DNA from: Thermoleophilum album
Lineage (GTDB): Bacteria; Actinomycetota; Thermoleophilia; Solirubrobacterales; Thermoleophilaceae
Reading direction: 5' to 3'
Assembly (NCBI RefSeq): GCF_900108055.1
Contig: NZ_FNWJ01000002.1
Span: 816,382 to 880,381 of the forward strand
Length of the DNA stretch: 64,000 nucleotides
The translations under genes and the position numbers were made by a program. The notes under the pieces are model-generated. The model saw only the letters and a list, made by a program, of their open reading frames with translations. It made no database searches and was not told where the DNA came from. Positions 1-64,000 of this stretch are shown piece after piece. Numbering within the stretch: the stretch's first letter is position 1; every line of letters starts with the position of its first letter.

Positions 1-30
1 GGCAGCAATCGGACTCATCTGCTTCGCCAT
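1..30 (-). CDS. possible 5' end of a gene running off the left edge
   Basis: An ATG at position 30 on the minus strand opens a frame (MAKQMSPIAA) that leaves the window after ten codons. An AGGAG lies at 46-50, but the 15-nt spacing to the ATG is long for a ribosome site. No function can be assigned from ten residues, and the frame may not be a gene. Confidence 0.3.
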   Translation of the reverse strand, partial: MAKQMSPIAA

Positions 31-108
31 GGCTTGGTGTCTTAGCTCCTCGCTGTCGCCTCGGACGCCCAAGAACGGCGTCGCCCGCGGGGCGCGGGCA
101 AGGTAAGC

Positions 109-792
109 CTAACCCGACTCGGCGATCAACGCCTGGCGCAACGCGTCCGCGCGCGGATCGCTGCCTTCGATTACGACCTCTCGGCGCAGGCCCCGGCGGC
201 GGTAACGCATCCGCCCGACCTCCTCGAAACCGGCTTTTTCGCAGGCGCGACGCGACGGCATGTTGGTCACTTCGACCTTTGTCAGCAGCGTCGCGATCCG
301 CTCGTCCACCAACGCCGCGCAGATCTTTCGCCACACCGCCGGCGCAAGGCCGCGACCACGGTGGGCGGGAGCGGTGAACGAGTCTTCGAGCACGGCACTG
401 CCTGCGGGGGGGCGGAACCAACCCCCGGGTGCGGCGAGCGCGGGCGCTCGTTCGCGGAAGATCCAGCACATGAAGGCGAGATCACCGGTCGCTCCCTCGA
501 GCAACCAAAGCTCGCCCCCGGCGGCCACGTAGGCGGCCGCCGAGGCGACCTCGATCCCCCGTGTTAGGAGCTCGCGCAAGGAGCGCTCGCCGCGCAGGCG
601 GGCCAGTGAGTAGCCAGCTGGCAGCGAACCCGACACGCCCTCGGTGGGAAGCGCGTACCAGACGTGTTCCTCCTGCCACCACAGAGCGCGCAGCAAGCGT
701 CCGGCAGCACGCTCGAACGCGGCCCTGGGACCAAGCTCCCGAAACCGCCGCCAAAGGCGCAGCGGCAGCACTGCGGCGAGGACTGCAGGCAC
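109..792 (-). CDS. GNAT family N-acetyltransferase
   Basis: This 227-aa protein looks like a GCN5-related acetyltransferase, which moves an acetyl group from acetyl-CoA to an amine. The acetyl-CoA pyrophosphate-binding signature is seen as HRGRGLAPAVW near residues 144-154. The typical end of the fold follows as NMPSRRACEKAGFEEVGR. The N-terminal 60 residues are Arg/Leu-rich and not recognisable. The start is a GTG at 792. It is divergent from the sortase gene with 79 bp between starts. The substrate is unknown. A role in modifying a surface sugar would fit the neighbours but is only inference. Confidence 0.75.
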   Translation of the reverse strand: MPAVLAAVLPLRLWRRFRELGPRAAFERAAGRLLRALWWQEEHVWYALPTEGVSGSLPAGYSLARLRGERSLRELLTRGIEVASAAAYVAAGGELWLLEGATGDLAFMCWIFRERAPALAAPGGWFRPPAGSAVLEDSFTAPAHRGRGLAPAVWRKICAALVDERIATLLTKVEVTNMPSRRACEKAGFEEVGRMRYRRRGLRREVVIEGSDPRADALRQALIAESG

Positions 793-859
793 GCGCCCAA
801 GCTAGCGCCTCGCTTGCCCTGCCACCACGGGATGGCGTGCGCGCCCGGCCGGGCCGCCT

Positions 860-865
860 TACACT
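860..865 (+). promoter_or_regulatory. -10 box (TACACT) for a leaderless sortase mRNA
   Basis: TACACT fits the actinobacterial TANNNT -10 consensus and ends six bases before the GTG start at 872. The predicted transcription start would then be at or next to the first base of the start codon. No clear -35 box is visible. The same arrangement recurs at several other genes in the window. Confidence 0.45.
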
Positions 866-871
866 GACCGC

Positions 872-1561
872 GTGACGACGGCCATCAGGGCCCGCGAGCA
901 CGGGCGGGGGACGCAACGCGGAAAGCCACGGCTGCGGTCGGCCGCAAAACCGCTCCTGCGTTTCGCGGCTTCGGTGATGATCACGAGCGGCTGCCTGCTG
1001 CTGGCGGACGCTGTCGTCACAGTGGTCTGGCAGGAGCCGATCTCGGCGGTGCTTGCTGCGCGCGAGCAACAGACGCTCGAGCGACAGCTGCGCGACCCGC
1101 GCGTTGTACGGCGGGTCATCGCTCGTCGCCCGCTGCCCGGCGATGCGATCGGGAGGATCCGCTTCCCAAGCCTCGGGGAGGCACACTGGGTGGTCGAGGG
1201 GACCGGACTCGACGACCTGCGCAAAGGCCCCGGTCACTACCCGGAGACGGCGCTGCCGGGTCGCGGCCGGACGGTCGCGATCGCCGGGCACCGCACTACG
1301 CATGGGGCTCCCTTCCGCCACCTCGACAGCCTGCGGCGCGGCCAGCGGGTAATCGTGGATATGCCTTACGGCACCTTCGTCTACCGCGTCCAGCGGACGC
1401 AAATCGTCGACCCGGACGCCTTCTGGATCCTCCGCAACGTCGGCTACGAACGGCTCGTGCTGAGCGCCTGCCATCCGCTTTACAGCGCGGCGCAGCGGAT
1501 CGTGGTGTTCGCCCGTTTGGTCGCGCGCAGACCGCCGGTGATCAAGCAGCAGGGACGCTGA
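872..1561 (+). CDS. class E sortase
   Basis: This 229-aa membrane-anchored transpeptidase should cut LPXTG/LAXTG-type sorting signals and attach proteins to the cell wall. An N-terminal transmembrane helix lies at about residues 29-50. The sortase barrel follows with the catalytic His in IAGHRTTHG (about residue 139), the catalytic Cys in LSACHP (about residue 200) and a downstream Arg in AQRIVVFAR. The TLXTC motif appears here as LSAC. Two proteins in this window end in LPFTG signals (4519-4878 and 46156-47877) and are plausible substrates. The stop codon overlaps a candidate CTG start of the deacetylase downstream. Confidence 0.88.
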   Translation: MTTAIRAREHGRGTQRGKPRLRSAAKPLLRFAASVMITSGCLLLADAVVTVVWQEPISAVLAAREQQTLERQLRDPRVVRRVIARRPLPGDAIGRIRFPSLGEAHWVVEGTGLDDLRKGPGHYPETALPGRGRTVAIAGHRTTHGAPFRHLDSLRRGQRVIVDMPYGTFVYRVQRTQIVDPDAFWILRNVGYERLVLSACHPLYSAAQRIVVFARLVARRPPVIKQQGR

Positions 1562-2361
1562 GTTCGAGTTACGCTCGCAGGATCCCGAGCCCCACGCACC
1601 GAGCAATCGTCCTCTGCTACCACGCTGTCAGCGACGACTGGCCTTCGCCGCTCGCGGTCGGTGTGCGCCAGCTCGAGCATCAAATTCAAGCGCTCCGACG
1701 GCGCCGCTATCGCTTCCTGACCTTCGGCGAGCTCGTGGCCCAGGTCAGCAGCGGTGGCCCGGCGCGCAAAATCGCCGCGATCACCTTCGACGACGGCTAC
1801 GAGTCGACTTGGACGCGAGCGCAGCGCGTGCTCGAGCGGCTCGGTGCGCGGGCCACGGTGTTTGTGCCCACTCACTTCATTGACAGCGGCAAGCCGCTTC
1901 GGTGGCCCGGTATAGAAGAGTGGTCGGGGACTCCTCACGAGCACGAGCTGCGTCCGCTTACGCTCGAGCAGCTACGGGCTCTGAGCACAGCCGGCTGGGA
2001 AGTCGGCTCGCACACGGTCTCTCATCCGCGCCTGCCGACCCTCGCCGACGACCGTCTTGCGGACGAGCTTGCCCGCTCGAAAGCCTGGATCGAGGAACAG
2101 CTGGACCGCCCCTGTGAGACCCTGGCCTACCCATATGGAGCCTACGATGAGCGGGTGATCGCGGCCGCCGAGGCGGCCGGGTACCGCGCAGCCGGGGTGC
2201 TGACCGGCCGCCTGCCCGCCCCGCGGCCGCTGGCTTGGCCACGCATCGGCGTTTTTCGGGTCGATCGCGGCGTGCGTTTCCTGCTGAAGTCGCACCCTTG
2301 GAGCGTCTGGGCGCGCTCGACTGGCGCGTGGGCGCTGTTGCGCCCCGAGAAAAGCTCGTAG
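1558..2361 (+). CDS. polysaccharide deacetylase (NodB-type), probable CTG start
   Basis: A carbohydrate esterase family 4 deacetylase, expected to remove acetyl groups from a surface or wall polysaccharide. Visible motifs are TFDDGY (about residues 76-81, metal-binding Asp pair), SHTVSH (about 151-156, metal His pair) and the later YPYGAYD motif. The conserved first strand LCYHAVSDDW lies upstream of the first standard start (GTG 1663), so the coding region must begin earlier. The only plausible codon is CTG 1558, which overlaps the sortase stop as CTGA, the coupling pattern used elsewhere here. From CTG the protein is 267 aa. GTG 1663 is the conservative alternative (232 aa). Confidence 0.82.
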   Translation: MSSSYARRIPSPTHRAIVLCYHAVSDDWPSPLAVGVRQLEHQIQALRRRRYRFLTFGELVAQVSSGGPARKIAAITFDDGYESTWTRAQRVLERLGARATVFVPTHFIDSGKPLRWPGIEEWSGTPHEHELRPLTLEQLRALSTAGWEVGSHTVSHPRLPTLADDRLADELARSKAWIEEQLDRPCETLAYPYGAYDERVIAAAEAAGYRAAGVLTGRLPAPRPLAWPRIGVFRVDRGVRFLLKSHPWSVWARSTGAWALLRPEKSS

Positions 2362-2397
2362 CGACCGGCGCCGGGCGCTCGCGTTATCGATTAGCAA

Positions 2398-4425
2398 GTG
2401 TCAGTGATGCCGCCTCGCCGAATGCCCCAGCGCATGCGCGATCAGTTGGGGGCCCTGCTGTCCGCCAACCCCGCACTGCCGTTCGCGCTCGTCGCGCTCG
2501 CGGTGCTCGTGTGGATGGCCGTCGACGAAGGCGGTTTTCGCGCTGAGACCTACGGTTTCGCGGGTCTCGTGCTGGCGGTGGCGCTGGTGTTCGGTCTGTT
2601 GCTCCTGCCCACTCCGGCACCGGCCCGAGGGTCGCTCCTATTGCTGCTTGGGGTCTCTGGCTACGCCGCCCTGTCGCTGCTCTCGGCGCTCTGGGCCGAC
2701 GAGCCGTGGACGGCCCTCGACGGTGGATTGCGGGTGGCGGTCGCAGCACTCGCTTGCGCTCCGCTTGTGCTGTGGCCGCCGGCGCCGCCCATCGTCCGGA
2801 CGTTGACGCTGTCATGGGTGGTGGCGGTGAGCGTCGTCGCCCTCTTCGAGCTGCGGGCGGCCGCAACGGCGGCAGTTGCCTTCCAGCACTTTCACGAGGG
2901 CCGCTTGGCCGAGCCGGTCGGCTACACCAACGCCAACGTCGCGCTCTGGACGCTCGCCGGCCTGCCAGCGCTCGTCCTGAGCGCCGACCGGTCGCTGACA
3001 CCGCTGCTGCGTGCCACCAGCGCTGCCTGTTGCGTTCTGTTGATCTCGCTCGCCGCCCTCGGGCAGAGTCGCGGCTGGCTGCTCGCCCTGCTACTTATGC
3101 TGCCGCTGCTATTGCTCGTGCGCGAGCTGCCGCGGCTGCTTTTGTTCTCGCTACCCGTTTTGCTCCCGCTAGCGGCCTTGACGCCAAGACTGCTCGACGT
3201 CTACCCGCGTTACCGCCCGTCGGCTAGCGGCGCGACGCTGATCGACCCACTGATCGAGCCCTTGGCTGGAGCGATGCTAGTAGCGGCCCTCCTGGCTTGG
3301 GCGTTCGCGCTGGTCGACCGGCGCCTGGCACGCGCAGCGTTGGCCAGCCCGCTCGCACGGCTGCTGACGGCCGCGACTTTGGTGGTTGTCCTCGGCGCGA
3401 CCGTGCTGAGCGCCACGCACGGCAAACCGGTCGAGCAGACGCGTACCTGGTGGCGTGAGTTCACCGGCGCCAGCCAGCACAGCAACGAACCTGCTGGCTC
3501 GCGTTTCGCAAGCGGCCTCGGTCAACAGTTCCGCTACGACTATTGGCGGGTCGCGTGGTCCGAGTTCCGGGCGCGTCCCTTGTTGGGTCACGGCGCAGAG
3601 AACTTCGCGCTCGCCTATCTGCGTAAGGGACGCTCACTGGAGACGCCCTACTTCGCGCACAGCCTGCCGCTCCAGACGCTTGCCGGAACCGGTCTGGTGG
3701 GAGCCTTGTTGTTGGGTGGCGCGCTGTTGAGCGCGGCGCTGACCAGCAGACGCACGCTGAGACGGTGTCACCCCGACCTGCGGATGACGCTGTTGGCATT
3801 AGCCGTCGGCGCCGCCTACTTCTTTCTGCACGCAGCGGGCGATTGGCTGTGGGAGTTTCCGACCCTCAGCGCCACCTTTCTGGTGTTCCTAGCACTGGCG
3901 GCCAGCCAGCCACTCGAGGGCGAAGACCAGCGAGCACCACTTAACCGACGCGTTCGCTATCTGGGCCTCGTTGCTGCCCTGCTCGCCGGTCTAATGCTGA
4001 CCGTCCAGTGGGCCTACGACCGAAACCTGAGGCGCGGGCAAGCGATCGGCGTCGCCGACCCCGCGGCATCGCGCACCTTGCTCGAGCGGGCGGCAACCCT
4101 CAACCCCTTGGCGCCCACGCCGCTCGTGGCGCTGGCCACCGTCGAACTTGCGCGCGGCGACGAGCGGGCCGCCGAGCGCCAGCTCTCGCGTGCGCTAGAG
4201 CGCGCGCCGAACCGTCCGGAGGCGCTGCTCCTGCGGGGCGTGGTGCGTCTCGCGCGCGGCGACCAGAGCGGATCCCGAGACGTCGCTCGCGCCCGTCGAC
4301 TAGCGCCTCGTAACGGGGCGATTCGGATCGTCGCCGACGCCGTGCGTCGCCGGCGCCCGCCCAGCCCGTTGGCAACGCTCGCGCTGCTGCGTGAGGACGT
4401 TGCGCGCCGCACAAACCTGCGCTAA
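2398..4425 (+). CDS. O-antigen ligase/polymerase-like membrane protein with C-terminal TPR region
   Basis: A 675-aa polytopic protein with roughly a dozen hydrophobic segments between residues 25 and 545. A large outward loop contains the Wzy_C-like stretch GHGAENFALAYL (about residue 396) followed by FAHSLPLQTLAGTGLVGA. This is typical of WaaL/Wzy family enzymes that ligate or polymerise undecaprenyl-linked glycans. The last 110 residues are an Ala/Arg-rich helical repeat (TLNPLAPTPLVALATVELAR and two similar units), which resembles tetratricopeptide repeats. GTG 2398 is the first start; ATG 2407 is also possible. Whether it polymerises or ligates cannot be told from sequence alone. Confidence 0.8.
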   Translation: MSVMPPRRMPQRMRDQLGALLSANPALPFALVALAVLVWMAVDEGGFRAETYGFAGLVLAVALVFGLLLLPTPAPARGSLLLLLGVSGYAALSLLSALWADEPWTALDGGLRVAVAALACAPLVLWPPAPPIVRTLTLSWVVAVSVVALFELRAAATAAVAFQHFHEGRLAEPVGYTNANVALWTLAGLPALVLSADRSLTPLLRATSAACCVLLISLAALGQSRGWLLALLLMLPLLLLVRELPRLLLFSLPVLLPLAALTPRLLDVYPRYRPSASGATLIDPLIEPLAGAMLVAALLAWAFALVDRRLARAALASPLARLLTAATLVVVLGATVLSATHGKPVEQTRTWWREFTGASQHSNEPAGSRFASGLGQQFRYDYWRVAWSEFRARPLLGHGAENFALAYLRKGRSLETPYFAHSLPLQTLAGTGLVGALLLGGALLSAALTSRRTLRRCHPDLRMTLLALAVGAAYFFLHAAGDWLWEFPTLSATFLVFLALAASQPLEGEDQRAPLNRRVRYLGLVAALLAGLMLTVQWAYDRNLRRGQAIGVADPAASRTLLERAATLNPLAPTPLVALATVELARGDERAAERQLSRALERAPNRPEALLLRGVVRLARGDQSGSRDVARARRLAPRNGAIRIVADAVRRRRPPSPLATLALLREDVARRTNLR

Positions 4426-4472
4426 CCGACCGTGCTGCGCACAAGTTGCTGGTGGTTCGCCGGCAGATGCTG

Positions 4473-4494
4473 TACGATCGACGAACGTTCGATC
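4473..4494 (+). promoter_or_regulatory. -10 box with overlapping inverted repeat before the LPFTG protein
   Basis: TACGAT at 4473-4478 fits the TANNNT -10 consensus. It overlaps an imperfect palindrome at 4476-4494, made of outer arms GATCGA and TCGATC around the perfect core CGAACGTTCG (4482-4491). The position is right for a repressor site just after the -10 box. The core resembles half of an SOS box but the spacing is too short for LexA. Confidence 0.35.
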
Positions 4495-4518
4495 TGCAAG
4501 CTAGCCCCGGAGCGACAG

Positions 4519-4878
4519 GTGATTTTGAGAGTAATAACAATCTTCGTAGTAGCAGCCTCGCTTTCCGTCGGGCTCGCAGGTCTCGCCTTCGCGCAGACGA
4601 GCGGACAGGAGGGCTACGGAAGCGTCGGTGGTGTTGTAGTCGGTACGAACAACACGCCACCCGCCGGTCCCTCCGTCTCGGAGCCCCAGGCGGTATCGCA
4701 GTCCGGCTCCGCTCCGGTGCGGCCGCTGGCGGTGTCGAACACCGTCTCACATAACGAGGCGCAGGGAGCGTTGCCGTTCACCGGCGCCGAGCTTGGTGTG
4801 ATGGCGGCAGTGGCGCTGGCCCTGATCGGGTCGGGGCTCGCTGTGCGGCGGTTGTCGACCAGGTCCGCCGAGGCTTAA
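4519..4878 (+). CDS. small LPFTG cell-wall-anchored surface protein
   Basis: A 119-aa exported protein: signal peptide (about residues 1-27, ending near AFAQT), a low-complexity Gly/Ser/Pro middle of about 55 residues, and a C-terminal sorting signal made of LPFTG, a 20-residue hydrophobic helix and the basic tail RRLSTRSAEA. The signal fits a sortase substrate, and the class E sortase gene lies 3 kb upstream. I chose GTG 4519 because GGAG sits seven bases upstream and the signal peptide starts there. The reading frame is open further back to 4432, but those residues do not look like a leader. An intrinsic terminator follows 60 bp after the stop. Function of the exposed part is unknown. Confidence 0.78.
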   Translation: MILRVITIFVVAASLSVGLAGLAFAQTSGQEGYGSVGGVVVGTNNTPPAGPSVSEPQAVSQSGSAPVRPLAVSNTVSHNEAQGALPFTGAELGVMAAVALALIGSGLAVRRLSTRSAEA

Positions 4879-4938
4879 CGGCCGCCCGGTCGCTTGCCCG
4901 CCCCTTCCCCTACCCCCTTTACGTTCTTCTGACGGATT

Positions 4939-4974
4939 CGCCGGGGCCGGCTTGAGCCGGCTCCGGCGTTTTTT
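4939..4974 (+). terminator. rho-independent terminator
   Basis: A long GC-rich hairpin (arms CGCCGG-GCCGGC and GCCGGC-CCGGCG with a short TTGA-type loop) runs straight into TTTTTT at 4969-4974. It ends the transcript of the LPFTG protein gene. Confidence 0.85.
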
Positions 4975-5346
4975 GCGAAGTTCGCGCCCACTGCTGGTCG
5001 GCTTGCCGGGCGCGAGCCGCCGGCAGGCGCGACTGTGACTGTTTAACGCGCTCCGCGCGCGTGCGCGCAGCTCCTTGCACGTGACTTTTTCGTAAGGCGG
5101 CCAGGACACCGCCTCTCCCCTCTTGGTTGCCTCCGTGTCCGGACGTTCTTCGTACGTCCGTCGATATTTGCGGCAGTCGGCGCATGGTCGTTGCCTGGGC
5201 GGCCGATCTCCACGGGTGCGAGACGCAAGCCCAGTCGTCGTGCCCGAAGACGAGACGGCTGCTGCTCACGGCCGCGTCGCGCGCGAGCTCGCGGCTGTCC
5301 GAGACAAGCGGCACCGGGAACGGCGGCGTGACCCAAGAACGCCGAC
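4975..5346. other. 372-bp gene-free leader of the secreted protein gene
   Basis: No coding frame here resembles a protein. The stretch holds a GC palindrome (GCGCGCTCCGCGCGCGTGCGC around 5048-5068), a dyad TCCGGACG...CGTACGTCCG near 5137-5160, and further short stem-forming segments. It may be a structured 5' leader for the gene at 5347. I compared it by eye with c-di-GMP, ydaO, TPP and cobalamin riboswitches and found no convincing match. Confidence 0.3.
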
Positions 5347-7023
5347 ATGTTCGAATTCGACCCTCAGCGTGTCAGGGGCGGCTTTCGCCTACTGCTGGCG
5401 GGCGCTGCGATCACCTTGGTCACTTTTGGCGTTGGCAGCGAGCCGGCTTCAGCGAAGACCGGATCCTTGGCCAGTCTCAAGCCAACCCGGGTGGAAGGCC
5501 GAAGCCTCGTCTTCCGGTTGCCGAAGATCCAGGCTTCGCGCATCCACTCGTCACTGCTGGTCGTTGGGCGCTCGGCCCGCAAACCGGTTTCCGCTCGCAA
5601 GCTGCGGCGGGCGCTACGGACGCGCCAGCGCACCGTGCGCATCCGACCCCCGCGACTGGCCCGCGTGGCGAGCGCCGCGCGCTCCCGCGAGCGCTCGGTG
5701 TGGCGCAACCTGGCCACGGAGGCGCGCCTCGTGCTCTTCCTTCGCAGGTCCGGGACGCGTCGCAAGAGTCGTCCGGCGCCGGCACCGACGCCCTCGACCG
5801 AGTCGCCAAGCACTTGCTCCACGTGCCCGGCGCCAGTTCCGACGACGTCAACGAGCGGCGCTACGACGTCTGGATCCGGCACGGGATCCGGCACGACTTC
5901 CGGCTCCAGTAGTACGAGCGGCAGCCAACCGTCACCAACCGACTCGACCACCAGCGGTGCGGGATCGTCCAGCGGAAGCACCAGCAGCGCCAGCGTAGGC
6001 TGCTCTCCGACGGTGAGCCCGTCCTGGACCTTCGGCTGGGGAACCTTCGACGTCGGCAACTGGCCGTCGGCGTGCTGGCGTCCTTACGGCGCGAGTTCGC
6101 CCTTCAATCAAACGTTCGCGGAGCTCCAGGCGCAGGGACGGGTGCGTCCCCTCTCGAACTCCTCCCAGATCGTGGGGCAGCTGATGGACTGGGGCGGCCC
6201 GATCGGCATGAACACCGGCGACTGGCAGCACCCGATCTACTTCTCGCGTCCCACCGACCCGGTGTTCACGATCCACTGCACCGAGCAGTGGGGAACCTGC
6301 GATGTCGAGGGCGCACAGGTGCGCATCCCCGCGCAGGCGCGGCCGGCGGGGGGCACCGACAAGCACCTCGCGGTGATCGACCAGCAAACCGGTTGGGAGT
6401 ACGACTTCTGGAATGTGCAGAAGGACGGTCCAGTCGGCCAAGGCGGCGTCCTCAACATCAGTTGGGGCGGCAAGACGCGGATCGATGGGAATGGCCTCGG
6501 CACCAACGCGACCGCTGCCCACTTCGGTCTGGCGGCCGGGATCGTGCGCGGCGAAGAACTCAAGGCGGGGCGCATCGAGCACGCCCTGTTCTTGGCGGTT
6601 CGCTGCACCAACGGCAGCTCGGTGTGGCCGTCCGCGCCGAACGGCACGGGCGCACCCTGCTCGTCCACTTACCGAGGCTCTGCGCCACCGATGGGTGCCT
6701 TGGTGCGGCTCGAGATGACCGACGCGCAGATCGACGCCTTGCCGGTGCCAGCCTGGAAGAAGCCGATCCTCAAGGCGCTCGCTCGCTACGGCTCCTACAT
6801 CGGTGACACCACCGGCAACCCAGCGATGTGGTGGCAGTTCCAGGCCGGCGAGAGCTACACCAGCTTCGGCTACGAGGATCCGGTCGCCCAGTTCGCACGC
6901 GACAATCAGGCGCAAGGCGGGATCTCCTACGACCCCACCTACGACGACTGGCACTTCGACATCAAGTCGGGCGTCGACTGGCGGCAGTACCTACGCGTCT
7001 ACCAGGTGGCGCCGCCGAGCTAG
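5347..7023 (+). CDS. large secreted protein with Ser/Thr-rich linker and unrecognised C-terminal domain
   Basis: A 558-aa protein of unknown function. An N-terminal hydrophobic segment (about residues 14-36, ending PASAK) looks like a signal peptide. A basic region follows, then a Ser/Thr/Gly/Pro linker (about residues 140-220) of the kind that spans a cell wall. The C-terminal 330 residues form a globular, Trp- and Cys-containing domain starting at CSPTVSPSWTFGWGTFDVGN, with motifs such as WRPYGASSPFNQ and TAAHFGLAAGIVRGEEL. I do not recognise this domain; it could bind or cleave a glycan. A stop codon lies 18 bases before the ATG, so the start is fixed unless a later one is used. No strong ribosome site is visible. 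The stop overlaps the convergent glycosyltransferase gene by four bases. Confidence 0.7.
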   Translation: MFEFDPQRVRGGFRLLLAGAAITLVTFGVGSEPASAKTGSLASLKPTRVEGRSLVFRLPKIQASRIHSSLLVVGRSARKPVSARKLRRALRTRQRTVRIRPPRLARVASAARSRERSVWRNLATEARLVLFLRRSGTRRKSRPAPAPTPSTESPSTCSTCPAPVPTTSTSGATTSGSGTGSGTTSGSSSTSGSQPSPTDSTTSGAGSSSGSTSSASVGCSPTVSPSWTFGWGTFDVGNWPSACWRPYGASSPFNQTFAELQAQGRVRPLSNSSQIVGQLMDWGGPIGMNTGDWQHPIYFSRPTDPVFTIHCTEQWGTCDVEGAQVRIPAQARPAGGTDKHLAVIDQQTGWEYDFWNVQKDGPVGQGGVLNISWGGKTRIDGNGLGTNATAAHFGLAAGIVRGEELKAGRIEHALFLAVRCTNGSSVWPSAPNGTGAPCSSTYRGSAPPMGALVRLEMTDAQIDALPVPAWKKPILKALARYGSYIGDTTGNPAMWWQFQAGESYTSFGYEDPVAQFARDNQAQGGISYDPTYDDWHFDIKSGVDWRQYLRVYQVAPPS

Positions 7024-8087
7024 CGGGCCCGGCGGAGTGCGCGACTCAGCGCACGCCAACAGGCCCGCACGGGGGGTCCGTGGCGCAGCGATCCCGCCAC
7101 GAAACCCGCTCCCCAGGAGAGGTGCATAACAGCCACCACGAGCGGTACGGCGAGCGCGTCTCGGAGAGACGCGCTCGCCCGCCGACGTGAAGAGACCGCG
7201 GTGGAGGCGATCGCCGCTAGCCAAACACCGCTGCCGACGCGAGCGGCTGCGCGCAGACGGCGAGACGGTGCCGCACCGACCGCTACCAAGACACCCAACA
7301 CGAGCGGCGGTAGGAGGTGCGTCGGGCGCATCGCGTCAGGGTGCAGGCGCCAGGTTCGCGCTCGCGCCCGTCCGTAGCGGTAGTACTGGCGCGCGAGCCC
7401 CTCGAGCGATTCGCGCGGCCAGTACGAAGCCGCCATCCGCTGCAGCATCACGAGACGCATGCCGCGCTCGAGCATCCGCGCTGCCAGCTCCCCATCCTCG
7501 TTGGGACTCGCAGCCTCGTCCCAGCCGCCCAGCTCTTCCAGGGTGCGGCGCCGCCACACGCCGGTGAAACCGCTGTCCACCTCGACCTCCTCGGCGTCGG
7601 GCGGCAAGCGGTAGGCGGGCCCGCCGGTCCCCAACCAGGTGCCGAGAGCGAGGGCGATGCGCCGCGACCACTTCCCCCGCGGAGCCGGCAGTTGAGGCCC
7701 GCTCACCCAGTCGGCGTCGCCGTGCTCGAGGCGCTCGACACCGTCCCGCAGGTACGTGGACGGATAGATCGTGTGCGCATCCATCCGCGCCACGTAGCGG
7801 CCCCGCGCATGGCGCAGCCCGATGTTGAGCCCGACAGCGGTCGTCCGCGCCGGATTTTCGAGCAGCCGAATGCGCGGGTCCTGTTCGGCGAAGGCCTCGA
7901 CCACCGCCCGCCCGCCGTCGGTCGAACCGGAGTCGATGAACAGGTACTCGACGCGGCCGTCGAACTCTTGGTTCAACATCGCCGGCATGCTGTCCGGCAG
8001 GTACGCCTCCTCGTTGAGGAACGGCACCAAGACGCTCACATCGACGCCGCCGTCAAGCTCCCCCTGCCCCGTTGCTGCTGCGACCAT
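7020..8087 (-). CDS. family 2 glycosyltransferase, ExoA-like, membrane-anchored
   Basis: A 355-aa GT-A fold glycosyltransferase. The nucleotide-sugar site begins with SVLVPFLNEEAYL near residue 17 and continues with FIDSGSTDGG. The metal-binding region reads ARMDAHT in place of a standard DXD. An acceptor-side acidic motif is seen as SPNEDGELAARM. The C-terminal 130 residues carry two or three hydrophobic segments, as in succinoglycan-type ExoA enzymes. Start ATG 8087 is chosen because the 26 residues encoded further upstream are Arg-rich and unlike the family. It is divergent from the family 4 transferase with 96 bp between starts. The sugar and acceptor are unknown. Confidence 0.83.
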   Translation of the reverse strand: MVAAATGQGELDGGVDVSVLVPFLNEEAYLPDSMPAMLNQEFDGRVEYLFIDSGSTDGGRAVVEAFAEQDPRIRLLENPARTTAVGLNIGLRHARGRYVARMDAHTIYPSTYLRDGVERLEHGDADWVSGPQLPAPRGKWSRRIALALGTWLGTGGPAYRLPPDAEEVEVDSGFTGVWRRRTLEELGGWDEAASPNEDGELAARMLERGMRLVMLQRMAASYWPRESLEGLARQYYRYGRARARTWRLHPDAMRPTHLLPPLVLGVLVAVGAAPSRRLRAAARVGSGVWLAAIASTAVSSRRRASASLRDALAVPLVVAVMHLSWGAGFVAGSLRHGPPVRACWRALSRALRRAR

Positions 8088-8183
8088 CGAGGCTCTCAGC
8101 GGCGCGCGCGTCCGAGCTCTGCCGCGAGTAAAACCGCTTCTGAGCGGGCAGCGCGAAGCGCACAAACAGGTGACCGGCGCGAC

Positions 8184-9383
8184 ATGAAGCTAGCGATCTG
8201 GATCGACACGATCTCCGACGTCCGCGAAATCGACGGCGTGCCGTGGCTGCACACCGCGGGGACGTCGGCGCAGTTTATGACCTTTGCGCTGGCCGTCGCC
8301 GCACACTTCTCGGACGCGACGATCCTCACGCGAAGCGCCCCCGACGGCGCACCCCTGCGCCCCGTGGGACCGCTCACCTCGGGCCAGTTCGTCGGGCTTC
8401 CCTTCTACCCAAGCTTGCGCGATGCCCGCGCCTTCCTTCGCGCCGCCCCGGCGACAGTGCGGCGCGCACGGGCGGCCTTCGAGCGAGCTGACGTCGCCTG
8501 GCTGTTCGGACCCCACCCGCTGACCTGGCCAATGCTGAGCGCCGCACGCCGTGCGGGCGCCACACCGGTGCTCGGGGTGCGCCAGCCCGGCATGTCCTAC
8601 TGGTGGGGGCGCGCCGCCAGCCTGCGCGAGCTCCTGGCGGTACCCCTGTTGGCGCCGACCGAGCTGTACTTACGGACCCGCGGACGGAAGTTGGCGATGA
8701 CGGTGGTTGGCGAGCGCATCGCTCGCCTCTACCGGCGCCAGCCCCAGAACACGCTGGTCCACGTGGCGGCCACGGTGCCGGTGGCGATGGCCACGAACCG
8801 CTCGGACCAGCATGGCCGCGCCGCGACCCCGAGCAACGCGGCCCGATCGTGGCGGCTGCTCGCAGTCGGACGACTCGAGCCGGAGAAGGACCCACTGCTT
8901 GCGCTCGACGTCCTGCGCGAGCTGAAGACGCGCGCCGGCCGACGGGTCACGCTGTCCTGGGCCGGTGACGGGCGGCTGCGCGCGGCTTTCCTTGGGCGGG
9001 CAGAGCAACTCGGGCTGGCGGCGGAGGTACAGCTGCTCGGAGACGTCGAGTTCGCACGCCTGCGCTCGCTCTACCAGCAATCCGACCTACTCCTGCACAC
9101 GGCCAAGGTCGAGGGGATCCCGCAGGTCTTGCTGGAGGCTTTGTCTTTCGGGCTACCGGTCGTCGCGACCGACGCCGGCGACATCGCCTCGTTCTTCGGC
9201 GAACACGTCCGCGTGGTCGCCGACCGAACGCCCGAGAGCCTGGCGAAGGCGGTCGTGGCGCTGCTGCGTGACCGGCAAACCTACGCAGAGCTCGCCGAGC
9301 GAGGCCGGCAGTTCGCCGCCGAGCATGCGCTGGAACCGGAAGCGCAGCGAGTGGCCGAGTTTCTGCGGCGCGCGCGCCGCTAA
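8184..9383 (+). CDS. family 4-type glycosyltransferase
   Basis: A 399-aa GT-B fold enzyme. The C-terminal half is typical of group 1 transferases: LLAVGRLEPEKDPLLALDVL (donor domain start, about residue 227), the loop LSWAGDGRLR, and the E-x7-E signature seen as KVEGIPQVLLEALSFGLPVV. The N-terminal acceptor domain is less conserved and begins MKLAIWIDTISD. ATG 8184 is preferred although the frame stays open far upstream, because that upstream part is only the antisense of the neighbouring transferase. The stop overlaps the convergent O-antigen ligase-like gene by four bases. It presumably adds a sugar to the surface glycan made by this cluster. Confidence 0.85.
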   Translation: MKLAIWIDTISDVREIDGVPWLHTAGTSAQFMTFALAVAAHFSDATILTRSAPDGAPLRPVGPLTSGQFVGLPFYPSLRDARAFLRAAPATVRRARAAFERADVAWLFGPHPLTWPMLSAARRAGATPVLGVRQPGMSYWWGRAASLRELLAVPLLAPTELYLRTRGRKLAMTVVGERIARLYRRQPQNTLVHVAATVPVAMATNRSDQHGRAATPSNAARSWRLLAVGRLEPEKDPLLALDVLRELKTRAGRRVTLSWAGDGRLRAAFLGRAEQLGLAAEVQLLGDVEFARLRSLYQQSDLLLHTAKVEGIPQVLLEALSFGLPVVATDAGDIASFFGEHVRVVADRTPESLAKAVVALLRDRQTYAELAERGRQFAAEHALEPEAQRVAEFLRRARR

Positions 9384-10816
9384 TCCCGCCGCTCGCCGAC
9401 TTTGTCGTCGGCCGACACGGGCAGCACGGTGGCGAGGGCGAGCAGCACCCACAGGCGCTTGTCGAGCGCTCCCGACACGAACGTGAAGGTCGCGAGGAGG
9501 CCAACCAACGCGATCGAAACGGCACTCAGATCCGCCACCGCCCGACGATCCCGCTGCGCCCGCGCCGCGATCAAACGCCGGCGCAACCGCAGCAGCGCCG
9601 ACCCAACGAAAGCGATGAACAGTGCGAATCCGACGACGCCCAGCTCGGCTAGCACTTGCAGATAAGTGTTGTGGACAAAGTGCGGTGAATCGACGATCAG
9701 GTTGACGAACGTCAGCTGGCCAGGGGCGCGCGTGTAATCAGCGGCGACCGCCGGGAAGTTGTTGAGCCCCACGCCGAGCAGCGGGTGGTCCTCCGCCACC
9801 CGCCAAGCAACTGTCCACAGCGAACTGCGACCGTTACCGCCGTCATCGGTTCGTGTCAACCGCTCCCAGCCGCTTGGCACGCTCACCAGGTAAAGCGCCA
9901 TTACCGACAGACACAAAGCGACCACGGTCAGCAGGCGAGCGCGCTGTTCCTTCAGTACCAGGAACGCGACCACCGCCACCACTGCAGCACCGATCAACCC
10001 GCCGCGCGACTGAGTTGCGACCAGTCCGAAGGCAAGAATCGGTACTCCGAGCGCGTAACAGAGCTTGAGTACCGGGTTGCGCTGACGAGCAATCAGCACG
10101 CCCGCCAGAGCTAGCCCCATGAGCGTGAAGGCGGCCGTGAAGTTAGGGTCGCCGATGCCACCCCGCAACCTGCCCTCGACGAACGCGCCGCGGTCGAGGA
10201 TCGGCACGATGCCCGGGAGTAGCGCACCGATTAGGACCGACGCAACCGCTCCCCAGTACAGCGCTGCCAGAAGCGTCGTCCCGGCGCCCCGCCGCGCGAC
10301 CTCGTCCTTGCAGATGAAGAACAGGAGCGCCAGCGACCACCACCGCCAGAGGTCGCCGGCGGCTGCCGAAACGTCGACCGCCCACAACAGCGAGAGCGTG
10401 ATCCAGGCCAGGAAGGCGAGCATCAGATAGTCGGTTGGCGTGGTCAACAACCGCGGACGTTCCCGCTCCCCAGCGGCGAACAGATCGACGAACCACGAAG
10501 CAGTCACCACCAGCGCGCCGACCTTCACCGCCAGGTTTACCGCGGGCACGCCCTCGCAAAGGCTTGCGGCGATAAGCAGCGCAAGCGCCGTCGTCCGGGA
10601 GACGAACGCCAGCCAGGCGTACGCGACGCCCGCCACTAAACCGACCGCGAGCACCGGCACGGTCGCCGCAAGCCAGGCAAGTAGCGGCGCGAGCAGCGCC
10701 GCCGCGATCAGTGGCAGTCGCGCTGGAAGGGCGCCGCGCGGGCGCGTCGGAGTGCCGACAGAGGGCTGCGCAACCAGCCATTGTTCTTGTTGCGAAACCT
10801 CTACGGCGCGCCCCAC
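9380..10816 (-). CDS. O-antigen ligase/Wzy-like polymerase
   Basis: A 478-aa protein with about 11 transmembrane helices from residue 20 to the C-terminus. It has the O-antigen ligase signature in a large loop: TDDGGNGRSSLWTVAWRVAE then HPLLGVGLNNFPAVAADYTR, followed by PHFVHNTYLQVLAELGVVGF. The conserved His of that last motif is the family's functional residue. GTG 10816 is chosen as start because a TANNNT box lies eight bases upstream and the first helix follows; a longer frame back to 10987 would overlap the next gene. This is the best candidate for the polymerase or ligase acting with the flippase at 11831. Confidence 0.84.
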   Translation of the reverse strand: MGRAVEVSQQEQWLVAQPSVGTPTRPRGALPARLPLIAAALLAPLLAWLAATVPVLAVGLVAGVAYAWLAFVSRTTALALLIAASLCEGVPAVNLAVKVGALVVTASWFVDLFAAGERERPRLLTTPTDYLMLAFLAWITLSLLWAVDVSAAAGDLWRWWSLALLFFICKDEVARRGAGTTLLAALYWGAVASVLIGALLPGIVPILDRGAFVEGRLRGGIGDPNFTAAFTLMGLALAGVLIARQRNPVLKLCYALGVPILAFGLVATQSRGGLIGAAVVAVVAFLVLKEQRARLLTVVALCLSVMALYLVSVPSGWERLTRTDDGGNGRSSLWTVAWRVAEDHPLLGVGLNNFPAVAADYTRAPGQLTFVNLIVDSPHFVHNTYLQVLAELGVVGFALFIAFVGSALLRLRRRLIAARAQRDRRAVADLSAVSIALVGLLATFTFVSGALDKRLWVLLALATVLPVSADDKVGERRD

Positions 10817-10824
10817 TGCGAAAT

Positions 10825-10830
10825 ATCGTA
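10825..10830 (-). promoter_or_regulatory. -10 box (TACGAT) for the O-antigen ligase-like gene
   Basis: On the minus strand TACGAT ends eight bases before GTG 10816, which would give a leader of about one base. This supports GTG 10816 as the start and fits the leaderless pattern seen at other genes. Confidence 0.4.
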
Positions 10831-10885
10831 CGGTCGATCGAGTGATCCCAAGACCGCAAGCCAAGCTTTCAGATAGCTGCTCGAG

Positions 10886-11830
10886 GTGAGTGCGAGCGCC
10901 GCCCAAACACTGCCCGTAGCGGTGGTGATTCCCTGCTACAACGATGGCGCCACGGTCGAGGACGCCTACCGTTCCGCACTCGTTCAACAGCCAGCAGAGC
11001 TGGTGATCGTCGACGACGGCTCGAGCGACCCCGCAACTCTCCGGAAGCTAGACGAGCTGCGCGCCCGCGGGGCTCGCGTGATCCGTCAGGAGAACCAGGG
11101 CTTGAGTGCGGCGCGCATGCGCGGCGTCGCCGCGACGAGCTCCCCGTTCGTGCAACCGCTCGATGCCGACGACGTGCTCGCGCCGGGCGCTCTGCGCACG
11201 CTTCTCGCCGTACTCGAGCAAACGGCTGCGGATGTCGCCTGGGGTGAGGTGCGCAGCTTCGGCCGCTCCGATCTCCGCTGGCGAGCGGCACTGCCGATTG
11301 ATCGGTGGATGCTCACGCATGTAAATCCCTTGCCCGGCACGCCACTGCTGCGTCGTAGCACCCTGCTTGCGGCGGGTGGATGGCGGCAAGATGCCGCCTA
11401 CCAGGATTGGGATCTGTACCTCAGCCTTGCCGAGCTGGGCGCGCGCGGGGTCTTCGTGCCCCGCCTTTTCATGTACTACCGCGTCCACTCGAGCAGCCGG
11501 ATGTGGCGCTCCTCGCTCGCATCGCTGCACGAGAACCTGGACGATCTCCGCCGTCACCACCCCGAGCTGTGGCGCTCGCGGCGGCGACTGTGGTTGCGCT
11601 CGACGGCTCCCCCGCGCTGCCGCCTCCTGCTGCCGCTGATCGAGGCCCTTCCCCTCCCTTTGCGGGCGCGCCTCGCGCTAAAGACCCTAGTCGCGCATCC
11701 GCGGCCCGCTGCGCGCAGCCAGCTACGCAAGCTAACCGCGCGATTCACGCGCCCGAAGGTCCTCTCGGAGGAGGCCGTCCGCGACCTCTTAAGGCGCGCC
11801 GAGGCTGAGTTGGCGGCCGAGCACGGCTGA
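10886..11830 (+). CDS. family 2 glycosyltransferase
   Basis: A 314-aa GT-A glycosyltransferase. The donor site reads VAVVIPCYNDGATVEDAYRS (from about residue 11), then VIVDDGSSDPAT, then NQGLSAARMRGV and the DXD-type metal motif PLDADDVLAPGAL. The acceptor region has AYQDWDLYLSLAELG. It has no membrane segments. The GTG start at 10886 has GAGG immediately upstream, and the gene is directly followed by the flippase GTG start one base after its stop. The two genes are therefore almost certainly co-transcribed. Confidence 0.86.
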   Translation: MSASAAQTLPVAVVIPCYNDGATVEDAYRSALVQQPAELVIVDDGSSDPATLRKLDELRARGARVIRQENQGLSAARMRGVAATSSPFVQPLDADDVLAPGALRTLLAVLEQTAADVAWGEVRSFGRSDLRWRAALPIDRWMLTHVNPLPGTPLLRRSTLLAAGGWRQDAAYQDWDLYLSLAELGARGVFVPRLFMYYRVHSSSRMWRSSLASLHENLDDLRRHHPELWRSRRRLWLRSTAPPRCRLLLPLIEALPLPLRARLALKTLVAHPRPAARSQLRKLTARFTRPKVLSEEAVRDLLRRAEAELAAEHG

Positions 11831-13228
11831 GTGGGACAAGGCAGCGGAGACGAACAGGGCGCCGCCACCCGCTCGGACGGGGCCCGTCGACCGCCCGCAG
11901 CGCATCGCCCCCCGCTGATCCGGTCGGGTGCGCTCAGCTATGCCGCGCAGATCCTCAACGCCAGCCTCTCGTTCCTCAACGTCCTGGTAATCGCCCGCGC
12001 GCTGGGCCCGGAGGGCAGAGGGTCCGTGGCCTTCCTGACCACCGTCGCTTCGATTGCCTATCAGGCCTTGTTGCTTGGGGTGCCGATCGCCTGCTCGAAC
12101 TTTGGGGGCCGACGCCCGGAGCTGCTCGCTCGCCTGCTCACCGCCTCGCTGGTGCTGTCGGCGGCCACCGGTGCGGGCGCGATCCTCGCCACCGTCGGAC
12201 TGTTTGCGGCGGTGCCGAACGCGACCGCCGGAGCGATGCCCCTGGACTTGGCGATCGTCCTCCTCTCGTTGCCCTTCCTCTCGCTCCAGGCGGCCCTCCT
12301 GGCCCTCGTCTCCTCGCAGTACCGGTTCGGCGCGATGAGTGTCGGGATCTTCCTTCCCTCGCTCGCCAACGTCGTCGTCAACACCACCTTGGCCCTCACC
12401 GGCGTCCTCAGTGTGCGTGCCGCCGTTGCGGTTTGGGTGAGTGGTCAGGTACTAACTACAGCGCTCTTGTTCGTGGTCGCTGTGCGCCTCGCTGGCGGCC
12501 TCGGGCGCCCGGATCTCGCGCTGTGGCGGGCGATGCTGGCGTTCGGCCTGCGCGGCCACGTCGGCTGGGTGCTGATGCTTGCGAGCTTCCGGGTCGACCA
12601 GTGGATCCTGGCGGCGCTGTCCGGGCGTCGTGAGCTCGGGCTTTACAGCATTGCGGTCGCTTGGTTCGAAGCTCTTTTCTTCCTGCCGACAGCGCTCGCC
12701 TTCGTGCAGCGGCCCGACCTGGTGCGCGCGTCGCGCGCGGACGCGGCTCGCCAGGCGTCACTGGTTTTCCGGCTCGCGATCCTCGCGACCTCTGTGCTTG
12801 GCCTGCTCCTCTTCCTGCTCGCCCCGCCGCTTTGCACGCGGGTCTTCGGACCGGCGTTCGCGGGCTCGATCGACGACCTTCGGCTGCTCGTCCCGGGAGC
12901 GCTGGGAATCGTGGCGAGCAAGCTCCTCGGCGATGCCCTCAGCGCACAGCGGATGCCGGGGCTTGAGAGCATCGCCGCGGCCGCGGCATTCGTGACGATG
13001 GTCACCCTGGACGTCGTGCTGATACCGCAGCTCGGAGGCACCGGTGCTGCGATCGCCTCGACTTGTGGCTACCTATCGGGGGGCCTGGTCGCCGCCTACC
13101 TCTTCTGTCACAAGCTGGGCGCCCGACCGGCAGTGCTGCTACCTCGGCCCCAAGATCTCGTCCTGCTCGCGCAAGTTGTGCGCGCGCAGCTGACGCGACC
13201 ATCGCTTCCGGGCACGGCCAGCCGCTGA
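11831..13228 (+). CDS. polysaccharide flippase (Wzx/MATE-like)
   Basis: A 465-aa protein with about 12 hydrophobic helices, of the MOP exporter superfamily. It should flip undecaprenyl-linked oligosaccharide across the membrane. The N-terminal family pattern SYAAQILNASLSFLNVLVIA is followed by RALGPEGRGSVAFLTTVASI, which is characteristic of Wzx/RfbX proteins. The start is GTG 11831 immediately after the TGA of the upstream glycosyltransferase. Together with the initiating transferase at 13416 and the Wzy-like proteins it completes a Wzx/Wzy-type pathway. Confidence 0.86.
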   Translation: MGQGSGDEQGAATRSDGARRPPAAHRPPLIRSGALSYAAQILNASLSFLNVLVIARALGPEGRGSVAFLTTVASIAYQALLLGVPIACSNFGGRRPELLARLLTASLVLSAATGAGAILATVGLFAAVPNATAGAMPLDLAIVLLSLPFLSLQAALLALVSSQYRFGAMSVGIFLPSLANVVVNTTLALTGVLSVRAAVAVWVSGQVLTTALLFVVAVRLAGGLGRPDLALWRAMLAFGLRGHVGWVLMLASFRVDQWILAALSGRRELGLYSIAVAWFEALFFLPTALAFVQRPDLVRASRADAARQASLVFRLAILATSVLGLLLFLLAPPLCTRVFGPAFAGSIDDLRLLVPGALGIVASKLLGDALSAQRMPGLESIAAAAAFVTMVTLDVVLIPQLGGTGAAIASTCGYLSGGLVAAYLFCHKLGARPAVLLPRPQDLVLLAQVVRAQLTRPSLPGTASR

Positions 13229-13415
13229 TTCGAAAACCGCAACCGGCGGCGACGCAACCGGCGGCGCTCGACCGACGGAACCGCGGAGCCGGCGGCGATC
13301 GACCGACGATTGGCGCGCTCCGCCGAGCTGTCGTAGAGTGTTCGGCGAGAGCCCCAGACCGGCCGACGGTCGGTCGGCCGCTTTCAGACCCGCAACTTCC
13401 CCACATACCGACTAG

Positions 13416-14204
13416 GTGCGGTTCCCAGCCCCCTCCACCCAAACACCCCCTGCGCATTGCCGCTCCGCGCAAACGCGCGCCGCGCCCGCCGTAAAGCGGG
13501 CGCTCGACGTCGTTGTCGCCAGCGCGATCCTGCTGCTAACGGCGCCGTTGATCGCCCTCGCGGCGTTGGCGGTCGTGATCGACTCGCCGGGCCCGCCCCT
13601 CTACCGGTCCCTACGCGTGGGGCGCAACGGTCGCCATTTTTGGATGTACAAGCTGCGCAAGATGCACGTCGACGCGGGCGGCCCCCCACTTACCGTCGCG
13701 AACGACGAGCGCCTCACCCGCGTGGGCAGCGTCATATCGCGGCTCAAGATCGACGAGCTGCCGCAGCTTCTCAACGTCATCAAGGGCGACATGTCCTTGG
13801 TGGGACCGCGGCCGCAAAGCCCCGAGTTCGTCGCCCAACACGCCGACGACTACGCCGTGATCCTGCGTGTGCGACCGGGCATCACCGGTCCCTCGCAGGT
13901 GGCGTTCGCAGAGGAGGACCGGGTACTGAGTCACGAACGGCCGCTGCTCCAGTACCTGCAACGGATCCTCCCCCAGAAACTTGCGCTCGACCAGATGTAC
14001 GTGTCCGACTGGTCGCTGCGCACCGACTTGCGCATTCTCTTTTGGACGTTCGTGACGGTCGTGCTGCGGGTGCCGGTCGCCGTTCATCGACGCGACGGTC
14101 GCATGTCGGTGAGGCGCCGTAAGCGCAGCGAGCCGGCGGCCCCACCGACCGAAAACCTCACCGAGCACGCCGAGCCGGAGCCGGCGTACCAGAACGCCGC
14201 GTAA
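13416..14204 (+). CDS. initiating sugar-phosphate transferase (WcaJ/WbaP type)
   Basis: A 262-aa polyprenyl-phosphate sugar-1-phosphate transferase that should load the first sugar on undecaprenyl phosphate. Typical features are VKRALDVVVASAILLLTAPL (membrane hairpin, about residues 27-50), GPPLYRSLRVGRNGRHFWMY, and the catalytic block KIDELPQLLNVIKGDMSLVG with the following PRPQSPEF. The short form without the extra N-terminal membrane domain is present. The C-terminal 45 residues are Arg/Glu-rich and variable. The gene starts at GTG 13416, 187 bp after the flippase; that gap contains a hairpin at 13361-13379 without a clear T tract. Confidence 0.88.
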   Translation: MRFPAPSTQTPPAHCRSAQTRAAPAVKRALDVVVASAILLLTAPLIALAALAVVIDSPGPPLYRSLRVGRNGRHFWMYKLRKMHVDAGGPPLTVANDERLTRVGSVISRLKIDELPQLLNVIKGDMSLVGPRPQSPEFVAQHADDYAVILRVRPGITGPSQVAFAEEDRVLSHERPLLQYLQRILPQKLALDQMYVSDWSLRTDLRILFWTFVTVVLRVPVAVHRRDGRMSVRRRKRSEPAAPPTENLTEHAEPEPAYQNAA

Positions 14205-14272
14205 GCGGCGCTGTTTCACGACCCGGCCGCTCGGGTCCGCTGGCGTCCGCCGCCGCTGCTAGCGTTCCAGCC

Positions 14273-14391
14273 GCGCCGAGCCGATAGCCGCACTGGCTAG
14301 CGGGCGGGGGACCCAGTCAACCCCGGGGCGAATCGCGGTCCGAGCGCCGTGACGCGCATAGCGCGAGCCCGACAGCTAACCCCGTAGGCGC
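14273..14391 (+). ncRNA. ydaO-type cyclic di-AMP riboswitch
   Basis: Conserved blocks of the ydaO/yuaA class are present in order: GCGCCGAG (P1, 5' side), GCGGGGGACCCA, CCCGGGGCGAATCGCGG, GCGCGAGCCC, GACAGCTAACCCCGTAGG and GCGC closing P1 (14387-14391 pairs with 14273-14277). The class binds c-di-AMP and in actinobacteria commonly turns off wall hydrolase and resuscitation genes. Here it lies 64 nt before a CAP domain gene that is frameshifted. Confidence 0.88.
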
Positions 14392-14454
14392 AGCGACAAG
14401 AGCCCCGTCCAGACACTCCCTCGCCACCCAGCGAGAGAAACGGAGGTCGACCGT

Positions 14455-14939
14455 ATGCGCTCCCGTGCGATCCGCCCCGTAACCGTGTTGCTGCTAGCGG
14501 TCGCTACAGCGTCGACCTCGGGTGTGCTCGCCGCGAGCGGCGGGGCAAGGGCCGAAGCTGCGCGCACGTCGCGACCGCACCCGCTGCTCGACGGCTTCAA
14601 CGCGGCCCGGCGCGCCGCGGGTGTGCGGCCGCTGCGGGTTCTCAAGTCGCTCGATCGTTCGAGCCGCGAGGCCGTGCTTGTGCTGGCACGCCAAAGCCGC
14701 TTCGCACACGTCGGCCCCCCGCCCTCGCCGGCCTTCGCGTGCGCGGGGAGATAATCGCCTTCCGCTACGGATGGCGGGCGCGCAGCGCCACTCCCAGCGT
14801 GCTCCGCGCCTGGTTGCGCTCGCCGGCGCACCGCAGTGTGATCACGTACCGCGGCTTCCGTTGGGTCGGCGCCGCGCGCGTTCAGGGCTACCTCAACGGA
14901 CGCCGCGCAACCTTCTGGGTTGCCCACTTCGGCGGCTGA
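14455..14939 (+). pseudogene. CAP/SCP-domain secreted protein, frameshifted
   Basis: The ATG at 14455 (GGAGG ten bases upstream) begins a signal peptide (about residues 1-34) and the first half of a CAP domain (cysteine-rich secretory/Tpx-1 family), with PHPLLDGFNAARRAAGVRPL and SRFAHVGP. This frame stops at 14754. The second half continues in the frame one base back: IIAFRYGWRARSATPSVLRA, then WLRSPAHRSVI and the end ATFWVAHFGG at 14939. Adding one C to the C6 run at 14715-14720 restores a continuous protein of about 161 aa. This is either a real inactivating deletion, a sequence error in the homopolymer, or, less likely, a programmed shift. A ydaO riboswitch lies directly upstream. Confidence 0.8.
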
Positions 14940-15020
14940 AGGCGGCGGTACGCGGATATCGGTAAGTCCTGACGGCTCGCTGGGGACGGTAAGGCGAGCT
15001 AGCCGCCCCGCGAGTGACGC

Positions 15021-15542
15021 TCAGGAAGCCGGCTCTCGGCGCGGCACCAGCACTGCTCGTTTGAACTCGCAAACGAGCGTGCCGTCCTGCTTGAACACCC
15101 GCGTGTGCACTTTCACGACCCCCCGATCGGGTTTCGACCGCGAAGGCCGCACCTCCAGCACTTCCGACTCGGCGTACAGCGTGTCACCGTGGAACACCGG
15201 GTTGGGGTGGGAAAGCTCCTCGGTGGCGAGGTTCGCGATCGCCTTACCGGAGACGTCGGCCACCGACATACCGAGCGCCAACGAGTACACGTAGGGCCCA
15301 ACGACTACGTTGCGACCTTGCTGAGAGCGCCGCGCGTACTCGTCGTTGATGTGGAGCGGATGATGGTTCATCGTTAGGAGGCAGAACAGGTGATCGTCCG
15401 CTTCCGTCACGGTCTTGGCCGGCCAGTGCTTGTAGACGGCACCGACCTCGAACTCCTCCAGATAGCGACCGTACGGACGCGCACCGGATGCCTCGCGCGC
15501 CGCCTGGTCGATCTCGAGCTGCCTCGTCTCGGTTTCGCTCAT
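15021..15542 (-). CDS. MaoC family hydratase (mesaconyl-CoA/enoyl-CoA hydratase-like)
   Basis: A 173-aa hot-dog fold protein. The hydratase 2 motif is seen as TMNHHPLHINDEYARR (about residues 57-72), with the catalytic His in HPLHIN. It is followed by VVVGPYVYSLALGMSV and PVFHGDTLYAESEVLEVRPS, the usual order in MaoC proteins. Such enzymes add water to an enoyl-CoA. Because it is divergent from malyl-CoA lyase and malate-CoA ligase genes, mesaconyl-CoA hydration to methylmalyl-CoA is a reasonable guess, but substrate specificity is not shown by the sequence. GGAGAGG precedes ATG 15542. Confidence 0.8.
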   Translation of the reverse strand: MSETETRQLEIDQAAREASGARPYGRYLEEFEVGAVYKHWPAKTVTEADDHLFCLLTMNHHPLHINDEYARRSQQGRNVVVGPYVYSLALGMSVADVSGKAIANLATEELSHPNPVFHGDTLYAESEVLEVRPSRSKPDRGVVKVHTRVFKQDGTLVCEFKRAVLVPRREPAS

Positions 15543-15648
15543 CCCTCTCCAGCTTCTCGTCAGCTTGCTGTTTGTCGTCGTTTGCGACCGCCGGTGGCAG
15601 CCGCGACGACACCTCGGGACGCGGAATCGTAACGGGCGAGGGCACGTG

Positions 15649-15670
15649 TTGACTCTCCAGTCAATACCAT
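15649..15670 (+). promoter_or_regulatory. inverted-repeat operator plus -10 box before the malyl-CoA lyase gene
   Basis: A perfect dyad TTGACT-CTCC-AGTCAA (15649-15664) is followed at once by TACCAT (15665-15670), a TANNNT -10 box nine bases before ATG 15680. A protein bound to the dyad would block the promoter. The dyad lies in the 137-bp space shared with the divergent MaoC gene, so one regulator could control both directions. The regulator is not identifiable here. Confidence 0.5.
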
Positions 15671-15679
15671 TCGCGCGCC

Positions 15680-16765
15680 ATGCGAAACCCGAGAGCGTTC
15701 TTCCAGCCGCTGGCGATCGGCGCGCCCGAGCCGCTCCGCGAGATCCCCTTCAAGCCCTCGCGGATGATCCACTTTTTCGACCCATCCAACGAGAAGATGG
15801 CGTCGAAGCTCCCCGAGCTGGCGCGCAAGTGCGACATCCTGCTCGGCAACCTCGAAGACGCGATCCCCGCCGACCGTAAGGAAGCCGCCCGGGAAGGGTT
15901 GATCAGACTCGCCAAGGAGGTCGACTTCGGCGACTGCGCGCTGTGGACGCGCATCAACTCGCTCGACAGCCCTTGGGTGCTCGACGACCTCTTGCGGCTC
16001 GTCGGTGAGATCGGCGATCGCCTCGAGGTGATCATGGTCCCGAAGGTCGAGGGCCCCTGGGACATCCACTACGTCGACCGGCTGCTCGCGCAACTCGAAG
16101 CCAAGCACGGCCTTGAACGCCCGATCCTCGTGCACGCGATCCTCGAGACGTCGCTCGGCGTCGTGAACGTCGAGGAGATCGCGACGGCGAGCCCGCGCAT
16201 GCAGGGCATGAGCTTCGGGCCCGCCGACCTCGCGGCCTCGCGGCGGATGAAGACGACGCGGGTCGGCGGCGGCCATCCCGCCTACCGCGTGATCGAAGAC
16301 CCGGATCCCGAGAACCCCGACGCGCCGCGGGCCACCGCCCAGCAGGATCCTTGGCACTACTCGATCGCGCGGATGGTCGACGCCTGCACCTCGGCCGGAA
16401 TCCTCCCGTTCTATGGGCCGTACGGCGACATCCGCGACACCGTCGGCTGCGAACACCAGTTCCGCGCCGCGTTCCTGCTCGGTTGCGTCGGCGCGTGGTC
16501 GCTGCACCCGGTGCAGATCGACATCGCCAAGAAGGTGTTCAGCCCGCCGGTCGACGAGGTCAAGTTCGCCAAGAAGGTGCTCGAAGCGATCCCCGACGGG
16601 CGCGGCGTGCACATGATCGACGGCAAGATGCAGGACGACGCGACCTGGAAGCAGTGCAAGGTGATGGTCTCGCTCGCCGAGATGCTCGCCCGCAAGGACC
16701 CTGAACTGGCCGAGCTCTACGGCTTCGAGCACCTCGCACAGCGCGAACCGGTCGCCAACTCCTAG
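15680..16765 (+). CDS. malyl-CoA lyase-like HpcH/HpaI family enzyme
   Basis: A 361-aa TIM-barrel lyase of the CitE/HpcH family. It should split or form malyl-CoA (glyoxylate plus acetyl-CoA) or beta-methylmalyl-CoA (glyoxylate plus propionyl-CoA) with a divalent metal. Visible motifs are [19 protein letters not shown] (acidic metal and CoA region, about residues 54-72), [26 protein letters not shown] (catalytic/metal Glu) and the MclA-type signature [17 protein letters not shown] with [10 protein letters not shown]. It is longer than CitE (about 290 aa) and closer in length to malyl-CoA lyases. It is followed 13 bp later by the beta subunit of a malate-CoA ligase-like enzyme, which supports the assignment. 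Confidence 0.83.
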
Positions 16766-16778
16766 GAGGACCTGCCCA

Positions 16779-17996
16779 GTGCGCTTCTACGAGTACGAAT
16801 CGCGGGCGATTGCCAAGCGCGAAGGCATCCCTGTAACCGACTACGGGCTCGCGCACACGCCCGAAGAGGCGCGGGCGATCGCCGAGCGCATCGGCGGCCC
16901 GGTCGTGATCAAGTCGCAAGTACTCACCGGCGGCCGGATGAAGGCCGGTGGCGTGGCCTTCGCTGACACGCCCGAGGAAGCCGCAGCGCACGCCGAGCGG
17001 ATCCTCCAACTCGAGATCCGGGGCCACAAGCCACGGGGCGTGCTCGTCGACCCCCGCGCCCAGGTCAAGAAGGAGTACTACGCGGGCGTCGTGTGGGACG
17101 GCATCCGCAAACGACCGGTGATGATCTTCTCCGACATGGGCGGCATCGACATCGAGGAAGTCGCCGAAAAGCACCCCGAGCACGTGGCGCGTCGCCACTT
17201 CTCCAACGTCTTGCCGTTCTCCGGCTTCGAGGCAAAGGAGTGCGTGGCACGGGTCGGCGTAACCGGCTCGCAGCTCAACCGTGCCGCCCAGATCCTCGCC
17301 AAGCTCGCGCAGCTGTTCGTCAAGTACGACATGACGCTCGCCGAGATCAACCCCCTCGGGGAGCTTGAGGACGGCAGCTTCGTCGCTCTCGACGCGCACA
17401 TGGAGATGGAGAACGAAGCGCGGCCGCGCCAACAGAAGCTGCTCCAGGAGCTCGGTGTGCGACCCGAGGAGACACGCCAGGCGCGCGAACCGACCCCCTT
17501 CGAGCTGCGCGGCGAGGAGATCGACGCCATGGATCACCGTGGTGTCGCCGGCAACGTCACCGAGTTCGACGGCAACCTCGGTCTCGTGATTGGCGCCGGC
17601 GGCGGCTCGCTCACGCTCTTCGACGCTGTGCGCAAGTACGGCGGGCGCCCCGCCAACTACTGCGAGATCGGCGGTAACCCGTCGGTGCGCAAGGCCTGCG
17701 AGCTGGCGAAACTCGTGCTCAGCAAGCCGGGAGTCGACAAGATCGCGGTGATGATGTCGATCGTGTCGAACACCCGCGTCGACATCGTCGCCCGCGGCGT
17801 CATCAAGGCCTGCCTGGAGCTCGGGTACGACCCCGCCGAGAAGATCGCGATCTTCCGGATTCCGGGGGCCTGGGAGGACGAGGGATACAAGATCCTCGAG
17901 CGCTACGGCGTCGAGTACTGCGACCGCTCGGTGTCGATGCACGAGGCCGCGCGGCGCGCGGTCGAGAAGATCCAGGGCACGGCGGTAGCGGCTTAG
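16779..17996 (+). CDS. malate-CoA ligase (malate thiokinase) beta subunit-like, ATP-grasp
   Basis: A 405-aa protein of the succinyl-CoA synthetase beta family. The N-terminal ATP-grasp domain shows FYEYESRAIAKREGIPV, VVIKSQVLTGGRMKAGGV and the metal-site pattern DMTLAEINPLGELEDG. The C-terminal CoA-ligase domain has GNLGLVIGAGGGSLTLFDAV and CEIGGNPSVRKA. These make an acyl-CoA from a dicarboxylate with ATP. The substrate is taken as malate only because the malyl-CoA lyase gene is adjacent. The GGNPSVRK pattern and length also resemble citryl-CoA synthetase large subunits, so citrate is an alternative. A strong AGGAGG lies before GTG 16779. Confidence 0.8.
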   Translation: MRFYEYESRAIAKREGIPVTDYGLAHTPEEARAIAERIGGPVVIKSQVLTGGRMKAGGVAFADTPEEAAAHAERILQLEIRGHKPRGVLVDPRAQVKKEYYAGVVWDGIRKRPVMIFSDMGGIDIEEVAEKHPEHVARRHFSNVLPFSGFEAKECVARVGVTGSQLNRAAQILAKLAQLFVKYDMTLAEINPLGELEDGSFVALDAHMEMENEARPRQQKLLQELGVRPEETRQAREPTPFELRGEEIDAMDHRGVAGNVTEFDGNLGLVIGAGGGSLTLFDAVRKYGGRPANYCEIGGNPSVRKACELAKLVLSKPGVDKIAVMMSIVSNTRVDIVARGVIKACLELGYDPAEKIAIFRIPGAWEDEGYKILERYGVEYCDRSVSMHEAARRAVEKIQGTAVAA

Positions 17997-18010
17997 CGGA
18001 GGTCCGAAGC

Positions 18011-18934
18011 GTGAGCATCCTGATCGACGAGAACACGACGTTCATCGTTCAGGGCATCACTGGCCGCGAGGCCGTGAACCTGACGAAGGAGTGCCTCGAG
18101 TACGGCAAGGGCGCGAAGATCGTCGGCGGTGTCACGCCGGGACGGAAGGGTCGCACCGTCCACGGTGTGCCGGTCTTCGATTCCGTCGAGCAGTGCGTGG
18201 AGCATCACGGCGGGCCGATAGATGGCTCGGTCGTGACCGTGCCCCCCGCGTTCTGTAAGGACGCCGTCTTCGAGGCGATCGAGAACGGCATCAAGCTGAT
18301 CGTCATCGTCACCGAGCGGATCCCGCGCCGTGACGTGGCCCAGATGGTCGAGCTCGCGGAGATGCGCGGCGCGCGCATCATCGGCCCCAACTGCCTCGGG
18401 ATCATGGTCCCCGACGTGATCAAGATGGGCGGCATCGGTGGTCCAGCGCGCGACGCCGCGAAGGCCTACACCCCGGGACCGGTTGGCGTGATGTCGCGGT
18501 CGGGCGGCATGACCACGGAGATCTCCTCGACACTCACCGCGGCCGGACTCGGGCAGTCAACGGCGGTTTCGATCGGCGGTGACGCGATCATCGGCTCCAC
18601 CTACACCGAGCTGCTACCGCTCTTCGAAGCGGACGAGCAAACCGAGGCGATCGTCATCTACTCCGAGCCCGGTGGTCGGATGGAGGCGGAACTCGCGCGC
18701 TACGTCACCGAGAACGACTGTCGCCTGCCGATCGTCGCCTTCATGGCCGGCCGCTTCATGGACGAGATGCCCGGGATGAGTTTCGGCCATGCGGGCACGA
18801 TCGTCGAGGGCAAGGAGGACACCGCCGCCGAGAAGATCGCGCGGCTCGAGGCCGCGGGCATCACGGTTGCCGAGGAGATATCCGAGATCCCCGAGCTCGT
18901 TCGCGAGCGCATCGGCAAGGAGGTCAGAGCGTGA
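18011..18934 (+). CDS. malate-CoA ligase (malate thiokinase) alpha subunit-like
   Basis: A 307-aa protein of the succinyl-CoA synthetase alpha family. The CoA-binding Rossmann domain begins ENTTFIVQGITGREAVNLTK and has KIVGGVTPGRKG. The ligase domain contains the phosphohistidine in SFGHAGTIVEG (His near residue 260). It should pair with the product of 16779-17996 and carry the phosphoryl group during CoA ligation. The gene starts with GTG 18011, 14 bp after the beta subunit, with GGAGG upstream. Its stop overlaps the next gene as GTGA. Confidence 0.83.
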   Translation: MSILIDENTTFIVQGITGREAVNLTKECLEYGKGAKIVGGVTPGRKGRTVHGVPVFDSVEQCVEHHGGPIDGSVVTVPPAFCKDAVFEAIENGIKLIVIVTERIPRRDVAQMVELAEMRGARIIGPNCLGIMVPDVIKMGGIGGPARDAAKAYTPGPVGVMSRSGGMTTEISSTLTAAGLGQSTAVSIGGDAIIGSTYTELLPLFEADEQTEAIVIYSEPGGRMEAELARYVTENDCRLPIVAFMAGRFMDEMPGMSFGHAGTIVEGKEDTAAEKIARLEAAGITVAEEISEIPELVRERIGKEVRA

Positions 18935-19209
18935 CCGCTGCTGGCGAAACACAGACCGGCGAGCGCCGCCTGCACGGCGTCTTCATTCAGGTAGAGCTCG
19001 ACGACTCGATCCGCGGTGACCGCGAGCTCGCGCGCAAGCTCGCGGAGGCCTGCCCGGTCGACATCTTCAAGGTCGGCGAAAACGGCGTCGAAATCGTCGA
19101 AGAAAACCTCGACGAGTGCGTGCTTTGCGAACTCTGTCTCGACCTCGCGCCGGCCGGCAAGCTGCGGATCCGCAAGCTCTACGACGACACGGTCCTCGAG
19201 AGGACCTGA
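18931..19209 (+). CDS. ferredoxin-like protein with four cysteines for one Fe-S cluster
   Basis: A 92-aa acidic protein. Cysteines occur at residues 41 (ACPVDIF), 63, 66 and 69 (DECVLCELCLDL). The order CP first and CXXCXXC last matches a FixX-like or truncated two-cluster ferredoxin that keeps a single [4Fe-4S] site. It is translationally coupled (GTGA) to the CoA ligase alpha subunit, so it is likely made with the malyl-CoA enzymes. None of those enzymes uses a free electron carrier, so its partner is unclear. It might serve an acyl-CoA dehydrogenase/ETF or a 2-oxoacid oxidoreductase elsewhere. Confidence 0.65.
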   Translation: MTAAGETQTGERRLHGVFIQVELDDSIRGDRELARKLAEACPVDIFKVGENGVEIVEENLDECVLCELCLDLAPAGKLRIRKLYDDTVLERT

Positions 19210-19272
19210 GGCGCTAGCGGCCAGCGAAGCGCTAGCCGTCGGTCGGGCCCGTGGCCGGCCGGTGAGCCGCCA

Positions 19273-19327
19273 GTGAGCCGACGAGTCGCCACTTGGTCGA
19301 CGGGTCCCTAGTGGGCCGACGAGTCGC
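19273..19327. repeat. short imperfect direct repeat around the end of the GNAT gene
   Basis: GTGAGCCGACGAGTCGC at 19273-19289 recurs as GTGGGCCGACGAGTCGC at 19311-19327 (16 of 17 bases the same). A more diverged copy lies between them near 19294-19310. The second copy covers the stop codon of the convergent acetyltransferase gene. No function is evident. Confidence 0.4.
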
Positions 19328-20447
19328 TAGTAGCCCCGCTGCCAAGCGGACTCGGACGCCCCGGAGGGGGTGCGTCGGGCGGTGCCGTCGGCAGTGGGTC
19401 GAGGTGGTGGCTCATCCACCACTCGCCGTCGAGACGCGTAAGCAGCACCTCGCCAGTCAGCACGAGCCGTAGGAGCTGCGGATCGCGGGCATGGACCAAG
19501 GCGCGCTCGGCGGCGCGAAACAGCACTCTGCGCTCCACAAGCGCCTCGAAGAGGTGGGATTCTGCGCGGCCTTCCACGCTGATCGCTCCGCAGGCGCGGG
19601 CCGCCGTGAAGAGACGGTCGAGCAGCACCCCCTCCTGTTCGGATCGCGCGAGCACCGCCAGCACCTGGGCGCGACCGCCACGCGGCACGAAGGCGACGTA
19701 GCAGCCGATCGAGCGATTATCCGCGTCACGAACGTGGCGAGCTAGCAAGGACCCACGCGCGCCGCTCGTGCGCTCGAGTTCGCCGAGCAACCACGCCGCG
19801 AAGTCCGGATCACAGACAGGTGCGGCCGCGCGCTCCTCGAGCCGCTGCTCGAGGAGGGCCGACAGCACGTCTGGCGTGAGGGGCTCGTCACCAAGATCAC
19901 CGAGTCGACCGACGAGCCGCCCGCGGCGCAAGCGCTCGCCGCGCGGGAGCTGACGTCGGCGCAACGCGTACGAGATGCCGGCTCGCAGCGGACGCAGAAC
20001 GCGCACCCATGCAAGCGACTCAAGCGGCCGGATCCGCCCCCCGAGTCGACGCCACATCGCCGCCACCTCGCCGGTCGCGCCGTCGGTGATCGTGAGGTCC
20101 TGTGGACCGGCCAGGAATTTGCGCAGCAGAAGCGCCCCCGAGCCCGGCATGCGGGCCTCCGGGTCGCTTACCAGTTGACCGGAGCAACCAACGCGCAGGT
20201 GGCGACCGTCGCGCGTACGCAACCAGCGCGTGTAAGCAGCCAAGAAAGCGACCACCCGGCCCTCACCGTCGACGAACACGAGCGGCGGCACCTGCGGGTC
20301 GCTTAGCGGCCCGAACAGCAGCCGGTCGAAGTACTCGACGAGGCCGGGAGCGGGTCGCTCCGAACCGGACCGCACGACACGCTCGTAAAGGGCCGCGACG
20401 GCGGGAAGATCGTCGCGGGCGAGTTCGCGCACGCCTGCGCGCATCAC
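19308..20447 (-). CDS. GNAT-like N-acetyltransferase, large form
   Basis: A 379-aa protein. The first 150 residues resemble a GNAT domain: VRELARDDLPAVAALYERVV at the start and SDPEARMPGSGALLLRKFLA at the acetyl-CoA loop position. The second half (about residues 190-340) looks like another, weaker alpha/beta domain. The tail is Pro-rich. The ATG overlaps the stop of the upstream SCP2 gene as ATGA, so the two are translationally coupled. A large two-domain GNAT beside glycan genes sometimes modifies sugars, but here the neighbours are lipid genes and the substrate is unknown. Confidence 0.6.
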   Translation of the reverse strand: MMRAGVRELARDDLPAVAALYERVVRSGSERPAPGLVEYFDRLLFGPLSDPQVPPLVFVDGEGRVVAFLAAYTRWLRTRDGRHLRVGCSGQLVSDPEARMPGSGALLLRKFLAGPQDLTITDGATGEVAAMWRRLGGRIRPLESLAWVRVLRPLRAGISYALRRRQLPRGERLRRGRLVGRLGDLGDEPLTPDVLSALLEQRLEERAAAPVCDPDFAAWLLGELERTSGARGSLLARHVRDADNRSIGCYVAFVPRGGRAQVLAVLARSEQEGVLLDRLFTAARACGAISVEGRAESHLFEALVERRVLFRAAERALVHARDPQLLRLVLTGEVLLTRLDGEWWMSHHLDPLPTAPPDAPPPGRPSPLGSGATSDSSAH

Positions 20448-20836
20448 GAGTCCGCGGCCGGACGGGCGACCCGCTTGCGGGTCCCGGCGCGTCGGCTGAG
20501 CGCGCGCCGTGCGACCTCGCCGAGCAGCTTGATCACCGCGGGATCGCCAGTCACACGCACACGCCCGCGTCGAAACGCCTCGGCCCAGTCCTCGAGGCCC
20601 GCGCCGGCGAGGCGGTTGAAGTCGTCGCGGTCGAGCTCGATGTACAGGCGCGCGTCAGCCGCTGGCTCGCGGGTCACGCGCAGCGCTGGCAGCTCGACGC
20701 GCCAGATCGGTGCGTCGCTACCACGCGCTCGCAGCTCGAGCTGGGCGACCAGACGCAAGCGTTCGAGCGCTGGTAGATCAGCGCGCAAGCGCTCCACCGC
20801 CTGCTCGATGCGCCTACGGGTCTCGCTCGCCCCCAT
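20444..20836 (-). CDS. SCP2 sterol/lipid-binding domain protein
   Basis: A 130-aa protein consistent with a stand-alone SCP2 (sterol carrier protein 2) fold, which binds hydrophobic acyl-CoA or lipid ligands. The region from about residue 45 to 115 shows the family pattern, including ADARLYIELDRDDFNRLAGA and the final helix motif GDPAVIKLLGEVARRAL. No catalytic residues are expected. It starts at ATG 20836, 83 bp after the stop of the acyl-CoA dehydrogenase gene on the same strand, and its stop overlaps the acetyltransferase start. A supporting role in fatty-acid or alkane metabolism is inferred from context. Confidence 0.7.
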   Translation of the reverse strand: MGASETRRRIEQAVERLRADLPALERLRLVAQLELRARGSDAPIWRVELPALRVTREPAADARLYIELDRDDFNRLAGAGLEDWAEAFRRGRVRVTGDPAVIKLLGEVARRALSRRAGTRKRVARPAADS

Positions 20837-20919
20837 GGAACGCTTACACAGGCGAACCGCTAGCGTTGGGCGCGCCCCCGCGCCCCGAAACGTTCACGCG
20901 CCGGCGCAGCCTCGCTCGC

Positions 20920-22134
20920 TCAGATCTTGTTGCGCTCGATCAGCTTGCGTCCGATAACCATCCGCTGAATCTCGGAGGTGCCCTCGCCGATCAGCAGCAA
21001 GGGGGCGTCACGGTAAAGCCGCTCGATCTCGTACTCCTTCGAGTAGCCGTAGCCCCCGTGAATCCGGAAGGCCTGCTCCACGACCTCCTTGCCGGTCTCC
21101 GAGGCGAACAGCTTGGCCATGCCCGCCTCGAGATCCGAGCGCTGCCCGGCATCCTTGAGGCGTGCAGCCTTGTAGGTCAGGAGGCGCGCAGCCTCGACCT
21201 TGGTGGCCATGTCCGCGAGCTTGAACTGAATCGCCTGGTGCTGGCAGATCGGCTTGCCAAACGTCTTCCGCTCCTGCGAGTAGCGAAGCGCCAACTCCAG
21301 CGCACGCTGAGCGATCCCGACGCCCCGCGCCGCGACGTTGACGCGGCCGACTTCGAGGGCGTCCATCATCTGCCGGAACCCCTGGCCGAGACCAGCCTCC
21401 TCACCGCCGAGGATGCGGTCGGGAGGGCAGCGGTAGCCGTCGTAGACGAGCTCCGTCGACTCGACGCCCTTGTAACCCATCTTCTTGATCTTGGGCGGGA
21501 TCGTGAGACCGGCGAACTTGCCGGTGTTGACCGACGCGCCCGGCTCCTTTTCGGTGATGAAACAGGTCATGCCCTTGTAGGGCGGGTCGGCCTTGGGATC
21601 GGACTTCATCAACACGAACACGACCCCGGAGTTGAGGCCGTTCGTGACCCACATCTTCTGACCGTTGAGCACCCACTCGCCGGTCTCGGGGTCCTTGGTC
21701 GCGGTCGACTTGATCGCCTGGACGTCGGATCCGCACTCCGGCTCCGAGAGCGAAAACGCGGCGCGAATCTCGCCGGTCGCCATGCGCGGCAGGAAGTACT
21801 GCTTCTGCTCTTCGGTGCCGTACTTCATCAGCAAGTAGGAGCCGATGAAGTGCGTGTTGACGATCCCCGAGATCGAGATCCAGCCGCGCGAGAGCTCCTC
21901 GACGATCATCGCGTAGGTCGTCAGGTCGAGGCCCATCCCGCCGTACTCCTCGGGGATCGTGACACCGAACAGCCCGAGCTCCTTCATCTGCTCGACGATC
22001 GGTGCCGGGAACTCGTCTTTGGCGTCGTACTCCTCGGCGTGCGGGATGATCTCGTTGTCGACGAACTGGCGCACCATCTCGGTGATCGCCTTTTGCTCGT
22101 CGGTCTTGGTCAGAAGGTCGGTCGCTACGGCCAT
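20920..22134 (-). CDS. acyl-CoA dehydrogenase
   Basis: A 404-aa FAD enzyme that makes the trans-2 double bond of acyl-CoA during beta-oxidation or amino-acid breakdown. FAD/substrate motifs are AFSLSEPECGSDVQAIKSTA (about residues 127-146) and KMWVTNGLNSG. The C-terminal helix domain has RKTFGKPICQHQAIQFKLAD. The catalytic base is the Glu in LIGEGTSEIQRM near residue 389, preceded by IHGGYGYSKEYEIERLYRD. Start ATG 22134 is preferred: GGAG lies five bases upstream and MAVATDLL begins the usual N-terminal helix. Chain-length preference cannot be told. Confidence 0.9.
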   Translation of the reverse strand: MAVATDLLTKTDEQKAITEMVRQFVDNEIIPHAEEYDAKDEFPAPIVEQMKELGLFGVTIPEEYGGMGLDLTTYAMIVEELSRGWISISGIVNTHFIGSYLLMKYGTEEQKQYFLPRMATGEIRAAFSLSEPECGSDVQAIKSTATKDPETGEWVLNGQKMWVTNGLNSGVVFVLMKSDPKADPPYKGMTCFITEKEPGASVNTGKFAGLTIPPKIKKMGYKGVESTELVYDGYRCPPDRILGGEEAGLGQGFRQMMDALEVGRVNVAARGVGIAQRALELALRYSQERKTFGKPICQHQAIQFKLADMATKVEAARLLTYKAARLKDAGQRSDLEAGMAKLFASETGKEVVEQAFRIHGGYGYSKEYEIERLYRDAPLLLIGEGTSEIQRMVIGRKLIERNKI

Positions 22135-22311
22135 CTCTCCTTGGCGCTCCTGGATCCGTTCGGCTTTCGCGGGATGGTCGCCGCCGTCACAAGCGCGCAC
22201 CACGCGGCTAGAGCTGACCCGCCTGCTCTGCGCTCGGCGCGCCGTCGCGCGAACGGCAACACACGGCAGGATATCCCTTAGAAGTACGAGCGCGGGGCGA
22301 CTACGGCCGCA

Positions 22312-22947
22312 TCAGAAGCCAGCGGGGTGGCGTGCGACGTAGCCGCGCAGGGGACGCATCGACCGGCTCCAGCGAGGTCCCGTGCGCGGCAGGCGCAGCT
22401 GACGTGAAGCTATCCGTGCCTCGCGATCGCGGTAGCCGGTGTCGAAGCGCAGCCCGGCGACCACCAGGAAGGTGTGCCCGCCGTGCGCGTAAACCGTCAC
22501 CCAACGCCCTCGCCCCGGCTCTCCCCATGACATCAGCGATCCCGAGTCGAGCGGGGAGTCGAGGAAACCGCCCCCGAAAAGGGCGTAACTGACAGCGCCC
22601 GAGCAGTCGTAGCCGCTGTCGAGCCCGTTCGAGAAGGGGCGATGGCCGCCGCCGTAGCGGTAGGGCTTGGAGACGATGCGGTTAGCGAACGCAATCAGCC
22701 GCTTTACCTCGGGCGGAGCGTCGATCGGCGCGATCGCGCGACCGTTCACGAGCTTCGCTTTGCCGGCCGGAGGCACGAACATCGCACCGCCGCTGGTCGA
22801 AGCGGCGTTGGGGGCAGGCCGCGCGCTTGCCGCGCCGCTTGACGCGCCCGTATCGCCCAGGGCGGGAGCGCAGAGAGCAACCGCACTTGCGCACGTGGCG
22901 AGCGCGGCAAGAGAGAACAGGCGTCGTGTCGGACGTCGTTGTCTCAC
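22312..22947 (-). CDS. secreted NlpC/P60 peptidoglycan hydrolase
   Basis: A 211-aa exported protein: signal peptide (about residues 1-31), a 60-residue linker, and an NlpC/P60-type cysteine peptidase domain. The catalytic Cys is in DSGYDCSGAVSYAL (about residue 118) and the His in AHGGHTFLVVAGLRFDTG (about residue 157). These enzymes cut stem peptides of peptidoglycan. The start is GTG 22947. A ydaO-type riboswitch lies nine bases upstream, so expression should fall when c-di-AMP is high. This gene-riboswitch pairing is well known in actinobacteria. Confidence 0.86.
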   Translation of the reverse strand: MRQRRPTRRLFSLAALATCASAVALCAPALGDTGASSGAASARPAPNAASTSGGAMFVPPAGKAKLVNGRAIAPIDAPPEVKRLIAFANRIVSKPYRYGGGHRPFSNGLDSGYDCSGAVSYALFGGGFLDSPLDSGSLMSWGEPGRGRWVTVYAHGGHTFLVVAGLRFDTGYRDREARIASRQLRLPRTGPRWSRSMRPLRGYVARHPAGF

Positions 22948-22956
22948 GATCTCTTT

Positions 22957-23097
22957 CCAACGCCTGCGGGGTTAGCTGACGGGCTCGCGCGGGAAGAGAT
23001 CGCGCTCCTCGCCGCCGTGAGACGGAGAGGTTCGCCCCCGGTGGCACTGCCACCAAGTGGGTCCCCCGCTCCACGCGGTGCGTGGATTCGGCGTTGG
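22957..23097 (-). ncRNA. ydaO-type cyclic di-AMP riboswitch
   Basis: Read on the minus strand, P1 is closed by CCAACGCC (at the 5' end) and GGCGTTGG (at the 3' end). Between them are the class blocks CGCCGAATCC, GCGGGGGACCCA, CCGGGGGCGAACC, GCGCGAGCCC and GTCAGCTAACCCCGC. The element ends only about nine bases before the GTG start of the NlpC/P60 gene, so it could act on translation as well as on transcription. Confidence 0.9.
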
Positions 23098-23254
23098 CGG
23101 CAACCTACCAGATCCGTCGGAGGGATTCATCCCGCGCCGCGCGCTTCCTGCAAGCGGGCAGAATCTGCCGTTGCTCGCGTGCCGGTCGCGGCTGGGAGGG
23201 TCGCGGCTGCCGCGCTGCCTCGCCGGTCGTCCTCTGTAAGAGTCCCGTACGCAG

Positions 23255-23935
23255 GTGTCGACGCAACGCGACGAACCGACCAACGCACCTCCCTCGCGGC
23301 GGCGACTGAGCGGCGACAAGCGCCGCGCGCTGCTGATGGATGCAGCGCTCGCGGTGTTCGCCGAGCGTGGCTACGAGGGAGCCTCGATCGGTCAGATCGC
23401 GCGCGCAGCCGGTGTCTCGAAAGCGCTTATCTACGAGCACTTCCCGAGCAAGCGCGACCTGCACCTCGAGCTGCTGCGCCGACACGGACGCGAGCTTGAG
23501 GCGCGACTCCAGCGAGCGTTGGTGGACCACCACTCACCCGAGGAGGCGACGCGCTCAGCGATCGACGCGTTCTTGCAGTTCGTGGCCGAGCACCGCGATG
23601 CCTGGCGGATCCTGGTCGCCGAGGTCCACGAACCGGCGATGCGCGAAGAGGTCGCTCGCCTGGGCGAGCGCATCGCCGGTCTCGTGGCTGCGCGCATCGC
23701 TGCTTCCTACGGTGGCGACCCGGCCCGCCCGACGCACGGCGATGAGCTCGTCGCGCGGATGTTCGTGGGCGGCATCGAGGCCCTTGGGAAGTGGTGGACA
23801 ACACATCCCGAGACGCCCCGCGAGCGCTTGACCGAGATCGCTTTCGACCTCTACTGGGAGGGTGCAGCAAGCCTCATGGAGCGCGCGCGTAGCCGCTCGC
23901 GCGCGACACCGTCGAGGCGCCGCGGGCGGCAGTGA
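23255..23935 (+). CDS. TetR family transcriptional regulator
   Basis: A 226-aa regulator. The N-terminal helix-turn-helix reads FAERGYEGASIGQIARAAGV then SKALIYEHFPSKRDLHLELL (about residues 34-72). The C-terminal ligand domain is all-helical and unassigned. The gene lies 60-80 bp upstream of the acyl-CoA synthetase and the alpha/beta hydrolase on the same strand, so it may control them in response to an acyl-CoA or aromatic ligand. The start is GTG 23255. The extreme C-terminus is Arg/Ser-rich. Confidence 0.86.
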   Translation: MSTQRDEPTNAPPSRRRLSGDKRRALLMDAALAVFAERGYEGASIGQIARAAGVSKALIYEHFPSKRDLHLELLRRHGRELEARLQRALVDHHSPEEATRSAIDAFLQFVAEHRDAWRILVAEVHEPAMREEVARLGERIAGLVAARIAASYGGDPARPTHGDELVARMFVGGIEALGKWWTTHPETPRERLTEIAFDLYWEGAASLMERARSRSRATPSRRRGRQ

Positions 23936-24013
23936 CGAGGACACGCCAGCTAACGGCCACCATTTGTACGCCGTGAGCGATTTCACGGGAGCGGGTTGGA
24001 GCGGAGCCGAGCG

Positions 24014-25447
24014 ATGAACTTCACACGCGACGTAGTCGACACCCAACCGCCCAAGCGGCGTGCTTTGATCGCGATCGATCGGCAGGGTCGACGGCGAGAG
24101 ATCAGCTTCGGCGAGGTCTCCGATCGGGCTGCGCGGCTGGCCGGCCACTTGCTCGCAAGCGGGGTGGGGCGCGGCGACGTCGTGATGACGCTGCTCGGCA
24201 ATCAGCCCGAATGGGTATACACGCTGCTCGCTTGCTGGCGGATTGGAGCGGTCGCTCAGCCGTGTGTCGAGCAACTCACGGCCAGCGACCTCGAAAAGCG
24301 CATCGACGCACTTGCGCCGCGCGCCCTGGTGGTCGACACGCGCAATCGCGAGCGCGCGCTTGCAACCGGTTTCGACGGGGTTCTCATCACGCTTCCCGAC
24401 GAGCGCGTGTTCGCGCAGCCGGCCGCGCCCGCAGTGGAACTTGCCGCTACCGACCCCGCTCTGATCGTCTTCACGTCGGGCACGCAGGGCGAGCCGAAGC
24501 CGATCCGCCACGGCCAACGCTACCTGTTCGGGCAGCGCGTCCAAGCCGAGCATTGGTACGCGCCGCGCACTGGCGAGCTGGCTTGGTGCACCGCCGCGGC
24601 GGGCTGGTCTAAGTCCGCTCGCAACACCTTTATCGCGCCCTGGCTGCGGGGCGCCTGCGCGTTGCTGCACGACGCCCGTTTCGATCCAGAAGAGCGACTT
24701 GCGCTGATCGAGCGCGAACGCGTCGACGTGCTCTGCATGTCGCCGACCGAGTACCGCGCGATCGCCAAGCGGGTCGGTTTGCGCCCGCTGCCAGTGCGAC
24801 ACGCGGTGGCCGCCGGAGAACCGCTCGACGCCCCTGCGATCGAGGCGTGGCGGGAGGGTGCGGGCGTCGAGATCCGCGACGGTTACGGGCAAACGGAGAC
24901 TGGGGCCTTGACCGGTGTTCCGCTCGACGAGCCGCTGCGGCCCGGCTCGATGGGCAAACCGCTGCCAGGTTTTCGGCTCTGGGTCGACGACAACGGCGAG
25001 CTGGTGTGCGACCCCTCCTCGATTCCGACCTTCTTCCTGGACGGTCCGGAAGGTCTCTGGCGCACCGGTGACCGGGTCCGTCAGGACGCCGATGGATGGC
25101 TTTGGTTCGAAGGCCGCGTGGACGACGTGATCATCTCGTCGGGCTACCGGATCGGGCCGTTCGAGGTCGAGTCCGCGCTCAACTCTCATCCTGCCGTCGC
25201 CGAGGCGGCGGCGGTACCGGCACCGGACGAGATCCGTGGCCAGGTCGTGCGGGCGGTAGTCGTGTTGAGACCTGGCTATGAGCCGAGCGAGGCGCTCGCG
25301 CGCGAGCTGCAAGAGCACGTGCGGCAGCGCACAGCGCCTTACAAGTACCCGCGCATCGTCGACTTCGTCGATAGCCTCCCGAAAACACCGAGCGGCAAGA
25401 TCAAGCGGTCCGAGGTGCGGCGTGTGGTAAGCAGGGGAGCACGTTGA
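24014..25447 (+). CDS. AMP-forming acyl-CoA synthetase-like ligase
   Basis: A 477-aa adenylate-forming enzyme that activates a carboxylic acid with ATP and then CoA. Motifs in order: ATP-binding P-loop IVFTSGTQGEPKPI (about residues 151-164), RDGYGQTETGALTG (A5), LWRTGDRVRQDADGWLWFEG (A7), VDDVIISSGYRIGPFEVESA (A8 hinge) and KTPSGKIKRSEVR with the A10 Lys. The shape is closest to medium-chain acyl-CoA synthetases but the protein is shorter than their usual 550 residues. ATG 24014 is preferred over TTG 23996 because GGAG precedes it. Its stop overlaps the next ATG. Confidence 0.85.
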   Translation: MNFTRDVVDTQPPKRRALIAIDRQGRRREISFGEVSDRAARLAGHLLASGVGRGDVVMTLLGNQPEWVYTLLACWRIGAVAQPCVEQLTASDLEKRIDALAPRALVVDTRNRERALATGFDGVLITLPDERVFAQPAAPAVELAATDPALIVFTSGTQGEPKPIRHGQRYLFGQRVQAEHWYAPRTGELAWCTAAAGWSKSARNTFIAPWLRGACALLHDARFDPEERLALIERERVDVLCMSPTEYRAIAKRVGLRPLPVRHAVAAGEPLDAPAIEAWREGAGVEIRDGYGQTETGALTGVPLDEPLRPGSMGKPLPGFRLWVDDNGELVCDPSSIPTFFLDGPEGLWRTGDRVRQDADGWLWFEGRVDDVIISSGYRIGPFEVESALNSHPAVAEAAAVPAPDEIRGQVVRAVVVLRPGYEPSEALARELQEHVRQRTAPYKYPRIVDFVDSLPKTPSGKIKRSEVRRVVSRGAR

Positions 25448-26376
25448 TGGACGCAGGGGGCGTCAGCGAAGCGAGCGGTCGCGGCGCGTCGTCGACCACG
25501 ACCCCACCGCTGCCGGACGTGCCGGGCGTAACTCACCGGTGGGTTACAAGCCACGGTCTTTCGATCCACCTGGCCGAAGCGGGTGCTGCCGACAGCCCTC
25601 CCCTACTGCTGCTCCACGGCTGGCCGCAGCACTGGTACGAATGGCGGCGGCTCGTCCCGTTGTTGTCCGACCGCTTCCGCCTCTTGATGCCCGACCTGCC
25701 GGGCTTCGGCTGGAGCGAGGTACCGAACCTCGGCTACGAAAAAGAGATACTGGCCGGCGACGTCCTGGCGCTGCTCGATCGCCTCGGCATCGAGCGCGTC
25801 GGGCTCGTCGGGCACGACTGGGGGGGCTGGATCGGCTTTCTCTTGTGCCTGCGCGCGCCCGAGCGCTTCAGCGGCTATCTCGCGCTGAACATCACTCATC
25901 CGTGGCAGCGCTTCGACGTCCGGAAACTCCCGGCGTTCGCACGCTTCTGGTACCAGCTGGTGATCTCCGCGCCCGGGCTCGGCAGCGCGATCGTGCGGCA
26001 GGGACGGCTGGTGGGGCATCTGCTAGTCCGCGATCTCCAAAACCGCGATGCGATCAACGACAGCGACCTCGATGCCTACCTGAGCGTGCTCGCACAGCCC
26101 GACCGGGCACGCGCCAGCACGCTCCTCTACCGGACCTTCTTGTTGCGCGAGCTTTGGCCGATCGTGCGCGGTCGCTACCTGGGTGACCGTCTCGAGACGC
26201 CCACCACCCTGCTGTTCGGCGTACGGGATCGCTTCATCGACACCCGCCTGCTCGCTGGTTTCGAACGCAACGCACCCCACATGCAGCTCGAGCTGGTGTC
26301 CGACAGCGGGCACTTCATCGCCGAGGAACGACCGCAACTGGTCGCCGAGCACGCACTCCGACTGTTCGCGACCTAG
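25447..26376 (+). CDS. alpha/beta hydrolase, epoxide hydrolase/haloalkane dehalogenase-like
   Basis: A 309-aa alpha/beta hydrolase. The oxyanion motif is HGWPQHWYEWRRLVP and the nucleophile elbow is VGHDWGGWIGF (Asp in place of Ser, about residue 122), as in epoxide hydrolases and dehalogenases. The acid is in the later LLFGVRDRFID and the His in SDSGHFIAEE (about residue 293). The ATG overlaps the acyl-CoA synthetase stop by one base (TGATG), so the two are coupled. The substrate is unknown; an epoxide from hydrocarbon or lipid breakdown would fit the neighbours. Confidence 0.8.
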   Translation: MDAGGVSEASGRGASSTTTPPLPDVPGVTHRWVTSHGLSIHLAEAGAADSPPLLLLHGWPQHWYEWRRLVPLLSDRFRLLMPDLPGFGWSEVPNLGYEKEILAGDVLALLDRLGIERVGLVGHDWGGWIGFLLCLRAPERFSGYLALNITHPWQRFDVRKLPAFARFWYQLVISAPGLGSAIVRQGRLVGHLLVRDLQNRDAINDSDLDAYLSVLAQPDRARASTLLYRTFLLRELWPIVRGRYLGDRLETPTTLLFGVRDRFIDTRLLAGFERNAPHMQLELVSDSGHFIAEERPQLVAEHALRLFAT

Positions 26377-26398
26377 CCGACCGCTGCGGTCGCTCCGC

Positions 26399-26404
26399 TA
26401 GCCT
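26399..26404 (+). promoter_or_regulatory. -10 box (TAGCCT) for a leaderless mRNA
   Basis: TAGCCT ends six bases before GTG 26411, the same spacing as at the sortase and GST genes. Transcription would start at the initiation codon, and no ribosome site is seen. Confidence 0.45.
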
Positions 26405-26410
26405 CGGCCC

Positions 26411-28369
26411 GTGCCCAACGCGCTGGCGCAGGAAACCTCCCCCTACCTCCGCCAGCACGCCGACAACCCGGTCGACTGGCTGCCGTGGGGGGAAGCGGCG
26501 ATCGAACGCGCGCGGCGCGAGGACAAGCCGCTGCTCGTCTCGATCGGCTACGCGGCGTGTCACTGGTGCCACGTAATGGAGCGCGAGTCGTTCAACGACC
26601 CGCAGATCGCCGCGCTCATGAACGAAAACTTCGTGTGCGTCAAGGTCGACCGCGAGGAGCGCCCGGACGTCGATGCCTTCTGCATGGAGGCGTGCCAGGC
26701 GATGACCGGTCACGGCGGTTGGCCTTTGAACGTCTTCATGACGCCCGAGCTTGTTCCGTTCTTCGCGGGTACCTACTTCCCCCCGCAACCGCGTGACGGG
26801 ATGCCAAGTTGGCGCCAGGTACTCGAGGCCGTCGCGGCGACCTGGCGCGAACGCCGGCAGGAGATCCGCTCCGCCCAAAGCCGGATCGCCGAACAGCTGG
26901 CCGGTGCCGCGCGACTCGCCGCAGCGCCCGAGCTGCCACCGGCAACCCTCCTCGACGAAGCCATCGAACGCCTACGCGTGCGCTTCGACCGCCGGCACGG
27001 TGGTTTTGGCGGAGCGCCCAAGTTTCCGCCTTCGTGCGTGCTCGCCTTCCTCCTCGCGCGCGGCGAGCGGGTGATGAGCGAGCTGACGTTGGAGCGGATG
27101 GCGTTAGGAGGCCTTTACGACCAGGTCGGCGGGGGCTTTCACCGCTATGCGGTCGATGCCCAGTGGGCGGTACCGCACTTCGAGAAGATGCTCTACGACA
27201 ACGCACTCCTGGCCCGTGTCTATCTACGCGCCTGGCAGACGCTGCGCGAGCCGTTGTTCCGCGAGGTGGCCTGCGAGACGCTTGATTGGGCGCTGCGTGA
27301 GATGCGCGGCCCCGAAGGCGGCTTCTACTCTTCGCTCGACGCCGACTCCGAGGGCGAAGAGGGACGCTTTTACACCTGGACGCTCGCGGAGTTCGAAGCG
27401 GCCCTGGGAGACCACGCCGCCGAAGCGGCGAGGTGGTTCGGGGTCACTTCCCAAGGCAACTTCGAAGGTGGCCGGAATGTCCTGAGTGCGGCCACCCGCG
27501 AGCGCCCGCCGGCGTTCGGCGAGTGGCGCGCGCGTCTCCGCGCCGTGCGCGAGCGGCGACCGCGTCCCGCGACCGATGACAAGCGCATCTGCTCGTGGAA
27601 CGCGCTGATGGTGTCCGCACTCGCGGAAAGCGGCGCCGTCCTCGAACGCGACGACTATCTCGAGGCGGCCCGCGCCGCCGTCCAGTTCCTGCTTGGACCG
27701 ATGCGTCCCCAGGGACGACTAAAGCGCACGTGGAAGGACGGCGACGCTCGCATCGACGCATTCCTACCGGACTACGCGCACCTGCTCGAAGCCCTGCTCG
27801 CCCTCTACGAGGCGACCTTCGAGCCGCGCTGGTATCGAGCAGCGCACCAGCTCGCCGACGAGCTGGCGCGACGTTTCCACGACCCGCAGCGCGGCGGTTT
27901 CTTTGAGACGGCGGTCGACACTCCCAGCGAGCTGCCCGTCCGCCGCAAGGAGATCGAGGATCATCCGCTGCCGTCCGGCAACGCCGCCGCCGCGACCGCC
28001 CTTTTGCGCCTCCACGCGCTCAGCGGCGAGGATCGCTGGCGCGAGCTTGCCGATTCGACCTTGCGCCTCCTCGGTCCCCTGGCAGGACGCCATCCGGAGG
28101 CGTTCGGGCAGCTGCTCCTGGCGCTCGATTTCCGGCACGGGCGGGTGCGGGAGGTGGCGCTGGTCGCCGACGACGGAACGCTCGCCCGGGTCGTGCGCGC
28201 GCGTTACCGCCCGCACGTCGTGCTGGCGGGTGGCGATCCCGACGACGTGCCACTGCTGGCCGGACGCGAGGCGCGCGAGGGGCGACCTACCGCCTACGTC
28301 TGCGAGGGCTTCATCTGCCGGGAACCGACCACCGATCCCGAAGCGCTCGCTTCGACGCTCGACGCCTAG
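26411..28369 (+). CDS. thioredoxin-domain protein of the YyaL/DUF255 family
   Basis: A 652-aa protein found widely and often annotated as a thioredoxin-domain or spermatogenesis-associated-like protein. The N-terminal thioredoxin-like domain contains [18 protein letters not shown] (CXXC near residue 54) and [13 protein letters not shown]. The larger C-terminal part is a glycosidase-like alpha/alpha toroid (for example [20 protein letters not shown] and [20 protein letters not shown]). The biochemical activity of the family is not settled. GTG 26411 starts directly at the conserved N-terminus [20 protein letters not shown]. Confidence 0.88.
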
Positions 28370-28391
28370 ACCGTCGCCCCGCGTCCGCTGC

Positions 28392-30932
28392 TCAGGCGAC
28401 CGGTAGCGGTTCGCGGACAGTCGCGTCCCGGCGCACCCTCGCCGGCCACCAGAAACGCTCACCGAGCCAGAAGGCAAGCGCCGGCACCAGGACCGTGCGC
28501 ACCAGGAAAGTGTCGAGCAGCACGCCGAAAGCCACCGTGAAGCCGATCTCGGTGAGGAACACGAGCGGCAGCACACCCAGCACCGTGAAGGTCCCGGCGA
28601 GCACGATCCCCGCGCTCGTGATCACCCCGCCGGTTACCGCCAGCGCGCGCAGCATCCCCTCGCGGGTGCCGAACTCGCGCGTCTCCTCGCGTGCCCGGGC
28701 CGCGAGGAAGATGTTGTAGTCGACACCTAGTGCGACCAGGAAAACGAACGCGTACAGCGGCAACGCGGGGTCCGAACCGGGGAAGCCGAAGACCACGTCA
28801 AACACCACGTAAGACACGCCTAGCGCGGCCGCGAAGCTCAGTAGCACCGTAGCCACTAAGAGCAGTGGCGCCAGCAGTGCGCGCAACAGCACGATCAGGA
28901 TCAGCAGCACGACCACCAGCACGACCGGCGGGATCACGACCGTGTCGCGCGCCGCCGCCTCGCGGACGTCGCGCTCGATCGCGCTCGGTCCACCGACGAG
29001 CACCCCGGGGTCAGCTTTACGCACGACCTCGCGAAGCTTGCCGACAAGCTCGTACGCCGCCGTCGAATACGGGTCGGGGACGAGCGTAGCCTGGAGCAGC
29101 ACACCCTCTCGACCACTGGCAACCGGTCCCTGCACGGCGGCGACGCCCGGCGCGCGGGCCAGTGCCGCACGCACGGCCGCGACGCGATCGGGCCGACTCA
29201 CGATCACATCGGCAGGAGCCGAGGCGCCGCTCGGAAAGCTCCGCTCGAGCAGCTCCTGACCGACCACCGAGTCGACCTTCTTGCGGTAGCTGTCGCGGGT
29301 GGTCAGATCGGTCGAGAGGTTGAGCAAGCCCGCTGCCATCAGGGCCAGCACGAGGACCGAAGCTGCCAGCACCGCACGCGGTCGCCTGAGCACGAACTCG
29401 CCGATCCGGCGGAAGGCGCCGTGGGTAGCATCAGCAAGCCGCTCGTGACGCTGGCGCCGCAGTTCGTAGGGGCGGAAGACCACGCGGTCGAGCAGCGAAA
29501 CCGGCGATGGGAGCCGTTTGCCCGAGATGCGGCGCACAAGTGCACCGACCAGCACCAAGGGCAGCAGCAGGGCGACCAGGGCAACCGCGGCGAGGGCGAT
29601 CGTGAGGGCGACGAAGCGCGACCCCTCAACGATGTGCCGCCGCGACCACCTCGGCACCTCCTCGAGCCGCGGTGCCGTGGTCGGGGTGTGCGGTACGAAC
29701 GGCCAGAACGCACGACGCCCGGCAATTACGAGTAGGGCCGGCAACAACGTCAACATCGAGAGCGCCGCCGACGCCACCCCAAGCGCACCGAATGGGCCCA
29801 GCCCAGAGGTCCCATTGACCTTCGCCAAGCGCAGACAGAAGAGGCCGGCGACAACCGTCGCAGCCGATGCGAGAACTGCCGGACCGGCCGAGACCATGGC
29901 GTTACGGGCGGCGTCGAACTTGCTGTCGGTGCGGTGCAGCTCCTCGCGATAGCGCGCGACGATCAGTAGGGCGTAGTCGGTCCCCGCTCCCAGCACGAGC
30001 ACCGACATGATCGAGCTCGACTGACCGTTGACCGTCACTCCGAGCTCCGAAACAACCCAGCCGAGGGAGCGCGAAAGAACCTCTGCGGCAAGCACCGCCG
30101 CAAGCGGCAAGAAGAGGAAGATCGGCGAGCGATAGATCGCGATCAACAGCAAGATCACGAGCGTTAGAGCTGCCCCGAGCAGTCGGCCGTTGATTCCCTC
30201 GAAGACCTTGATTGCGTCGGCCGAGAAGCCGGCTCCCCCGGTCAGCTTGGCGACCAGTCCGGGCGGCTGCCGCTCGAGCACGCGCCGCCAATAGTCGACC
30301 GGCTCGAGTAGACCTTCGGTCTTGCCGTTGCCGCGCAGGTAAGCGGTGATGATCGCGGCCTTGCCGTCGGGCGAGCAGAGCGGACCGACGAACGGGCGGT
30401 AGTCGCGAGGTTGGCCGGGGACCGCGACGCCTGGCAATCCGCAGCCGGGGCGCAACCCGACCGGCGCGCGACTACCGAGACCAGCCGTCGCTTGGCCGGC
30501 GCGTTTGCCGCCCGCCACCGCTGGCCCGTCGGCCACTACCGTCGCAAAGCGTTTGCGTGCCATCAGGCGGACGTCGCGGCGGATCTTCGCGAGGTCGCTG
30601 GCGGTGAGGCCGCGCTCGCGGCGATAAACGATCACCGCGGGCGCCAGCTCGCCTCCCTGCAGACGACGCGTTAGCGCGAGCGCCCGCGTGGCCTCGGCGT
30701 CACCGGGCAGGAATGAGGTTGCTTCGTTGTCTTCGGCATCGGTGAAGCGCTTCGGAAGGTTCAGTGGTCCGGCCGCGATCCCTACAACCACCAACCAGAG
30801 AAGCGCGCAGACGACCCGCGAACGCCGTCCGCATGCGAGCGCAAAGATGCTGCGCCGCGGTGGGGTACGCGCAGCGGATCCGGAAGGGGCGATTCCGCTC
30901 ACGTGGGCCGCGAGATTAACGGTTTTGCGCAC
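28392..30932 (-). CDS. MMPL family (RND-type) membrane transporter
   Basis: An 846-aa transporter with the two-fold RND layout: two blocks of six helices, each preceded by a large outward loop. The family motifs are seen twice, as GAGTDYALLIVARYREEL (first block) and VALGVDYNIFLAARAREETR (second block); their Asp residues lie in the proton path. MMPL proteins move lipids or hydrophobic compounds using proton flux. No operon partner is visible. The substrate is unknown; export of a surface lipid would be typical in an actinobacterium. The start is GTG 30932. Confidence 0.88.
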   Translation of the reverse strand: MRKTVNLAAHVSGIAPSGSAARTPPRRSIFALACGRRSRVVCALLWLVVVGIAAGPLNLPKRFTDAEDNEATSFLPGDAEATRALALTRRLQGGELAPAVIVYRRERGLTASDLAKIRRDVRLMARKRFATVVADGPAVAGGKRAGQATAGLGSRAPVGLRPGCGLPGVAVPGQPRDYRPFVGPLCSPDGKAAIITAYLRGNGKTEGLLEPVDYWRRVLERQPPGLVAKLTGGAGFSADAIKVFEGINGRLLGAALTLVILLLIAIYRSPIFLFLPLAAVLAAEVLSRSLGWVVSELGVTVNGQSSSIMSVLVLGAGTDYALLIVARYREELHRTDSKFDAARNAMVSAGPAVLASAATVVAGLFCLRLAKVNGTSGLGPFGALGVASAALSMLTLLPALLVIAGRRAFWPFVPHTPTTAPRLEEVPRWSRRHIVEGSRFVALTIALAAVALVALLLPLVLVGALVRRISGKRLPSPVSLLDRVVFRPYELRRQRHERLADATHGAFRRIGEFVLRRPRAVLAASVLVLALMAAGLLNLSTDLTTRDSYRKKVDSVVGQELLERSFPSGASAPADVIVSRPDRVAAVRAALARAPGVAAVQGPVASGREGVLLQATLVPDPYSTAAYELVGKLREVVRKADPGVLVGGPSAIERDVREAAARDTVVIPPVVLVVVLLILIVLLRALLAPLLLVATVLLSFAAALGVSYVVFDVVFGFPGSDPALPLYAFVFLVALGVDYNIFLAARAREETREFGTREGMLRALAVTGGVITSAGIVLAGTFTVLGVLPLVFLTEIGFTVAFGVLLDTFLVRTVLVPALAFWLGERFWWPARVRRDATVREPLPVA

Positions 30933-31000
30933 TCGGCTTGTTTTCGCCCGAGCGCGCGCCAGGGTTCACGGCCGCCGCGGGCGCGGCCGCGAACGCTCCG

Positions 31001-32350
31001 TCAGAGGACGGGCAGGTAGCGGTCGAGCTCCCACTGCGTTACTTGCACGCGGTACTCCTCCCACTCCTGCCGCTTGATCTCGACATAGCGGTTGAAGATG
31101 TGCTCGCCGAGCGTGCGCAGGACCAGCTCCGACTCGGCCGTCAGCTCGATCGCCTCCCCGAGCGTCTCCGGCAGCTGCTCGATGCCCAGCCGCTTTCGTT
31201 CGTCGGGGCTCAGGTGGTAGAGGTTCTTCTCCATCGGCTCGGGCAGTTCGTAGCCCTTCTCGATGCCCTCGAGCCCGGCCGCCAGCAGCACGGCGAAGGT
31301 CAGGTAGGGGTTGCATGCCGGGTCGGGGCAGCGGATCTCGGCGCGCGTCGCTTGCTCCTTGCCGGGGTGGTAGAGCGGCACGCGGATCAGCGCCGAGCGG
31401 TTGCGCCGCGACCACGCGCAGTACACGGGCGCCTCGTAGCCCGGGACCAGTCGCTTGTAAGAGTTCACCCACTGCGCGAAGATCGAGGATATCTCGCGGG
31501 CGTGGCGGAGCTGGCCGGCGATGAAGCGCTTAGCGGTGTCCGAGAGGAAGTACTGGTCGTTGGGATCGAAGAACGCATTCTTGTCGCCCTGGAACAGCGA
31601 CTGATGGGTGTGCATGCCGGAGCCGTTGACCCCAAACAAGGGCTTCGGCATGAAGGTCGCATGCCACCCGTACTTCATCGCGATCTCTTTGACCGTGATG
31701 CGGTAGGTCATCGTGTTGTCGGCCATCTCGAGCGCGTCCGCGTAGCGCATGTCGACCTCGTGCTGTGAGGGACCGACCTCGTGGTGCGAGTACTCGACGT
31801 GGATCCCCAGCCGCTCGAGCGCTAGGACCGTCTCCCGCCGCACGTCGGTGCCGGCATCGAGCGTCGTGAGGTCGAAGTAGCCGCCTTCATCGAGGATCTC
31901 CGGCTTGCCGTTATCCGGCTTGGCGTTCTTGAAGTAGAAGTACTCGAGCTCCGGCCCCACGTAGAAGTGGTCGAAACCCATCTGCCGGGCGCGTTCGAGG
32001 GTGCGTCGCAGGACGTAGCGCGGGTCGCCTTCGTACGGCTCGCGCTCCGGCGTGAGGATGTCGCAGAACATCCTTCCCACACCCTGCTCCTCGGGCCGCC
32101 AGGGCAGGATCGCGAAGGTCGACGGGTCCGGCATCGCGATCATGTCGGACTCCTCGATGGCGTTGAAGCCGGTGATCGACGAGCCGTCGAAGCCCATCCC
32201 GCCCTCGAAGGCATCGTCGAGCTCGGCGGCGTTGATCGAGAAGCTCTTGAGGTGACCGAGAATGTCAGTGAACCAGAGGCGAACGAAGCGGATGTTGCGC
32301 TCTTCGACGATCGCTTTGACGTCGTCGGCGGTCTTCGGCCTTTCGCTCAC
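31001..32350 (-). CDS. glnA: glutamine synthetase, type I
   Basis: A 449-aa enzyme that makes glutamine from glutamate, ammonia and ATP in a dodecamer. Motifs: FDGSSITGFNAIEESDMIAM (beta-grasp loop), GPELEYFYFK (metal Glu), NGSGMHTHQSLF (latch, near residue 245) and WSRRNRSALIRVP. A tyrosine lies in NLYHLSPDE, the position adenylylated in GSI-beta enzymes, but the overall length is that of the shorter GSI-alpha type. The GTG at 32350 has GGAGG upstream. No riboswitch or GlnR-like box was recognised in the short leader. Confidence 0.93.
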   Translation of the reverse strand: MSERPKTADDVKAIVEERNIRFVRLWFTDILGHLKSFSINAAELDDAFEGGMGFDGSSITGFNAIEESDMIAMPDPSTFAILPWRPEEQGVGRMFCDILTPEREPYEGDPRYVLRRTLERARQMGFDHFYVGPELEYFYFKNAKPDNGKPEILDEGGYFDLTTLDAGTDVRRETVLALERLGIHVEYSHHEVGPSQHEVDMRYADALEMADNTMTYRITVKEIAMKYGWHATFMPKPLFGVNGSGMHTHQSLFQGDKNAFFDPNDQYFLSDTAKRFIAGQLRHAREISSIFAQWVNSYKRLVPGYEAPVYCAWSRRNRSALIRVPLYHPGKEQATRAEIRCPDPACNPYLTFAVLLAAGLEGIEKGYELPEPMEKNLYHLSPDERKRLGIEQLPETLGEAIELTAESELVLRTLGEHIFNRYVEIKRQEWEEYRVQVTQWELDRYLPVL

Positions 32351-32492
32351 GCTCGGTCCCTCCGTCCTCGGTTCGCTTGTGACAACACGGGTTCGACGCG
32401 CACCTACGCGCCGTGCACCCCACGGGCGTCACGTGCGCGCGGGCAGCCCCCGCGGTGACCGCGGTCGGGCCGGCGCATCTTAGCCAGCGCGT

Positions 32493-32915
32493 CTAGAGCC
32501 AGGCGTGGGCCCAGCGCTTGAGCGCCCTGACCACTGGCTCCAGCGCCTGACCCTTAGGTGTCAACGCATACTCGACGCGGGTCGGCGAGTGGTCGACCTC
32601 ACGCCGCTCGACGATGCCCTCCGCCTCAAGCTCCTTGAGGCGCTCGGATAGCAGGCGATCGGAGAGTTGCGGGACCAGGCGTTTGACTTCCGAGAAGCGC
32701 AGCGGGCCCTCCATCAGCACCAGGATGATCGCGCCCGTCCAGCGCTTACCGATCAGTTCGACGGCACGGTGGTAAAGCGCACAGCAGGGCTCGCGCGAGC
32801 AGACGTTCGCCGCTTCTGCGTCGAGCGCAGCGCGGTCCGCCGCAGACGCGCGGCCTGCCGCCGCAGCGCCGCCTGCCGCCAACGCTGGCGACGCCGCCCG
32901 CACTTCCCCGCCCAC
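32493..32915 (-). CDS. HxlR-type winged-helix regulator with N-terminal cysteines
   Basis: A 140-aa transcription factor. The winged helix runs from about residue 55: IGKRWTGAIILVLMEGPLRF, LSDRLLSERLKELEAEGIVE, and PTRVEYALTPKGQALEPV. Before it come three cysteines (39, 44, 45) in VCSREPCCALYH. Some HxlR proteins sense disulfide, aldehyde or quinone stress through such cysteines. It lies 18 bp downstream of an AhpD-like gene on the same strand, so the pair probably form one operon and the regulator may control it. The first 35 residues are Ala-rich and probably disordered. Confidence 0.83.
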   Translation of the reverse strand: MGGEVRAASPALAAGGAAAAGRASAADRAALDAEAANVCSREPCCALYHRAVELIGKRWTGAIILVLMEGPLRFSEVKRLVPQLSDRLLSERLKELEAEGIVERREVDHSPTRVEYALTPKGQALEPVVRALKRWAHAWL

Positions 32916-32933
32916 CCGTCCTACCCCCTGGCG

Positions 32934-33503
32934 TCAGGCAGCCTCGACGAGATCCCCGCGCATTCCGGTCGCCGCCTCGGCCGGCAAGTTCGCCGCGCGC
33001 GCAACCAGGCACGCAAATCGCCAAACGCCGACGTGAGCGATCGCTTCGAGCAGCTGCTCATCGCTCCAGCCGGCCTCGCGTGCCTCTTCTTGGAGGTGTT
33101 CGGGCGGCGGCCCATCACCCTCGAGCAGAGCCTTCAGGTAGCGCAGTAGCACCGCCTCGCGTTCGTCGAACGAATCGAACTCGCGCGCCAGCGCGATCTC
33201 GTCGAGGCCGAGGCCAGCGCTACGGGCGAGGCGCTGTGCCTGCGCGAGCTGGTACTCGCACCCCTCGTGGGCGGCTACCGCGACCGCGATGCGCAGCTGG
33301 GTCGCCCGTGGCAAAGCCCCGTCGCGCAGCTCCGCGAGGAACCGCGCGTAGCCGCGCAGTACCGCCGGCGCGCCTGCCAGCACGCCGACGAAGTTACTGA
33401 TCTTGGCGCCGCGGGCAAGTGCCCCGCGCAGAACCGCGAGACTCCGCTCGGGCGCGGTCAGTTCGTCGTGGACGTGAAACCTGCTCTCCCGGCTCTTGGC
33501 CAT
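32934..33503 (-). CDS. AhpD/carboxymuconolactone decarboxylase-like protein lacking CXXC
   Basis: A 189-aa helical protein similar to the AhpD/CMD family. The active-site helix reads VAVAAHEGCEYQLAQAQRLA: the first Cys is present but the partner position is Gln, so the redox CXXC of true AhpD is missing. The fold may still bind a ligand or act as a hydroperoxide or lactone enzyme with one Cys. ATG 33503 is preferred (GAGG upstream); ATG 33530 is an alternative. It is upstream of and co-oriented with the HxlR regulator gene. Confidence 0.68.
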   Translation of the reverse strand: MAKSRESRFHVHDELTAPERSLAVLRGALARGAKISNFVGVLAGAPAVLRGYARFLAELRDGALPRATQLRIAVAVAAHEGCEYQLAQAQRLARSAGLGLDEIALAREFDSFDEREAVLLRYLKALLEGDGPPPEHLQEEAREAGWSDEQLLEAIAHVGVWRFACLVARAANLPAEAATGMRGDLVEAA

Positions 33504-33679
33504 CGCGTTCCACCTCGCCGCCCGAGTCATCTCACGCCGCTTATCGAGCGTGAGTCCACACGCGAGTATAGGGAGACGCTGCGGCCTCCTGACCACGCGT
33601 GGGCGACGGGACGAAGCCGGCAGAACCGTGTGCTTCAGGGCCAGCGATAGCTGCCGCGAAACGCGCTGTTGTTTTGTTT

Positions 33680-33961
33680 TCAGCCGCCGGGCGTGAGGTG
33701 CGCGCTACCGGCCGCCGCCAGCACCAGCAGGAGACCGAGGGCAAAAGCCCAGCCGGCGAGCCGGTGCGGCGGTCCCGCGACCAGCGTCGGCGCGCGACGA
33801 GGACGGATCCGCGCCACCTCGACGCCCTCGCGACGCGCCTCGGAGCGCGAAACCAGCCATACCTCCCGCTCGAGATCCAGCTGTGCGCGCCCGTAGGGTC
33901 CCCCGATGCGGACCGTGCGGCGCTGCTCCCGGCGCTTGCGTTCGATCGTCTGCGTGGACAT
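33680..33961 (-). CDS. 93-aa single-span membrane protein under a c-di-AMP riboswitch
   Basis: A small protein I do not recognise. The first 62 residues are hydrophilic and basic (MSTQTIERKRREQRRTVRIG at the start), with LDLEREVWLVSRSEARREGV in the middle. One transmembrane helix follows (GWAFALGLLLVLAAAGSA, about residues 70-87) and a six-residue tail. By the positive-inside rule the long N-terminus should be cytoplasmic. A ydaO riboswitch sits about ten bases upstream of the ATG, which argues that this is a real gene controlled by c-di-AMP. No other gene is close enough to be co-transcribed with certainty; the next is 176 bp away. Confidence 0.7.
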   Translation of the reverse strand: MSTQTIERKRREQRRTVRIGGPYGRAQLDLEREVWLVSRSEARREGVEVARIRPRRAPTLVAGPPHRLAGWAFALGLLLVLAAAGSAHLTPGG

Positions 33962-33971
33962 CGCTTGTTGC

Positions 33972-34106
33972 TTCCGGCCTACGGGGTTAGCTGACGGGCT
34001 CGCGCCAACGGCGCTACGCGGCACTCCGGCCGCGACTCGCCCCGGGACCATCAGATCCGATTGGGTCCCCCGCGCTCTGGCATCGCTGCCAGAGCCTCGG
34101 CCGCCG
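33972..34106 (-). ncRNA. ydaO-type cyclic di-AMP riboswitch
   Basis: On the minus strand the class blocks appear in order: CGGCCGAGG, GCGGGGGACCCA, CCCGGGGCGAGTCGCGG, GCGCGAGCCC, GTCAGCTAACCCCGTAGGCC. The ends GGCCGAG and GTAGGCC close P1. It is the third copy in this window and regulates the 93-aa membrane protein gene that starts at 33961. Confidence 0.88.
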
Positions 34107-34207
34107 TTCGGGAGCGGCATGGTAACACAGCATTAGAGAGCCCCGGGCGGACGGAAACTGAAGTCCCGCAGCGGGACCCCCGAGGTCGCGAGAATCGGCC
34201 CCGCCAG

Positions 34208-34699
34208 CTACTGACCGCGCCCGGCCACGCGCGCTACGTAGGCCGCCACCGCACGCGCCTCATCGCCGCTCAGCAGACCGGCGGGCATGCGACCTTCGCC
34301 GGCGCCGCCGATCCGGATTGCCCGCAGCACACGGGCCTCGTCGAGCGGAGCTAGCTGGTCGAGGTTCGGGCCGACTACCCCCTTCGCCTGCACCGCATCG
34401 AGGGTGTGGCAGCTGGCGCAAACCTCACGGAACAGCTGCTTACCCCGCTCGAGCTGACCCTTCGCCGGTTCGTTGCGCAGCGGACCGACGCCGCCCAGCG
34501 CGTCGTGCTTGGCGGAGATCGCGATCGCCGGGGTGACGACCCCGCAAACGACCACGATCAGCCCGATCGCCACTCGGAAGATCCGCGGTCCGCCGGTGAG
34601 GTAGGCACGACGGGCGCCGCTGGGACCACCGAAGAACGCCGCGAACGCCACCAGCAGGCCGGCGATGAGGAAAGGCAGAAGAATCGCGACGGCGGTCAT
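34208..34699 (-). CDS. membrane-bound cytochrome c
   Basis: A 163-aa protein with two N-terminal membrane helices (about residues 1-24 and 41-62) and a C-terminal mono-heme domain outside the membrane. The heme attachment site is FREVCASCHTLDAV (about residues 88-101). The distal heme ligand is probably the Met in GEGRMPAGLLS. It could be an electron donor in the respiratory chain. Cytochrome c maturation genes ccmE and ccmF lie 3-6 kb away. ATG 34699 is preferred; GTG 34711 in the same frame is also possible. Confidence 0.83.
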   Translation of the reverse strand: MTAVAILLPFLIAGLLVAFAAFFGGPSGARRAYLTGGPRIFRVAIGLIVVVCGVVTPAIAISAKHDALGGVGPLRNEPAKGQLERGKQLFREVCASCHTLDAVQAKGVVGPNLDQLAPLDEARVLRAIRIGGAGEGRMPAGLLSGDEARAVAAYVARVAGRGQ

Positions 34700-34753
34700 G
34701 CGGACCGGCACTCTACCCGCTCGAGCGGTTTTAGAGGCAGCTCGACGAAACTA

Positions 34754-34780
34754 GGAGACCCCCGCCGTGGCGGGGGTCTC
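34754..34780 (-). terminator. hairpin downstream of RNase P RNA
   Basis: A perfect stem (GGAGACCCCCGCC and GGCGGGGGTCTCC) with a tiny loop lies six bases past the RNase P RNA 3' end. The T tract that follows (TAGTTTCG) is weak. It probably marks the end of rnpB transcription. Confidence 0.6.
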
Positions 34781-34785
34781 CCGTA

Positions 34786-35212
34786 GCTGGCCTGTAAGCC
34801 GGATTCTGTCGAGAGCAGCCATCCATCTCGCCCGCGCCGATCCCTGGGGACCACCGCGGACGGGGCTCCGAGGAGCCCTGCGGCCTACCTGGGGCTCGGC
34901 GGGCAGCGTCATCGCCCCTGCTTGGCCTTGCACCGGGTGGGGTTTGCCCGGCCAGCGTGTCACCACGCTGCCGGTGCGCTCTTACCGCACCATTTCACCC
35001 TTGCCGGCGGCGAGACTCACGTGCGGTCCCGCCGCTTAGGCGGTGTCGTTTCTGTGGCACTTTCCCGCGGGTTTCCCCGGGTCGGTTTCCCGACCACCCT
35101 GCCCTGCGGTGTCCGGACTTTCCTCGAGGGGACCGGTTTTCTCCCCGGTCTCCCCCGCGGCTGCTCGGCCAGCAAGAGCAAGGGTAGGCCGCTTTCGAGG
35201 GCTCGTCTAGGG
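34786..35212 (-). ncRNA. rnpB: RNase P RNA, type A
   Basis: On the minus strand the universal blocks are all present: GAGGAAAGTCCGGAC and CCGCAGGGCAGGGTGG near the 5' end, GGGTGAAATGGTGCGGTAAG (P10-12 region), and the 3' end GACAGAATCCGGCTTACAGG. The spacing and P-helices fit an ancestral type A RNA of about 425 nt. It forms the catalytic part of the enzyme that trims tRNA 5' ends. The exact termini are estimated from these blocks. Confidence 0.95.
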
Positions 35213-35251
35213 CCCGCCTTCGAGGGCTTGTCCAGGAAGCGCCGGGTCGCC

Positions 35252-35941
35252 TCAAAGACGGCGCAACACGCCGACTACGCGACCCAAGATCCGAACTTCG
35301 CGCGACCTGATCGCCCGATGTCGGGGGTTCGCCGGCTCCAGACGGACTTCGCCCCGATCCTCGAAGAAACGCTTCACGGTCGCCTCCTCGTCACCGACCA
35401 GGGCCACCACGATCTCGCCGTTGCGCGCGGTGTCTTGGCGACGCACGACCACGTGGTCACCATCGAGGATGCCGGCGTCGCGCATTGAGTCACCGCGCAC
35501 GGCGAGCACGAAATCGCCCTCGGCGCCGCCGGCCTCCGCCGGAACCGGCACGTACTCCTCGACTGCCTCGTCCGCCAGCAGTGGTTGCCCCGCGGCGACG
35601 CGACCAACCAGCGGCAAGAGCGCGGCTTCGTCGGAAGAGCGGGCGTCGCTCGTCGATACCTCTGCAGGGTGGCTTGCCAACACCTCGATCGCGCGGGGTT
35701 TGGTCGGGTCGCGACGCAAGTAGCCGTCCCGCTCGAGAGCGGCGAGATGGGCGTGCACAGTCGCCGGCGAGGCCAGACCCGTGGCCTGCGCGATCTCGCG
35801 GATCGAAGGCGGGAACCCGCGTTCGCTCAAGTAGCGGGTAATGAACTCAAGGACCGCTCGTCGCCGCGGGGGCAGCAGCGAAGCGCCGGCGCCGGCGCGC
35901 GAACCCGCCGAGGCGTCCTCTCTTTTCGCCTCCACCTCCAT
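35252..35941 (-). CDS. lexA: LexA repressor
   Basis: A 229-aa SOS repressor. The N-terminal wing helix is FITRYLSERGFPPSIREIAQ and GLASPATVHAHLAAL. The autocleavage site is Ala117-Gly118 in LVGRVAAGQPL. The catalytic Ser is Ser152 in VRGDSMRDAGILDGD and the Lys is Lys190 in ATVKRFF. These positions fit the family. ATG 35941 is preferred over the upstream ATG 36016; a TANNNT box lies eight bases before it. No SOS box was recognised in the 100 bp upstream. It is transcribed toward the RNase P RNA gene. Confidence 0.92.
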   Translation of the reverse strand: MEVEAKREDASAGSRAGAGASLLPPRRRAVLEFITRYLSERGFPPSIREIAQATGLASPATVHAHLAALERDGYLRRDPTKPRAIEVLASHPAEVSTSDARSSDEAALLPLVGRVAAGQPLLADEAVEEYVPVPAEAGGAEGDFVLAVRGDSMRDAGILDGDHVVVRRQDTARNGEIVVALVGDEEATVKRFFEDRGEVRLEPANPRHRAIRSREVRILGRVVGVLRRL

Positions 35942-35949
35942 CGCTCGGC

Positions 35950-35955
35950 ACGCTA
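35950..35955 (-). promoter_or_regulatory. -10 box (TAGCGT) for lexA
   Basis: TAGCGT on the minus strand ends eight bases before ATG 35941. It supports this start codon and a near-leaderless mRNA. Confidence 0.4.
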
Positions 35956-36038
35956 CCCGGGAGTACGGACGACGCCGTAACCCAGGCGTTCGGGCAGGGA
36001 CTTTCGAAGAGCGCATCTAGAATGACTGGCACCACCGC

Positions 36039-36124
36039 GCGCCTGTGGCGGAATTGGTAGACGCGCGAGGTTGAGGGCCTCGTGGGGCGAGAGCCCCGTG
36101 GGAGTTCGAATCTCCCCGGGCGCA
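36039..36124 (+). tRNA. tRNA-Leu (anticodon GAG)
   Basis: A class II tRNA with a long variable arm. The acceptor stem is GCGCCTG paired with CGGGCGC, the D arm is GGCGGAATTGGTAGACGC, the anticodon stem-loop is CGAGG-TTGAGGG-CCTCG with GAG at 36073-36075, and the T loop is GTTCGAATC. The discriminator base is A at 36124. The 3' CCA is not encoded. The long variable arm and identity A73 fit leucine. Confidence 0.95.
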
Positions 36125-36128
36125 TCGG

Positions 36129-36160
36129 GAGTCGGCGGCCTCACTGCCGCCGACTCTTTT
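36129..36160 (+). terminator. rho-independent terminator after tRNA-Leu
   Basis: A strong hairpin, GAGTCGGCGGC and GCCGCCGACTC with a six-base loop, followed by TTTT. It lies four bases after the tRNA. Confidence 0.85.
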
Positions 36161-36212
36161 GCGTTGCGCGGGTCGCATGGGCGCATGCCGGCGCGACCCG
36201 GCAGGCAACTCG

Positions 36213-36911
36213 TCAGGAAGCCGAGACGGCGGAGACCACCTCGCCGCTTCGAATATCGACGGTGACGGCCCCAGCCGCCGCCAGATCCGCGACTTCGACG
36301 ACGTGCGAGCGCCCGAGCACCTCGCTGCGCGTCTCGCTGCCGTCGGCCGGAACGATCACCGTACGCGGCCGGTAGGTGTTGATCAGCTCCGCCACTGTCT
36401 GACTGCCCTGCTCGCCCTGGCCCTTGTGTCGCGGGCGCGTGGAGAACAAGAACAGGCGGGGATGCTCGTCGAGTTCAGCCAGCGGTTTGAGCCGCAGCTC
36501 CGCTTCCCAGCCCGGGTAGCGGAGCCGCTCGATCTCTTCCCGTGCGGCATCGGGATCATCGACGATCTCGCCTCCGATGCCCGCCACCAGCACGTAACCG
36601 GGGCCGAACGCGAAGGTGCCGTGCACGCTGCGCAACTTCGGGAAGACGACCTCCACGTTGTAGCTCTCGCGCAGATAGTTGGTGACCGGCGCGTCGTTCG
36701 GCCCAGGCACCCAGAAGACGCGCAACCCAGCTTCACCGAGCGCCCGCAAGACTTCGCGGAAGCTATCGGCTGAGCCATCGGACGAGATGTCGCCGACGAG
36801 CACCGCCGCCGCTGCGTCATCGACCGGAAGCTCGCGAAGCGCCTCGGTCAAGCGCTCTACGTCACCCCTCACGTTTGCCATGGCATGAACCAGCCTGAGA
36901 CGACTGGCCAT
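36213..36911 (-). CDS. metallophosphoesterase-like protein with degenerate active site
   Basis: A 232-aa protein that follows the calcineurin-like phosphoesterase pattern. It has AAAVLVGDISSDGSADSFRE (GD motif) and VFWVPGPNDAPV, in which GPND replaces GNHD. The first metal motif DXH of active enzymes is not seen at the N-terminus (LRLVHAMANVRGDVERL). A later STRPRHKGQG stands where GHTH is normal. It may therefore be inactive or have unusual metal sites. ATG 36911 has a strong AGGAGG upstream. It is convergent with the tRNA-Leu gene. Confidence 0.6.
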   Translation of the reverse strand: MASRLRLVHAMANVRGDVERLTEALRELPVDDAAAAVLVGDISSDGSADSFREVLRALGEAGLRVFWVPGPNDAPVTNYLRESYNVEVVFPKLRSVHGTFAFGPGYVLVAGIGGEIVDDPDAAREEIERLRYPGWEAELRLKPLAELDEHPRLFLFSTRPRHKGQGEQGSQTVAELINTYRPRTVIVPADGSETRSEVLGRSHVVEVADLAAAGAVTVDIRSGEVVSAVSAS

Positions 36912-37093
36912 CGTCGCTACCTCCTTCCTGTCGAATGAATCGCGCGCGCGAACCACAGCGCGCGCCGCCTCGGAGGGTCCTTTCAACAGTTTGGCGAAGC
37001 GCCCGCTCAGCGTCTAAAGCCGGCGGGGATGGCGGCCGGGCGAGCTCGCTGCCCTAGCCGGATGCGCTCGCTGCCCCTTAGATCTCGCTGCCC

Positions 37094-37318
37094 CTAGATC
37101 TTGAGCAGCGCGATCACGTTCGCCAGGTAGAGAATTGCGATCGCGATCGTCCAGCGGTTGAGGTTGCGCTCGACCAGCGAGCCACCGCCGAGCGGGCCCT
37201 GCCCAGTGCCCACACCGAAGGCGCCCGAAAGGCCCGTGTCGCGGCCGGAGTGCATCAGCACCAGCGCGATCAGCAGCGCCGAGATCAGAACCAGCGAAGC
37301 GCTCAGTATCGCTTCCAC
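37094..37318 (-). CDS. secG: preprotein translocase subunit SecG
   Basis: A 74-aa membrane protein with two helices (about residues 2-23 and 50-70). The family signature LISALLIALVLMHSGRDTGL then SGAFGVGTG is clear. SecG assists SecYE during protein export. The GTG at 37318 gives the usual short N-terminus; the frame is open further upstream but those residues are Arg-rich. It follows the cytochrome c maturation genes on the same strand, ten bases after the CcmI-like gene. Confidence 0.85.
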   Translation of the reverse strand: MEAILSASLVLISALLIALVLMHSGRDTGLSGAFGVGTGQGPLGGGSLVERNLNRWTIAIAILYLANVIALLKI

Positions 37319-37328
37319 GCAGCGCAGG

Positions 37329-37649
37329 CTAGCGCGTGCGCGCGCGAGCGGCCTCGATCGCATCGAGCACCGCGCTCAACTCCGCGCGCAAAGCGCGCTC
37401 GAGCGCATCGGCCCGGCTCGGCTCGAGCTTGCCGAGTTGGCGATCGATCTGCAGCTCGGCCAGCTCGCGTAAGCGGGCGTCGCGCTGCGCCTCGAGGTCG
37501 CCGAGCGCGAGTCCCGCGATCTCCGGCTCGCGGCCGTCGCGTCCCTCCTTGCGGTCGCTTGCGGCCCGTCGCGCAAGCGGGGTGAGGATCCAGGGCATCA
37601 CCACCGCAAGCACCAGCAGCGCTAGGAGCGCATCCACCCCGTCAGTCAC
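37329..37649 (-). CDS. CcmI-like small membrane protein of the cytochrome c maturation operon
   Basis: A 106-aa protein with one N-terminal helix (about residues 7-28) and a charged, helical C-terminus. The segment ELAELQIDRQLGKLEPSRAD resembles the DYELGKLSEED-like region that follows the helix in CcmI/CycH proteins. Its GTG start overlaps the ccmF stop by eight bases, so it is coupled to CcmF. A role as chaperone or scaffold for apocytochrome c is inferred from this context. The protein lacks the TPR domain of full-length CcmI. Confidence 0.62.
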   Translation of the reverse strand: MTDGVDALLALLVLAVVMPWILTPLARRAASDRKEGRDGREPEIAGLALGDLEAQRDARLRELAELQIDRQLGKLEPSRADALERALRAELSAVLDAIEAARARTR

Positions 37650-39918
37650 CTCGCTGCTGCAGGCTCTCTGCGGAGGCGCGGCTCGCGGCGAGCGCGGCGT
37701 AGGGAGTATCAGCGGAGCTTGTCAGCGGCGTCACCGCGGTCGCGCCGCTGTCGACCACGGGGTAGGGGCTTGGCTGCTCGGCCAGCCCGCGCACGCGCGC
37801 ACGCCGGTGAGCGTCGACGACCGGCCGCCGCGTCCGCGGCCACAGCGCCAACAGCGCGCCGGCGAGGCCGATCCCGCCGCCGATCCAGATCCACGCCACC
37901 AGCGGCGACACGATCACGCGGAAAGTCGCCGGTGGCGGGTCGCGCCGATAGATCTCGGCGAGCGCTGCGATCGCGCGCAACTGCTGCATCGGCGTGGGCT
38001 CGCGCAAACGGCGGTCGAGCGCCCGCGCGACCTGAACGAGACCGTCGACGTCGGGGCGAAAAGCGATCCAAAGGTCGTGCGTGAGCGAGCTGCGGAGCGC
38101 GATCTCGCTGGTCGCCTCGCCGCCGAAGAACGACTCGATCGGGCCGGCCGTGCCGGTTCGCGCCGGGTAGAAGTTGCGTGCCGGCTCGAGCAGCTCGCGG
38201 TCACGGCCCCGCGTCACCGCGAGCCGCGCACCGAGCACCACCGGTGCGCCGGTCCGCGCGGGATCCCGCAGGATCGACGCCGTCGGCGCGAGGTAACGGA
38301 TCGTGTAGCCGCCGACCTGCACACGGTCCCCTGGTCGCAAGCGCACGTCGCGCTGTTCGGGGAACGACGAGGAAACGGCGACCCCGAGCAGCAACACGGC
38401 AACACCGGCATGGACCAAAAAACCGCCGTAGCGACGACGGTTGCGCGCGACCAGCCGAGCGAGCGCCACCGGTAGTCGCTCGCCGCGCATCCGCGCTCGA
38501 GCCGCTGTCCCTCTCACAAGCTCGCTCGCGACGACTCCTGCGAGCAACGAGCAGACAGCAACCATCGCCGCTGCCGCTGGCCGCGCGAAGAGACCGGTGG
38601 CCGCACCCACCACCAGCGCGACGACCACCAGCGCAAGCCCCGGCGCGAGCGCGACAAGCAGCGCTCGCGGCCGTATGCGCCGCCAGGCGGCGGCGGTGCC
38701 GAGTGCGGTCACCAGCACCAAGGCGATCGCCAGCGGTCGGGTCGCCTGGGCGAACCAGGGCGGGCCGAGCGAAGCGCGGCGGCCGCTGAGCGCTTCGGAG
38801 ACGATCGGGAAAAAGGTGCCCCACAACACGATCCCGGCGAGGCCCACCAGCAACACGTTGTTGGCGAGAAACAGCGCCTCGCGCGACAACCAAGACTCGA
38901 TCCGCGCCGGGGCGCGCAGAAGCGGTGCCCGCGAGGCCACCAGCCATCCGGAGAAAGCGGCCGTGACGGCGATCAACGCGAGGAACTGAACACCCACCGT
39001 CGACGCCCCGAAGGCGTGGATCGAGCTAAGAACCCCGGAACGGACGAGGAACGTCCCAGTCAGGCAGAGCACAAAGGTCCCGCACACCAGCGACGCGTTC
39101 CAAACTGCGAACATCCGCCGCCGCTCCTGCACCATCACCGAGTGGATCAGGGCGGTGCCGGTAAGCCACGGCAGCAGCGAGGCGTTCTCAACCGGGTCCC
39201 AAGCCCAGTATCCACCCCAGCCGAGCTCCCCGTACGACCACAGCGCACCAGCGAGAATCCCGGCACTCAAAAACGCCCAGGCGGCAAGCGCGAAGCGTCG
39301 CGTTGTGGCGATCCATTCGGGGCCCGCGCGCTTCGCCAAAAGCGCACCTACGCAGAAAGCGAAGGGGATCGAAAAGCCGACGTAGCCGGAGTACAAAAGC
39401 GGCGGATGGAACATCATCGCCGGGTGCCTCAAAAGCGGGTTCAAACCGCTGCCGTCGGGAGGCACCGGTGACAGCCGTGTGAAGGGGCTCTCCCAGATCA
39501 CCATCAGCGCCAAGAAAAAGCTCGCGAGCCCGGCGAGCAGCGCGATCGCACGAGGGGTCGCCTGCGGCATACGGCCGCGCGCGAGCCGCAGAGCCAGCGA
39601 GGAGTAGATCGCAAGCAGGGTCACCCAGAGCAGCAGCGAGCCCTCCTGGGTCGACCAGATCGCGGTCAACTTGTAGAAGGTGGGGGTATCGCGCGAAGAC
39701 GACTCGGCGACCATCGCGAGCCCGAAGTCCGCGCGCAGATAGGCGATTTCGGCGAGCGCGAAGGCCGCCACCAGCAGCGCCGCGAGCGCGTAGATCGCGC
39801 GCCGCGCGGCGGTCAGCGCGGCCGCGTCACCACTGCGCGCCGCAAGCACCCCAAGAGCGACCCCGACGAGTGCTACGAGCAAACCGGCAAGGAGGATCCC
39901 CGAGCCGATGGGCGCCAT
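37642..39918 (-). CDS. ccmF: cytochrome c-type biogenesis protein CcmF
   Basis: A 758-aa multi-span protein that attaches heme to apocytochrome c outside the membrane. About 14 helices are visible. The WWD heme-handling motif is WGGYWAWDPVENASLLPWL, followed by LIHSVMVQERRRMFAVWNAS, both diagnostic for the CcmF/CcsA superfamily. The C-terminal 200 residues form an exported domain and a last helix. ATG 39918 overlaps the end of ccmE (TGAGATG), so translation is coupled. It should act with CcmE and the cytochrome c at 34208. Confidence 0.92.
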   Translation of the reverse strand: MAPIGSGILLAGLLVALVGVALGVLAARSGDAAALTAARRAIYALAALLVAAFALAEIAYLRADFGLAMVAESSSRDTPTFYKLTAIWSTQEGSLLLWVTLLAIYSSLALRLARGRMPQATPRAIALLAGLASFFLALMVIWESPFTRLSPVPPDGSGLNPLLRHPAMMFHPPLLYSGYVGFSIPFAFCVGALLAKRAGPEWIATTRRFALAAWAFLSAGILAGALWSYGELGWGGYWAWDPVENASLLPWLTGTALIHSVMVQERRRMFAVWNASLVCGTFVLCLTGTFLVRSGVLSSIHAFGASTVGVQFLALIAVTAAFSGWLVASRAPLLRAPARIESWLSREALFLANNVLLVGLAGIVLWGTFFPIVSEALSGRRASLGPPWFAQATRPLAIALVLVTALGTAAAWRRIRPRALLVALAPGLALVVVALVVGAATGLFARPAAAAMVAVCSLLAGVVASELVRGTAARARMRGERLPVALARLVARNRRRYGGFLVHAGVAVLLLGVAVSSSFPEQRDVRLRPGDRVQVGGYTIRYLAPTASILRDPARTGAPVVLGARLAVTRGRDRELLEPARNFYPARTGTAGPIESFFGGEATSEIALRSSLTHDLWIAFRPDVDGLVQVARALDRRLREPTPMQQLRAIAALAEIYRRDPPPATFRVIVSPLVAWIWIGGGIGLAGALLALWPRTRRPVVDAHRRARVRGLAEQPSPYPVVDSGATAVTPLTSSADTPYAALAASRASAESLQQRGD

Positions 39919-39919
39919 C

Positions 39920-40333
39920 TCAGCGTCCCCCAGCTTGCTCGCCGCGGGACTTCGTGAACTTGGACGGGCACTTGGTGATGAGCGAGTCGCGCTCACCGAC
40001 GAACACGCCGTCCCGCAGACGCCCCGACACGATCACCTCGCGCCCTTCGCGGAACGGATCCGGCACGAGGCCGCGATACACGACCGGCACGCTCGCCGTG
40101 CCCCGCCGGTCACGCAGGCGAAAACGCAGAACGCCTCCCTCCCGTCGCACCGAGCTGCGCGCAACGACACCGGTGAGCTGCACCGACCGGGCGGGCGCAG
40201 AACGTAAGAGGTCGGACGGCGAGCGCGCCTCGGTCGCGGCGCCAAAACTGGTGTAAAGAAGCACGCCCCCGAGCGCCACCGCCGCTCCGAGCGCCACGAA
40301 GAGCCGCAGCCTGCGCCTACGGGCGGGATCCAT
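39920..40333 (-). CDS. ccmE: heme chaperone CcmE, Cys-type
   Basis: A 137-aa protein with an N-terminal membrane anchor (about residues 10-29) and an OB-fold heme carrier domain (for example VPVVYRGLVPDPFREGREVI). The heme-binding motif reads LITKCPSKF: Cys122 stands where Escherichia coli has the covalent His of HXXXY, and Phe126 replaces the Tyr. Cys-type CcmE (CXXXY) is known from some bacteria and archaea; the Phe makes this version unusual. ATG 40333 is the start. It is the first clear gene of the cytochrome maturation operon. Confidence 0.87.
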   Translation of the reverse strand: MDPARRRRLRLFVALGAAVALGGVLLYTSFGAATEARSPSDLLRSAPARSVQLTGVVARSSVRREGGVLRFRLRDRRGTASVPVVYRGLVPDPFREGREVIVSGRLRDGVFVGERDSLITKCPSKFTKSRGEQAGGR

Positions 40334-40642
40334 CGCAGGGCGGATTGTGACAGGGCGCGCTGCGGTTCGGGCGCGACTACCGCCGGCGACCGCCTGCAGC
40401 CCCCGCGAACGGCGCTTCCTCGAGTGCGCGGTCGACCTTTAGCGCCGCCGGCCAATTTCGCCAATCGGTCCAGATCGACTCCAGCCCGCGCCGCCGGCGG
40501 CCGTTCACAAGGACGAGCGGTGGCGACGAACGGGGTGCGGTCGCCCGAGCGGGACGGAGCGACCCCCCGGCGCGGAGCCGGTGCAACGCGCGGGCCACCG
40601 CCAAGCGACGGTCCAACGATCTCGGGCGCAGGAGGCGCCGCT
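40334..40642. other. 309-bp stretch between ccmE and the protease gene
   Basis: No convincing gene is seen. A minus-strand frame ends at 40377 and could encode a peptide of about 70 aa from a GTG near 40595 (it contains ESIWTDWRNWPAALKVDRAL). It matches no family I know and has no strong ribosome site. The stretch should also contain the promoters of the divergent ccmE and protease genes, but I could not place them. Confidence 0.3.
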
Positions 40643-42127
40643 GTGAAGGCCAGGGAAGGCCGCGATCCAGGTTACGGGGAGCTTCCGACCGGCGGGCCCG
40701 GGGCGGGCCCTCCCGCAGCCGACTGCAGCCCTGCCGCTGCGCGCAGCGGCCGTGGCGCTTGCCTGCGCGGGCTGCTCGGGCCCACGATCCTGCTGCTGGC
40801 GGCGTTGCTGCTGCCGGCAGTCGCCCGGCCGCGTCCCGGGGTGCGGGTGGTAGCCCACGCCGATCGCCTGCCGGCGGTGCCCGACGCCGCCTGGCGTTCG
40901 CTGCTGCCCGCACGCGCGCGGATCGCGACCGCCGCCAGCTCGACGCCCGGTGACTGGTGTGGGGAGCCGACCTTCGAGGAGTACGGCCCCGCCCGCGCCC
41001 ACACCATCAAGGTCGTTTACGCGTACCCGCGCGGTGGCAGCGACCGCTTCGGCGTCTACTCCGACCTAATCCAACGCGATGTCGAGGCTGCCCGCGTGTT
41101 CTACGCGCGCGAAAGCGGCGGCACAGTGATGCCGCGCTTCGACCTGGGAACGGCCTGCGGACCGGCCTACGTCGACGTCCGCAAGGTCGAACTGCCGCGC
41201 CCGCGCGAGGGCTACCCAGCGGACGCCGCGCGCGCCGCCCTGGTACTCGCCCAGGACCTCTCGAACCTGCTCGGCCCGAACCGCGACTACCTGGTCTACG
41301 TCGACGGTCTGGCGAGCAGCGGCGACGCCACCGGCGTGGCCACGATGGCCAGCGACGACTCTCCCGGCCCCGACAATCGCGCCGCTAGTGGCGGCTTCTT
41401 CGGTTTCGTGATTGGGGACGGATCACCCGACTTCAACCGCGCCCGCACACTGACCGCCATCCACGAGTTGACCCACACGCTCGGTGCCGTGCAGGACTCG
41501 GCCCCCCACTCCACCGGCGCCGGCCACTGTTTCGACGAGCAGGACGTGATGTGTTACGACGACGGCGGACCGCGCGTCCCTCACCCACTGCCGCGCGTCC
41601 GCTGCCGCGCCAACCCGCTGCCGCGCCTCGACTGTGGGCGCGACGACTACTTCGCACCGACCCCAGCCTCGACCAGTTACCTCGCGCGTCACTGGAACGT
41701 CGCCCGCTCCCCGTTCCTGTGCGGCGAACCGGAGTGTCCGGTCAGCGAGCTCGCTCAGCGCACCATCCCCGCAGCGAAGACGCGGCGCCCCCAAACCAGT
41801 GCGACCGGCGCGCTGGCCCGTCGCTTGGCCCGCCAGGTGGCGCGCGCGATCGCGCGGCGAGGGCGTCTGCCGCGGACCGTGAGCGCGCGCTTCGTAGCAC
41901 CCGGCCGCGGCGTTCTGCGACTGCGCATCGCGCTCGCCAGTCGCACCGTTGCGATCGGTAGCGCGCGGGTCGTGCGGCGAGGGCCGCTGCGCGTTCGCTT
42001 CACGCTGCGGCCCGTGCGGCACGAGAGCGCCCACGCGGCGGCCTTCGGCACCCTGCGCGTCCGCGTCGTCTTCGAGCCTGCTGCGCTCAGGCCAAGGGGC
42101 TTTAGGTATTCGAACGAACGCCGATAG
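40643..42127 (+). CDS. secreted metzincin-like zinc protease
   Basis: A 494-aa exported protein. A hydrophobic segment (about residues 40-58) acts as signal or anchor. The zinc site is AIHELTHTLGAVQD (HEXXH at about residues 274-278), followed by a Met-turn-like DVMCYDDGG. The metzincin third ligand in HEXXHXXGXXH/D is Gln here; a nearby His (APHSTGAGHC) might replace it. Several Cys suggest disulfides. The last 110 residues are a basic beta-rich domain. GTG 40643 is chosen because GGAGG lies seven bases upstream; the frame stays open to 40424, but that part is not protein-like. Confidence 0.72.
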   Translation: MKAREGRDPGYGELPTGGPGAGPPAADCSPAAARSGRGACLRGLLGPTILLLAALLLPAVARPRPGVRVVAHADRLPAVPDAAWRSLLPARARIATAASSTPGDWCGEPTFEEYGPARAHTIKVVYAYPRGGSDRFGVYSDLIQRDVEAARVFYARESGGTVMPRFDLGTACGPAYVDVRKVELPRPREGYPADAARAALVLAQDLSNLLGPNRDYLVYVDGLASSGDATGVATMASDDSPGPDNRAASGGFFGFVIGDGSPDFNRARTLTAIHELTHTLGAVQDSAPHSTGAGHCFDEQDVMCYDDGGPRVPHPLPRVRCRANPLPRLDCGRDDYFAPTPASTSYLARHWNVARSPFLCGEPECPVSELAQRTIPAAKTRRPQTSATGALARRLARQVARAIARRGRLPRTVSARFVAPGRGVLRLRIALASRTVAIGSARVVRRGPLRVRFTLRPVRHESAHAAAFGTLRVRVVFEPAALRPRGFRYSNERR

Positions 42128-42157
42128 GGAACGTCGATCACTCAAGGACGCCGAGCA

Positions 42158-44173
42158 GTGCGCACGGACGCGAGCACAAGAGGAGCAGCCACGGGCCCAA
42201 CGGGGGCGGCCGCCGACGGGCCCGGCGAGGGCCGCAGCCGCCAACCCGCAGCCAAGGAGAGCGCGCCCCGTCTGACCGCTCGCTTCACCATTTATGTGTC
42301 GATCGCATTCGTGTTCACCGCAGGAGCGGCCGTCGTGTTGGCGGGCGGCTGGGCGACTTCGCGGGCGCGCGGTCAATCCGTCGAGCAGGCGCACCTGGTA
42401 GCTGAAGCGGTGGTTGCACCGGAGCTACGGGGCGTCGAGCTCACCCAACCGCTGCGAGGCAAGCGTCTCGCGCGCTTCGATCGCTTGGTGCGCCGGCACG
42501 CGCTCGTCAGCGGCGTGATGCGTCTCAAGCTGCACTCCCCTCGCGGCCTCGTTGTCTACTCGACGCGGCCGAACGACATCGGCGGTCGCTCCGAGCACCT
42601 TGAATCGATCCGCAAGGCGCTGCGTCGCGGTTCCGACACGCGCGTCACGGAGATCACCTGGCGCGGACGCAAGTACCGGGTGATCGAGACCTACGTGAGG
42701 GTGCGCACCCCCGACCGCGGCGCGGCGGTGCTCGAGCTGTACCGCGATTTCGGGCCGGCGGTGGCTGCCGAGCGCCGGCAGCTAGCGGCCTACGCCGGGA
42801 CCTTCGGTGCCGTGTTGTTCCTGCTCTACCTGGGCACGCTGCCGATCCTGATCCGCGCTGGACGCCGCATGCGTGAGCAGGTACGCGCGATCGAACGTCA
42901 CGCCTACTACGACCCGCTCACCGGCCTGCCCAACCGCGCCCTCTTTCGCGAGCGCATCGAGACCGCGCTGTCTGAACCCGACAGGGAGCTCGCGGTCGCC
43001 GTCGTCGACCTCGCGCGCTTCCGCGAAGTCAACGACACGCTGGGCCACCGTGCCGGCGACCGGCTGCTCAACGGTGTCGCCCGCTCGCTGCGGATGGCAC
43101 TGCCCGCGCGCGACACGGTCGCCCGGCTCGGCGAGGACGAGTTCGGCGTACTCGCCCACGACGTCAAAGGGACTGATGGCGCCGCACGACTGGCGGCACG
43201 CCTGCGCGCTGCCGTCGCCGAACCGCAGCGGATCGGCGATCTGGAGCTCGAGATGGACTGCAGCATCGGCGTCGCCCTCTACCCCGACCACGGTGCCGAC
43301 GCCGACACGCTGATTCGCTGCGCCGACATCGCCGTCAACGCCAGCGATAGCGCGGGCGAAGTGGTCGTCTACCACGACACGCTCGACGACTACTCGCCAG
43401 CGCGGCTGACGCTCGCGGCGGAGCTGCGCAAGGCGATCCAGGAAGGCGCGCTCAGTGTTCTCTACCAGCCACAGGCCGATATCGGCAGCGGCCGTATCCG
43501 CAGCTGCGAGGCGCTCGTGCGCTGGCACCATCCGGAACTCGGGCTGCTGACCCCCGATAAGTTCATTCCTCTCGCCGAGCGGACAGGACTGATCCGCGAC
43601 CTCACGACCTACGTCATCCGCACAGCGCTCGCCCAGTGCCGTGAGTGGCGCGAGCGAGGAATCGAGCTGGGCGTTGCGGTCAACATCTCCGGCCAGGACC
43701 TGCTCGATACGGAGCTGCCGACGCGCGTCCACCAGTTGTTGGCGGAGATCGGCGTCGAACCACACCGCCTCGAGCTCGAAATCACCGAGAACACGGTGCT
43801 GACCGATCCCGCCCGCGCCCGCGCCGTGCTGGAGCGCTTGACCGAGCTCGGCGTCCGTGTCGCGATCGACGACTTCGGCTCCGGCAACTCCTCGCTCGGT
43901 TACCTGAAGCGCCTGCCGGTAGAGATCCTCAAGATCGACAAGTCGTTCGTGCTCGGCATGAAGCAGGACCCCGACAACGGCGTGATCGTCCGCTCGACGA
44001 TCGACCTCGGCCACAACCTCGGCCTGCGAGTGGTCGCCGAAGGCGTCGAAGACGAGTCAGCGTGGAACGCCCTCGCCGAGCTCGGCTGCGATATCGCGCA
44101 GGGTTACCTGCTCGGCAAACCCTCGCCGCCGGAAGCGATCGAGCAGCTGGTGCGCGAGCGGGCGGTGACGTGA
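42158..44173 (+). CDS. membrane GGDEF-EAL c-di-GMP signalling protein
   Basis: A 671-aa protein with two membrane helices (about residues 44-66 and 213-235) enclosing an exported sensor of about 145 residues. The GGDEF domain has the altered signature RLGEDEFGVL (GEDEF) and lacks the RXXD inhibitory site before it. The EAL domain keeps SCEALVRWHHP, VAIDDFGSGNSSLGYLKRLP and VAEGVEDES, so it is probably an active phosphodiesterase. The cyclase half may be weak or only bind GTP. No c-di-GMP riboswitch was seen in the window. The start is GTG 42158. Confidence 0.87.
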   Translation: MRTDASTRGAATGPTGAAADGPGEGRSRQPAAKESAPRLTARFTIYVSIAFVFTAGAAVVLAGGWATSRARGQSVEQAHLVAEAVVAPELRGVELTQPLRGKRLARFDRLVRRHALVSGVMRLKLHSPRGLVVYSTRPNDIGGRSEHLESIRKALRRGSDTRVTEITWRGRKYRVIETYVRVRTPDRGAAVLELYRDFGPAVAAERRQLAAYAGTFGAVLFLLYLGTLPILIRAGRRMREQVRAIERHAYYDPLTGLPNRALFRERIETALSEPDRELAVAVVDLARFREVNDTLGHRAGDRLLNGVARSLRMALPARDTVARLGEDEFGVLAHDVKGTDGAARLAARLRAAVAEPQRIGDLELEMDCSIGVALYPDHGADADTLIRCADIAVNASDSAGEVVVYHDTLDDYSPARLTLAAELRKAIQEGALSVLYQPQADIGSGRIRSCEALVRWHHPELGLLTPDKFIPLAERTGLIRDLTTYVIRTALAQCREWRERGIELGVAVNISGQDLLDTELPTRVHQLLAEIGVEPHRLELEITENTVLTDPARARAVLERLTELGVRVAIDDFGSGNSSLGYLKRLPVEILKIDKSFVLGMKQDPDNGVIVRSTIDLGHNLGLRVVAEGVEDESAWNALAELGCDIAQGYLLGKPSPPEAIEQLVRERAVT

Positions 44174-44213
44174 CGCGTAGCTCAAGGCACGCGTCGATCA
44201 ACGCGCACGCTGC

Positions 44214-45932
44214 TCAACGCACTTGGAAGCGCCAGACCAGCGGGCTGCGGTCGTACAGCGTGCCGGGAGCACCCGCGGCGATGGCGAAGCGGTGCAGCCC
44301 CTTGCGCAGCTTCCTGAGCGTGATCGTGCGTCCCAGCGGGCAGCGGTAGGGCGGCCGCCGGTCGAGACGGCAGAGCGCGCGATCGGCTGCGGGATCGGGA
44401 GAGTCAGCCGCGATGCGAGCGACCGCCCCGCGCACAATCTTCGGCAACGGTGTCGCAGCCCGCGTCTCGGGCGGCACGACGGAACGCACGAAAACGTCTG
44501 CGACACCGTTGCGATCGTCCGGAACGATCACGCCCTGGCGCGACTCGAAAGCGGCCACCCGCCCATCGCTCGAGATCGCGGGCTGCACGAGTAGCGGCGT
44601 GCGCCAGAACTCCTCGAACGGCCCCGCCGTCGGCTCGTCGAGTGTCGCCGTCCCGCCGCTTCCGATACCGCGCACGTAGACGTGCTCGCGACTGCCGAAC
44701 GGCGGCGCGAGATTCTCGGCGAACGATTGGAAGACGACCGTACGGCCGTCCCCGGAAAGCGCAGGGTTGAAGCTGTCGCTGAGACCCAGGCCGTCCTTGA
44801 CGGTCCTCGATACGAGCTCCGTGCGCCGAAGTTTGCGGTCGCGCAGAAAGACGTCGGTACGCCCGTTGATGTCGCCTCGCGCGAGGTTCGAGGCGTCGCT
44901 ATCGAAGACCACGTAGCGACCGTCCGCGGAGATGTCGCAGACCTGCGCAAACGGGGGCGCCAGCGCCGCGTTCTGCTCACGCCCCGAGCTCGACACGCTG
45001 ACCCGCTCGGTGCGCCGCCGCAAACGGTCGCGAACAAAGACGTCTTGTACGCGGTTGCGGTCGCCGGGCACGAGGTTCGAGGCGGCCGAGCTAAAACACA
45101 CGTAGCGACCGTCCGCTGAGATCCGCGGGTTGGCGGAGTTGCCGTTGGCCTGGCGACCAGAGCTGGACACGCTAACCCGCTCCAGCGCACCGCTCAGCCG
45201 GTCGAACACGAACACGTCGGTCTTGCGGTTGGTGTCACCGGGCACGAGGTTCGAGGCGGCTGAAGCAAAGGCCACAAAGCGCCCATCGGCTGAGACGTCC
45301 GGCTGGAAGGAGTCGCCGTCGGGAGCCGCGCCACCCAGCGCTCGACTCGCTAGCTCCGGCGACCCGCCGCGCTTGCGCACGATCACCAGCGTCTTCTTCG
45401 TTGGCGGCAGCGGCACGAGATTGTCGGCGGCGGTGACGAACGCCACCACCGTCCCGTCGGCGCTGATCGAGGGGGTCGCCGAGACGCCGTTCGCCTGGCT
45501 TCCGTCGGCCGCCGTCGAGACCAGCTCCGCGCGGCGCGACCGCAGATCGAAGACGTAAACGTCGCGCAGGCCGTTGGTGTCTTCGGGTCCGAAGTTCGAA
45601 GCGTCGCTGGCGAACGCGATCACGCTGCCGTCAGCCGACAAGGCAGGCTCACCGCTCGCCCCGTTCGGTTCGGCGCCGGCAGGCGCGACGCGCACCAGCG
45701 TGCCGCCCCCGGGAAGCTCATCGGCGGCCGCGACGACCGGCGCGACCGCCAGCAGCGCAGCGCCCAAGCCAACCGAAAGGGCCCCGATGCGTGCTCTGAG
45801 TAACTGCGCTCGAGCATGGTCGCGGGCCTGCTCCAGAGCATGCGATCCGGCTTGCCTGAATCGCCGTTCGCGAGAACGCGAGCGCCACCCGATGGCGATC
45901 GCAAACACCCGGCGCGCCTCCCTGCCGCCCAT
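44214..45932 (-). CDS. secreted PD40/TolB-like beta-propeller protein
   Basis: A 572-aa exported protein. After an N-terminal basic and hydrophobic region (about residues 48-70) it carries at least six repeats of about 60 residues, each like PSISADGTVVAFVTAADNLV and SADGRYVVFDSDASNLARGD. This is the PD40 propeller pattern found in TolB-like proteins. A C-terminal region follows with PYRCPLGRTITLRKLRKG. No catalytic domain is visible. ATG 45932 has a TACCAT box eight bases upstream. The gene is convergent with the GGDEF/EAL gene. Confidence 0.78.
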   Translation of the reverse strand: MGGREARRVFAIAIGWRSRSRERRFRQAGSHALEQARDHARAQLLRARIGALSVGLGAALLAVAPVVAAADELPGGGTLVRVAPAGAEPNGASGEPALSADGSVIAFASDASNFGPEDTNGLRDVYVFDLRSRRAELVSTAADGSQANGVSATPSISADGTVVAFVTAADNLVPLPPTKKTLVIVRKRGGSPELASRALGGAAPDGDSFQPDVSADGRFVAFASAASNLVPGDTNRKTDVFVFDRLSGALERVSVSSSGRQANGNSANPRISADGRYVCFSSAASNLVPGDRNRVQDVFVRDRLRRRTERVSVSSSGREQNAALAPPFAQVCDISADGRYVVFDSDASNLARGDINGRTDVFLRDRKLRRTELVSRTVKDGLGLSDSFNPALSGDGRTVVFQSFAENLAPPFGSREHVYVRGIGSGGTATLDEPTAGPFEEFWRTPLLVQPAISSDGRVAAFESRQGVIVPDDRNGVADVFVRSVVPPETRAATPLPKIVRGAVARIAADSPDPAADRALCRLDRRPPYRCPLGRTITLRKLRKGLHRFAIAAGAPGTLYDRSPLVWRFQVR

Positions 45933-45940
45933 CAATCTCG

Positions 45941-45946
45941 ATGGTA
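45941..45946 (-). promoter_or_regulatory. -10 box (TACCAT) for the PD40 propeller gene
   Basis: TACCAT on the minus strand ends eight bases before ATG 45932. It matches the other near-leaderless starts in this window. Confidence 0.4.
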
Positions 45947-46155
45947 GGAAGGATCCGCGCGAGCTGCGCCGCTAGTGGCGCCGCTAGCTGCGCCGCTGAT
46001 CGCGCGGGCGGTGGCGCGGCGAGCGCTCGGGTATCGGCTGGCGCGAGCGACGGTTCGCGGTTACCATCGTTCGCAAGCCGCCTTTACGGCAGGGGTCAAA
46101 TTGGAAAGGCGAGCGTCGGCACCCGGAAGGTGCCGGCGAAGGGAGGACTTAGCGG

Positions 46156-47877
46156 ATGCCTGGGAAACATGCGCGACCACGGCGCCAGCGTGCGGCTGCT
46201 TACGCCTATGCGGCGATCGCGATCGCGGCGGCCGCGCTGGCCGGCGCCACCAGCGCCAGTGCGAGCAGCTTCGACGGTTTGAACCTCGGTCTGCCGGGCC
46301 GCTCCTCGGCGCAGCCGGCGAAGCCGGCGCCCTCGGCGAGCGAGCTGCCGCGGACCGCCCAGCAACGGATCGTGACGCCGGCGCAGCCCGCGCAGGCGCC
46401 CACGGCCGGCGCGACACCGCCGCCGCTCCACGGCACCAACCCGCACGCGCAGGGCACTGTCCTGTCGCTCGATCTCCAACCGAAGCCGGACCGACCGTTC
46501 GCCGGTGATCCGACCGGCACGGCCAACGGCGAGGAAGTCGTCGTCGGGCGCTCGCGAGCGGACCGCGCCGAAGACGGGAGCTACCGCGGGCACGTGACCG
46601 TGCTCGCGCTCTTCGGCAACGAGATCGTCGGCGTTTCGACCAAGCAGGGCGAGTCCCGTTCCGGGCCCCTCGACCCGGTGCAGAAGAACCTGCTCGACCA
46701 GGTCTGCCAGCAAAGCATGGGTCTCATCTGCCTCCAGGTAGCGAAGGTCGATTCGAGCTCCGACGCCAACGGCTCGCGCAACGAGTTCGCTCTCGCGCGC
46801 GCCAAAGTCGGGGTGCAGGGCGCACCGGTGCTCGACCTCGGGCTCGCCGAGTCGCAGGCGTCGCTCAGCGCCGATCGCACCACCGGCTGCGAGACCGCCG
46901 AGGGTTCGTCGCGTCTGGCGAGCATCGGCCTTGGTGGGCAGCTCTCGGTCGAAGGTCTCTCCTCGCTCAGTCGCTCGCGCTCGTGCGCTGATGGGACGCA
47001 GGAGCAAGGCAACCAGTCAACAGTCGCCAAGATCAACACTCCCGCTGGCGACCTCGTACAGCAGCTCGACGGCGTGCTCGGGCAGTTGCTCGGCGCGATC
47101 AGCGGGGGCGGAGGCGGCGGCCAGCAGCTACCGATCGACCCCGGTCAGCTCAACCAGCTGTGCCAGCAGGCAAGCCAGATACCGCTGCTCGGCCCGAGCC
47201 TCAGCCAGGGCTGCACGCAGCTAGTGCAGACGATCCAGGGCGGCTCGGGCGGCGGTGGCGGCTCGCAGCCGAATCCGCTCACCGACCTGCTGACCGCACT
47301 GCTCGGCGACGTGCGCGGTTGCCTGCAAGGCACACCCAACGCCCAGGCGGGGCTGCCGCCGCTGCTCACGCTGACCTGCCACGCCAACGACTCGAACGGC
47401 GCGCAGGCGGCGTCACCGTACGGCGTCCGCGAGGCATTGGCGGTGACGCTGCTCGGCGGGCAGACCCAGAACCCGTTCGCCGAAGTGCCGGTGCTCGGTC
47501 AGATCGTCGGGCAGCTGATCGGCGCAGCTCCGCAGGCCGGGCTGGTGCGGCTGGCGCTGGCCCAGGCGGAGTCCAAGGCGGCACCGGTGGCGGTGGCGAG
47601 CGCTCCGCCCAGCCAGCAGCAAGCGCAGCAGATCCAGTCGCCGCAGTCGCCGCAGTCGCTGCCGACCCCGACGCCGGTCGCCGAACAGGTGCCCGAGCTC
47701 GGTGAGCGGCCCCAGGCGGTGCCGGCAGTGGAGCGGCGTCCGGTCCGGCCGGCGCGAGCGCGGATCGCCGGCAAGGAGCTGCCGTTCACCGGTCTCGAAG
47801 TCGCGTTGATCGCGGCAGCGGGTCTGCTGACGCTGACCGGTGGACTCGCCCTGCGGCGACTCGTACCGGCCAGCTAG
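46156..47877 (+). CDS. large LPFTG cell-wall-anchored protein
   Basis: A 573-aa exported protein: signal peptide (about residues 1-37, Ala-rich), a beta-rich region with several Cys, a Gly-rich linker near residues 315-320, a Pro/Gln-rich linker near 475-540, and the sorting signal KELPFTG (about residue 541) with a hydrophobic helix and basic tail LRRLVPAS. It should be linked to the wall by a sortase such as the one at 872. GGGAGG precedes ATG 46156. It is the first gene of an operon that continues to at least 51388. The exposed domain is not recognisable. Confidence 0.82.
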   Translation: MPGKHARPRRQRAAAYAYAAIAIAAAALAGATSASASSFDGLNLGLPGRSSAQPAKPAPSASELPRTAQQRIVTPAQPAQAPTAGATPPPLHGTNPHAQGTVLSLDLQPKPDRPFAGDPTGTANGEEVVVGRSRADRAEDGSYRGHVTVLALFGNEIVGVSTKQGESRSGPLDPVQKNLLDQVCQQSMGLICLQVAKVDSSSDANGSRNEFALARAKVGVQGAPVLDLGLAESQASLSADRTTGCETAEGSSRLASIGLGGQLSVEGLSSLSRSRSCADGTQEQGNQSTVAKINTPAGDLVQQLDGVLGQLLGAISGGGGGGQQLPIDPGQLNQLCQQASQIPLLGPSLSQGCTQLVQTIQGGSGGGGGSQPNPLTDLLTALLGDVRGCLQGTPNAQAGLPPLLTLTCHANDSNGAQAASPYGVREALAVTLLGGQTQNPFAEVPVLGQIVGQLIGAAPQAGLVRLALAQAESKAAPVAVASAPPSQQQAQQIQSPQSPQSLPTPTPVAEQVPELGERPQAVPAVERRPVRPARARIAGKELPFTGLEVALIAAAGLLTLTGGLALRRLVPAS

Positions 47878-47886
47878 CGGAGGGTC

Positions 47887-48474
47887 ATGCGGGCGCTCGC
47901 CGTGCAGTTGCCGCGCCCCTCGGTAAGGGCGGTCGTGATCGCGGCTGCGGTGGCCACGATGGCCACCGCAGCCGTCGCGCTGCTGATCGACTCCGGCGGC
48001 AACGAGCAGGCGAGCCAGGCCCCGCGCATCTCCTACGCGCCGGCACCGCCGCCGCCCGGCTGGAAGGCGCTGCGGCTGCCGGGAGCGGCGCGCCAGGCGT
48101 TCGTACCGGGGGCTTGGCGCACGACCGAGCGGGACGGGGTGGTCAGCGCCTTCGCGCCCGATCGGACCGTGCTCGTGGCGGTCGCGGCAACGCGCGCCCG
48201 CGGCGATCAGCTAGCGGCAGCGGTGCGTGAGCTGCGGCGTCGCTACGCCGCGGCGCGCCCGAGCGCCGAGGCGCTGTTGCGAATCGCCGGGTTACCGGCC
48301 GTCGCCGTCGAGGTCGCGCTGCGCACCACACGCGGCCAGCGGCTGCGGGCGCTGGTGATCAGCGCCCGCGGCCGGCGTGACCGCTACCTGATCGAGGCGT
48401 TCACGCGCAGCTCCGCGCCGCAGCCAAGGATTCGTGAGCTGCGTCGCGTCCTCGCCACCTTCCGCCTGAGGTGA
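47887..48474 (+). CDS. single-span membrane protein of unknown function
   Basis: A 195-aa protein with one N-terminal helix (about residues 17-35) and an exported alpha/beta domain of about 150 residues (for example GWKALRLPGAARQAFVPGAW and AGLPAVAVEVALRTTRGQRL). I do not recognise the family. It lies nine bases after the LPFTG gene, with GGAGGG upstream, and its stop overlaps the next gene as GTGATGA. It is clearly part of the surface-protein operon and may help place or fold its neighbours. Confidence 0.72.
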   Translation: MRALAVQLPRPSVRAVVIAAAVATMATAAVALLIDSGGNEQASQAPRISYAPAPPPPGWKALRLPGAARQAFVPGAWRTTERDGVVSAFAPDRTVLVAVAATRARGDQLAAAVRELRRRYAAARPSAEALLRIAGLPAVAVEVALRTTRGQRLRALVISARGRRDRYLIEAFTRSSAPQPRIRELRRVLATFRLR

Positions 48475-49838
48475 TGACAATGCCGGCGAAGGCGAAGGGA
48501 CTCGCCGCTGCCGTCGTTTTAGCCGCCGCCTTGGCGACGCCTGGAAACGCCCTGGCGGCGAGCTTCATCAGCGGGCCACCGCCCTTCTCTAACTCCCCCG
48601 ACGCCACCTTCGAGTGGCGGTCCGGAGGCGGCCTCGTGCTTGGTCACGAGTGCCGGATCGACGGCACGCGCGTGGACTGCCAGCCCCCGACAACAACCTT
48701 GCGTGGGCTGCCCGACGGCGAGCACGTGTTCACGATCAAGGATCAAGGGCTCTTCACCGACGGACCGGTCTCCTGGCGCTGGACGATCGATACGCAACCA
48801 CCCGAGACGTCGTTCGGCGCGACGCCGCCGGCCTACGGGGAGTCTCGCGAAGCGCGCTTCGAGCTGCGCTCCAATGAACAAGGGGTGCGCTTCGAGTGCC
48901 GTTTGGAAGGGCAATCGTTCAGCGCCTGCGACGCGACGGTCACGCGCACTGTCGACTACGGGCTGCACACCTTCGAGGCACGGGCGATCGACCGCGCCGG
49001 CAATGTCGACCCGACACCCGCCCGCTACTCGTGGTTCGTGGCGCCGCCTGCACCACCTAATCTCGGCGGGGTCGGCGGCGGTACCGGTTCGAGCGGTACC
49101 GGTAGCGGTGGCGCCGGTAACGGTGGCGGCCCCGCTGGCAGCGTGCTCTTGCGACCACCCGAAGCGACGCTGCGCATCATTGGTTCGCGCACCGCGCGCC
49201 AAGGACGCGCACTGCGGTTCGACGCCGGCGGTTCGCGCGCCGCGGCCGCACGCATCGTGATCTACCGCTTCGAATGGGGCGACGGCACGGCCGACACCAC
49301 CTACCAGCCACGCGCGATCCACGCGTAGCGGCGGCCCGGTACCTACCGCGTGCGGGTGACGGTGATCGACGCCCTTGGTCTGCGGGCGTCGTCGGACACT
49401 GTGCGAGTGCTCGTAATCGATGGTGAGCCGCCGACCGTGGCGGTCACTACTCCACGCCCCGGCGGACGACTCCGGATGGGCCGCGTGGGTGCTCGCCTCA
49501 CCGGAACCGCGATCGATCGATCGGGCGTGCGCGCGGTCGAGCTCGCCATGCACCTCGTAGCGACCGCCGGCTTCCGCCAGCAGGCCGGGGCGCCACTATG
49601 CGCCTGGTACGACGGGAAACGTGGATTCAAGGTTCGCTCGTGCGCGCGACCCGTCTGGTTCCGGGCCGAAGTGCGCAAGGGGCGCTGGTCGTTCACAATC
49701 CCTCGGAGCGCCAGGATCTTCGCGGGCACCTGGGTGTTGCGGATCCGCGCGCGCGATCGTCTGGGTAACGTCGCTGACGATTTCTCGCTCCGTAAGCGGA
49801 CGCTAGTGCCGTTCGAACTGCTGCCTTACCGGCGGTGA
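48471..49838 (+). pseudogene. PKD/Ig-like secreted protein interrupted by an in-frame TAG
   Basis: The frame from GTG 48471 (or ATG 48480) carries a signal peptide (about residues 4-24), Ig-like repeats (FRLEGQSF-like DPSAF pattern, for example RFECRLEGQSFSACDATVTR) and the start of a PKD domain with YRFEWGDGTADTTYQPRAIH. It then hits TAG at 49326-49328. The same frame continues RRPGTYRVRVTVIDALGLRA and runs to 49838, completing the PKD domain. In PKD domains the residue after H-A is usually Tyr before PGTY, so a Tyr codon (TAC/TAT) to TAG change explains the break. Either a real nonsense mutation, a base error or readthrough is possible. Confidence 0.78.
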
Positions 49839-51388
49839 CGACGGTGGACGCGAACGCGACGCGCGCGACTCTCGTGGCGCTACTGCCGTTTTCCTGGCGG
49901 TGGAGCGCAAGCCGCGGGGCGTGCGCGAAGCTGCTCTCGGCAGTGTTGACGGCAGCGCTCACTTGGCTCGGCGCGTTCGCCGGGCCCGGGTACGCCGCTT
50001 CCGTGCCGCGTGGCGCTTTCTTCACGACGGCGCCGCTGCCGCGGCCGGTGATGCTCACCGAGGCGGCGGTGCTGGCCGACGGCCGCGTTTTGGTAGCGGG
50101 CGGCTTCTCCGAGGGCGGCGGAACCGCCACGGCCGCACTTTTCGAGCCCCGCTCGCGGCGCTGGTTGCCGACCGGTCGGCTTGCCGTGGGGCGCTTCGCG
50201 CACACCGTCACGGCGCTGCCGGACGGCGGCGCGCTGGTCTGCGGGGGCTCCTCGGTCGCCGGGCCGCAGGCCGGTTACCTCAACAGTTGCGAACGCTTCG
50301 ACCCTGCGGCCGGCCACTTCGGACTAGCACCGGCTTTACCGGGTCCGCGGGCGAACCACGCAGCGGTGCTGGTCCCAAACGGGCCGTCGGGTGCACCGGC
50401 GGTGGTCATAACCGGCGGGCTCACACGCTCGACACCAGCCCTCACGACAGTCGACGCCTTGACCGTCGGAGCGGCGGCCTGGCAGCCGCTGATGGCGCTT
50501 GAGAACGGCCGCTACCACCATACGGCGACGGTGCTGCCGGATGGCCGCGTGCTGGTGGTCGGGGGCGAGCGCACCGATCGCGACACGCCGCTGTTCTCGG
50601 CTGAGCTCGTTGATCCGCGCAGCGGCCGCAGCGAAGTCGTCGCACCGACCGCGACGCCGCGCGTCAACCACATCGCCGTGTTGCTGCGCGACGGACGTGT
50701 TCTGGTCGCGGGCGGCGGCACCTTCGCAACCGGCTTCCTGCGCAGCGCCGAGATCTTCGATCCGCGCACGCTCAGCTGGCGCGAAGCCGCGCCGATGCTG
50801 CACGCGCGTGGCTACGCGCAAGCAACACGGCTGAGCGACGGGCGGGTATTGGTCGTGGGCGGATTCAGCAACGACGGAGACCTCCCAGAAGCCGAGATCT
50901 ACGACCCGCAGCGCAACCGCTGGACGGTCGTGCCCGAGCGCCCAAGGCCGCGCGCGCGGGGCATCGTTGCGGCGCTCGCCGACGGACGCGTGCTGTTGGC
51001 CGGTGGCCAGCGCGCGAGCGGCCAGCTGCTGCGCGACAGCGAGCTCTTCGATCCGCTCGCAACCGCCCGGCTCGCGGAACTTGTCGCGCCGCGCCGAGCG
51101 CACGCCGGCCGCACCGTCGCGATCCGCTACTGGAGCGGCAGTGCAGGACCGACGACGATCGACCTGCTCGCGATCCGCAAGCCGCCCCGGGGACGTTGCC
51201 CGAACCTCACTGGCCCGTGCGAGCTACGCCGGCTGGTGCTGCGCTTGCGGGTGCGCGATGGCGTCGGTCGCCGGCTGCACAAGCTGCCGCTTGCCCGCCG
51301 TGGTCGCGCGTTAGCGCCGGGACGTTACGAGCTGAGGGTGCGTCACGCTGGCCGCGAGGCGAGCGTGCGGCTTGCGATCACTCGCTGA
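49835..51388 (+). CDS. secreted kelch-type beta-propeller protein
   Basis: A 517-aa exported protein. After a signal segment (about residues 32-53) it holds six or more kelch repeats of about 55 residues, for example MLTEAAVLADGRVLVAGGFS, HTVTALPDGGALVCGGSSVA and YHHTATVLPDGRVLVVGGER. The last 95 residues form a separate basic domain. Such propellers bind partners or glycans; no copper-radical residues of galactose oxidase were identified. The GTG overlaps the end of the PKD reading frame (GTGA), so ribosomes would reach it only after reading through the TAG, or by its own start. Confidence 0.8.
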   Translation: MTTVDANATRATLVALLPFSWRWSASRGACAKLLSAVLTAALTWLGAFAGPGYAASVPRGAFFTTAPLPRPVMLTEAAVLADGRVLVAGGFSEGGGTATAALFEPRSRRWLPTGRLAVGRFAHTVTALPDGGALVCGGSSVAGPQAGYLNSCERFDPAAGHFGLAPALPGPRANHAAVLVPNGPSGAPAVVITGGLTRSTPALTTVDALTVGAAAWQPLMALENGRYHHTATVLPDGRVLVVGGERTDRDTPLFSAELVDPRSGRSEVVAPTATPRVNHIAVLLRDGRVLVAGGGTFATGFLRSAEIFDPRTLSWREAAPMLHARGYAQATRLSDGRVLVVGGFSNDGDLPEAEIYDPQRNRWTVVPERPRPRARGIVAALADGRVLLAGGQRASGQLLRDSELFDPLATARLAELVAPRRAHAGRTVAIRYWSGSAGPTTIDLLAIRKPPRGRCPNLTGPCELRRLVLRLRVRDGVGRRLHKLPLARRGRALAPGRYELRVRHAGREASVRLAITR

Positions 51389-51500
51389 GCAACCGGGGCG
51401 CGGTTCGCTGTGGCCGGCTGTGTGACCAGACGCGCCGCCGGCTGCACCACACCGCAGCCGGGTCGCGCCTTGAAGTCCGACTGAGCCGTGAATAAGGTCC

Positions 51501-51554
51501 CTCAAACGCTCGTCCCGGGAGCAGCGCCTCAAACGCTCGCCCCGGGAGCGGCGT
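51501..51554 (+). repeat. two tandem 27-bp direct repeats
   Basis: Two copies (51501-51527 and 51528-51554) share CTCAAACGCTCG then CCCGGGAGC and GCG, with three mismatches. They lie in the gap before the alpha/beta hydrolase, 42 bp before its start. The reading frame stays open across them. They might be regulatory or simply a slippage product. Confidence 0.7.
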
Positions 51555-51595
51555 CCCCCTTCCCCTACGCACCACCGCAACAGGAGGGTCCTCGG

Positions 51596-53002
51596 ATGTC
51601 CAAGCGAGGAGATCGCTTCCGTCGTTCGCTTCCCCGTCTGGCAGCGACCATCCTCGCCGCTTCAGCGGTCGTGCTCGCAGGCGCAGCTTCCGCCGCGGCA
51701 CGTCCACCCGAGCGATTCACGCGCATCAAGGGCTTCGACGAACCATCAACACCGGCGCGCTTCGACCGTGTTGGGGTGCTCGAGGTCGGTTCCCCCCGGG
51801 CACGCAACGTGCTCGTGCTGGTGCCGGGAACCTCGGCCAGCTCGACCTACTTCGTGCCACTCGCCGAGGACATCGTCCGGCAACTGCCGGGGTGGCAAGT
51901 TTGGGCCGTCGAGCGGCGCGAGAACTTGCTCGAAGACCACTCCATGTTCAACCTTGCGAAGCGCCGCAAGGTGAGCGACCAGCAGGTTTTCGACTACTAC
52001 CTGCGCTGGTTGACCAACCCCTCGGTCACGCGGCACATCCGCGTGATCCCTGACGGCGAGGTCGCCTTCGCGCGCAACTGGGGGATGCGCACCGAGATCG
52101 AAGACTTGCACCGGGTGATCCTGCGCGCCAAGCGGCATGCGCGGCACGTGGTGCTCGGCGGGCACTCGCTGGGCGGCACCATCACCACCGCCTACGCGAC
52201 CTGGAACTTCCATGGCCGCCCCGGCGCGCGCCTGCTCGATGGCCTCATCTACATCGACGGTGGACGGCTCGGCGAGCCCCCGTCCGAGCAGCAAGCACGG
52301 GAGCGACTAGCACAACTCGCCGGTCAGTCGCCGTGGCTCAGCTTCGGCGGGATCCCCGCCCCCTACGCCGGGCTCTTCAACACCGCCGGCTCGCTGGCGG
52401 CGCTGTTGTATCCGAACGAACCCTCGCTGGCGTACGACTGGCCGGGCCTGCCGAGCTTCCTCAAGCCGCCGGTGCGGCCCACCAATTTGGCGCAATACGG
52501 CTACGCGCTGGACACCGAGACCTCCCCGTCGGCGCTCTGGGCGGCCCAGGCGCACATCGGCAAACTGGCGCCGAGCGGTGATCCTCGAGGTTGGTTGCAA
52601 GCGGGCGAGATCACGCCGATCCGCCGCTACGCACGGATGTTCTCGGGGATCGACTTCCAAGGCCTCGACGGCACCGCCTGGTACCACCCGCTGCGGCTGA
52701 CGATCGACGCGGCGGCGGTGGGCAACGGCACCCCGAATCCCGCTCAGCGCGTCTTCGACGTGCGCGCCACCGCGGGCAAGAAGCTCCCGAAACGGCTGCG
52801 GATCTACGCCTTCGGGGCGGCCGGCGGCCGTCTCGTCACCGACGCTGCCCGCCAGCTGGCTCGGCAAGCGGGCATCCCCGCCGGCAACGTCGTGCTGGTG
52901 AACCGGCAAGGCACCTACGCACACAACGACCCCGCAGGCGCCTACCCGCGCAACGACTTCCTCGCCCGGCTCGTGCCGTTCCTACGCAAGATCGCCCGCT
53001 GA
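51596..53002 (+). CDS. secreted alpha/beta hydrolase
   Basis: A 468-aa exported hydrolase. The signal peptide covers about residues 1-35 (LAATILAASAVVLAGAASAA). The core begins NVLVLVPGTSASSTYFVPLA and the nucleophile Ser is in VLGGHSLGGTITTAY (about residue 189). The final strand region AHNDPAGAYPRNDFLARLVP could hold the His. Start ATG 51596 is chosen because GGAGG is ten bases upstream and the signal peptide begins there. The substrate is unknown; an esterase, lipase or amidase at the cell surface is possible. It is not clearly coupled to the operon upstream. Confidence 0.78.
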   Translation: MSKRGDRFRRSLPRLAATILAASAVVLAGAASAAARPPERFTRIKGFDEPSTPARFDRVGVLEVGSPRARNVLVLVPGTSASSTYFVPLAEDIVRQLPGWQVWAVERRENLLEDHSMFNLAKRRKVSDQQVFDYYLRWLTNPSVTRHIRVIPDGEVAFARNWGMRTEIEDLHRVILRAKRHARHVVLGGHSLGGTITTAYATWNFHGRPGARLLDGLIYIDGGRLGEPPSEQQARERLAQLAGQSPWLSFGGIPAPYAGLFNTAGSLAALLYPNEPSLAYDWPGLPSFLKPPVRPTNLAQYGYALDTETSPSALWAAQAHIGKLAPSGDPRGWLQAGEITPIRRYARMFSGIDFQGLDGTAWYHPLRLTIDAAAVGNGTPNPAQRVFDVRATAGKKLPKRLRIYAFGAAGGRLVTDAARQLARQAGIPAGNVVLVNRQGTYAHNDPAGAYPRNDFLARLVPFLRKIAR

Positions 53003-53074
53003 CGTGCCCGCGAGGCGCCGGCGGCCGCGCGCCGGCGGGGAGCGGTGGGGGCTGTCACCAGTCCCCCGAGCGTC

Positions 53075-53080
53075 TAGGCT
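53075..53080 (+). promoter_or_regulatory. -10 box (TAGGCT) for a leaderless mRNA
   Basis: TAGGCT ends six bases before ATG 53087, as at the sortase and DUF255 genes. No ribosome site is visible. Confidence 0.45.
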
Positions 53081-53086
53081 GCGCCC

Positions 53087-53821
53087 ATGCAGGCGACGCT
53101 GTTCTCGATACCGCCCTCGCATCCGGCGCTCGCAGCGAAGTTGATGCTGCGGCACGTGGGGCTCGAACATCGGGTGGTCGAACTGCCGCCCGGACTCCAT
53201 CCGCCGGTCCTGCGCGCTCGCGGTTTTCGGCGCGGCACCGTGCCCGCGATGATCCTCAACGGGCGCAAGATCCAAGGAACGACGGCCATCAGTCGCGCCC
53301 TCGACGAGCTCTTCCCCGGCAAGCTCTTCCCGACCGACACCAACGCGCGTGCGCGTGTCGAAGAGGCCGAAGCTTGGGGCGAGCGCGAGTTCCAGCCGGT
53401 GCCGCGTCGCATCTTCCGGTGGGTGCTGGCACGCGACGCGGACGCCCGCGCGGCGCTCGCCCGCGAATCGAAGATGCCGCTCGCGAACTTGCAAGCACGG
53501 GCGACCGCGCCCCTGGCGCGGCGTTTCGCAGCGCTCGTCGGCGCCACCGACGAGCGCGTTCGCCAGGACCTCGAGCACCTACCGGAGATGCTCGACCGCG
53601 TCGATCGCTACATAGCGGAGGGGGTGATCGGCGGCGACACGCCCAACGCCGCTGACTTCCAGATCGCCACCACCGTGCACGCGCTGATGCGCTTCCCGCA
53701 GCTGCGACCGATGATCGACGAGCGGCCGGCGGCCGAACTGGCGCGGCGCGTCGTCGGCGAGCCGGCGCAAGCGCCGGTGCGCGTGCCCGAAGAGTGGCTA
53801 CCCGCGGGCGCCGCCAAGTAG
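53087..53821 (+). CDS. glutathione S-transferase-like protein
   Basis: A 244-aa protein. The thioredoxin-like N-terminal domain shows TLFSIPPSHPALAAKLMLRH and RGTVPAMILNGRKIQGTTAI (VP-x-L with the cis-Pro, about residues 47-66). The rest is the all-helical C-terminal domain. The classic N-terminal Ser/Tyr/Cys catalytic residue is not certain: Ser7 or Ser11 are candidates. Actinobacteria mostly use mycothiol, so the co-substrate may not be glutathione. The family call rests on fold pattern alone. Confidence 0.7.
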   Translation: MQATLFSIPPSHPALAAKLMLRHVGLEHRVVELPPGLHPPVLRARGFRRGTVPAMILNGRKIQGTTAISRALDELFPGKLFPTDTNARARVEEAEAWGEREFQPVPRRIFRWVLARDADARAALARESKMPLANLQARATAPLARRFAALVGATDERVRQDLEHLPEMLDRVDRYIAEGVIGGDTPNAADFQIATTVHALMRFPQLRPMIDERPAAELARRVVGEPAQAPVRVPEEWLPAGAAK

Positions 53822-53862
53822 CGTCGGCCGGCAAGACCGCCTAGCGCCCGCGGGCACCACCG

Positions 53863-54856
53863 CTAACGCATGTTGCCGGTGTGACCGAGCGAGAAGCGGC
53901 CGGGCTGCGGCCAAACGCAGAGGCCGTGCGGTCCCGAGCCGACGCGAATCCGGTGGACCAGACGTCCACTGCGGGTGTCGATCACGTAGACCACGCCGTG
54001 GTAGCGACCGGACAGCCAAAGCAGGCGACCGTCGACTGAGAGGCCGCCCATGTCGGGGCTACCCCCGCCCGGCAGCCACCACTTCTTAAGCGGGCGGCCG
54101 GTCGCCGCCGACAACACCGAGATCGAGCCCTCGCCGCGGTTCGAGACGTACAGCACCCGCGCATCGCGACTCGGGTAGATGCCGTGCGCGCCGCGCCCAG
54201 TGCGAACGAAACCGATCTTGCGCAGGCGCCGGGCGTCGATCACCCAGACACCGTCCGAGGCCATGTCGGCGACAAAGAAGCGGGTGCCGTCCGGCGAGAG
54301 TCGCACGTCCTGCGGCATCGCCCCCGGCCGCAGCGTGAGGTAGCCGAGCACACGGGGACGCACCGCGTCGAACGCCACCATGCGACCGCTGAATTCGCAC
54401 GAGGCGAGGCCGCGCCGACCGTCGGCGGTGAAATTCGATCGGCACAAGCGCGTTGCCGACGTCGCTCGCGACCCATAGGCGGCGCAGATTCCACGCGGGA
54501 ACGACGTGCTGCGGCTCGGCCGGGACCGGGAACCGAGCGACCATCTGAAAGCTCCGCTGGTCGATCACGTCGACGGTGTTGCTGCGCGAGTTCGGCACGT
54601 ACACGAGCCGCCGATCGTGTCGCACCGCGGGCGCCAACATGCGCGCCCCGGTGTGCGCGTAAACGTTCAGTCGACGAGGCCCCCGAGGAGACCCGTCGGC
54701 GCGCCCGGTGACCGCGGCAACCGGGTCTCCGAGCGATCGTTGCGGCGCCTGTGCGGGTCGCGCGCCGTTCGACGACCCACACGCCGCAAGCCCGGCAGCG
54801 AACAGCAGGAGAGCTGCAGCCGATCGGTAGCTCGAGTTCACCTCCACCTCCTTCAT
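53863..54856 (-). pseudogene. YVTN-type beta-propeller lipoprotein, frameshifted
   Basis: ATG 54856 starts a lipoprotein signal (LLLFAAGLAACGSSN, lipobox LAAC) and the first propeller blades, for example RLVYVPNSRSNTVDVIDQRS. The frame is lost near 54431-54433, where a TTT run (minus strand) has one base too many. Downstream the proper protein continues in the other frame: ADGRRGLASCEFSGRMVAFD, then VRLSPDGTRFFVADMASDGV and HGIYPSRDARVLYVSNRGEG, to the stop at 53863. Removing one T gives an intact protein of about 330 aa. The ATG overlaps the histidine kinase stop (ATGA), so it belongs to the two-component operon. The break may be real or a sequence error. Confidence 0.78.
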
Positions 54857-56187
54857 GCGCGCGGGAGTCGCAACTCGAAGCGTCCTGGCGGACCCGGACG
54901 GGCAACCACGTCGCCTCCCGCAGCCCGTGCCAAGCGGCGTGCGAGGGCCAAGCCGAGGCCGGCACCGCCGTGATCGGTGTCCGCCTGCGAACCGCGTCGA
55001 CCCGGTTCGAAAACCGCTTCGACCTCGTCGGGCGCGACGCCGTCGCCGTCGTCTACAACCGCCACCGTCGCTTGTTCGCTGCCGCCCCGCACGATCACCC
55101 GCACCCGGCGACGGCCGTAGCGGCAGCCGTTTTCGACGAGCGGGCTGAGCGCCCGCTCCACGAGCTCCGGTTCGGCGGCTACCAGCACTCGTTCAGGTGC
55201 CGGCTCGACCTCGATGTCAACGCCGGCGCGAGCCGCCAGCGGACGGTGCGACTCGGCCACCGCGGCCGCGCACTCGCCGAGCTCGCTGCGGCCGTGCTTG
55301 AGCGACGTCTCGGCGCGTTCGGCCGTCAGCAGCGCATCCAAGCAGGCGCTCATTCGGCGTGCTGACTCGAGCACGTCGGCCAGCGCCCGCCGGTAACTAT
55401 CGGCTTCCCGCTGGCCGCGCAGCGCTAGTTGGGCCTGGGCGATCATCCCCGCCAGCGGCGTGCGCAGCTCGTGCGCGAGCTCTGCCGAAAACCGTTGTTC
55501 GCGACGCAGGCTCTGCACCAAACGGTCGAGCAGACGGTCGAGCGTAGCCGCCAGACGGGTCAGCTCGTCGCGCGGCTCCCCGAGCGCGAAGCGCCGCTCC
55601 AGGTCGCGCTCCGACCACTCCGCGGCGCGGTCGGTCATCCGCGCTACCGGGCGCAACGCCGCCGCGATCAGGTAGCGACCAGCGGCGGTGATCGCGGCCA
55701 CCAAGAGCAGCGAGAAGAGGATCGAACCGACGAGCGTCTCCTCCCGCACTCGCTCATATGGGTCGAGCGAGACGACTGCCACCGCCCGCCCGACCGCGCG
55801 CTTCCCGACGCGGATCGGCTCGGCCGCCAAAAGCACGTTGATTGTCGAGACCTTGATCGTCGAACGACCGCTCCTCGCCAGCTGGCGGGCCGCCTGCTCG
55901 TCGACCGGCGCCGCGCGCGGGCGCACCAGCTCGCGACCGTTGGCGAAGATCCACCCCGGTTGACCGACACCGGCGCGCGTCTCCGGCCGCAAGCGCTCGC
56001 CCGAAGCGAGCTCGGAGGCGGCAAGGTCGGCCAGGGAACTCGCGCGCTCACGGGCGAGCGCCGTGGCGTCGCGGTTGAGCGTGACGCTGAACACCAGGTT
56101 GAAGGCGGCGGTCAACACGGTGAGCCCGACGATCGCGCCCGTCAGCAGCGCGAGAGTGAGGCGCGTACGCAGCGTCAAGGGGCGCAT
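54853..56187 (-). CDS. sensor histidine kinase
   Basis: A 444-aa membrane kinase. Helix one is about residues 12-34, an exported sensor of about 110 residues follows, and helix two is about 153-176. A HAMP region (LRPVARMTDRAAEWSERDLE) leads to the H box FSAELAHELRTPLAGMIAQA with the phospho-His at 239. The N box is LSPLVENGCRYGRRRVRV and the G boxes are VVDDGDGVAPDEV and GGAGLGLALARRLARAAGG. It should phosphorylate the response regulator encoded just upstream, whose stop overlaps this ATG. Its own stop overlaps the propeller lipoprotein gene, which may be part of the sensing apparatus. Confidence 0.9.
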   Translation of the reverse strand: MRPLTLRTRLTLALLTGAIVGLTVLTAAFNLVFSVTLNRDATALARERASSLADLAASELASGERLRPETRAGVGQPGWIFANGRELVRPRAAPVDEQAARQLARSGRSTIKVSTINVLLAAEPIRVGKRAVGRAVAVVSLDPYERVREETLVGSILFSLLLVAAITAAGRYLIAAALRPVARMTDRAAEWSERDLERRFALGEPRDELTRLAATLDRLLDRLVQSLRREQRFSAELAHELRTPLAGMIAQAQLALRGQREADSYRRALADVLESARRMSACLDALLTAERAETSLKHGRSELGECAAAVAESHRPLAARAGVDIEVEPAPERVLVAAEPELVERALSPLVENGCRYGRRRVRVIVRGGSEQATVAVVDDGDGVAPDEVEAVFEPGRRGSQADTDHGGAGLGLALARRLARAAGGDVVARPGPPGRFELRLPRA

Positions 56188-56924
56188 CAGGCGTCGGAAG
56201 TTTCGACTCCCTGAGCCTCCTCGTCGCTCTCTAGTCGATAGCCGATCCCCCGCACGGTGTCGATCCTCGCACGGCTGCCGAGCCGCTGGAGCTTGCGCCG
56301 CAGCCGAGCAACGTAGACCTCGAGGGTGTTGTCGCGGACGATCGCGCCCGCCGGCCACGCCGCTCGGACGAGCTCCTCGCGGGTCGTCGTACGGCCGGCA
56401 CGCGTGAACAGCACGCCAGCCAAGCGGAACTCGGTGGGCGTGAGCCGCTCGCAGACCGAGCCGCGGCTGATCGTGAACTCCGTGGGATCAAGCTCGAGGT
56501 CGGCGGTAACCAATCGCTGCGGCGTCGAAGCCCGGCGCAACAAGGCGCGGATCCGCGCGACCAGCTCCTCGAGATCGAAGGGCTTCGTGACGTAGTCGTC
56601 GCCACCGGCGGCAAAGCCGCCGAGCCGATCAGGCAAGGCATCGCGGGCCGTGAGAAACAGCACGGGCGCTGCGATGCCGCGCGCGCGCAGCGCCTGACAG
56701 ACGTCGCGGCCGTCGGAGTCGGGCAGGCCGATGTCGATCACGAAGAGGTCCGGCCCGACCGCCTCCGCGAACTCCAGCGCTCCTTGGCCGGTAGCGGTCG
56801 CCAGCACGCGCATCCCCTCCTCCTTGAGGGTGCGCACGAGCACTTCGCGCAGCACGCGGTCGTCCTCGGCGACCACCAACAGCGGTGCTGCGACCTCGCT
56901 CGTACCGACGTTCCCAACCGACAT
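56187..56924 (-). CDS. OmpR/PhoB family response regulator
   Basis: A 245-aa regulator. The receiver domain has the acidic pair VVAEDDRVLREVLV, the phospho-acceptor Asp64 in FVIDIGLPDSDG and the conserved Lys in VTKPFDLEELVARIRALLRR. The C-terminal winged helix ends RIDTVRGIGYRLESD, typical of OmpR-type DNA binding to direct repeats. It is coupled to the kinase gene. A TTCAG direct repeat 11 bp apart upstream of the small secreted protein is a possible target. ATG 56924 has a TACGTT box eight bases upstream. Confidence 0.92.
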   Translation of the reverse strand: MSVGNVGTSEVAAPLLVVAEDDRVLREVLVRTLKEEGMRVLATATGQGALEFAEAVGPDLFVIDIGLPDSDGRDVCQALRARGIAAPVLFLTARDALPDRLGGFAAGGDDYVTKPFDLEELVARIRALLRRASTPQRLVTADLELDPTEFTISRGSVCERLTPTEFRLAGVLFTRAGRTTTREELVRAAWPAGAIVRDNTLEVYVARLRRKLQRLGSRARIDTVRGIGYRLESDEEAQGVETSDA

Positions 56925-56932
56925 CGCGCTTC

Positions 56933-56938
56933 AACGTA
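56933..56938 (-). promoter_or_regulatory. -10 box (TACGTT) for the response regulator operon
   Basis: TACGTT on the minus strand ends eight bases before ATG 56924. It supports that start and a near-leaderless transcript for the regulator-kinase-lipoprotein operon. Confidence 0.4.
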
Positions 56939-57030
56939 GTGAGAGCGCGTCGGGGCCGGCCCGCGGGCCGGCCCCGACTGGACGCAGGAGGACTCCTTAC
57001 CGCCTGCGCAAGCTGCGCTCGGCGCTGCTC

Positions 57031-57264
57031 TCAGACGCCCCGGCGGGTCTTGCCGACCGCGCGGCGGTAGTAGCGACGCACCCGCCGGCGGTGGTGACGA
57101 CGCACCCGACGGCCGTTGTTGTGCTTGACGGTCGACCGCGGCGAGGCGTTCTTGCTGGGCGCAGTTGCGGCGACCGCGCCACCGGGCGCTACTCCGCCAG
57201 CCAGCAGAGCGAGCGCCACCGTTCCGATCGTGAGCTTGCGCAGCCGTTGCTTGGCGTGCTTCAT
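57031..57264 (-). CDS. small secreted His/Arg-rich protein
   Basis: A 77-aa protein with a clear signal peptide (about residues 1-32, ending GGAVAATA). The mature part of about 45 residues is very basic, with a run of Arg, His and paired Tyr in RRHHRRRVRRYYRR. AAAGGAG lies about six bases before ATG 57264. I do not recognise a family. Such a peptide could bind metal, nucleic acid or an anionic wall polymer. It lies just beyond the two-component operon on the same strand, and a repeat matching an OmpR-type site lies about 125 bp upstream of its start. Confidence 0.65.
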   Translation of the reverse strand: MKHAKQRLRKLTIGTVALALLAGGVAPGGAVAATAPSKNASPRSTVKHNNGRRVRRHHRRRVRRYYRRAVGKTRRGV

Positions 57265-57386
57265 GAACCTGCTCCTTTCACTTGCCGATGTTCCGTCGAC
57301 TGCGACCTGAGAGCCGCCTGTCGCGGCCCGACATCGACGGTGACGGCTGAGGCTGATTCCGACCTGAGCACTGACCGCCGGCGCGA

Positions 57387-57402
57387 TTCAGGTTTTGTTC
57401 AG
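57387..57402 (-). promoter_or_regulatory. candidate OmpR-family binding site (11-bp-spaced direct repeat)
   Basis: On the plus strand TTCAG occurs at 57387-57391 and 57398-57402, exactly 11 bp apart (CTGAA-N6-CTGAA on the minus strand). This is the spacing bound by dimers of OmpR/PhoB regulators. It lies between the small secreted protein gene (minus) and the glycosyltransferase gene (plus), so it might act on either. The neighbouring response regulator at 56187 is the obvious candidate protein. Confidence 0.4.
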
Positions 57403-57500
57403 CTCGCGTCCGTAGCTTGCGGGCAGGCCGTGCGGCGCACACAAGCCCAGCCGCAGCCCGTGCGGAACCACCTCGCCGCCGGTGGCTGCCGCCCAGCAAA

Positions 57501-59432
57501 GTGAGCGATCGACGCCGACAATCACCCGCCGCGCCCCAGCGCCGTACGGCGCTGGTGCTGTCTGCGGATGTCGGCGAGGGTCACCTCGCGAGCGCACGTG
57601 CCCTGGTCGCCCAAGCGCAGGCGTGGGGCGGGCCGGACCTCGTACACCGCGACGGTTTGCGCTGCTTCGGGCGGATCGCAGCGTTCGTCATCCGCGAGGG
57701 CTACCGCGTGCAGCTGCGGTACGCACCGTGGACGTTCCCGATCCTCTACGCGCTGTTCATGCACGTGCCGGGGGCCCGTGCGCTCGGCGCGCGGCTGCTC
57801 TACTTGCTCGGTCGCCGACGCCTTGCGGCGCTCATTGCCCAGGAGCGCGCGGAGGTCGTGGTTTCGACCCATCCCGCGTTGACCGCCGCGCTCGGCGAGA
57901 TGCGGCGCCGGCGACGTCTCGAGGTGCCGGTTTGCGCGGCGATCACCGACTTCGCCGACTGGGAGATCTGGGCGCACCGCGGCGTCGACCTGCACCTCGT
58001 TTGTCACGAGGTGGGCCTGCGCGCGGTCGAGCGGATCACCGGTCCGGGTGGCGCTCGCGTCGTCCGACCACTGGTCGCTCCGGAGCTTTTCGAGCGCGTC
58101 GATCGCTCGCGTCTGCGTGCCGAACTCGAGCTGCCCCAGGAGCGACCGCTGGTCGTCGTCTCCGGCGGCGGATGGGGCGTCGGCGACCTCGAGGGGGCTG
58201 TCTGCGCCGCTCTCTCGCTCGATCGCGCGTACGTGGTGTGCGTCTGCGGACGCAACGAGCAACTGCGTGCGCGCCTCGCGGCTCGCTTCGCGCGGGAGGA
58301 GCGCCTCCGCGTGCTCGGCTACACCCGCCGCATGCGCGACCTGCTGCGCGCGGCCGATGTCGTGGTGCACTCCACCGGCGGCGTGACTTCGCTCGAGGCG
58401 ATTGCCTGCGGCACCCCCCTCGTCACCTTCGGCGCGGACTTCGCGCACATCCGTATCCACAACCGGACGCTCTCCGCGCTGGGCCTCGCGACGGTGTGTT
58501 CGACGCGAGCCGAGCTCGCCGACACGCTCGCACGGATGCTGACGACCGACGCCCGCCCAGCGGCTCCCCCGCTAGCCGCCGCCGACGAAGCGCCCGCGCT
58601 GCTCGCACAACTGACACCGCGCGTGCGGCCGTTGCCACTCTGGCGGCTCGCGGCCGCGCGGGCGGCCACCTCCGTGGCGATCTCCGCGGCGCTCGCCGCC
58701 TGGCTTTTGACGACCGATGACGCGCGCTGGGCGACCGATCGCGTGCCGGCGCTGCGGCCCACGGTGGCCGTCGCCGCGCGCAGTCCGATTACACCCACGG
58801 TGGTCGAGGCGCCACGCACCGCGCTCGCTCCGCTCGGCCGCTTGCTGAGCGCGCACTGCGGAGCACTGTCGGTCGCGGTCGACGGGGTGCCGAACACGGC
58901 CGACGTCGCACGCCTGCACAGCGAGCACATCAGCCTGGTCCCAACCCTCCACGCGCGCTCCTCCCTAAGCCTGCTCCACGAGCGGCGAGCGCTCGCCCGG
59001 GCTGCCCGCCGGCTGGGACTGCGACGCGGCTTCGGAGTGCTGGTGACTGGTCACAGCGTCGCGCCCGTGCACTACCTGCTGGCGCGCTCGGTCGGCGGGA
59101 AGCCGTTCGCCGGTGCCGTCGAGATCGATCTAACCGGACTACGTAGCCCGCGGGCGCTCGCGCACCTGCTCAACCGGCGTACGCGCGCCGCGCGCCGCTC
59201 CCACCGGATCGTCGTCTTGAAGCTTCACGACGGCTCGCCGGCGACGCTCGCGGAGCTCGCAACGGCGCTTTCGCGGCTCGGGGTCGAGGGCTCCTTGCAC
59301 GCGCCGCTCGTCGCATCCACCACCGCCGCCAGGGTGGGTAGCCGCGCGAGCGTCACGACCGCACACACGAGGATCGCGAGCCCCGCGACCAGGACAGCCA
59401 CGCCGGGTCCCTGCGCGGCCGAACGCTCGTGA
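57501..59432 (+). CDS. MurG/MGDG-synthase-like glycosyltransferase with C-terminal degenerate deacetylase-like domain
   Basis: A 643-aa protein. Residues 20-380 form a GT28/GT-B glycosyltransferase: TALVLSADVGEGHLASARAL (N-terminal glycine loop), PLVVVSGGGWGVGDLEGAVC, and the donor motif ADVVVHSTGGVTSLEAIACG followed by TPLVTFGADFAHIRIHN. A membrane-like helix follows (about residues 393-412). The C-terminal 220 residues resemble the last part of a NodB barrel (IVVLKLHDGSPATLAELATA) but lack the DD and HXXXH metal motifs. Such a fusion is unusual. GTG 57501 is the preferred start. The last 208 bp overlap the convergent transporter gene. It may make a glycolipid. Confidence 0.72.
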   Translation: MSDRRRQSPAAPQRRTALVLSADVGEGHLASARALVAQAQAWGGPDLVHRDGLRCFGRIAAFVIREGYRVQLRYAPWTFPILYALFMHVPGARALGARLLYLLGRRRLAALIAQERAEVVVSTHPALTAALGEMRRRRRLEVPVCAAITDFADWEIWAHRGVDLHLVCHEVGLRAVERITGPGGARVVRPLVAPELFERVDRSRLRAELELPQERPLVVVSGGGWGVGDLEGAVCAALSLDRAYVVCVCGRNEQLRARLAARFAREERLRVLGYTRRMRDLLRAADVVVHSTGGVTSLEAIACGTPLVTFGADFAHIRIHNRTLSALGLATVCSTRAELADTLARMLTTDARPAAPPLAAADEAPALLAQLTPRVRPLPLWRLAAARAATSVAISAALAAWLLTTDDARWATDRVPALRPTVAVAARSPITPTVVEAPRTALAPLGRLLSAHCGALSVAVDGVPNTADVARLHSEHISLVPTLHARSSLSLLHERRALARAARRLGLRRGFGVLVTGHSVAPVHYLLARSVGGKPFAGAVEIDLTGLRSPRALAHLLNRRTRAARRSHRIVVLKLHDGSPATLAELATALSRLGVEGSLHAPLVASTTAARVGSRASVTTAHTRIASPATRTATPGPCAAERS

Positions 59433-60160
59433 AGCACCGTTACCCCGAAGACAACAGGGACAGCCGCCTGCGTCGCGAACACCGTGGGGCAAACGCGCGA
59501 CGCCGGGCGCTCCTGGAAAGCGCTCATCTCGGCCAACGTCGCGAGCAGCGAGGCGACGCCGGTCGCGAGCGCGTAGACGCCACCGGCAAGCAAGGCGCCG
59601 GCGGCCAGACGGTCGCTCATCAACTTCGTGGTGATCGCCGAAAGCGCGAAACCGGCGCCCGCGGCGAAGGGAGCGAGCGCCGTAGCGGGTCGACGCACGA
59701 GCAGCGGCAGCACGGTCAACAGCGCGAGCGTCCCGATACCGACCGACAGCTCGAACGGAGCGTAGTGCACGAAGCGCGGTTCCTCCCCCGGAGAACTGGC
59801 GGCCAGCAGGGCAACGCCGACGACCAAGCCGAGAACCGCCAGGACCTCGCTCACGCCGACCGCCTCGCCGAGGCGCCGGTGGCCGGCCCACAGCAGCACC
59901 AAAAGCCCGAGCGCGAGCACTGGCTGCACCACCGACAGCGGCGCCAGCGCCAGGGCGAGTGCGTTGAGCGGCCACCCCGCCGTCACCAACGCCGTCGCCA
60001 GAAGCCAACCGGGGCGTTTGGCAAGGCGCACCAAAAGCGATGGCCGCAGCGAAAGTTCGACCGGTTCTTTGCGAACCTCCGCGGCTTGCGGAACAGCGCC
60101 GGCGTTGTAGAAGACGGCGGCGAGCGCCGCCAGCAGCACACCCTCGAGCTGATGCATCAC
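59225..60160 (-). CDS. EamA/DMT-like multi-span transporter
   Basis: A 311-aa membrane protein with about nine to ten helices. The first half has APLSVVQPVLALGLLVLLWA and the second a similar block (VCPTVFATQAAVPVVFGVTV), fitting the two-repeat drug/metabolite transporter pattern. The C-terminus is hydrophilic and rich in Ser/Ala. The start is GTG 60160, with TACGCT eight bases before it; ATG 60157 is next. It diverges from the deacetylase gene with only four bases between the start codons. The substrate is unknown. Confidence 0.75.
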   Translation of the reverse strand: MMHQLEGVLLAALAAVFYNAGAVPQAAEVRKEPVELSLRPSLLVRLAKRPGWLLATALVTAGWPLNALALALAPLSVVQPVLALGLLVLLWAGHRRLGEAVGVSEVLAVLGLVVGVALLAASSPGEEPRFVHYAPFELSVGIGTLALLTVLPLLVRRPATALAPFAAGAGFALSAITTKLMSDRLAAGALLAGGVYALATGVASLLATLAEMSAFQERPASRVCPTVFATQAAVPVVFGVTVLHERSAAQGPGVAVLVAGLAILVCAVVTLARLPTLAAVVDATSGACKEPSTPSRESAVASSASVAGEPS

Positions 60161-60164
60161 TGCG

Positions 60165-60890
60165 ATGGAGCGTAGAGCGCACCGATCCCACGGCATCGCG
60201 CTGGCCTTGAGCGTCGCCGGGGCGACCGCCTGGCTTTACCACGCCGCTCCAGCGCTGGCCGCCCCCTTGGCCGCGCTGCGACACCAACTGGGTGTGGTCG
60301 ACACGGTGCCGGGCGGCCGCGTAGCGCTCACCTTCGACGACGGTCCACACCCGCTGGCGACGCCTGCGGTTCTCGCCACGCTCGCCGAGCGGTCGGCGCC
60401 TGCGACCTTCTTTCTGGTCGCCGAGCAGGCGCAGCGCTACCCCCACCTCGTGCGCGAGATCGTCGAAGCCGGCCACCGCGTGGCCCTGCACGGCTTGCGC
60501 CATCGCAACCTGCTGCGGCTGGGACGCCGCGCGACCCGCAACGACCTGCTGCGGGGCGCGGCGGTGCTCGAGGACCTCATCGCCACGCGCCTGCGGCACT
60601 ACCGGCCGCCGTACGGCGTCCTCAACCGTACGGCCCTTGAAACGGCCGCCGAACAGGGCTGGACGGTCTGGCTTTGGCGGCGCTGGGGTCGGGATTGGGA
60701 GGCTCAGGCCACGGCGGCGACCGTCGCGCAGCGACTAACCGCGGGGTTACGAGCTGGCGACGTGCTTCTGCTGCACGACTCCGACGCCTACGCGGCGCCC
60801 GGGTCGTGGCGGGCGACCGTCGGGGCACTGCCGTCAGTCCTCGACATGCTCGAGGCCCGCGGCCTCGAGCCGATCGCGCTACCCGACTGA
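60165..60890 (+). CDS. polysaccharide deacetylase (NodB domain)
   Basis: A 241-aa CE4 esterase with an N-terminal hydrophobic region (about residues 5-24) that may be an anchor or signal. Motifs: ALTFDDGPHPLATPAVLATL (metal Asp pair, about residue 56), VALHGLRHRNLLRLG (two His, spaced as HXXXH) and HYRPPYGVLNRTALETA (arginine motif). The end has GDVLLLHDSDAYA with the conserved His. It should remove acetyl groups from a glycan such as peptidoglycan or the surface polymer. It is followed after three bases by the glycosyltransferase 39-like gene. Confidence 0.87.
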   Translation: MERRAHRSHGIALALSVAGATAWLYHAAPALAAPLAALRHQLGVVDTVPGGRVALTFDDGPHPLATPAVLATLAERSAPATFFLVAEQAQRYPHLVREIVEAGHRVALHGLRHRNLLRLGRRATRNDLLRGAAVLEDLIATRLRHYRPPYGVLNRTALETAAEQGWTVWLWRRWGRDWEAQATAATVAQRLTAGLRAGDVLLLHDSDAYAAPGSWRATVGALPSVLDMLEARGLEPIALPD

Positions 60891-60893
60891 GAT

Positions 60894-62516
60894 ATGGCCG
60901 CACAAGGGGTAGGGGCAAGCACCTGGGGAAGCCACCTGCGGGCAGCCGTGAGCGCCGCCGCTGTTCGCCGCCCACGCGCTGCGAGCGACCCGCGCGTGGT
61001 CCTTCTCGCCCTCCTTGCGTTTGCTCTGCTGCTGCGTCTAGGGGCGCTGGGCGAGAGCTTCTGGTACGACGAGTCGTACACCGCCTACATCGTGGCGCAG
61101 CGTCCCCTGCACGCGCTCGAGCTGATCCCCGCGACGGAGTCGACGCCGCCCCTCTACTACGCGATCGCGTGGCTTTGGGTTCAGCTCTTCGGGGGCGGAG
61201 AGGTTGCTCTGCGGTCGCTCTCCCTCGTGGCCGGCCTCGGCACCGTCTACGTGCTCTACCTGCTCGGCCGGGAGCTCGCTCCGGCGGGCCGCGAGCGCGC
61301 CGCGGCGGCGACCTGCGCCTTGGTCGGCGCGAGCTCCCCCTTGCTGGCGTGGTACGCAAGCGAGGCCCGCGCCTACGCGCTGTTCGCTCTCTGGTGCGCT
61401 CTCGCCACGCTGCTTTTCGCCCGCGCGCTGCGCGAACCGAGCAGTCGAGGCCTTTGGTGGTACGGGGCGACGGCTGCGGCCGCTCTTGCCACGCACTACT
61501 TCGCGGTCTTCGTGATCGGCCCCCAGCTCGTCCTGCTGCTCGCTCGGCTGCGCTGGCGCGGCGCCTGGCGAGCGCTCGCGCTGCCGGCGGCGAGCGGTCT
61601 GGCGCTCGCCCCGTTGGCGCTCGCCCAGCTCGGCTCGCGACGCACCGACTGGATAACCGAGTCGCCGCTAACGGAACGTGCCTGGCACGCCTTGGTCCAC
61701 TTCGCGGCGGGCTTCAAGCCACCGCTGGTGCCGGCACTGCTAGCGCTGCTGCTTTTTTGGGGCGGCGTCGGCGCCGTCGCGCTGCGTCCGCCGCGCGACC
61801 TCGACCCCCGCGCGCGCACCGTCGCTTTGCTCGCGTTGGCGGGCATCGCGAGCTCGCTGGTGCTCGCGCCGCTCGGGCTTGACCGTGTGCTGACCCGCAA
61901 CCTCCTCGGCAGCTGGCCACTACTGGCGGTCCCCGCTGCTCTGGCGGCGCTCAGCGCGACGGGCCGCGCGCGGCGCGCGGCGGTCGCGGCACTGGCCGTC
62001 TGGTGTGCGCTGAGCGGGCTGCTCACCGCGCGGATCGGCAGCCACCCGTGGTTGCGCCGCCCCGACTGGCGCGAGGCGGCCCACTTCGTTGCTTCCGGAG
62101 ACCGTCCCCAGCTGGTGGTGGTACCCGCTTACCCGCACCTACTGCCGCTGCGCATCTACCTCCCCCAGCTGCGACGCGCCCCTGCCGGGCGCGTCGCCTA
62201 CCGCGAAATCGATCTGATCGTGCCGCGCGGAAGCGGCGGTGACGGCTGCTGGTGGGGAGCGCTCTGCAACCTCCCCCGCGCACCGCTACCGCGGCGCCAG
62301 CCGGCGGGCTTCCGGCCGGCGCTCGTGCGCAGCGCGCACGGGCTCGTCTACGAGCGCCTGCTTCCGACCCGACGCGGCGTCGAGGTTTCGGCGCAGGAGG
62401 CGCTGCGGGTCCTCGCCCCGCCCGGTCCGAACGGTGCCTTCTGGCAACGCGGCGCCGTCAACGGGCGAAAATCACACCCGGGTTCAAAAGACCGCGCGGA
62501 TCGAAGGCGCGCTTGA
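60894..62516 (+). CDS. glycosyltransferase family 39-like membrane mannosyltransferase
   Basis: A 540-aa polytopic protein of the GT-C class (ArnT/PMT type), which uses polyprenyl-phosphate sugars. About ten helices are visible. The first outward loop has the acidic catalytic motif SFWYDESYTAYIV (about residues 56-68), then PPLYYAIAWLWVQLFGGGEV. The last 130 residues form an exported domain. ATG 60894 lies three bases after the deacetylase stop, so the two are co-transcribed. It likely adds a sugar to a surface protein or glycan. The final 59 bp overlap the convergent FAD-oxidase gene. Confidence 0.82.
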   Translation: MAAQGVGASTWGSHLRAAVSAAAVRRPRAASDPRVVLLALLAFALLLRLGALGESFWYDESYTAYIVAQRPLHALELIPATESTPPLYYAIAWLWVQLFGGGEVALRSLSLVAGLGTVYVLYLLGRELAPAGRERAAAATCALVGASSPLLAWYASEARAYALFALWCALATLLFARALREPSSRGLWWYGATAAAALATHYFAVFVIGPQLVLLLARLRWRGAWRALALPAASGLALAPLALAQLGSRRTDWITESPLTERAWHALVHFAAGFKPPLVPALLALLLFWGGVGAVALRPPRDLDPRARTVALLALAGIASSLVLAPLGLDRVLTRNLLGSWPLLAVPAALAALSATGRARRAAVAALAVWCALSGLLTARIGSHPWLRRPDWREAAHFVASGDRPQLVVVPAYPHLLPLRIYLPQLRRAPAGRVAYREIDLIVPRGSGGDGCWWGALCNLPRAPLPRRQPAGFRPALVRSAHGLVYERLLPTRRGVEVSAQEALRVLAPPGPNGAFWQRGAVNGRKSHPGSKDRADRRRA

Positions 62517-63873
62517 CCGCTCGCATCAACGCGATCTCGCGCTCGCTGCGCACCAGACTCAGGTAACGCGCCTTGGCGGTGCCGATGCCGTGCTCGCCGC
62601 TGATCGTGCCCCCACACGCGGCCGCCAGGGCGAGCACCGCTGCGTCCACCTCCTCTGCCTCCGGCGGCGGCCCGAGCACGTTCACATGGACGTTGCCGTC
62701 AGCGAGATGACCGAAACAGAAAACGCGCGTGCCCGCGCCGAAGCGCTCGCCGACGAGCGCGCGCAAGCGCTGGTCGAACTCGGCCAGTCGCGACGGCGGC
62801 ACGGCGACGTCCAGTTTGTGTGGCACGCCGGTGCGTGCCAGCGCCTCCGGCACCGCCTCGCGGAACCGCCAGAGGCGCCTGCGCTGCCTCTCGTCGGTGG
62901 CGAGCACGGTGTGCTCAGGCGCCCCGCCGGCGCGCAGGAACGCCGCCAACTGGTCGACCTCGGCGGCGTCCCCACCCGCCTCGCATAGCAGCACCACACC
63001 GCCGTCGCGGAGCGCTGATCGCAGAGGCTCGGGCGGCGCCAGCGCCAGGCGCTCGGCAACCAGTGCCAGCGACGACGAGCACATGAACTCGAGCGCCTCG
63101 AGCGCGGGGACCCGCTCTTTGAGCGCGAGCGCTAGCTCGACCGCTCGCGCCAGACCGTCGAGCGCGAGCAGGGCGGTGGCGCGACGGCGTGGACGGCGCA
63201 CCAACTCCCAGGTGACGGCGGTGATGATCGCCAGCGTTCCCTCGCTTCCCACCACCAAAGGCGCCAAGCGGTAACCGGCGTTGTCCTTCGGAGCTCGCGG
63301 CGCGAGCTCGACCAGCGAACCGTCGGCGAGCACTACCTCGAGGCCCCGCACACGGGCCCGCGCGGTGCCGTAACGGAGAGCACTGTGGCCGCCCGCGTCG
63401 CAAGCGACGAGGCCGCCCACTGTCGCCGAGTCGCGGGCAGCCAGGTCGAGACCGGCGGCGAGCCGGTGCGGGCGGGCCAGCGCGTCGAGCTCGGCCAGCG
63501 TCAGGCCCGCGCCGACCCGGACGCTGCCGCTCGCCCGATCGACCTCGCCGCGTCCACGAAGCCGCTTCAGCGACACCACCACCTCGCCGTGGCGGGCGAT
63601 CGACCCGCCGACGAGACCGGTGTTGCCGCCTTGCGGCACGACGCCGACCCCATGCTCTGCGGCGACGCGCACCACCGCTGCTACTTGCTCGGCGTCGGCG
63701 GGCACCACCGCCGCTGCCGCCCGCCCCCGGAAGCGGCCGGTCCAATCGCACTCGAACGACGCGAGGCGGGCGGGGTCGCTGATCACGTGTGACGAGCCGA
63801 CCGCCGCCGCCAAAGCGGCCACGAGCGGACCGCCCGCCCGCCCCCGCGCGCTCGCCGTCGGCGACCTACGCAT
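62458..63873 (-). CDS. FAD-linked oxidase (glycolate/D-lactate dehydrogenase GlcD-like)
   Basis: A 471-aa flavoprotein of the FAD_binding_4 family. The FAD site is VVPQGGNTGLVGGSIARHG (about residues 79-97) and the second part AARDSATVGGLVACDAGGHS. The C-terminal family end is TISGEHGIGTAKARYLSLVR (about residues 430-449), then FDPRGLLNPGVIFAR. These enzymes oxidise 2-hydroxyacids such as D-lactate, glycolate or 2-hydroxyglutarate, passing electrons to the chain. Glycolate oxidation to glyoxylate would feed the malyl-CoA module, but that link is only inference. The start is ATG 63873. Confidence 0.87.
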   Translation of the reverse strand: MRRSPTASARGRAGGPLVAALAAAVGSSHVISDPARLASFECDWTGRFRGRAAAAVVPADAEQVAAVVRVAAEHGVGVVPQGGNTGLVGGSIARHGEVVVSLKRLRGRGEVDRASGSVRVGAGLTLAELDALARPHRLAAGLDLAARDSATVGGLVACDAGGHSALRYGTARARVRGLEVVLADGSLVELAPRAPKDNAGYRLAPLVVGSEGTLAIITAVTWELVRRPRRRATALLALDGLARAVELALALKERVPALEALEFMCSSSLALVAERLALAPPEPLRSALRDGGVVLLCEAGGDAAEVDQLAAFLRAGGAPEHTVLATDERQRRRLWRFREAVPEALARTGVPHKLDVAVPPSRLAEFDQRLRALVGERFGAGTRVFCFGHLADGNVHVNVLGPPPEAEEVDAAVLALAAACGGTISGEHGIGTAKARYLSLVRSEREIALMRAVKRAFDPRGLLNPGVIFAR

Positions 63874-63953
63874 GCGCGCCGCCGGTCGCGTATCTTGGTT
63901 TTCGGGGTACGAGCGACCGGGCCGGCGCGGCTCGGCGCGACGAGGGCAGGGGT

Positions 63954-64000
63954 ATGAACCGACCGACAGTGAGCGGCGCGCGGATGCGCGTCATCCGGTT
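63954..64000 (+). CDS. possible 5' end of a gene running off the right edge
   Basis: ATG 63954 has GAGGG seven bases upstream and opens MNRPTVSGARMRVIR before the window ends. ATG 63984 in the same frame is also possible. Too little remains to identify the product. Confidence 0.4.
   Translation, partial: MNRPTVSGARMRVIR

What the first reader, a model, noticed from the sequence alone, without database searches (positions are those of the whole stretch)
33680..34106. c-di-AMP riboswitch driving an uncharacterised 93-aa single-span membrane protein
The riboswitch blocks are seen directly and the class is established as c-di-AMP-binding. Known targets are mostly wall hydrolases and ion transporters. 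Here the gene encodes a basic cytoplasmic head and one helix, with no enzyme domain, which suggests a new kind of c-di-AMP effector, for example a small regulator of a membrane complex or of wall growth.
Basis: partly seen in the sequence, partly recalled or inferred. Interest (0 to 1): 0.6.

Follow-up and report, generated by a model that had tools for sequence, protein, structure and literature searches.

The report
c-di-AMP-switched, enzyme-less wall-hydrolase relative
A known kind of RNA switch that senses the bacterial signal c-di-AMP sits in front of a small membrane protein; in relatives the same switch and the same chromosomal spot carry a cell-wall-cutting enzyme, so this looks like a version of that gene that keeps the membrane anchor but has no enzyme.

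Summary
Rfam RF00379 (c-di-AMP/ydaO aptamer) matches window 33960-34112 on the minus strand (50.5 bits, cut-off 38). A 93-aa ORF (33680-33961, minus) starts at its 3' end. The protein has a disordered basic N-terminal part, one C-terminal membrane helix (residues 65-88), and no Pfam, NCBIfam or PDB match.

It belongs to a single-copy family found here only in Solirubrobacterales (70 orthologues; none outside that order among 296 genomes drawn from the phylum). In 54 of the 70 a ydaO aptamer lies just upstream. The locus (lexA-rnpB-)cytochrome c-[ydaO gene]-(CMD-)glnA is conserved. Sixty-one orthologues are enzyme-less like this one. In nine, at the same locus with the same switch and helix, the gene continues into PG_binding_1 plus an RlpA-like lytic transglycosylase, or in one case an Rpf-like domain. 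The genome's other nine ydaO elements precede wall or envelope proteins.

So this is a passenger-less member of a c-di-AMP-controlled wall-hydrolase locus, kept under purifying selection. Its function as a small c-di-AMP-repressed wall-growth membrane protein is inferred. Ligand binding, switch direction, and domain loss versus gain are not shown.

The parts
33960..34112 (-). c-di-AMP (ydaO/yuaA) riboswitch aptamer, RF00379
   Evidence: cmscan 50.5 bits, gathering score 38, full-length match
33680..33961 (-). CDS of the 93-aa single-span membrane protein (stop included)
   Evidence: translation; profile match in own genome E 2.3e-21 to a family of 70 orthologues; dN/dS 0.09-0.43 in 15 of 16 pairs of family members
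33899..33922 (-). RRTVRIGG motif (residues 14-21), the conserved cytoplasmic segment of the family
   Evidence: alignments; R[TA][VI]x[IV]x[GS] found in 36 of the 45 enzyme-less rows examined, some of which are partial
33698..33769 (-). C-terminal transmembrane helix (residues 65-88), beginning at the P[DH]R motif and ending close to the C-terminus
   Evidence: AlphaFold2 helix 65-88, hydropathy, invariant P65, A69, A72 and near-invariant D66, R67, W71, G76
32934..33503 (-). neighbour: carboxymuconolactone decarboxylase/AhpD-like gene
   Evidence: Pfam PF02627; conserved at the locus in most relatives, on the opposite strand in family f3
31001..32350 (-). neighbour: glutamine synthetase glnA, same strand
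   Evidence: same strand in 31 of 31 related loci examined
34208..34711 (-). neighbour: membrane-bound cytochrome c
   Evidence: Pfam PF13442/PF00034; conserved synteny
34779..35176 (-). neighbour: RNase P RNA (rnpB), which marks the syntenic locus
   Evidence: RF00010, 200 bits; also beside the locus in L076, L079, L071, L091, L099, L100, L042

Best explanation
The gene at 33680-33961 is the enzyme-less form of a ydaO-controlled gene that sits at one conserved place (cytochrome c ... glnA) throughout Solirubrobacterales. In some lineages that gene encodes a secreted or membrane-anchored wall hydrolase (PG_binding_1 + RlpA-like, or Rpf-like). Here only the cytoplasmic RRTVxIxG segment and the P[DH]R...W helix remain, the helix ending at what would be the signal-peptidase region of the hydrolase forms. 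Proposed mechanism: when c-di-AMP is low the aptamer leaves the leader open, and the protein is made together with the genome's other ydaO-controlled wall proteins. It inserts N-in/C-out as a tail-anchored single-span protein, probably self-associating through its small-residue helix face, and uses the conserved cytoplasmic segment to hold or tune a wall-growth or hydrolase complex. When c-di-AMP is high it is shut off with them. Shown: aptamer, ORF, conservation, synteny, domain variants, selection. Inferred: ligand response, OFF direction, topology, partner and function.
For: RF00379 hit. 54 of 70 orthologues have an over-threshold ydaO just upstream, the start codon usually within about 15 nt of its end. 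One copy per genome in nearly all. Family confined to the order in a 296-genome phylum sample. Conserved locus order, including the hydrolase-bearing forms; glnA co-directional in 31/31. Genus g22 (L084, L086, L088, L089, L092, L093) and family f3 (L091, L099, L100) carry the same helix followed by PG_binding_1 + DPBB_1 or a weak Transglycosylas match. L092 has WWAEV, RRTVRIEG and helix, then the hydrolase, linking the two forms in one protein. f3 genomes G053, G041, G059 have a plain secreted PGB+RlpA-like protein, and G217 an RlpA-like one, on the same contig just before glnA. The other nine ydaO genes of this genome: five M23, one transglycosylase, one DPBB, one weak NlpC/P60, one CAP split over two frames. 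dN/dS 0.09-0.43 in 15 of 16 family pairs. Single helix. DAC present. Literature: ydaO in Actinobacteria is an OFF switch on cell-wall genes (PMC9960051, PMC10117811, PMC11481543).
Against: No ligand-binding or expression data. Fourteen orthologues with at least 1 kb of upstream sequence lack the aptamer, so switch and protein are separable. The loop-RBS pseudoknot seen in most relatives is not supported in this element, whose loop is about 3 nt, so its expression platform is unclear; no terminator was found. The closest same-genus pair gives dN/dS 0.85 on few changes. N-terminal parts differ greatly in length and sequence, which fits a specific partner poorly. Whether the enzyme was lost or gained is unresolved.
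Confidence: 0.57

Rival explanations
1. The riboswitch's important target is the downstream operon (glnA, with or without the CMD gene), and the small ORF is a leader or a passive first cistron.
For: glnA is on the same strand in 31 of 31 loci, and in about a third it starts 13-240 nt after the riboswitch-linked gene with no CMD gene between.
Against: The ORF is conserved as protein and under purifying selection. CMD is on the opposite strand in f3. In the window the CMD gene and another ORF lie between it and glnA. At this locus in f3 and g22 the first cistron is a wall hydrolase, the usual ydaO target. A C. glutamicum ydaO element affects only the first gene (PMC9960051).
Confidence: 0.1
2. 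The protein is a decaying remnant of a wall hydrolase with no function of its own.
For: Orthologous locus with hydrolase forms; C-terminus falls at the signal-peptidase-like AxA region in 31 of 45 enzyme-less rows; variable N-terminus.
Against: 61 enzyme-less orthologues over many genera keep the PDR...W...G helix. dN/dS is well below 1 in 15 of 16 pairs. No hydrolase remnant lies at the window's locus in a search that reads through stops.
Confidence: 0.13
3. It is a membrane-anchored regulator unrelated to wall hydrolases by descent; the hydrolase forms arose by later fusion of hydrolase domains to an existing small anchor protein.
For: Enzyme-less form is the majority (61 of 70). g22 hydrolase domains form their own clade on a long branch and do not group clearly with f3 ones.
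Against: The locus in f3 holds ordinary secreted RlpA-like hydrolases; the switch's regulon is wall genes.
Confidence: 0.2

Closest known systems
[quoted passage not shown]
   Same: Aptamer over the family cut-off, immediately upstream of one gene, in a genome with a diadenylate cyclase and a ydaO regulon of wall genes; no terminator found, as reported for the actinobacterial examples (PMC9960051).
   Different: The target here has no hydrolase or transporter domain, and the aptamer has a short loop without the usual loop-RBS pairing.
RlpA-like lytic transglycosylase with PG_binding_1 (PF01471 + PF03330) at the same locus in genus g22 and family f3
   Same: Same locus, same switch, same PDR..W helix (QDR..W in L092); L092 also has WWAEV and RRTVRIEG.
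   Different: The extracytoplasmic enzyme part is absent in the window's protein.
Rpf/transglycosylase-like protein (PF06737) at the same locus in L100
   Same: Locus, switch and helix.
   Different: Carries a transglycosylase-like domain (weak Pfam match, E 0.011, below cut-off).

Membership tests
c-di-AMP riboswitch RF00379 | Covariance score over the curated cut-off | tested here: met
   50.5 bits vs 38
c-di-AMP riboswitch RF00379 | Invariant core blocks including GUCAGCUAAC and GUAG | tested here: met
   alignment, sequence
c-di-AMP riboswitch RF00379 | In the 5' leader of a gene on the same strand | tested here: met
   aptamer model ends at 33960, ATG begins at 33961
c-di-AMP riboswitch RF00379 | Loop-tail pseudoknot | tested here: inconclusive
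   7-8 bp in most relatives, 4 bp (one of them in the loop's closing stem) in the window element; no better than exchanged tails
c-di-AMP riboswitch RF00379 | Genome makes c-di-AMP | tested here: met
   one PF02457 match, 103 bits; enzyme activity untested
c-di-AMP riboswitch RF00379 | Binds c-di-AMP and changes expression | not testable with these tools
   needs in vitro probing or a reporter
RlpA-like / PG_binding_1 wall hydrolase | PF03330 or other hydrolase domain in the protein | tested here: not met
   no Pfam family for P0001; no remnant at the locus
RlpA-like / PG_binding_1 wall hydrolase | Same locus, switch and anchor as the hydrolase forms | tested here: met
Enzyme-less ydaO-associated anchor family of Solirubrobacterales (described here) | RRTVxIxG segment plus C-terminal P[DH]RxAxWA...G helix, single copy | tested here: met
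LysM division inhibitors beside lexA (YneA, ChiZ/Rv2719c; recalled, not searched) | Single helix followed by a LysM domain | tested here: not met
   no LysM by Pfam; protein ends after the helix

The most novel reading that the evidence does not exclude
A c-di-AMP riboswitch regulon that is otherwise wall enzymes includes an enzyme-less, tail-anchored single-span protein which works in its own right, as a c-di-AMP-repressed regulator or recruiter of the wall-growth machinery. It is kept at one locus over an order of bacteria and in some lineages is fused to the hydrolase it would otherwise act beside.
Probability: 0.42. Interest if true: 0.6.

Novelty: new variant of a known kind. Interest (0 to 1): 0.43.

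Why it matters
Actinobacterial c-di-AMP riboswitches are discussed almost wholly as switches on wall hydrolases. Here one is kept across an order on a protein without an enzyme, at a locus where relatives have one. If the protein is functional, c-di-AMP controls not only which hydrolases are made but also a membrane component that may place or restrain them. The natural fusions suggest which enzyme to test with it.

Tried and rejected
(1) The 146-aa frame from 34120 was rejected as the gene because it runs through the aptamer. (2) Pfam, NCBIfam and PDB profile searches gave no relative. (3) A LysM division-inhibitor reading, prompted by lexA nearby, was dropped: no LysM domain, and the C-terminus ends after the helix. 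(4) Ordering domain loss against gain: a GlnA tree left the deep forks open and an 87-column DPBB tree did not join the g22 and f3 hydrolases, so polarity stays open. (5) Loop-RBS pairing as expression platform: clear in most relatives, not in the window element; over the whole set own tails pair only slightly better than exchanged ones, 15.67 against 14.68, sd 0.26. (6) Thermodynamic folding of the leader was not distinctive (z -1.23). (7) The two weakest HMM hits (G312, G069) were an ABC permease-like and a lipoprotein-like frame, by eye, away from the locus and were dropped.

Full report
Observation. The window holds an RF00379 aptamer at 33960-34112 (-), 50.5 bits against a cut-off of 38, with the conserved core blocks. 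An ATG at 33961 (-) opens a 93-aa ORF. The structure model shows one confident helix, residues 65-88, and low confidence elsewhere. No Pfam, NCBIfam or PDB relative was found. The genome has ten ydaO elements and a diadenylate cyclase.

Relatives. tblastn found the C-terminal half in the genus and beyond, and ydaO elements lie upstream of most of these matches. A profile (A2) matched 66 of 299 class genomes, one copy each in all but one. Two of the 66 were spurious and were dropped. With six further relatives this makes 70 orthologues. 54 of them have an over-threshold ydaO just upstream; two of the other 16 are cut by contig ends, leaving 54 of 68. A draw of 296 genomes over the phylum gave matches in this order only. 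Contig matches name family f1 as Thermoleophilaceae and f2 as Solirubrobacteraceae. That the window is a Thermoleophilum is my inference from family and genome size, not tested.

Anatomy. The conserved parts are RRTVxIxG in the cytoplasmic segment and P[DH]RxAxWA...G in the helix. A WWx[DE]V...LR N-terminus occurs in part of f2. In the enzyme-less members the chain ends about 26 residues (median, counted from the PDR motif) along, often at an AxA sequence of the kind that marks signal-peptide ends (31 of 45 rows). dN/dS is 0.09-0.43 in 15 of 16 pairs; the exception (0.85) is the closest pair, with few changes.

Key link. In six g22 genomes and in f3 genomes G044, G038 and G315, the gene behind the ydaO element has the same helix but goes on into PG_binding_1 + DPBB_1 (RlpA-like), or in G315 a transglycosylase-like domain with only a weak match. 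L092 has the WW helix, RRTVRIEG, the membrane helix and the hydrolase in one chain. The gene order (lexA-rnpB-)cytochrome c-[ydaO gene]-(CMD-)glnA is shared by enzyme-less and enzyme-bearing forms. Cytochrome c was not detected between rnpB and the ydaO gene in f3. In f3 genomes G053, G041, G059 and G217 a secreted RlpA-like protein without the PDR helix sits just before glnA. So this is one modular locus: the switch is mostly constant and the product varies. No hydrolase remnant remains at the window's locus.

Regulon. The other nine ydaO elements of this genome precede five M23 peptidases, one transglycosylase, one RlpA-like protein, one weak NlpC/P60 match and a CAP protein split over two frames. 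Published work says ydaO genes in Actinobacteria are almost all cell-wall related and OFF-regulated: by translation for C. glutamicum nlpC (PMC9960051), by transcription for rpfA (PMC10117811), with six such hydrolases in S. venezuelae (PMC11481543).

Expression platform. In most relatives the aptamer loop CUCUUUC can pair with the RBS GAAAGAG. The crystal construct printed in PMC5393176 has the same arrangement by eye, and a CTCC-GGAG version is proposed in PMC9960051. In the window element the loop is reduced to about three bases and the pairing is not supported. No terminator was found. I expect translational control, but this is inference.

Function. I think it most likely that the protein is a small c-di-AMP-repressed membrane component of wall growth or hydrolase placement. 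The anatomy, the regulon and the natural fusions point that way; no partner or phenotype is known. Whether the enzyme was lost or gained is unresolved.

Literature on the protein itself. I found none. A table of lineage-specific proteins (PMC6544083) lists a 93-aa Thermoleophilaceae protein, WP_093115661.1; whether it is this one could not be checked.

Noticed in passing
14264-14404 (+) and downstream: Another ydaO element (51 bits) before a CAP/SCP-like gene that is split over two frames (CAP halves match weakly in two different frames); either a frameshift in the assembly or a broken gene.
   Followed up: partly
22946-23103 (-): A third ydaO element in the window (74.3 bits), before a secreted protein with only a weak NlpC/P60 match (E 0.033).
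   Followed up: partly
31001-33961 (-) and L048, L060, L064, L065, L072, L074, L079, L084, L088, L089, L093, L095: glnA is always on the same strand downstream of the ydaO gene (31 of 31 loci), and in many genomes starts only 13-240 nt after it, so glutamine synthetase could share the transcript of a c-di-AMP-switched gene.
   Followed up: partly
L041, L019 (genus g15); L102-L104 (genus g32) and other loci: Orthologues that keep the small protein but have no detectable ydaO element; in g32 a sister genome (L101) still has it.
   Followed up: partly
L002/L008 (own contig C3:23533-23931): Two divergent ydaO elements about 110 nt apart drive two M23 peptidase genes in opposite directions.
   Followed up: no
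L007, L009, L012, L013 leaders: In the window's genus several ydaO elements have a shortened loop lacking the loop-RBS pseudoknot seen in most relatives.
   Followed up: partly
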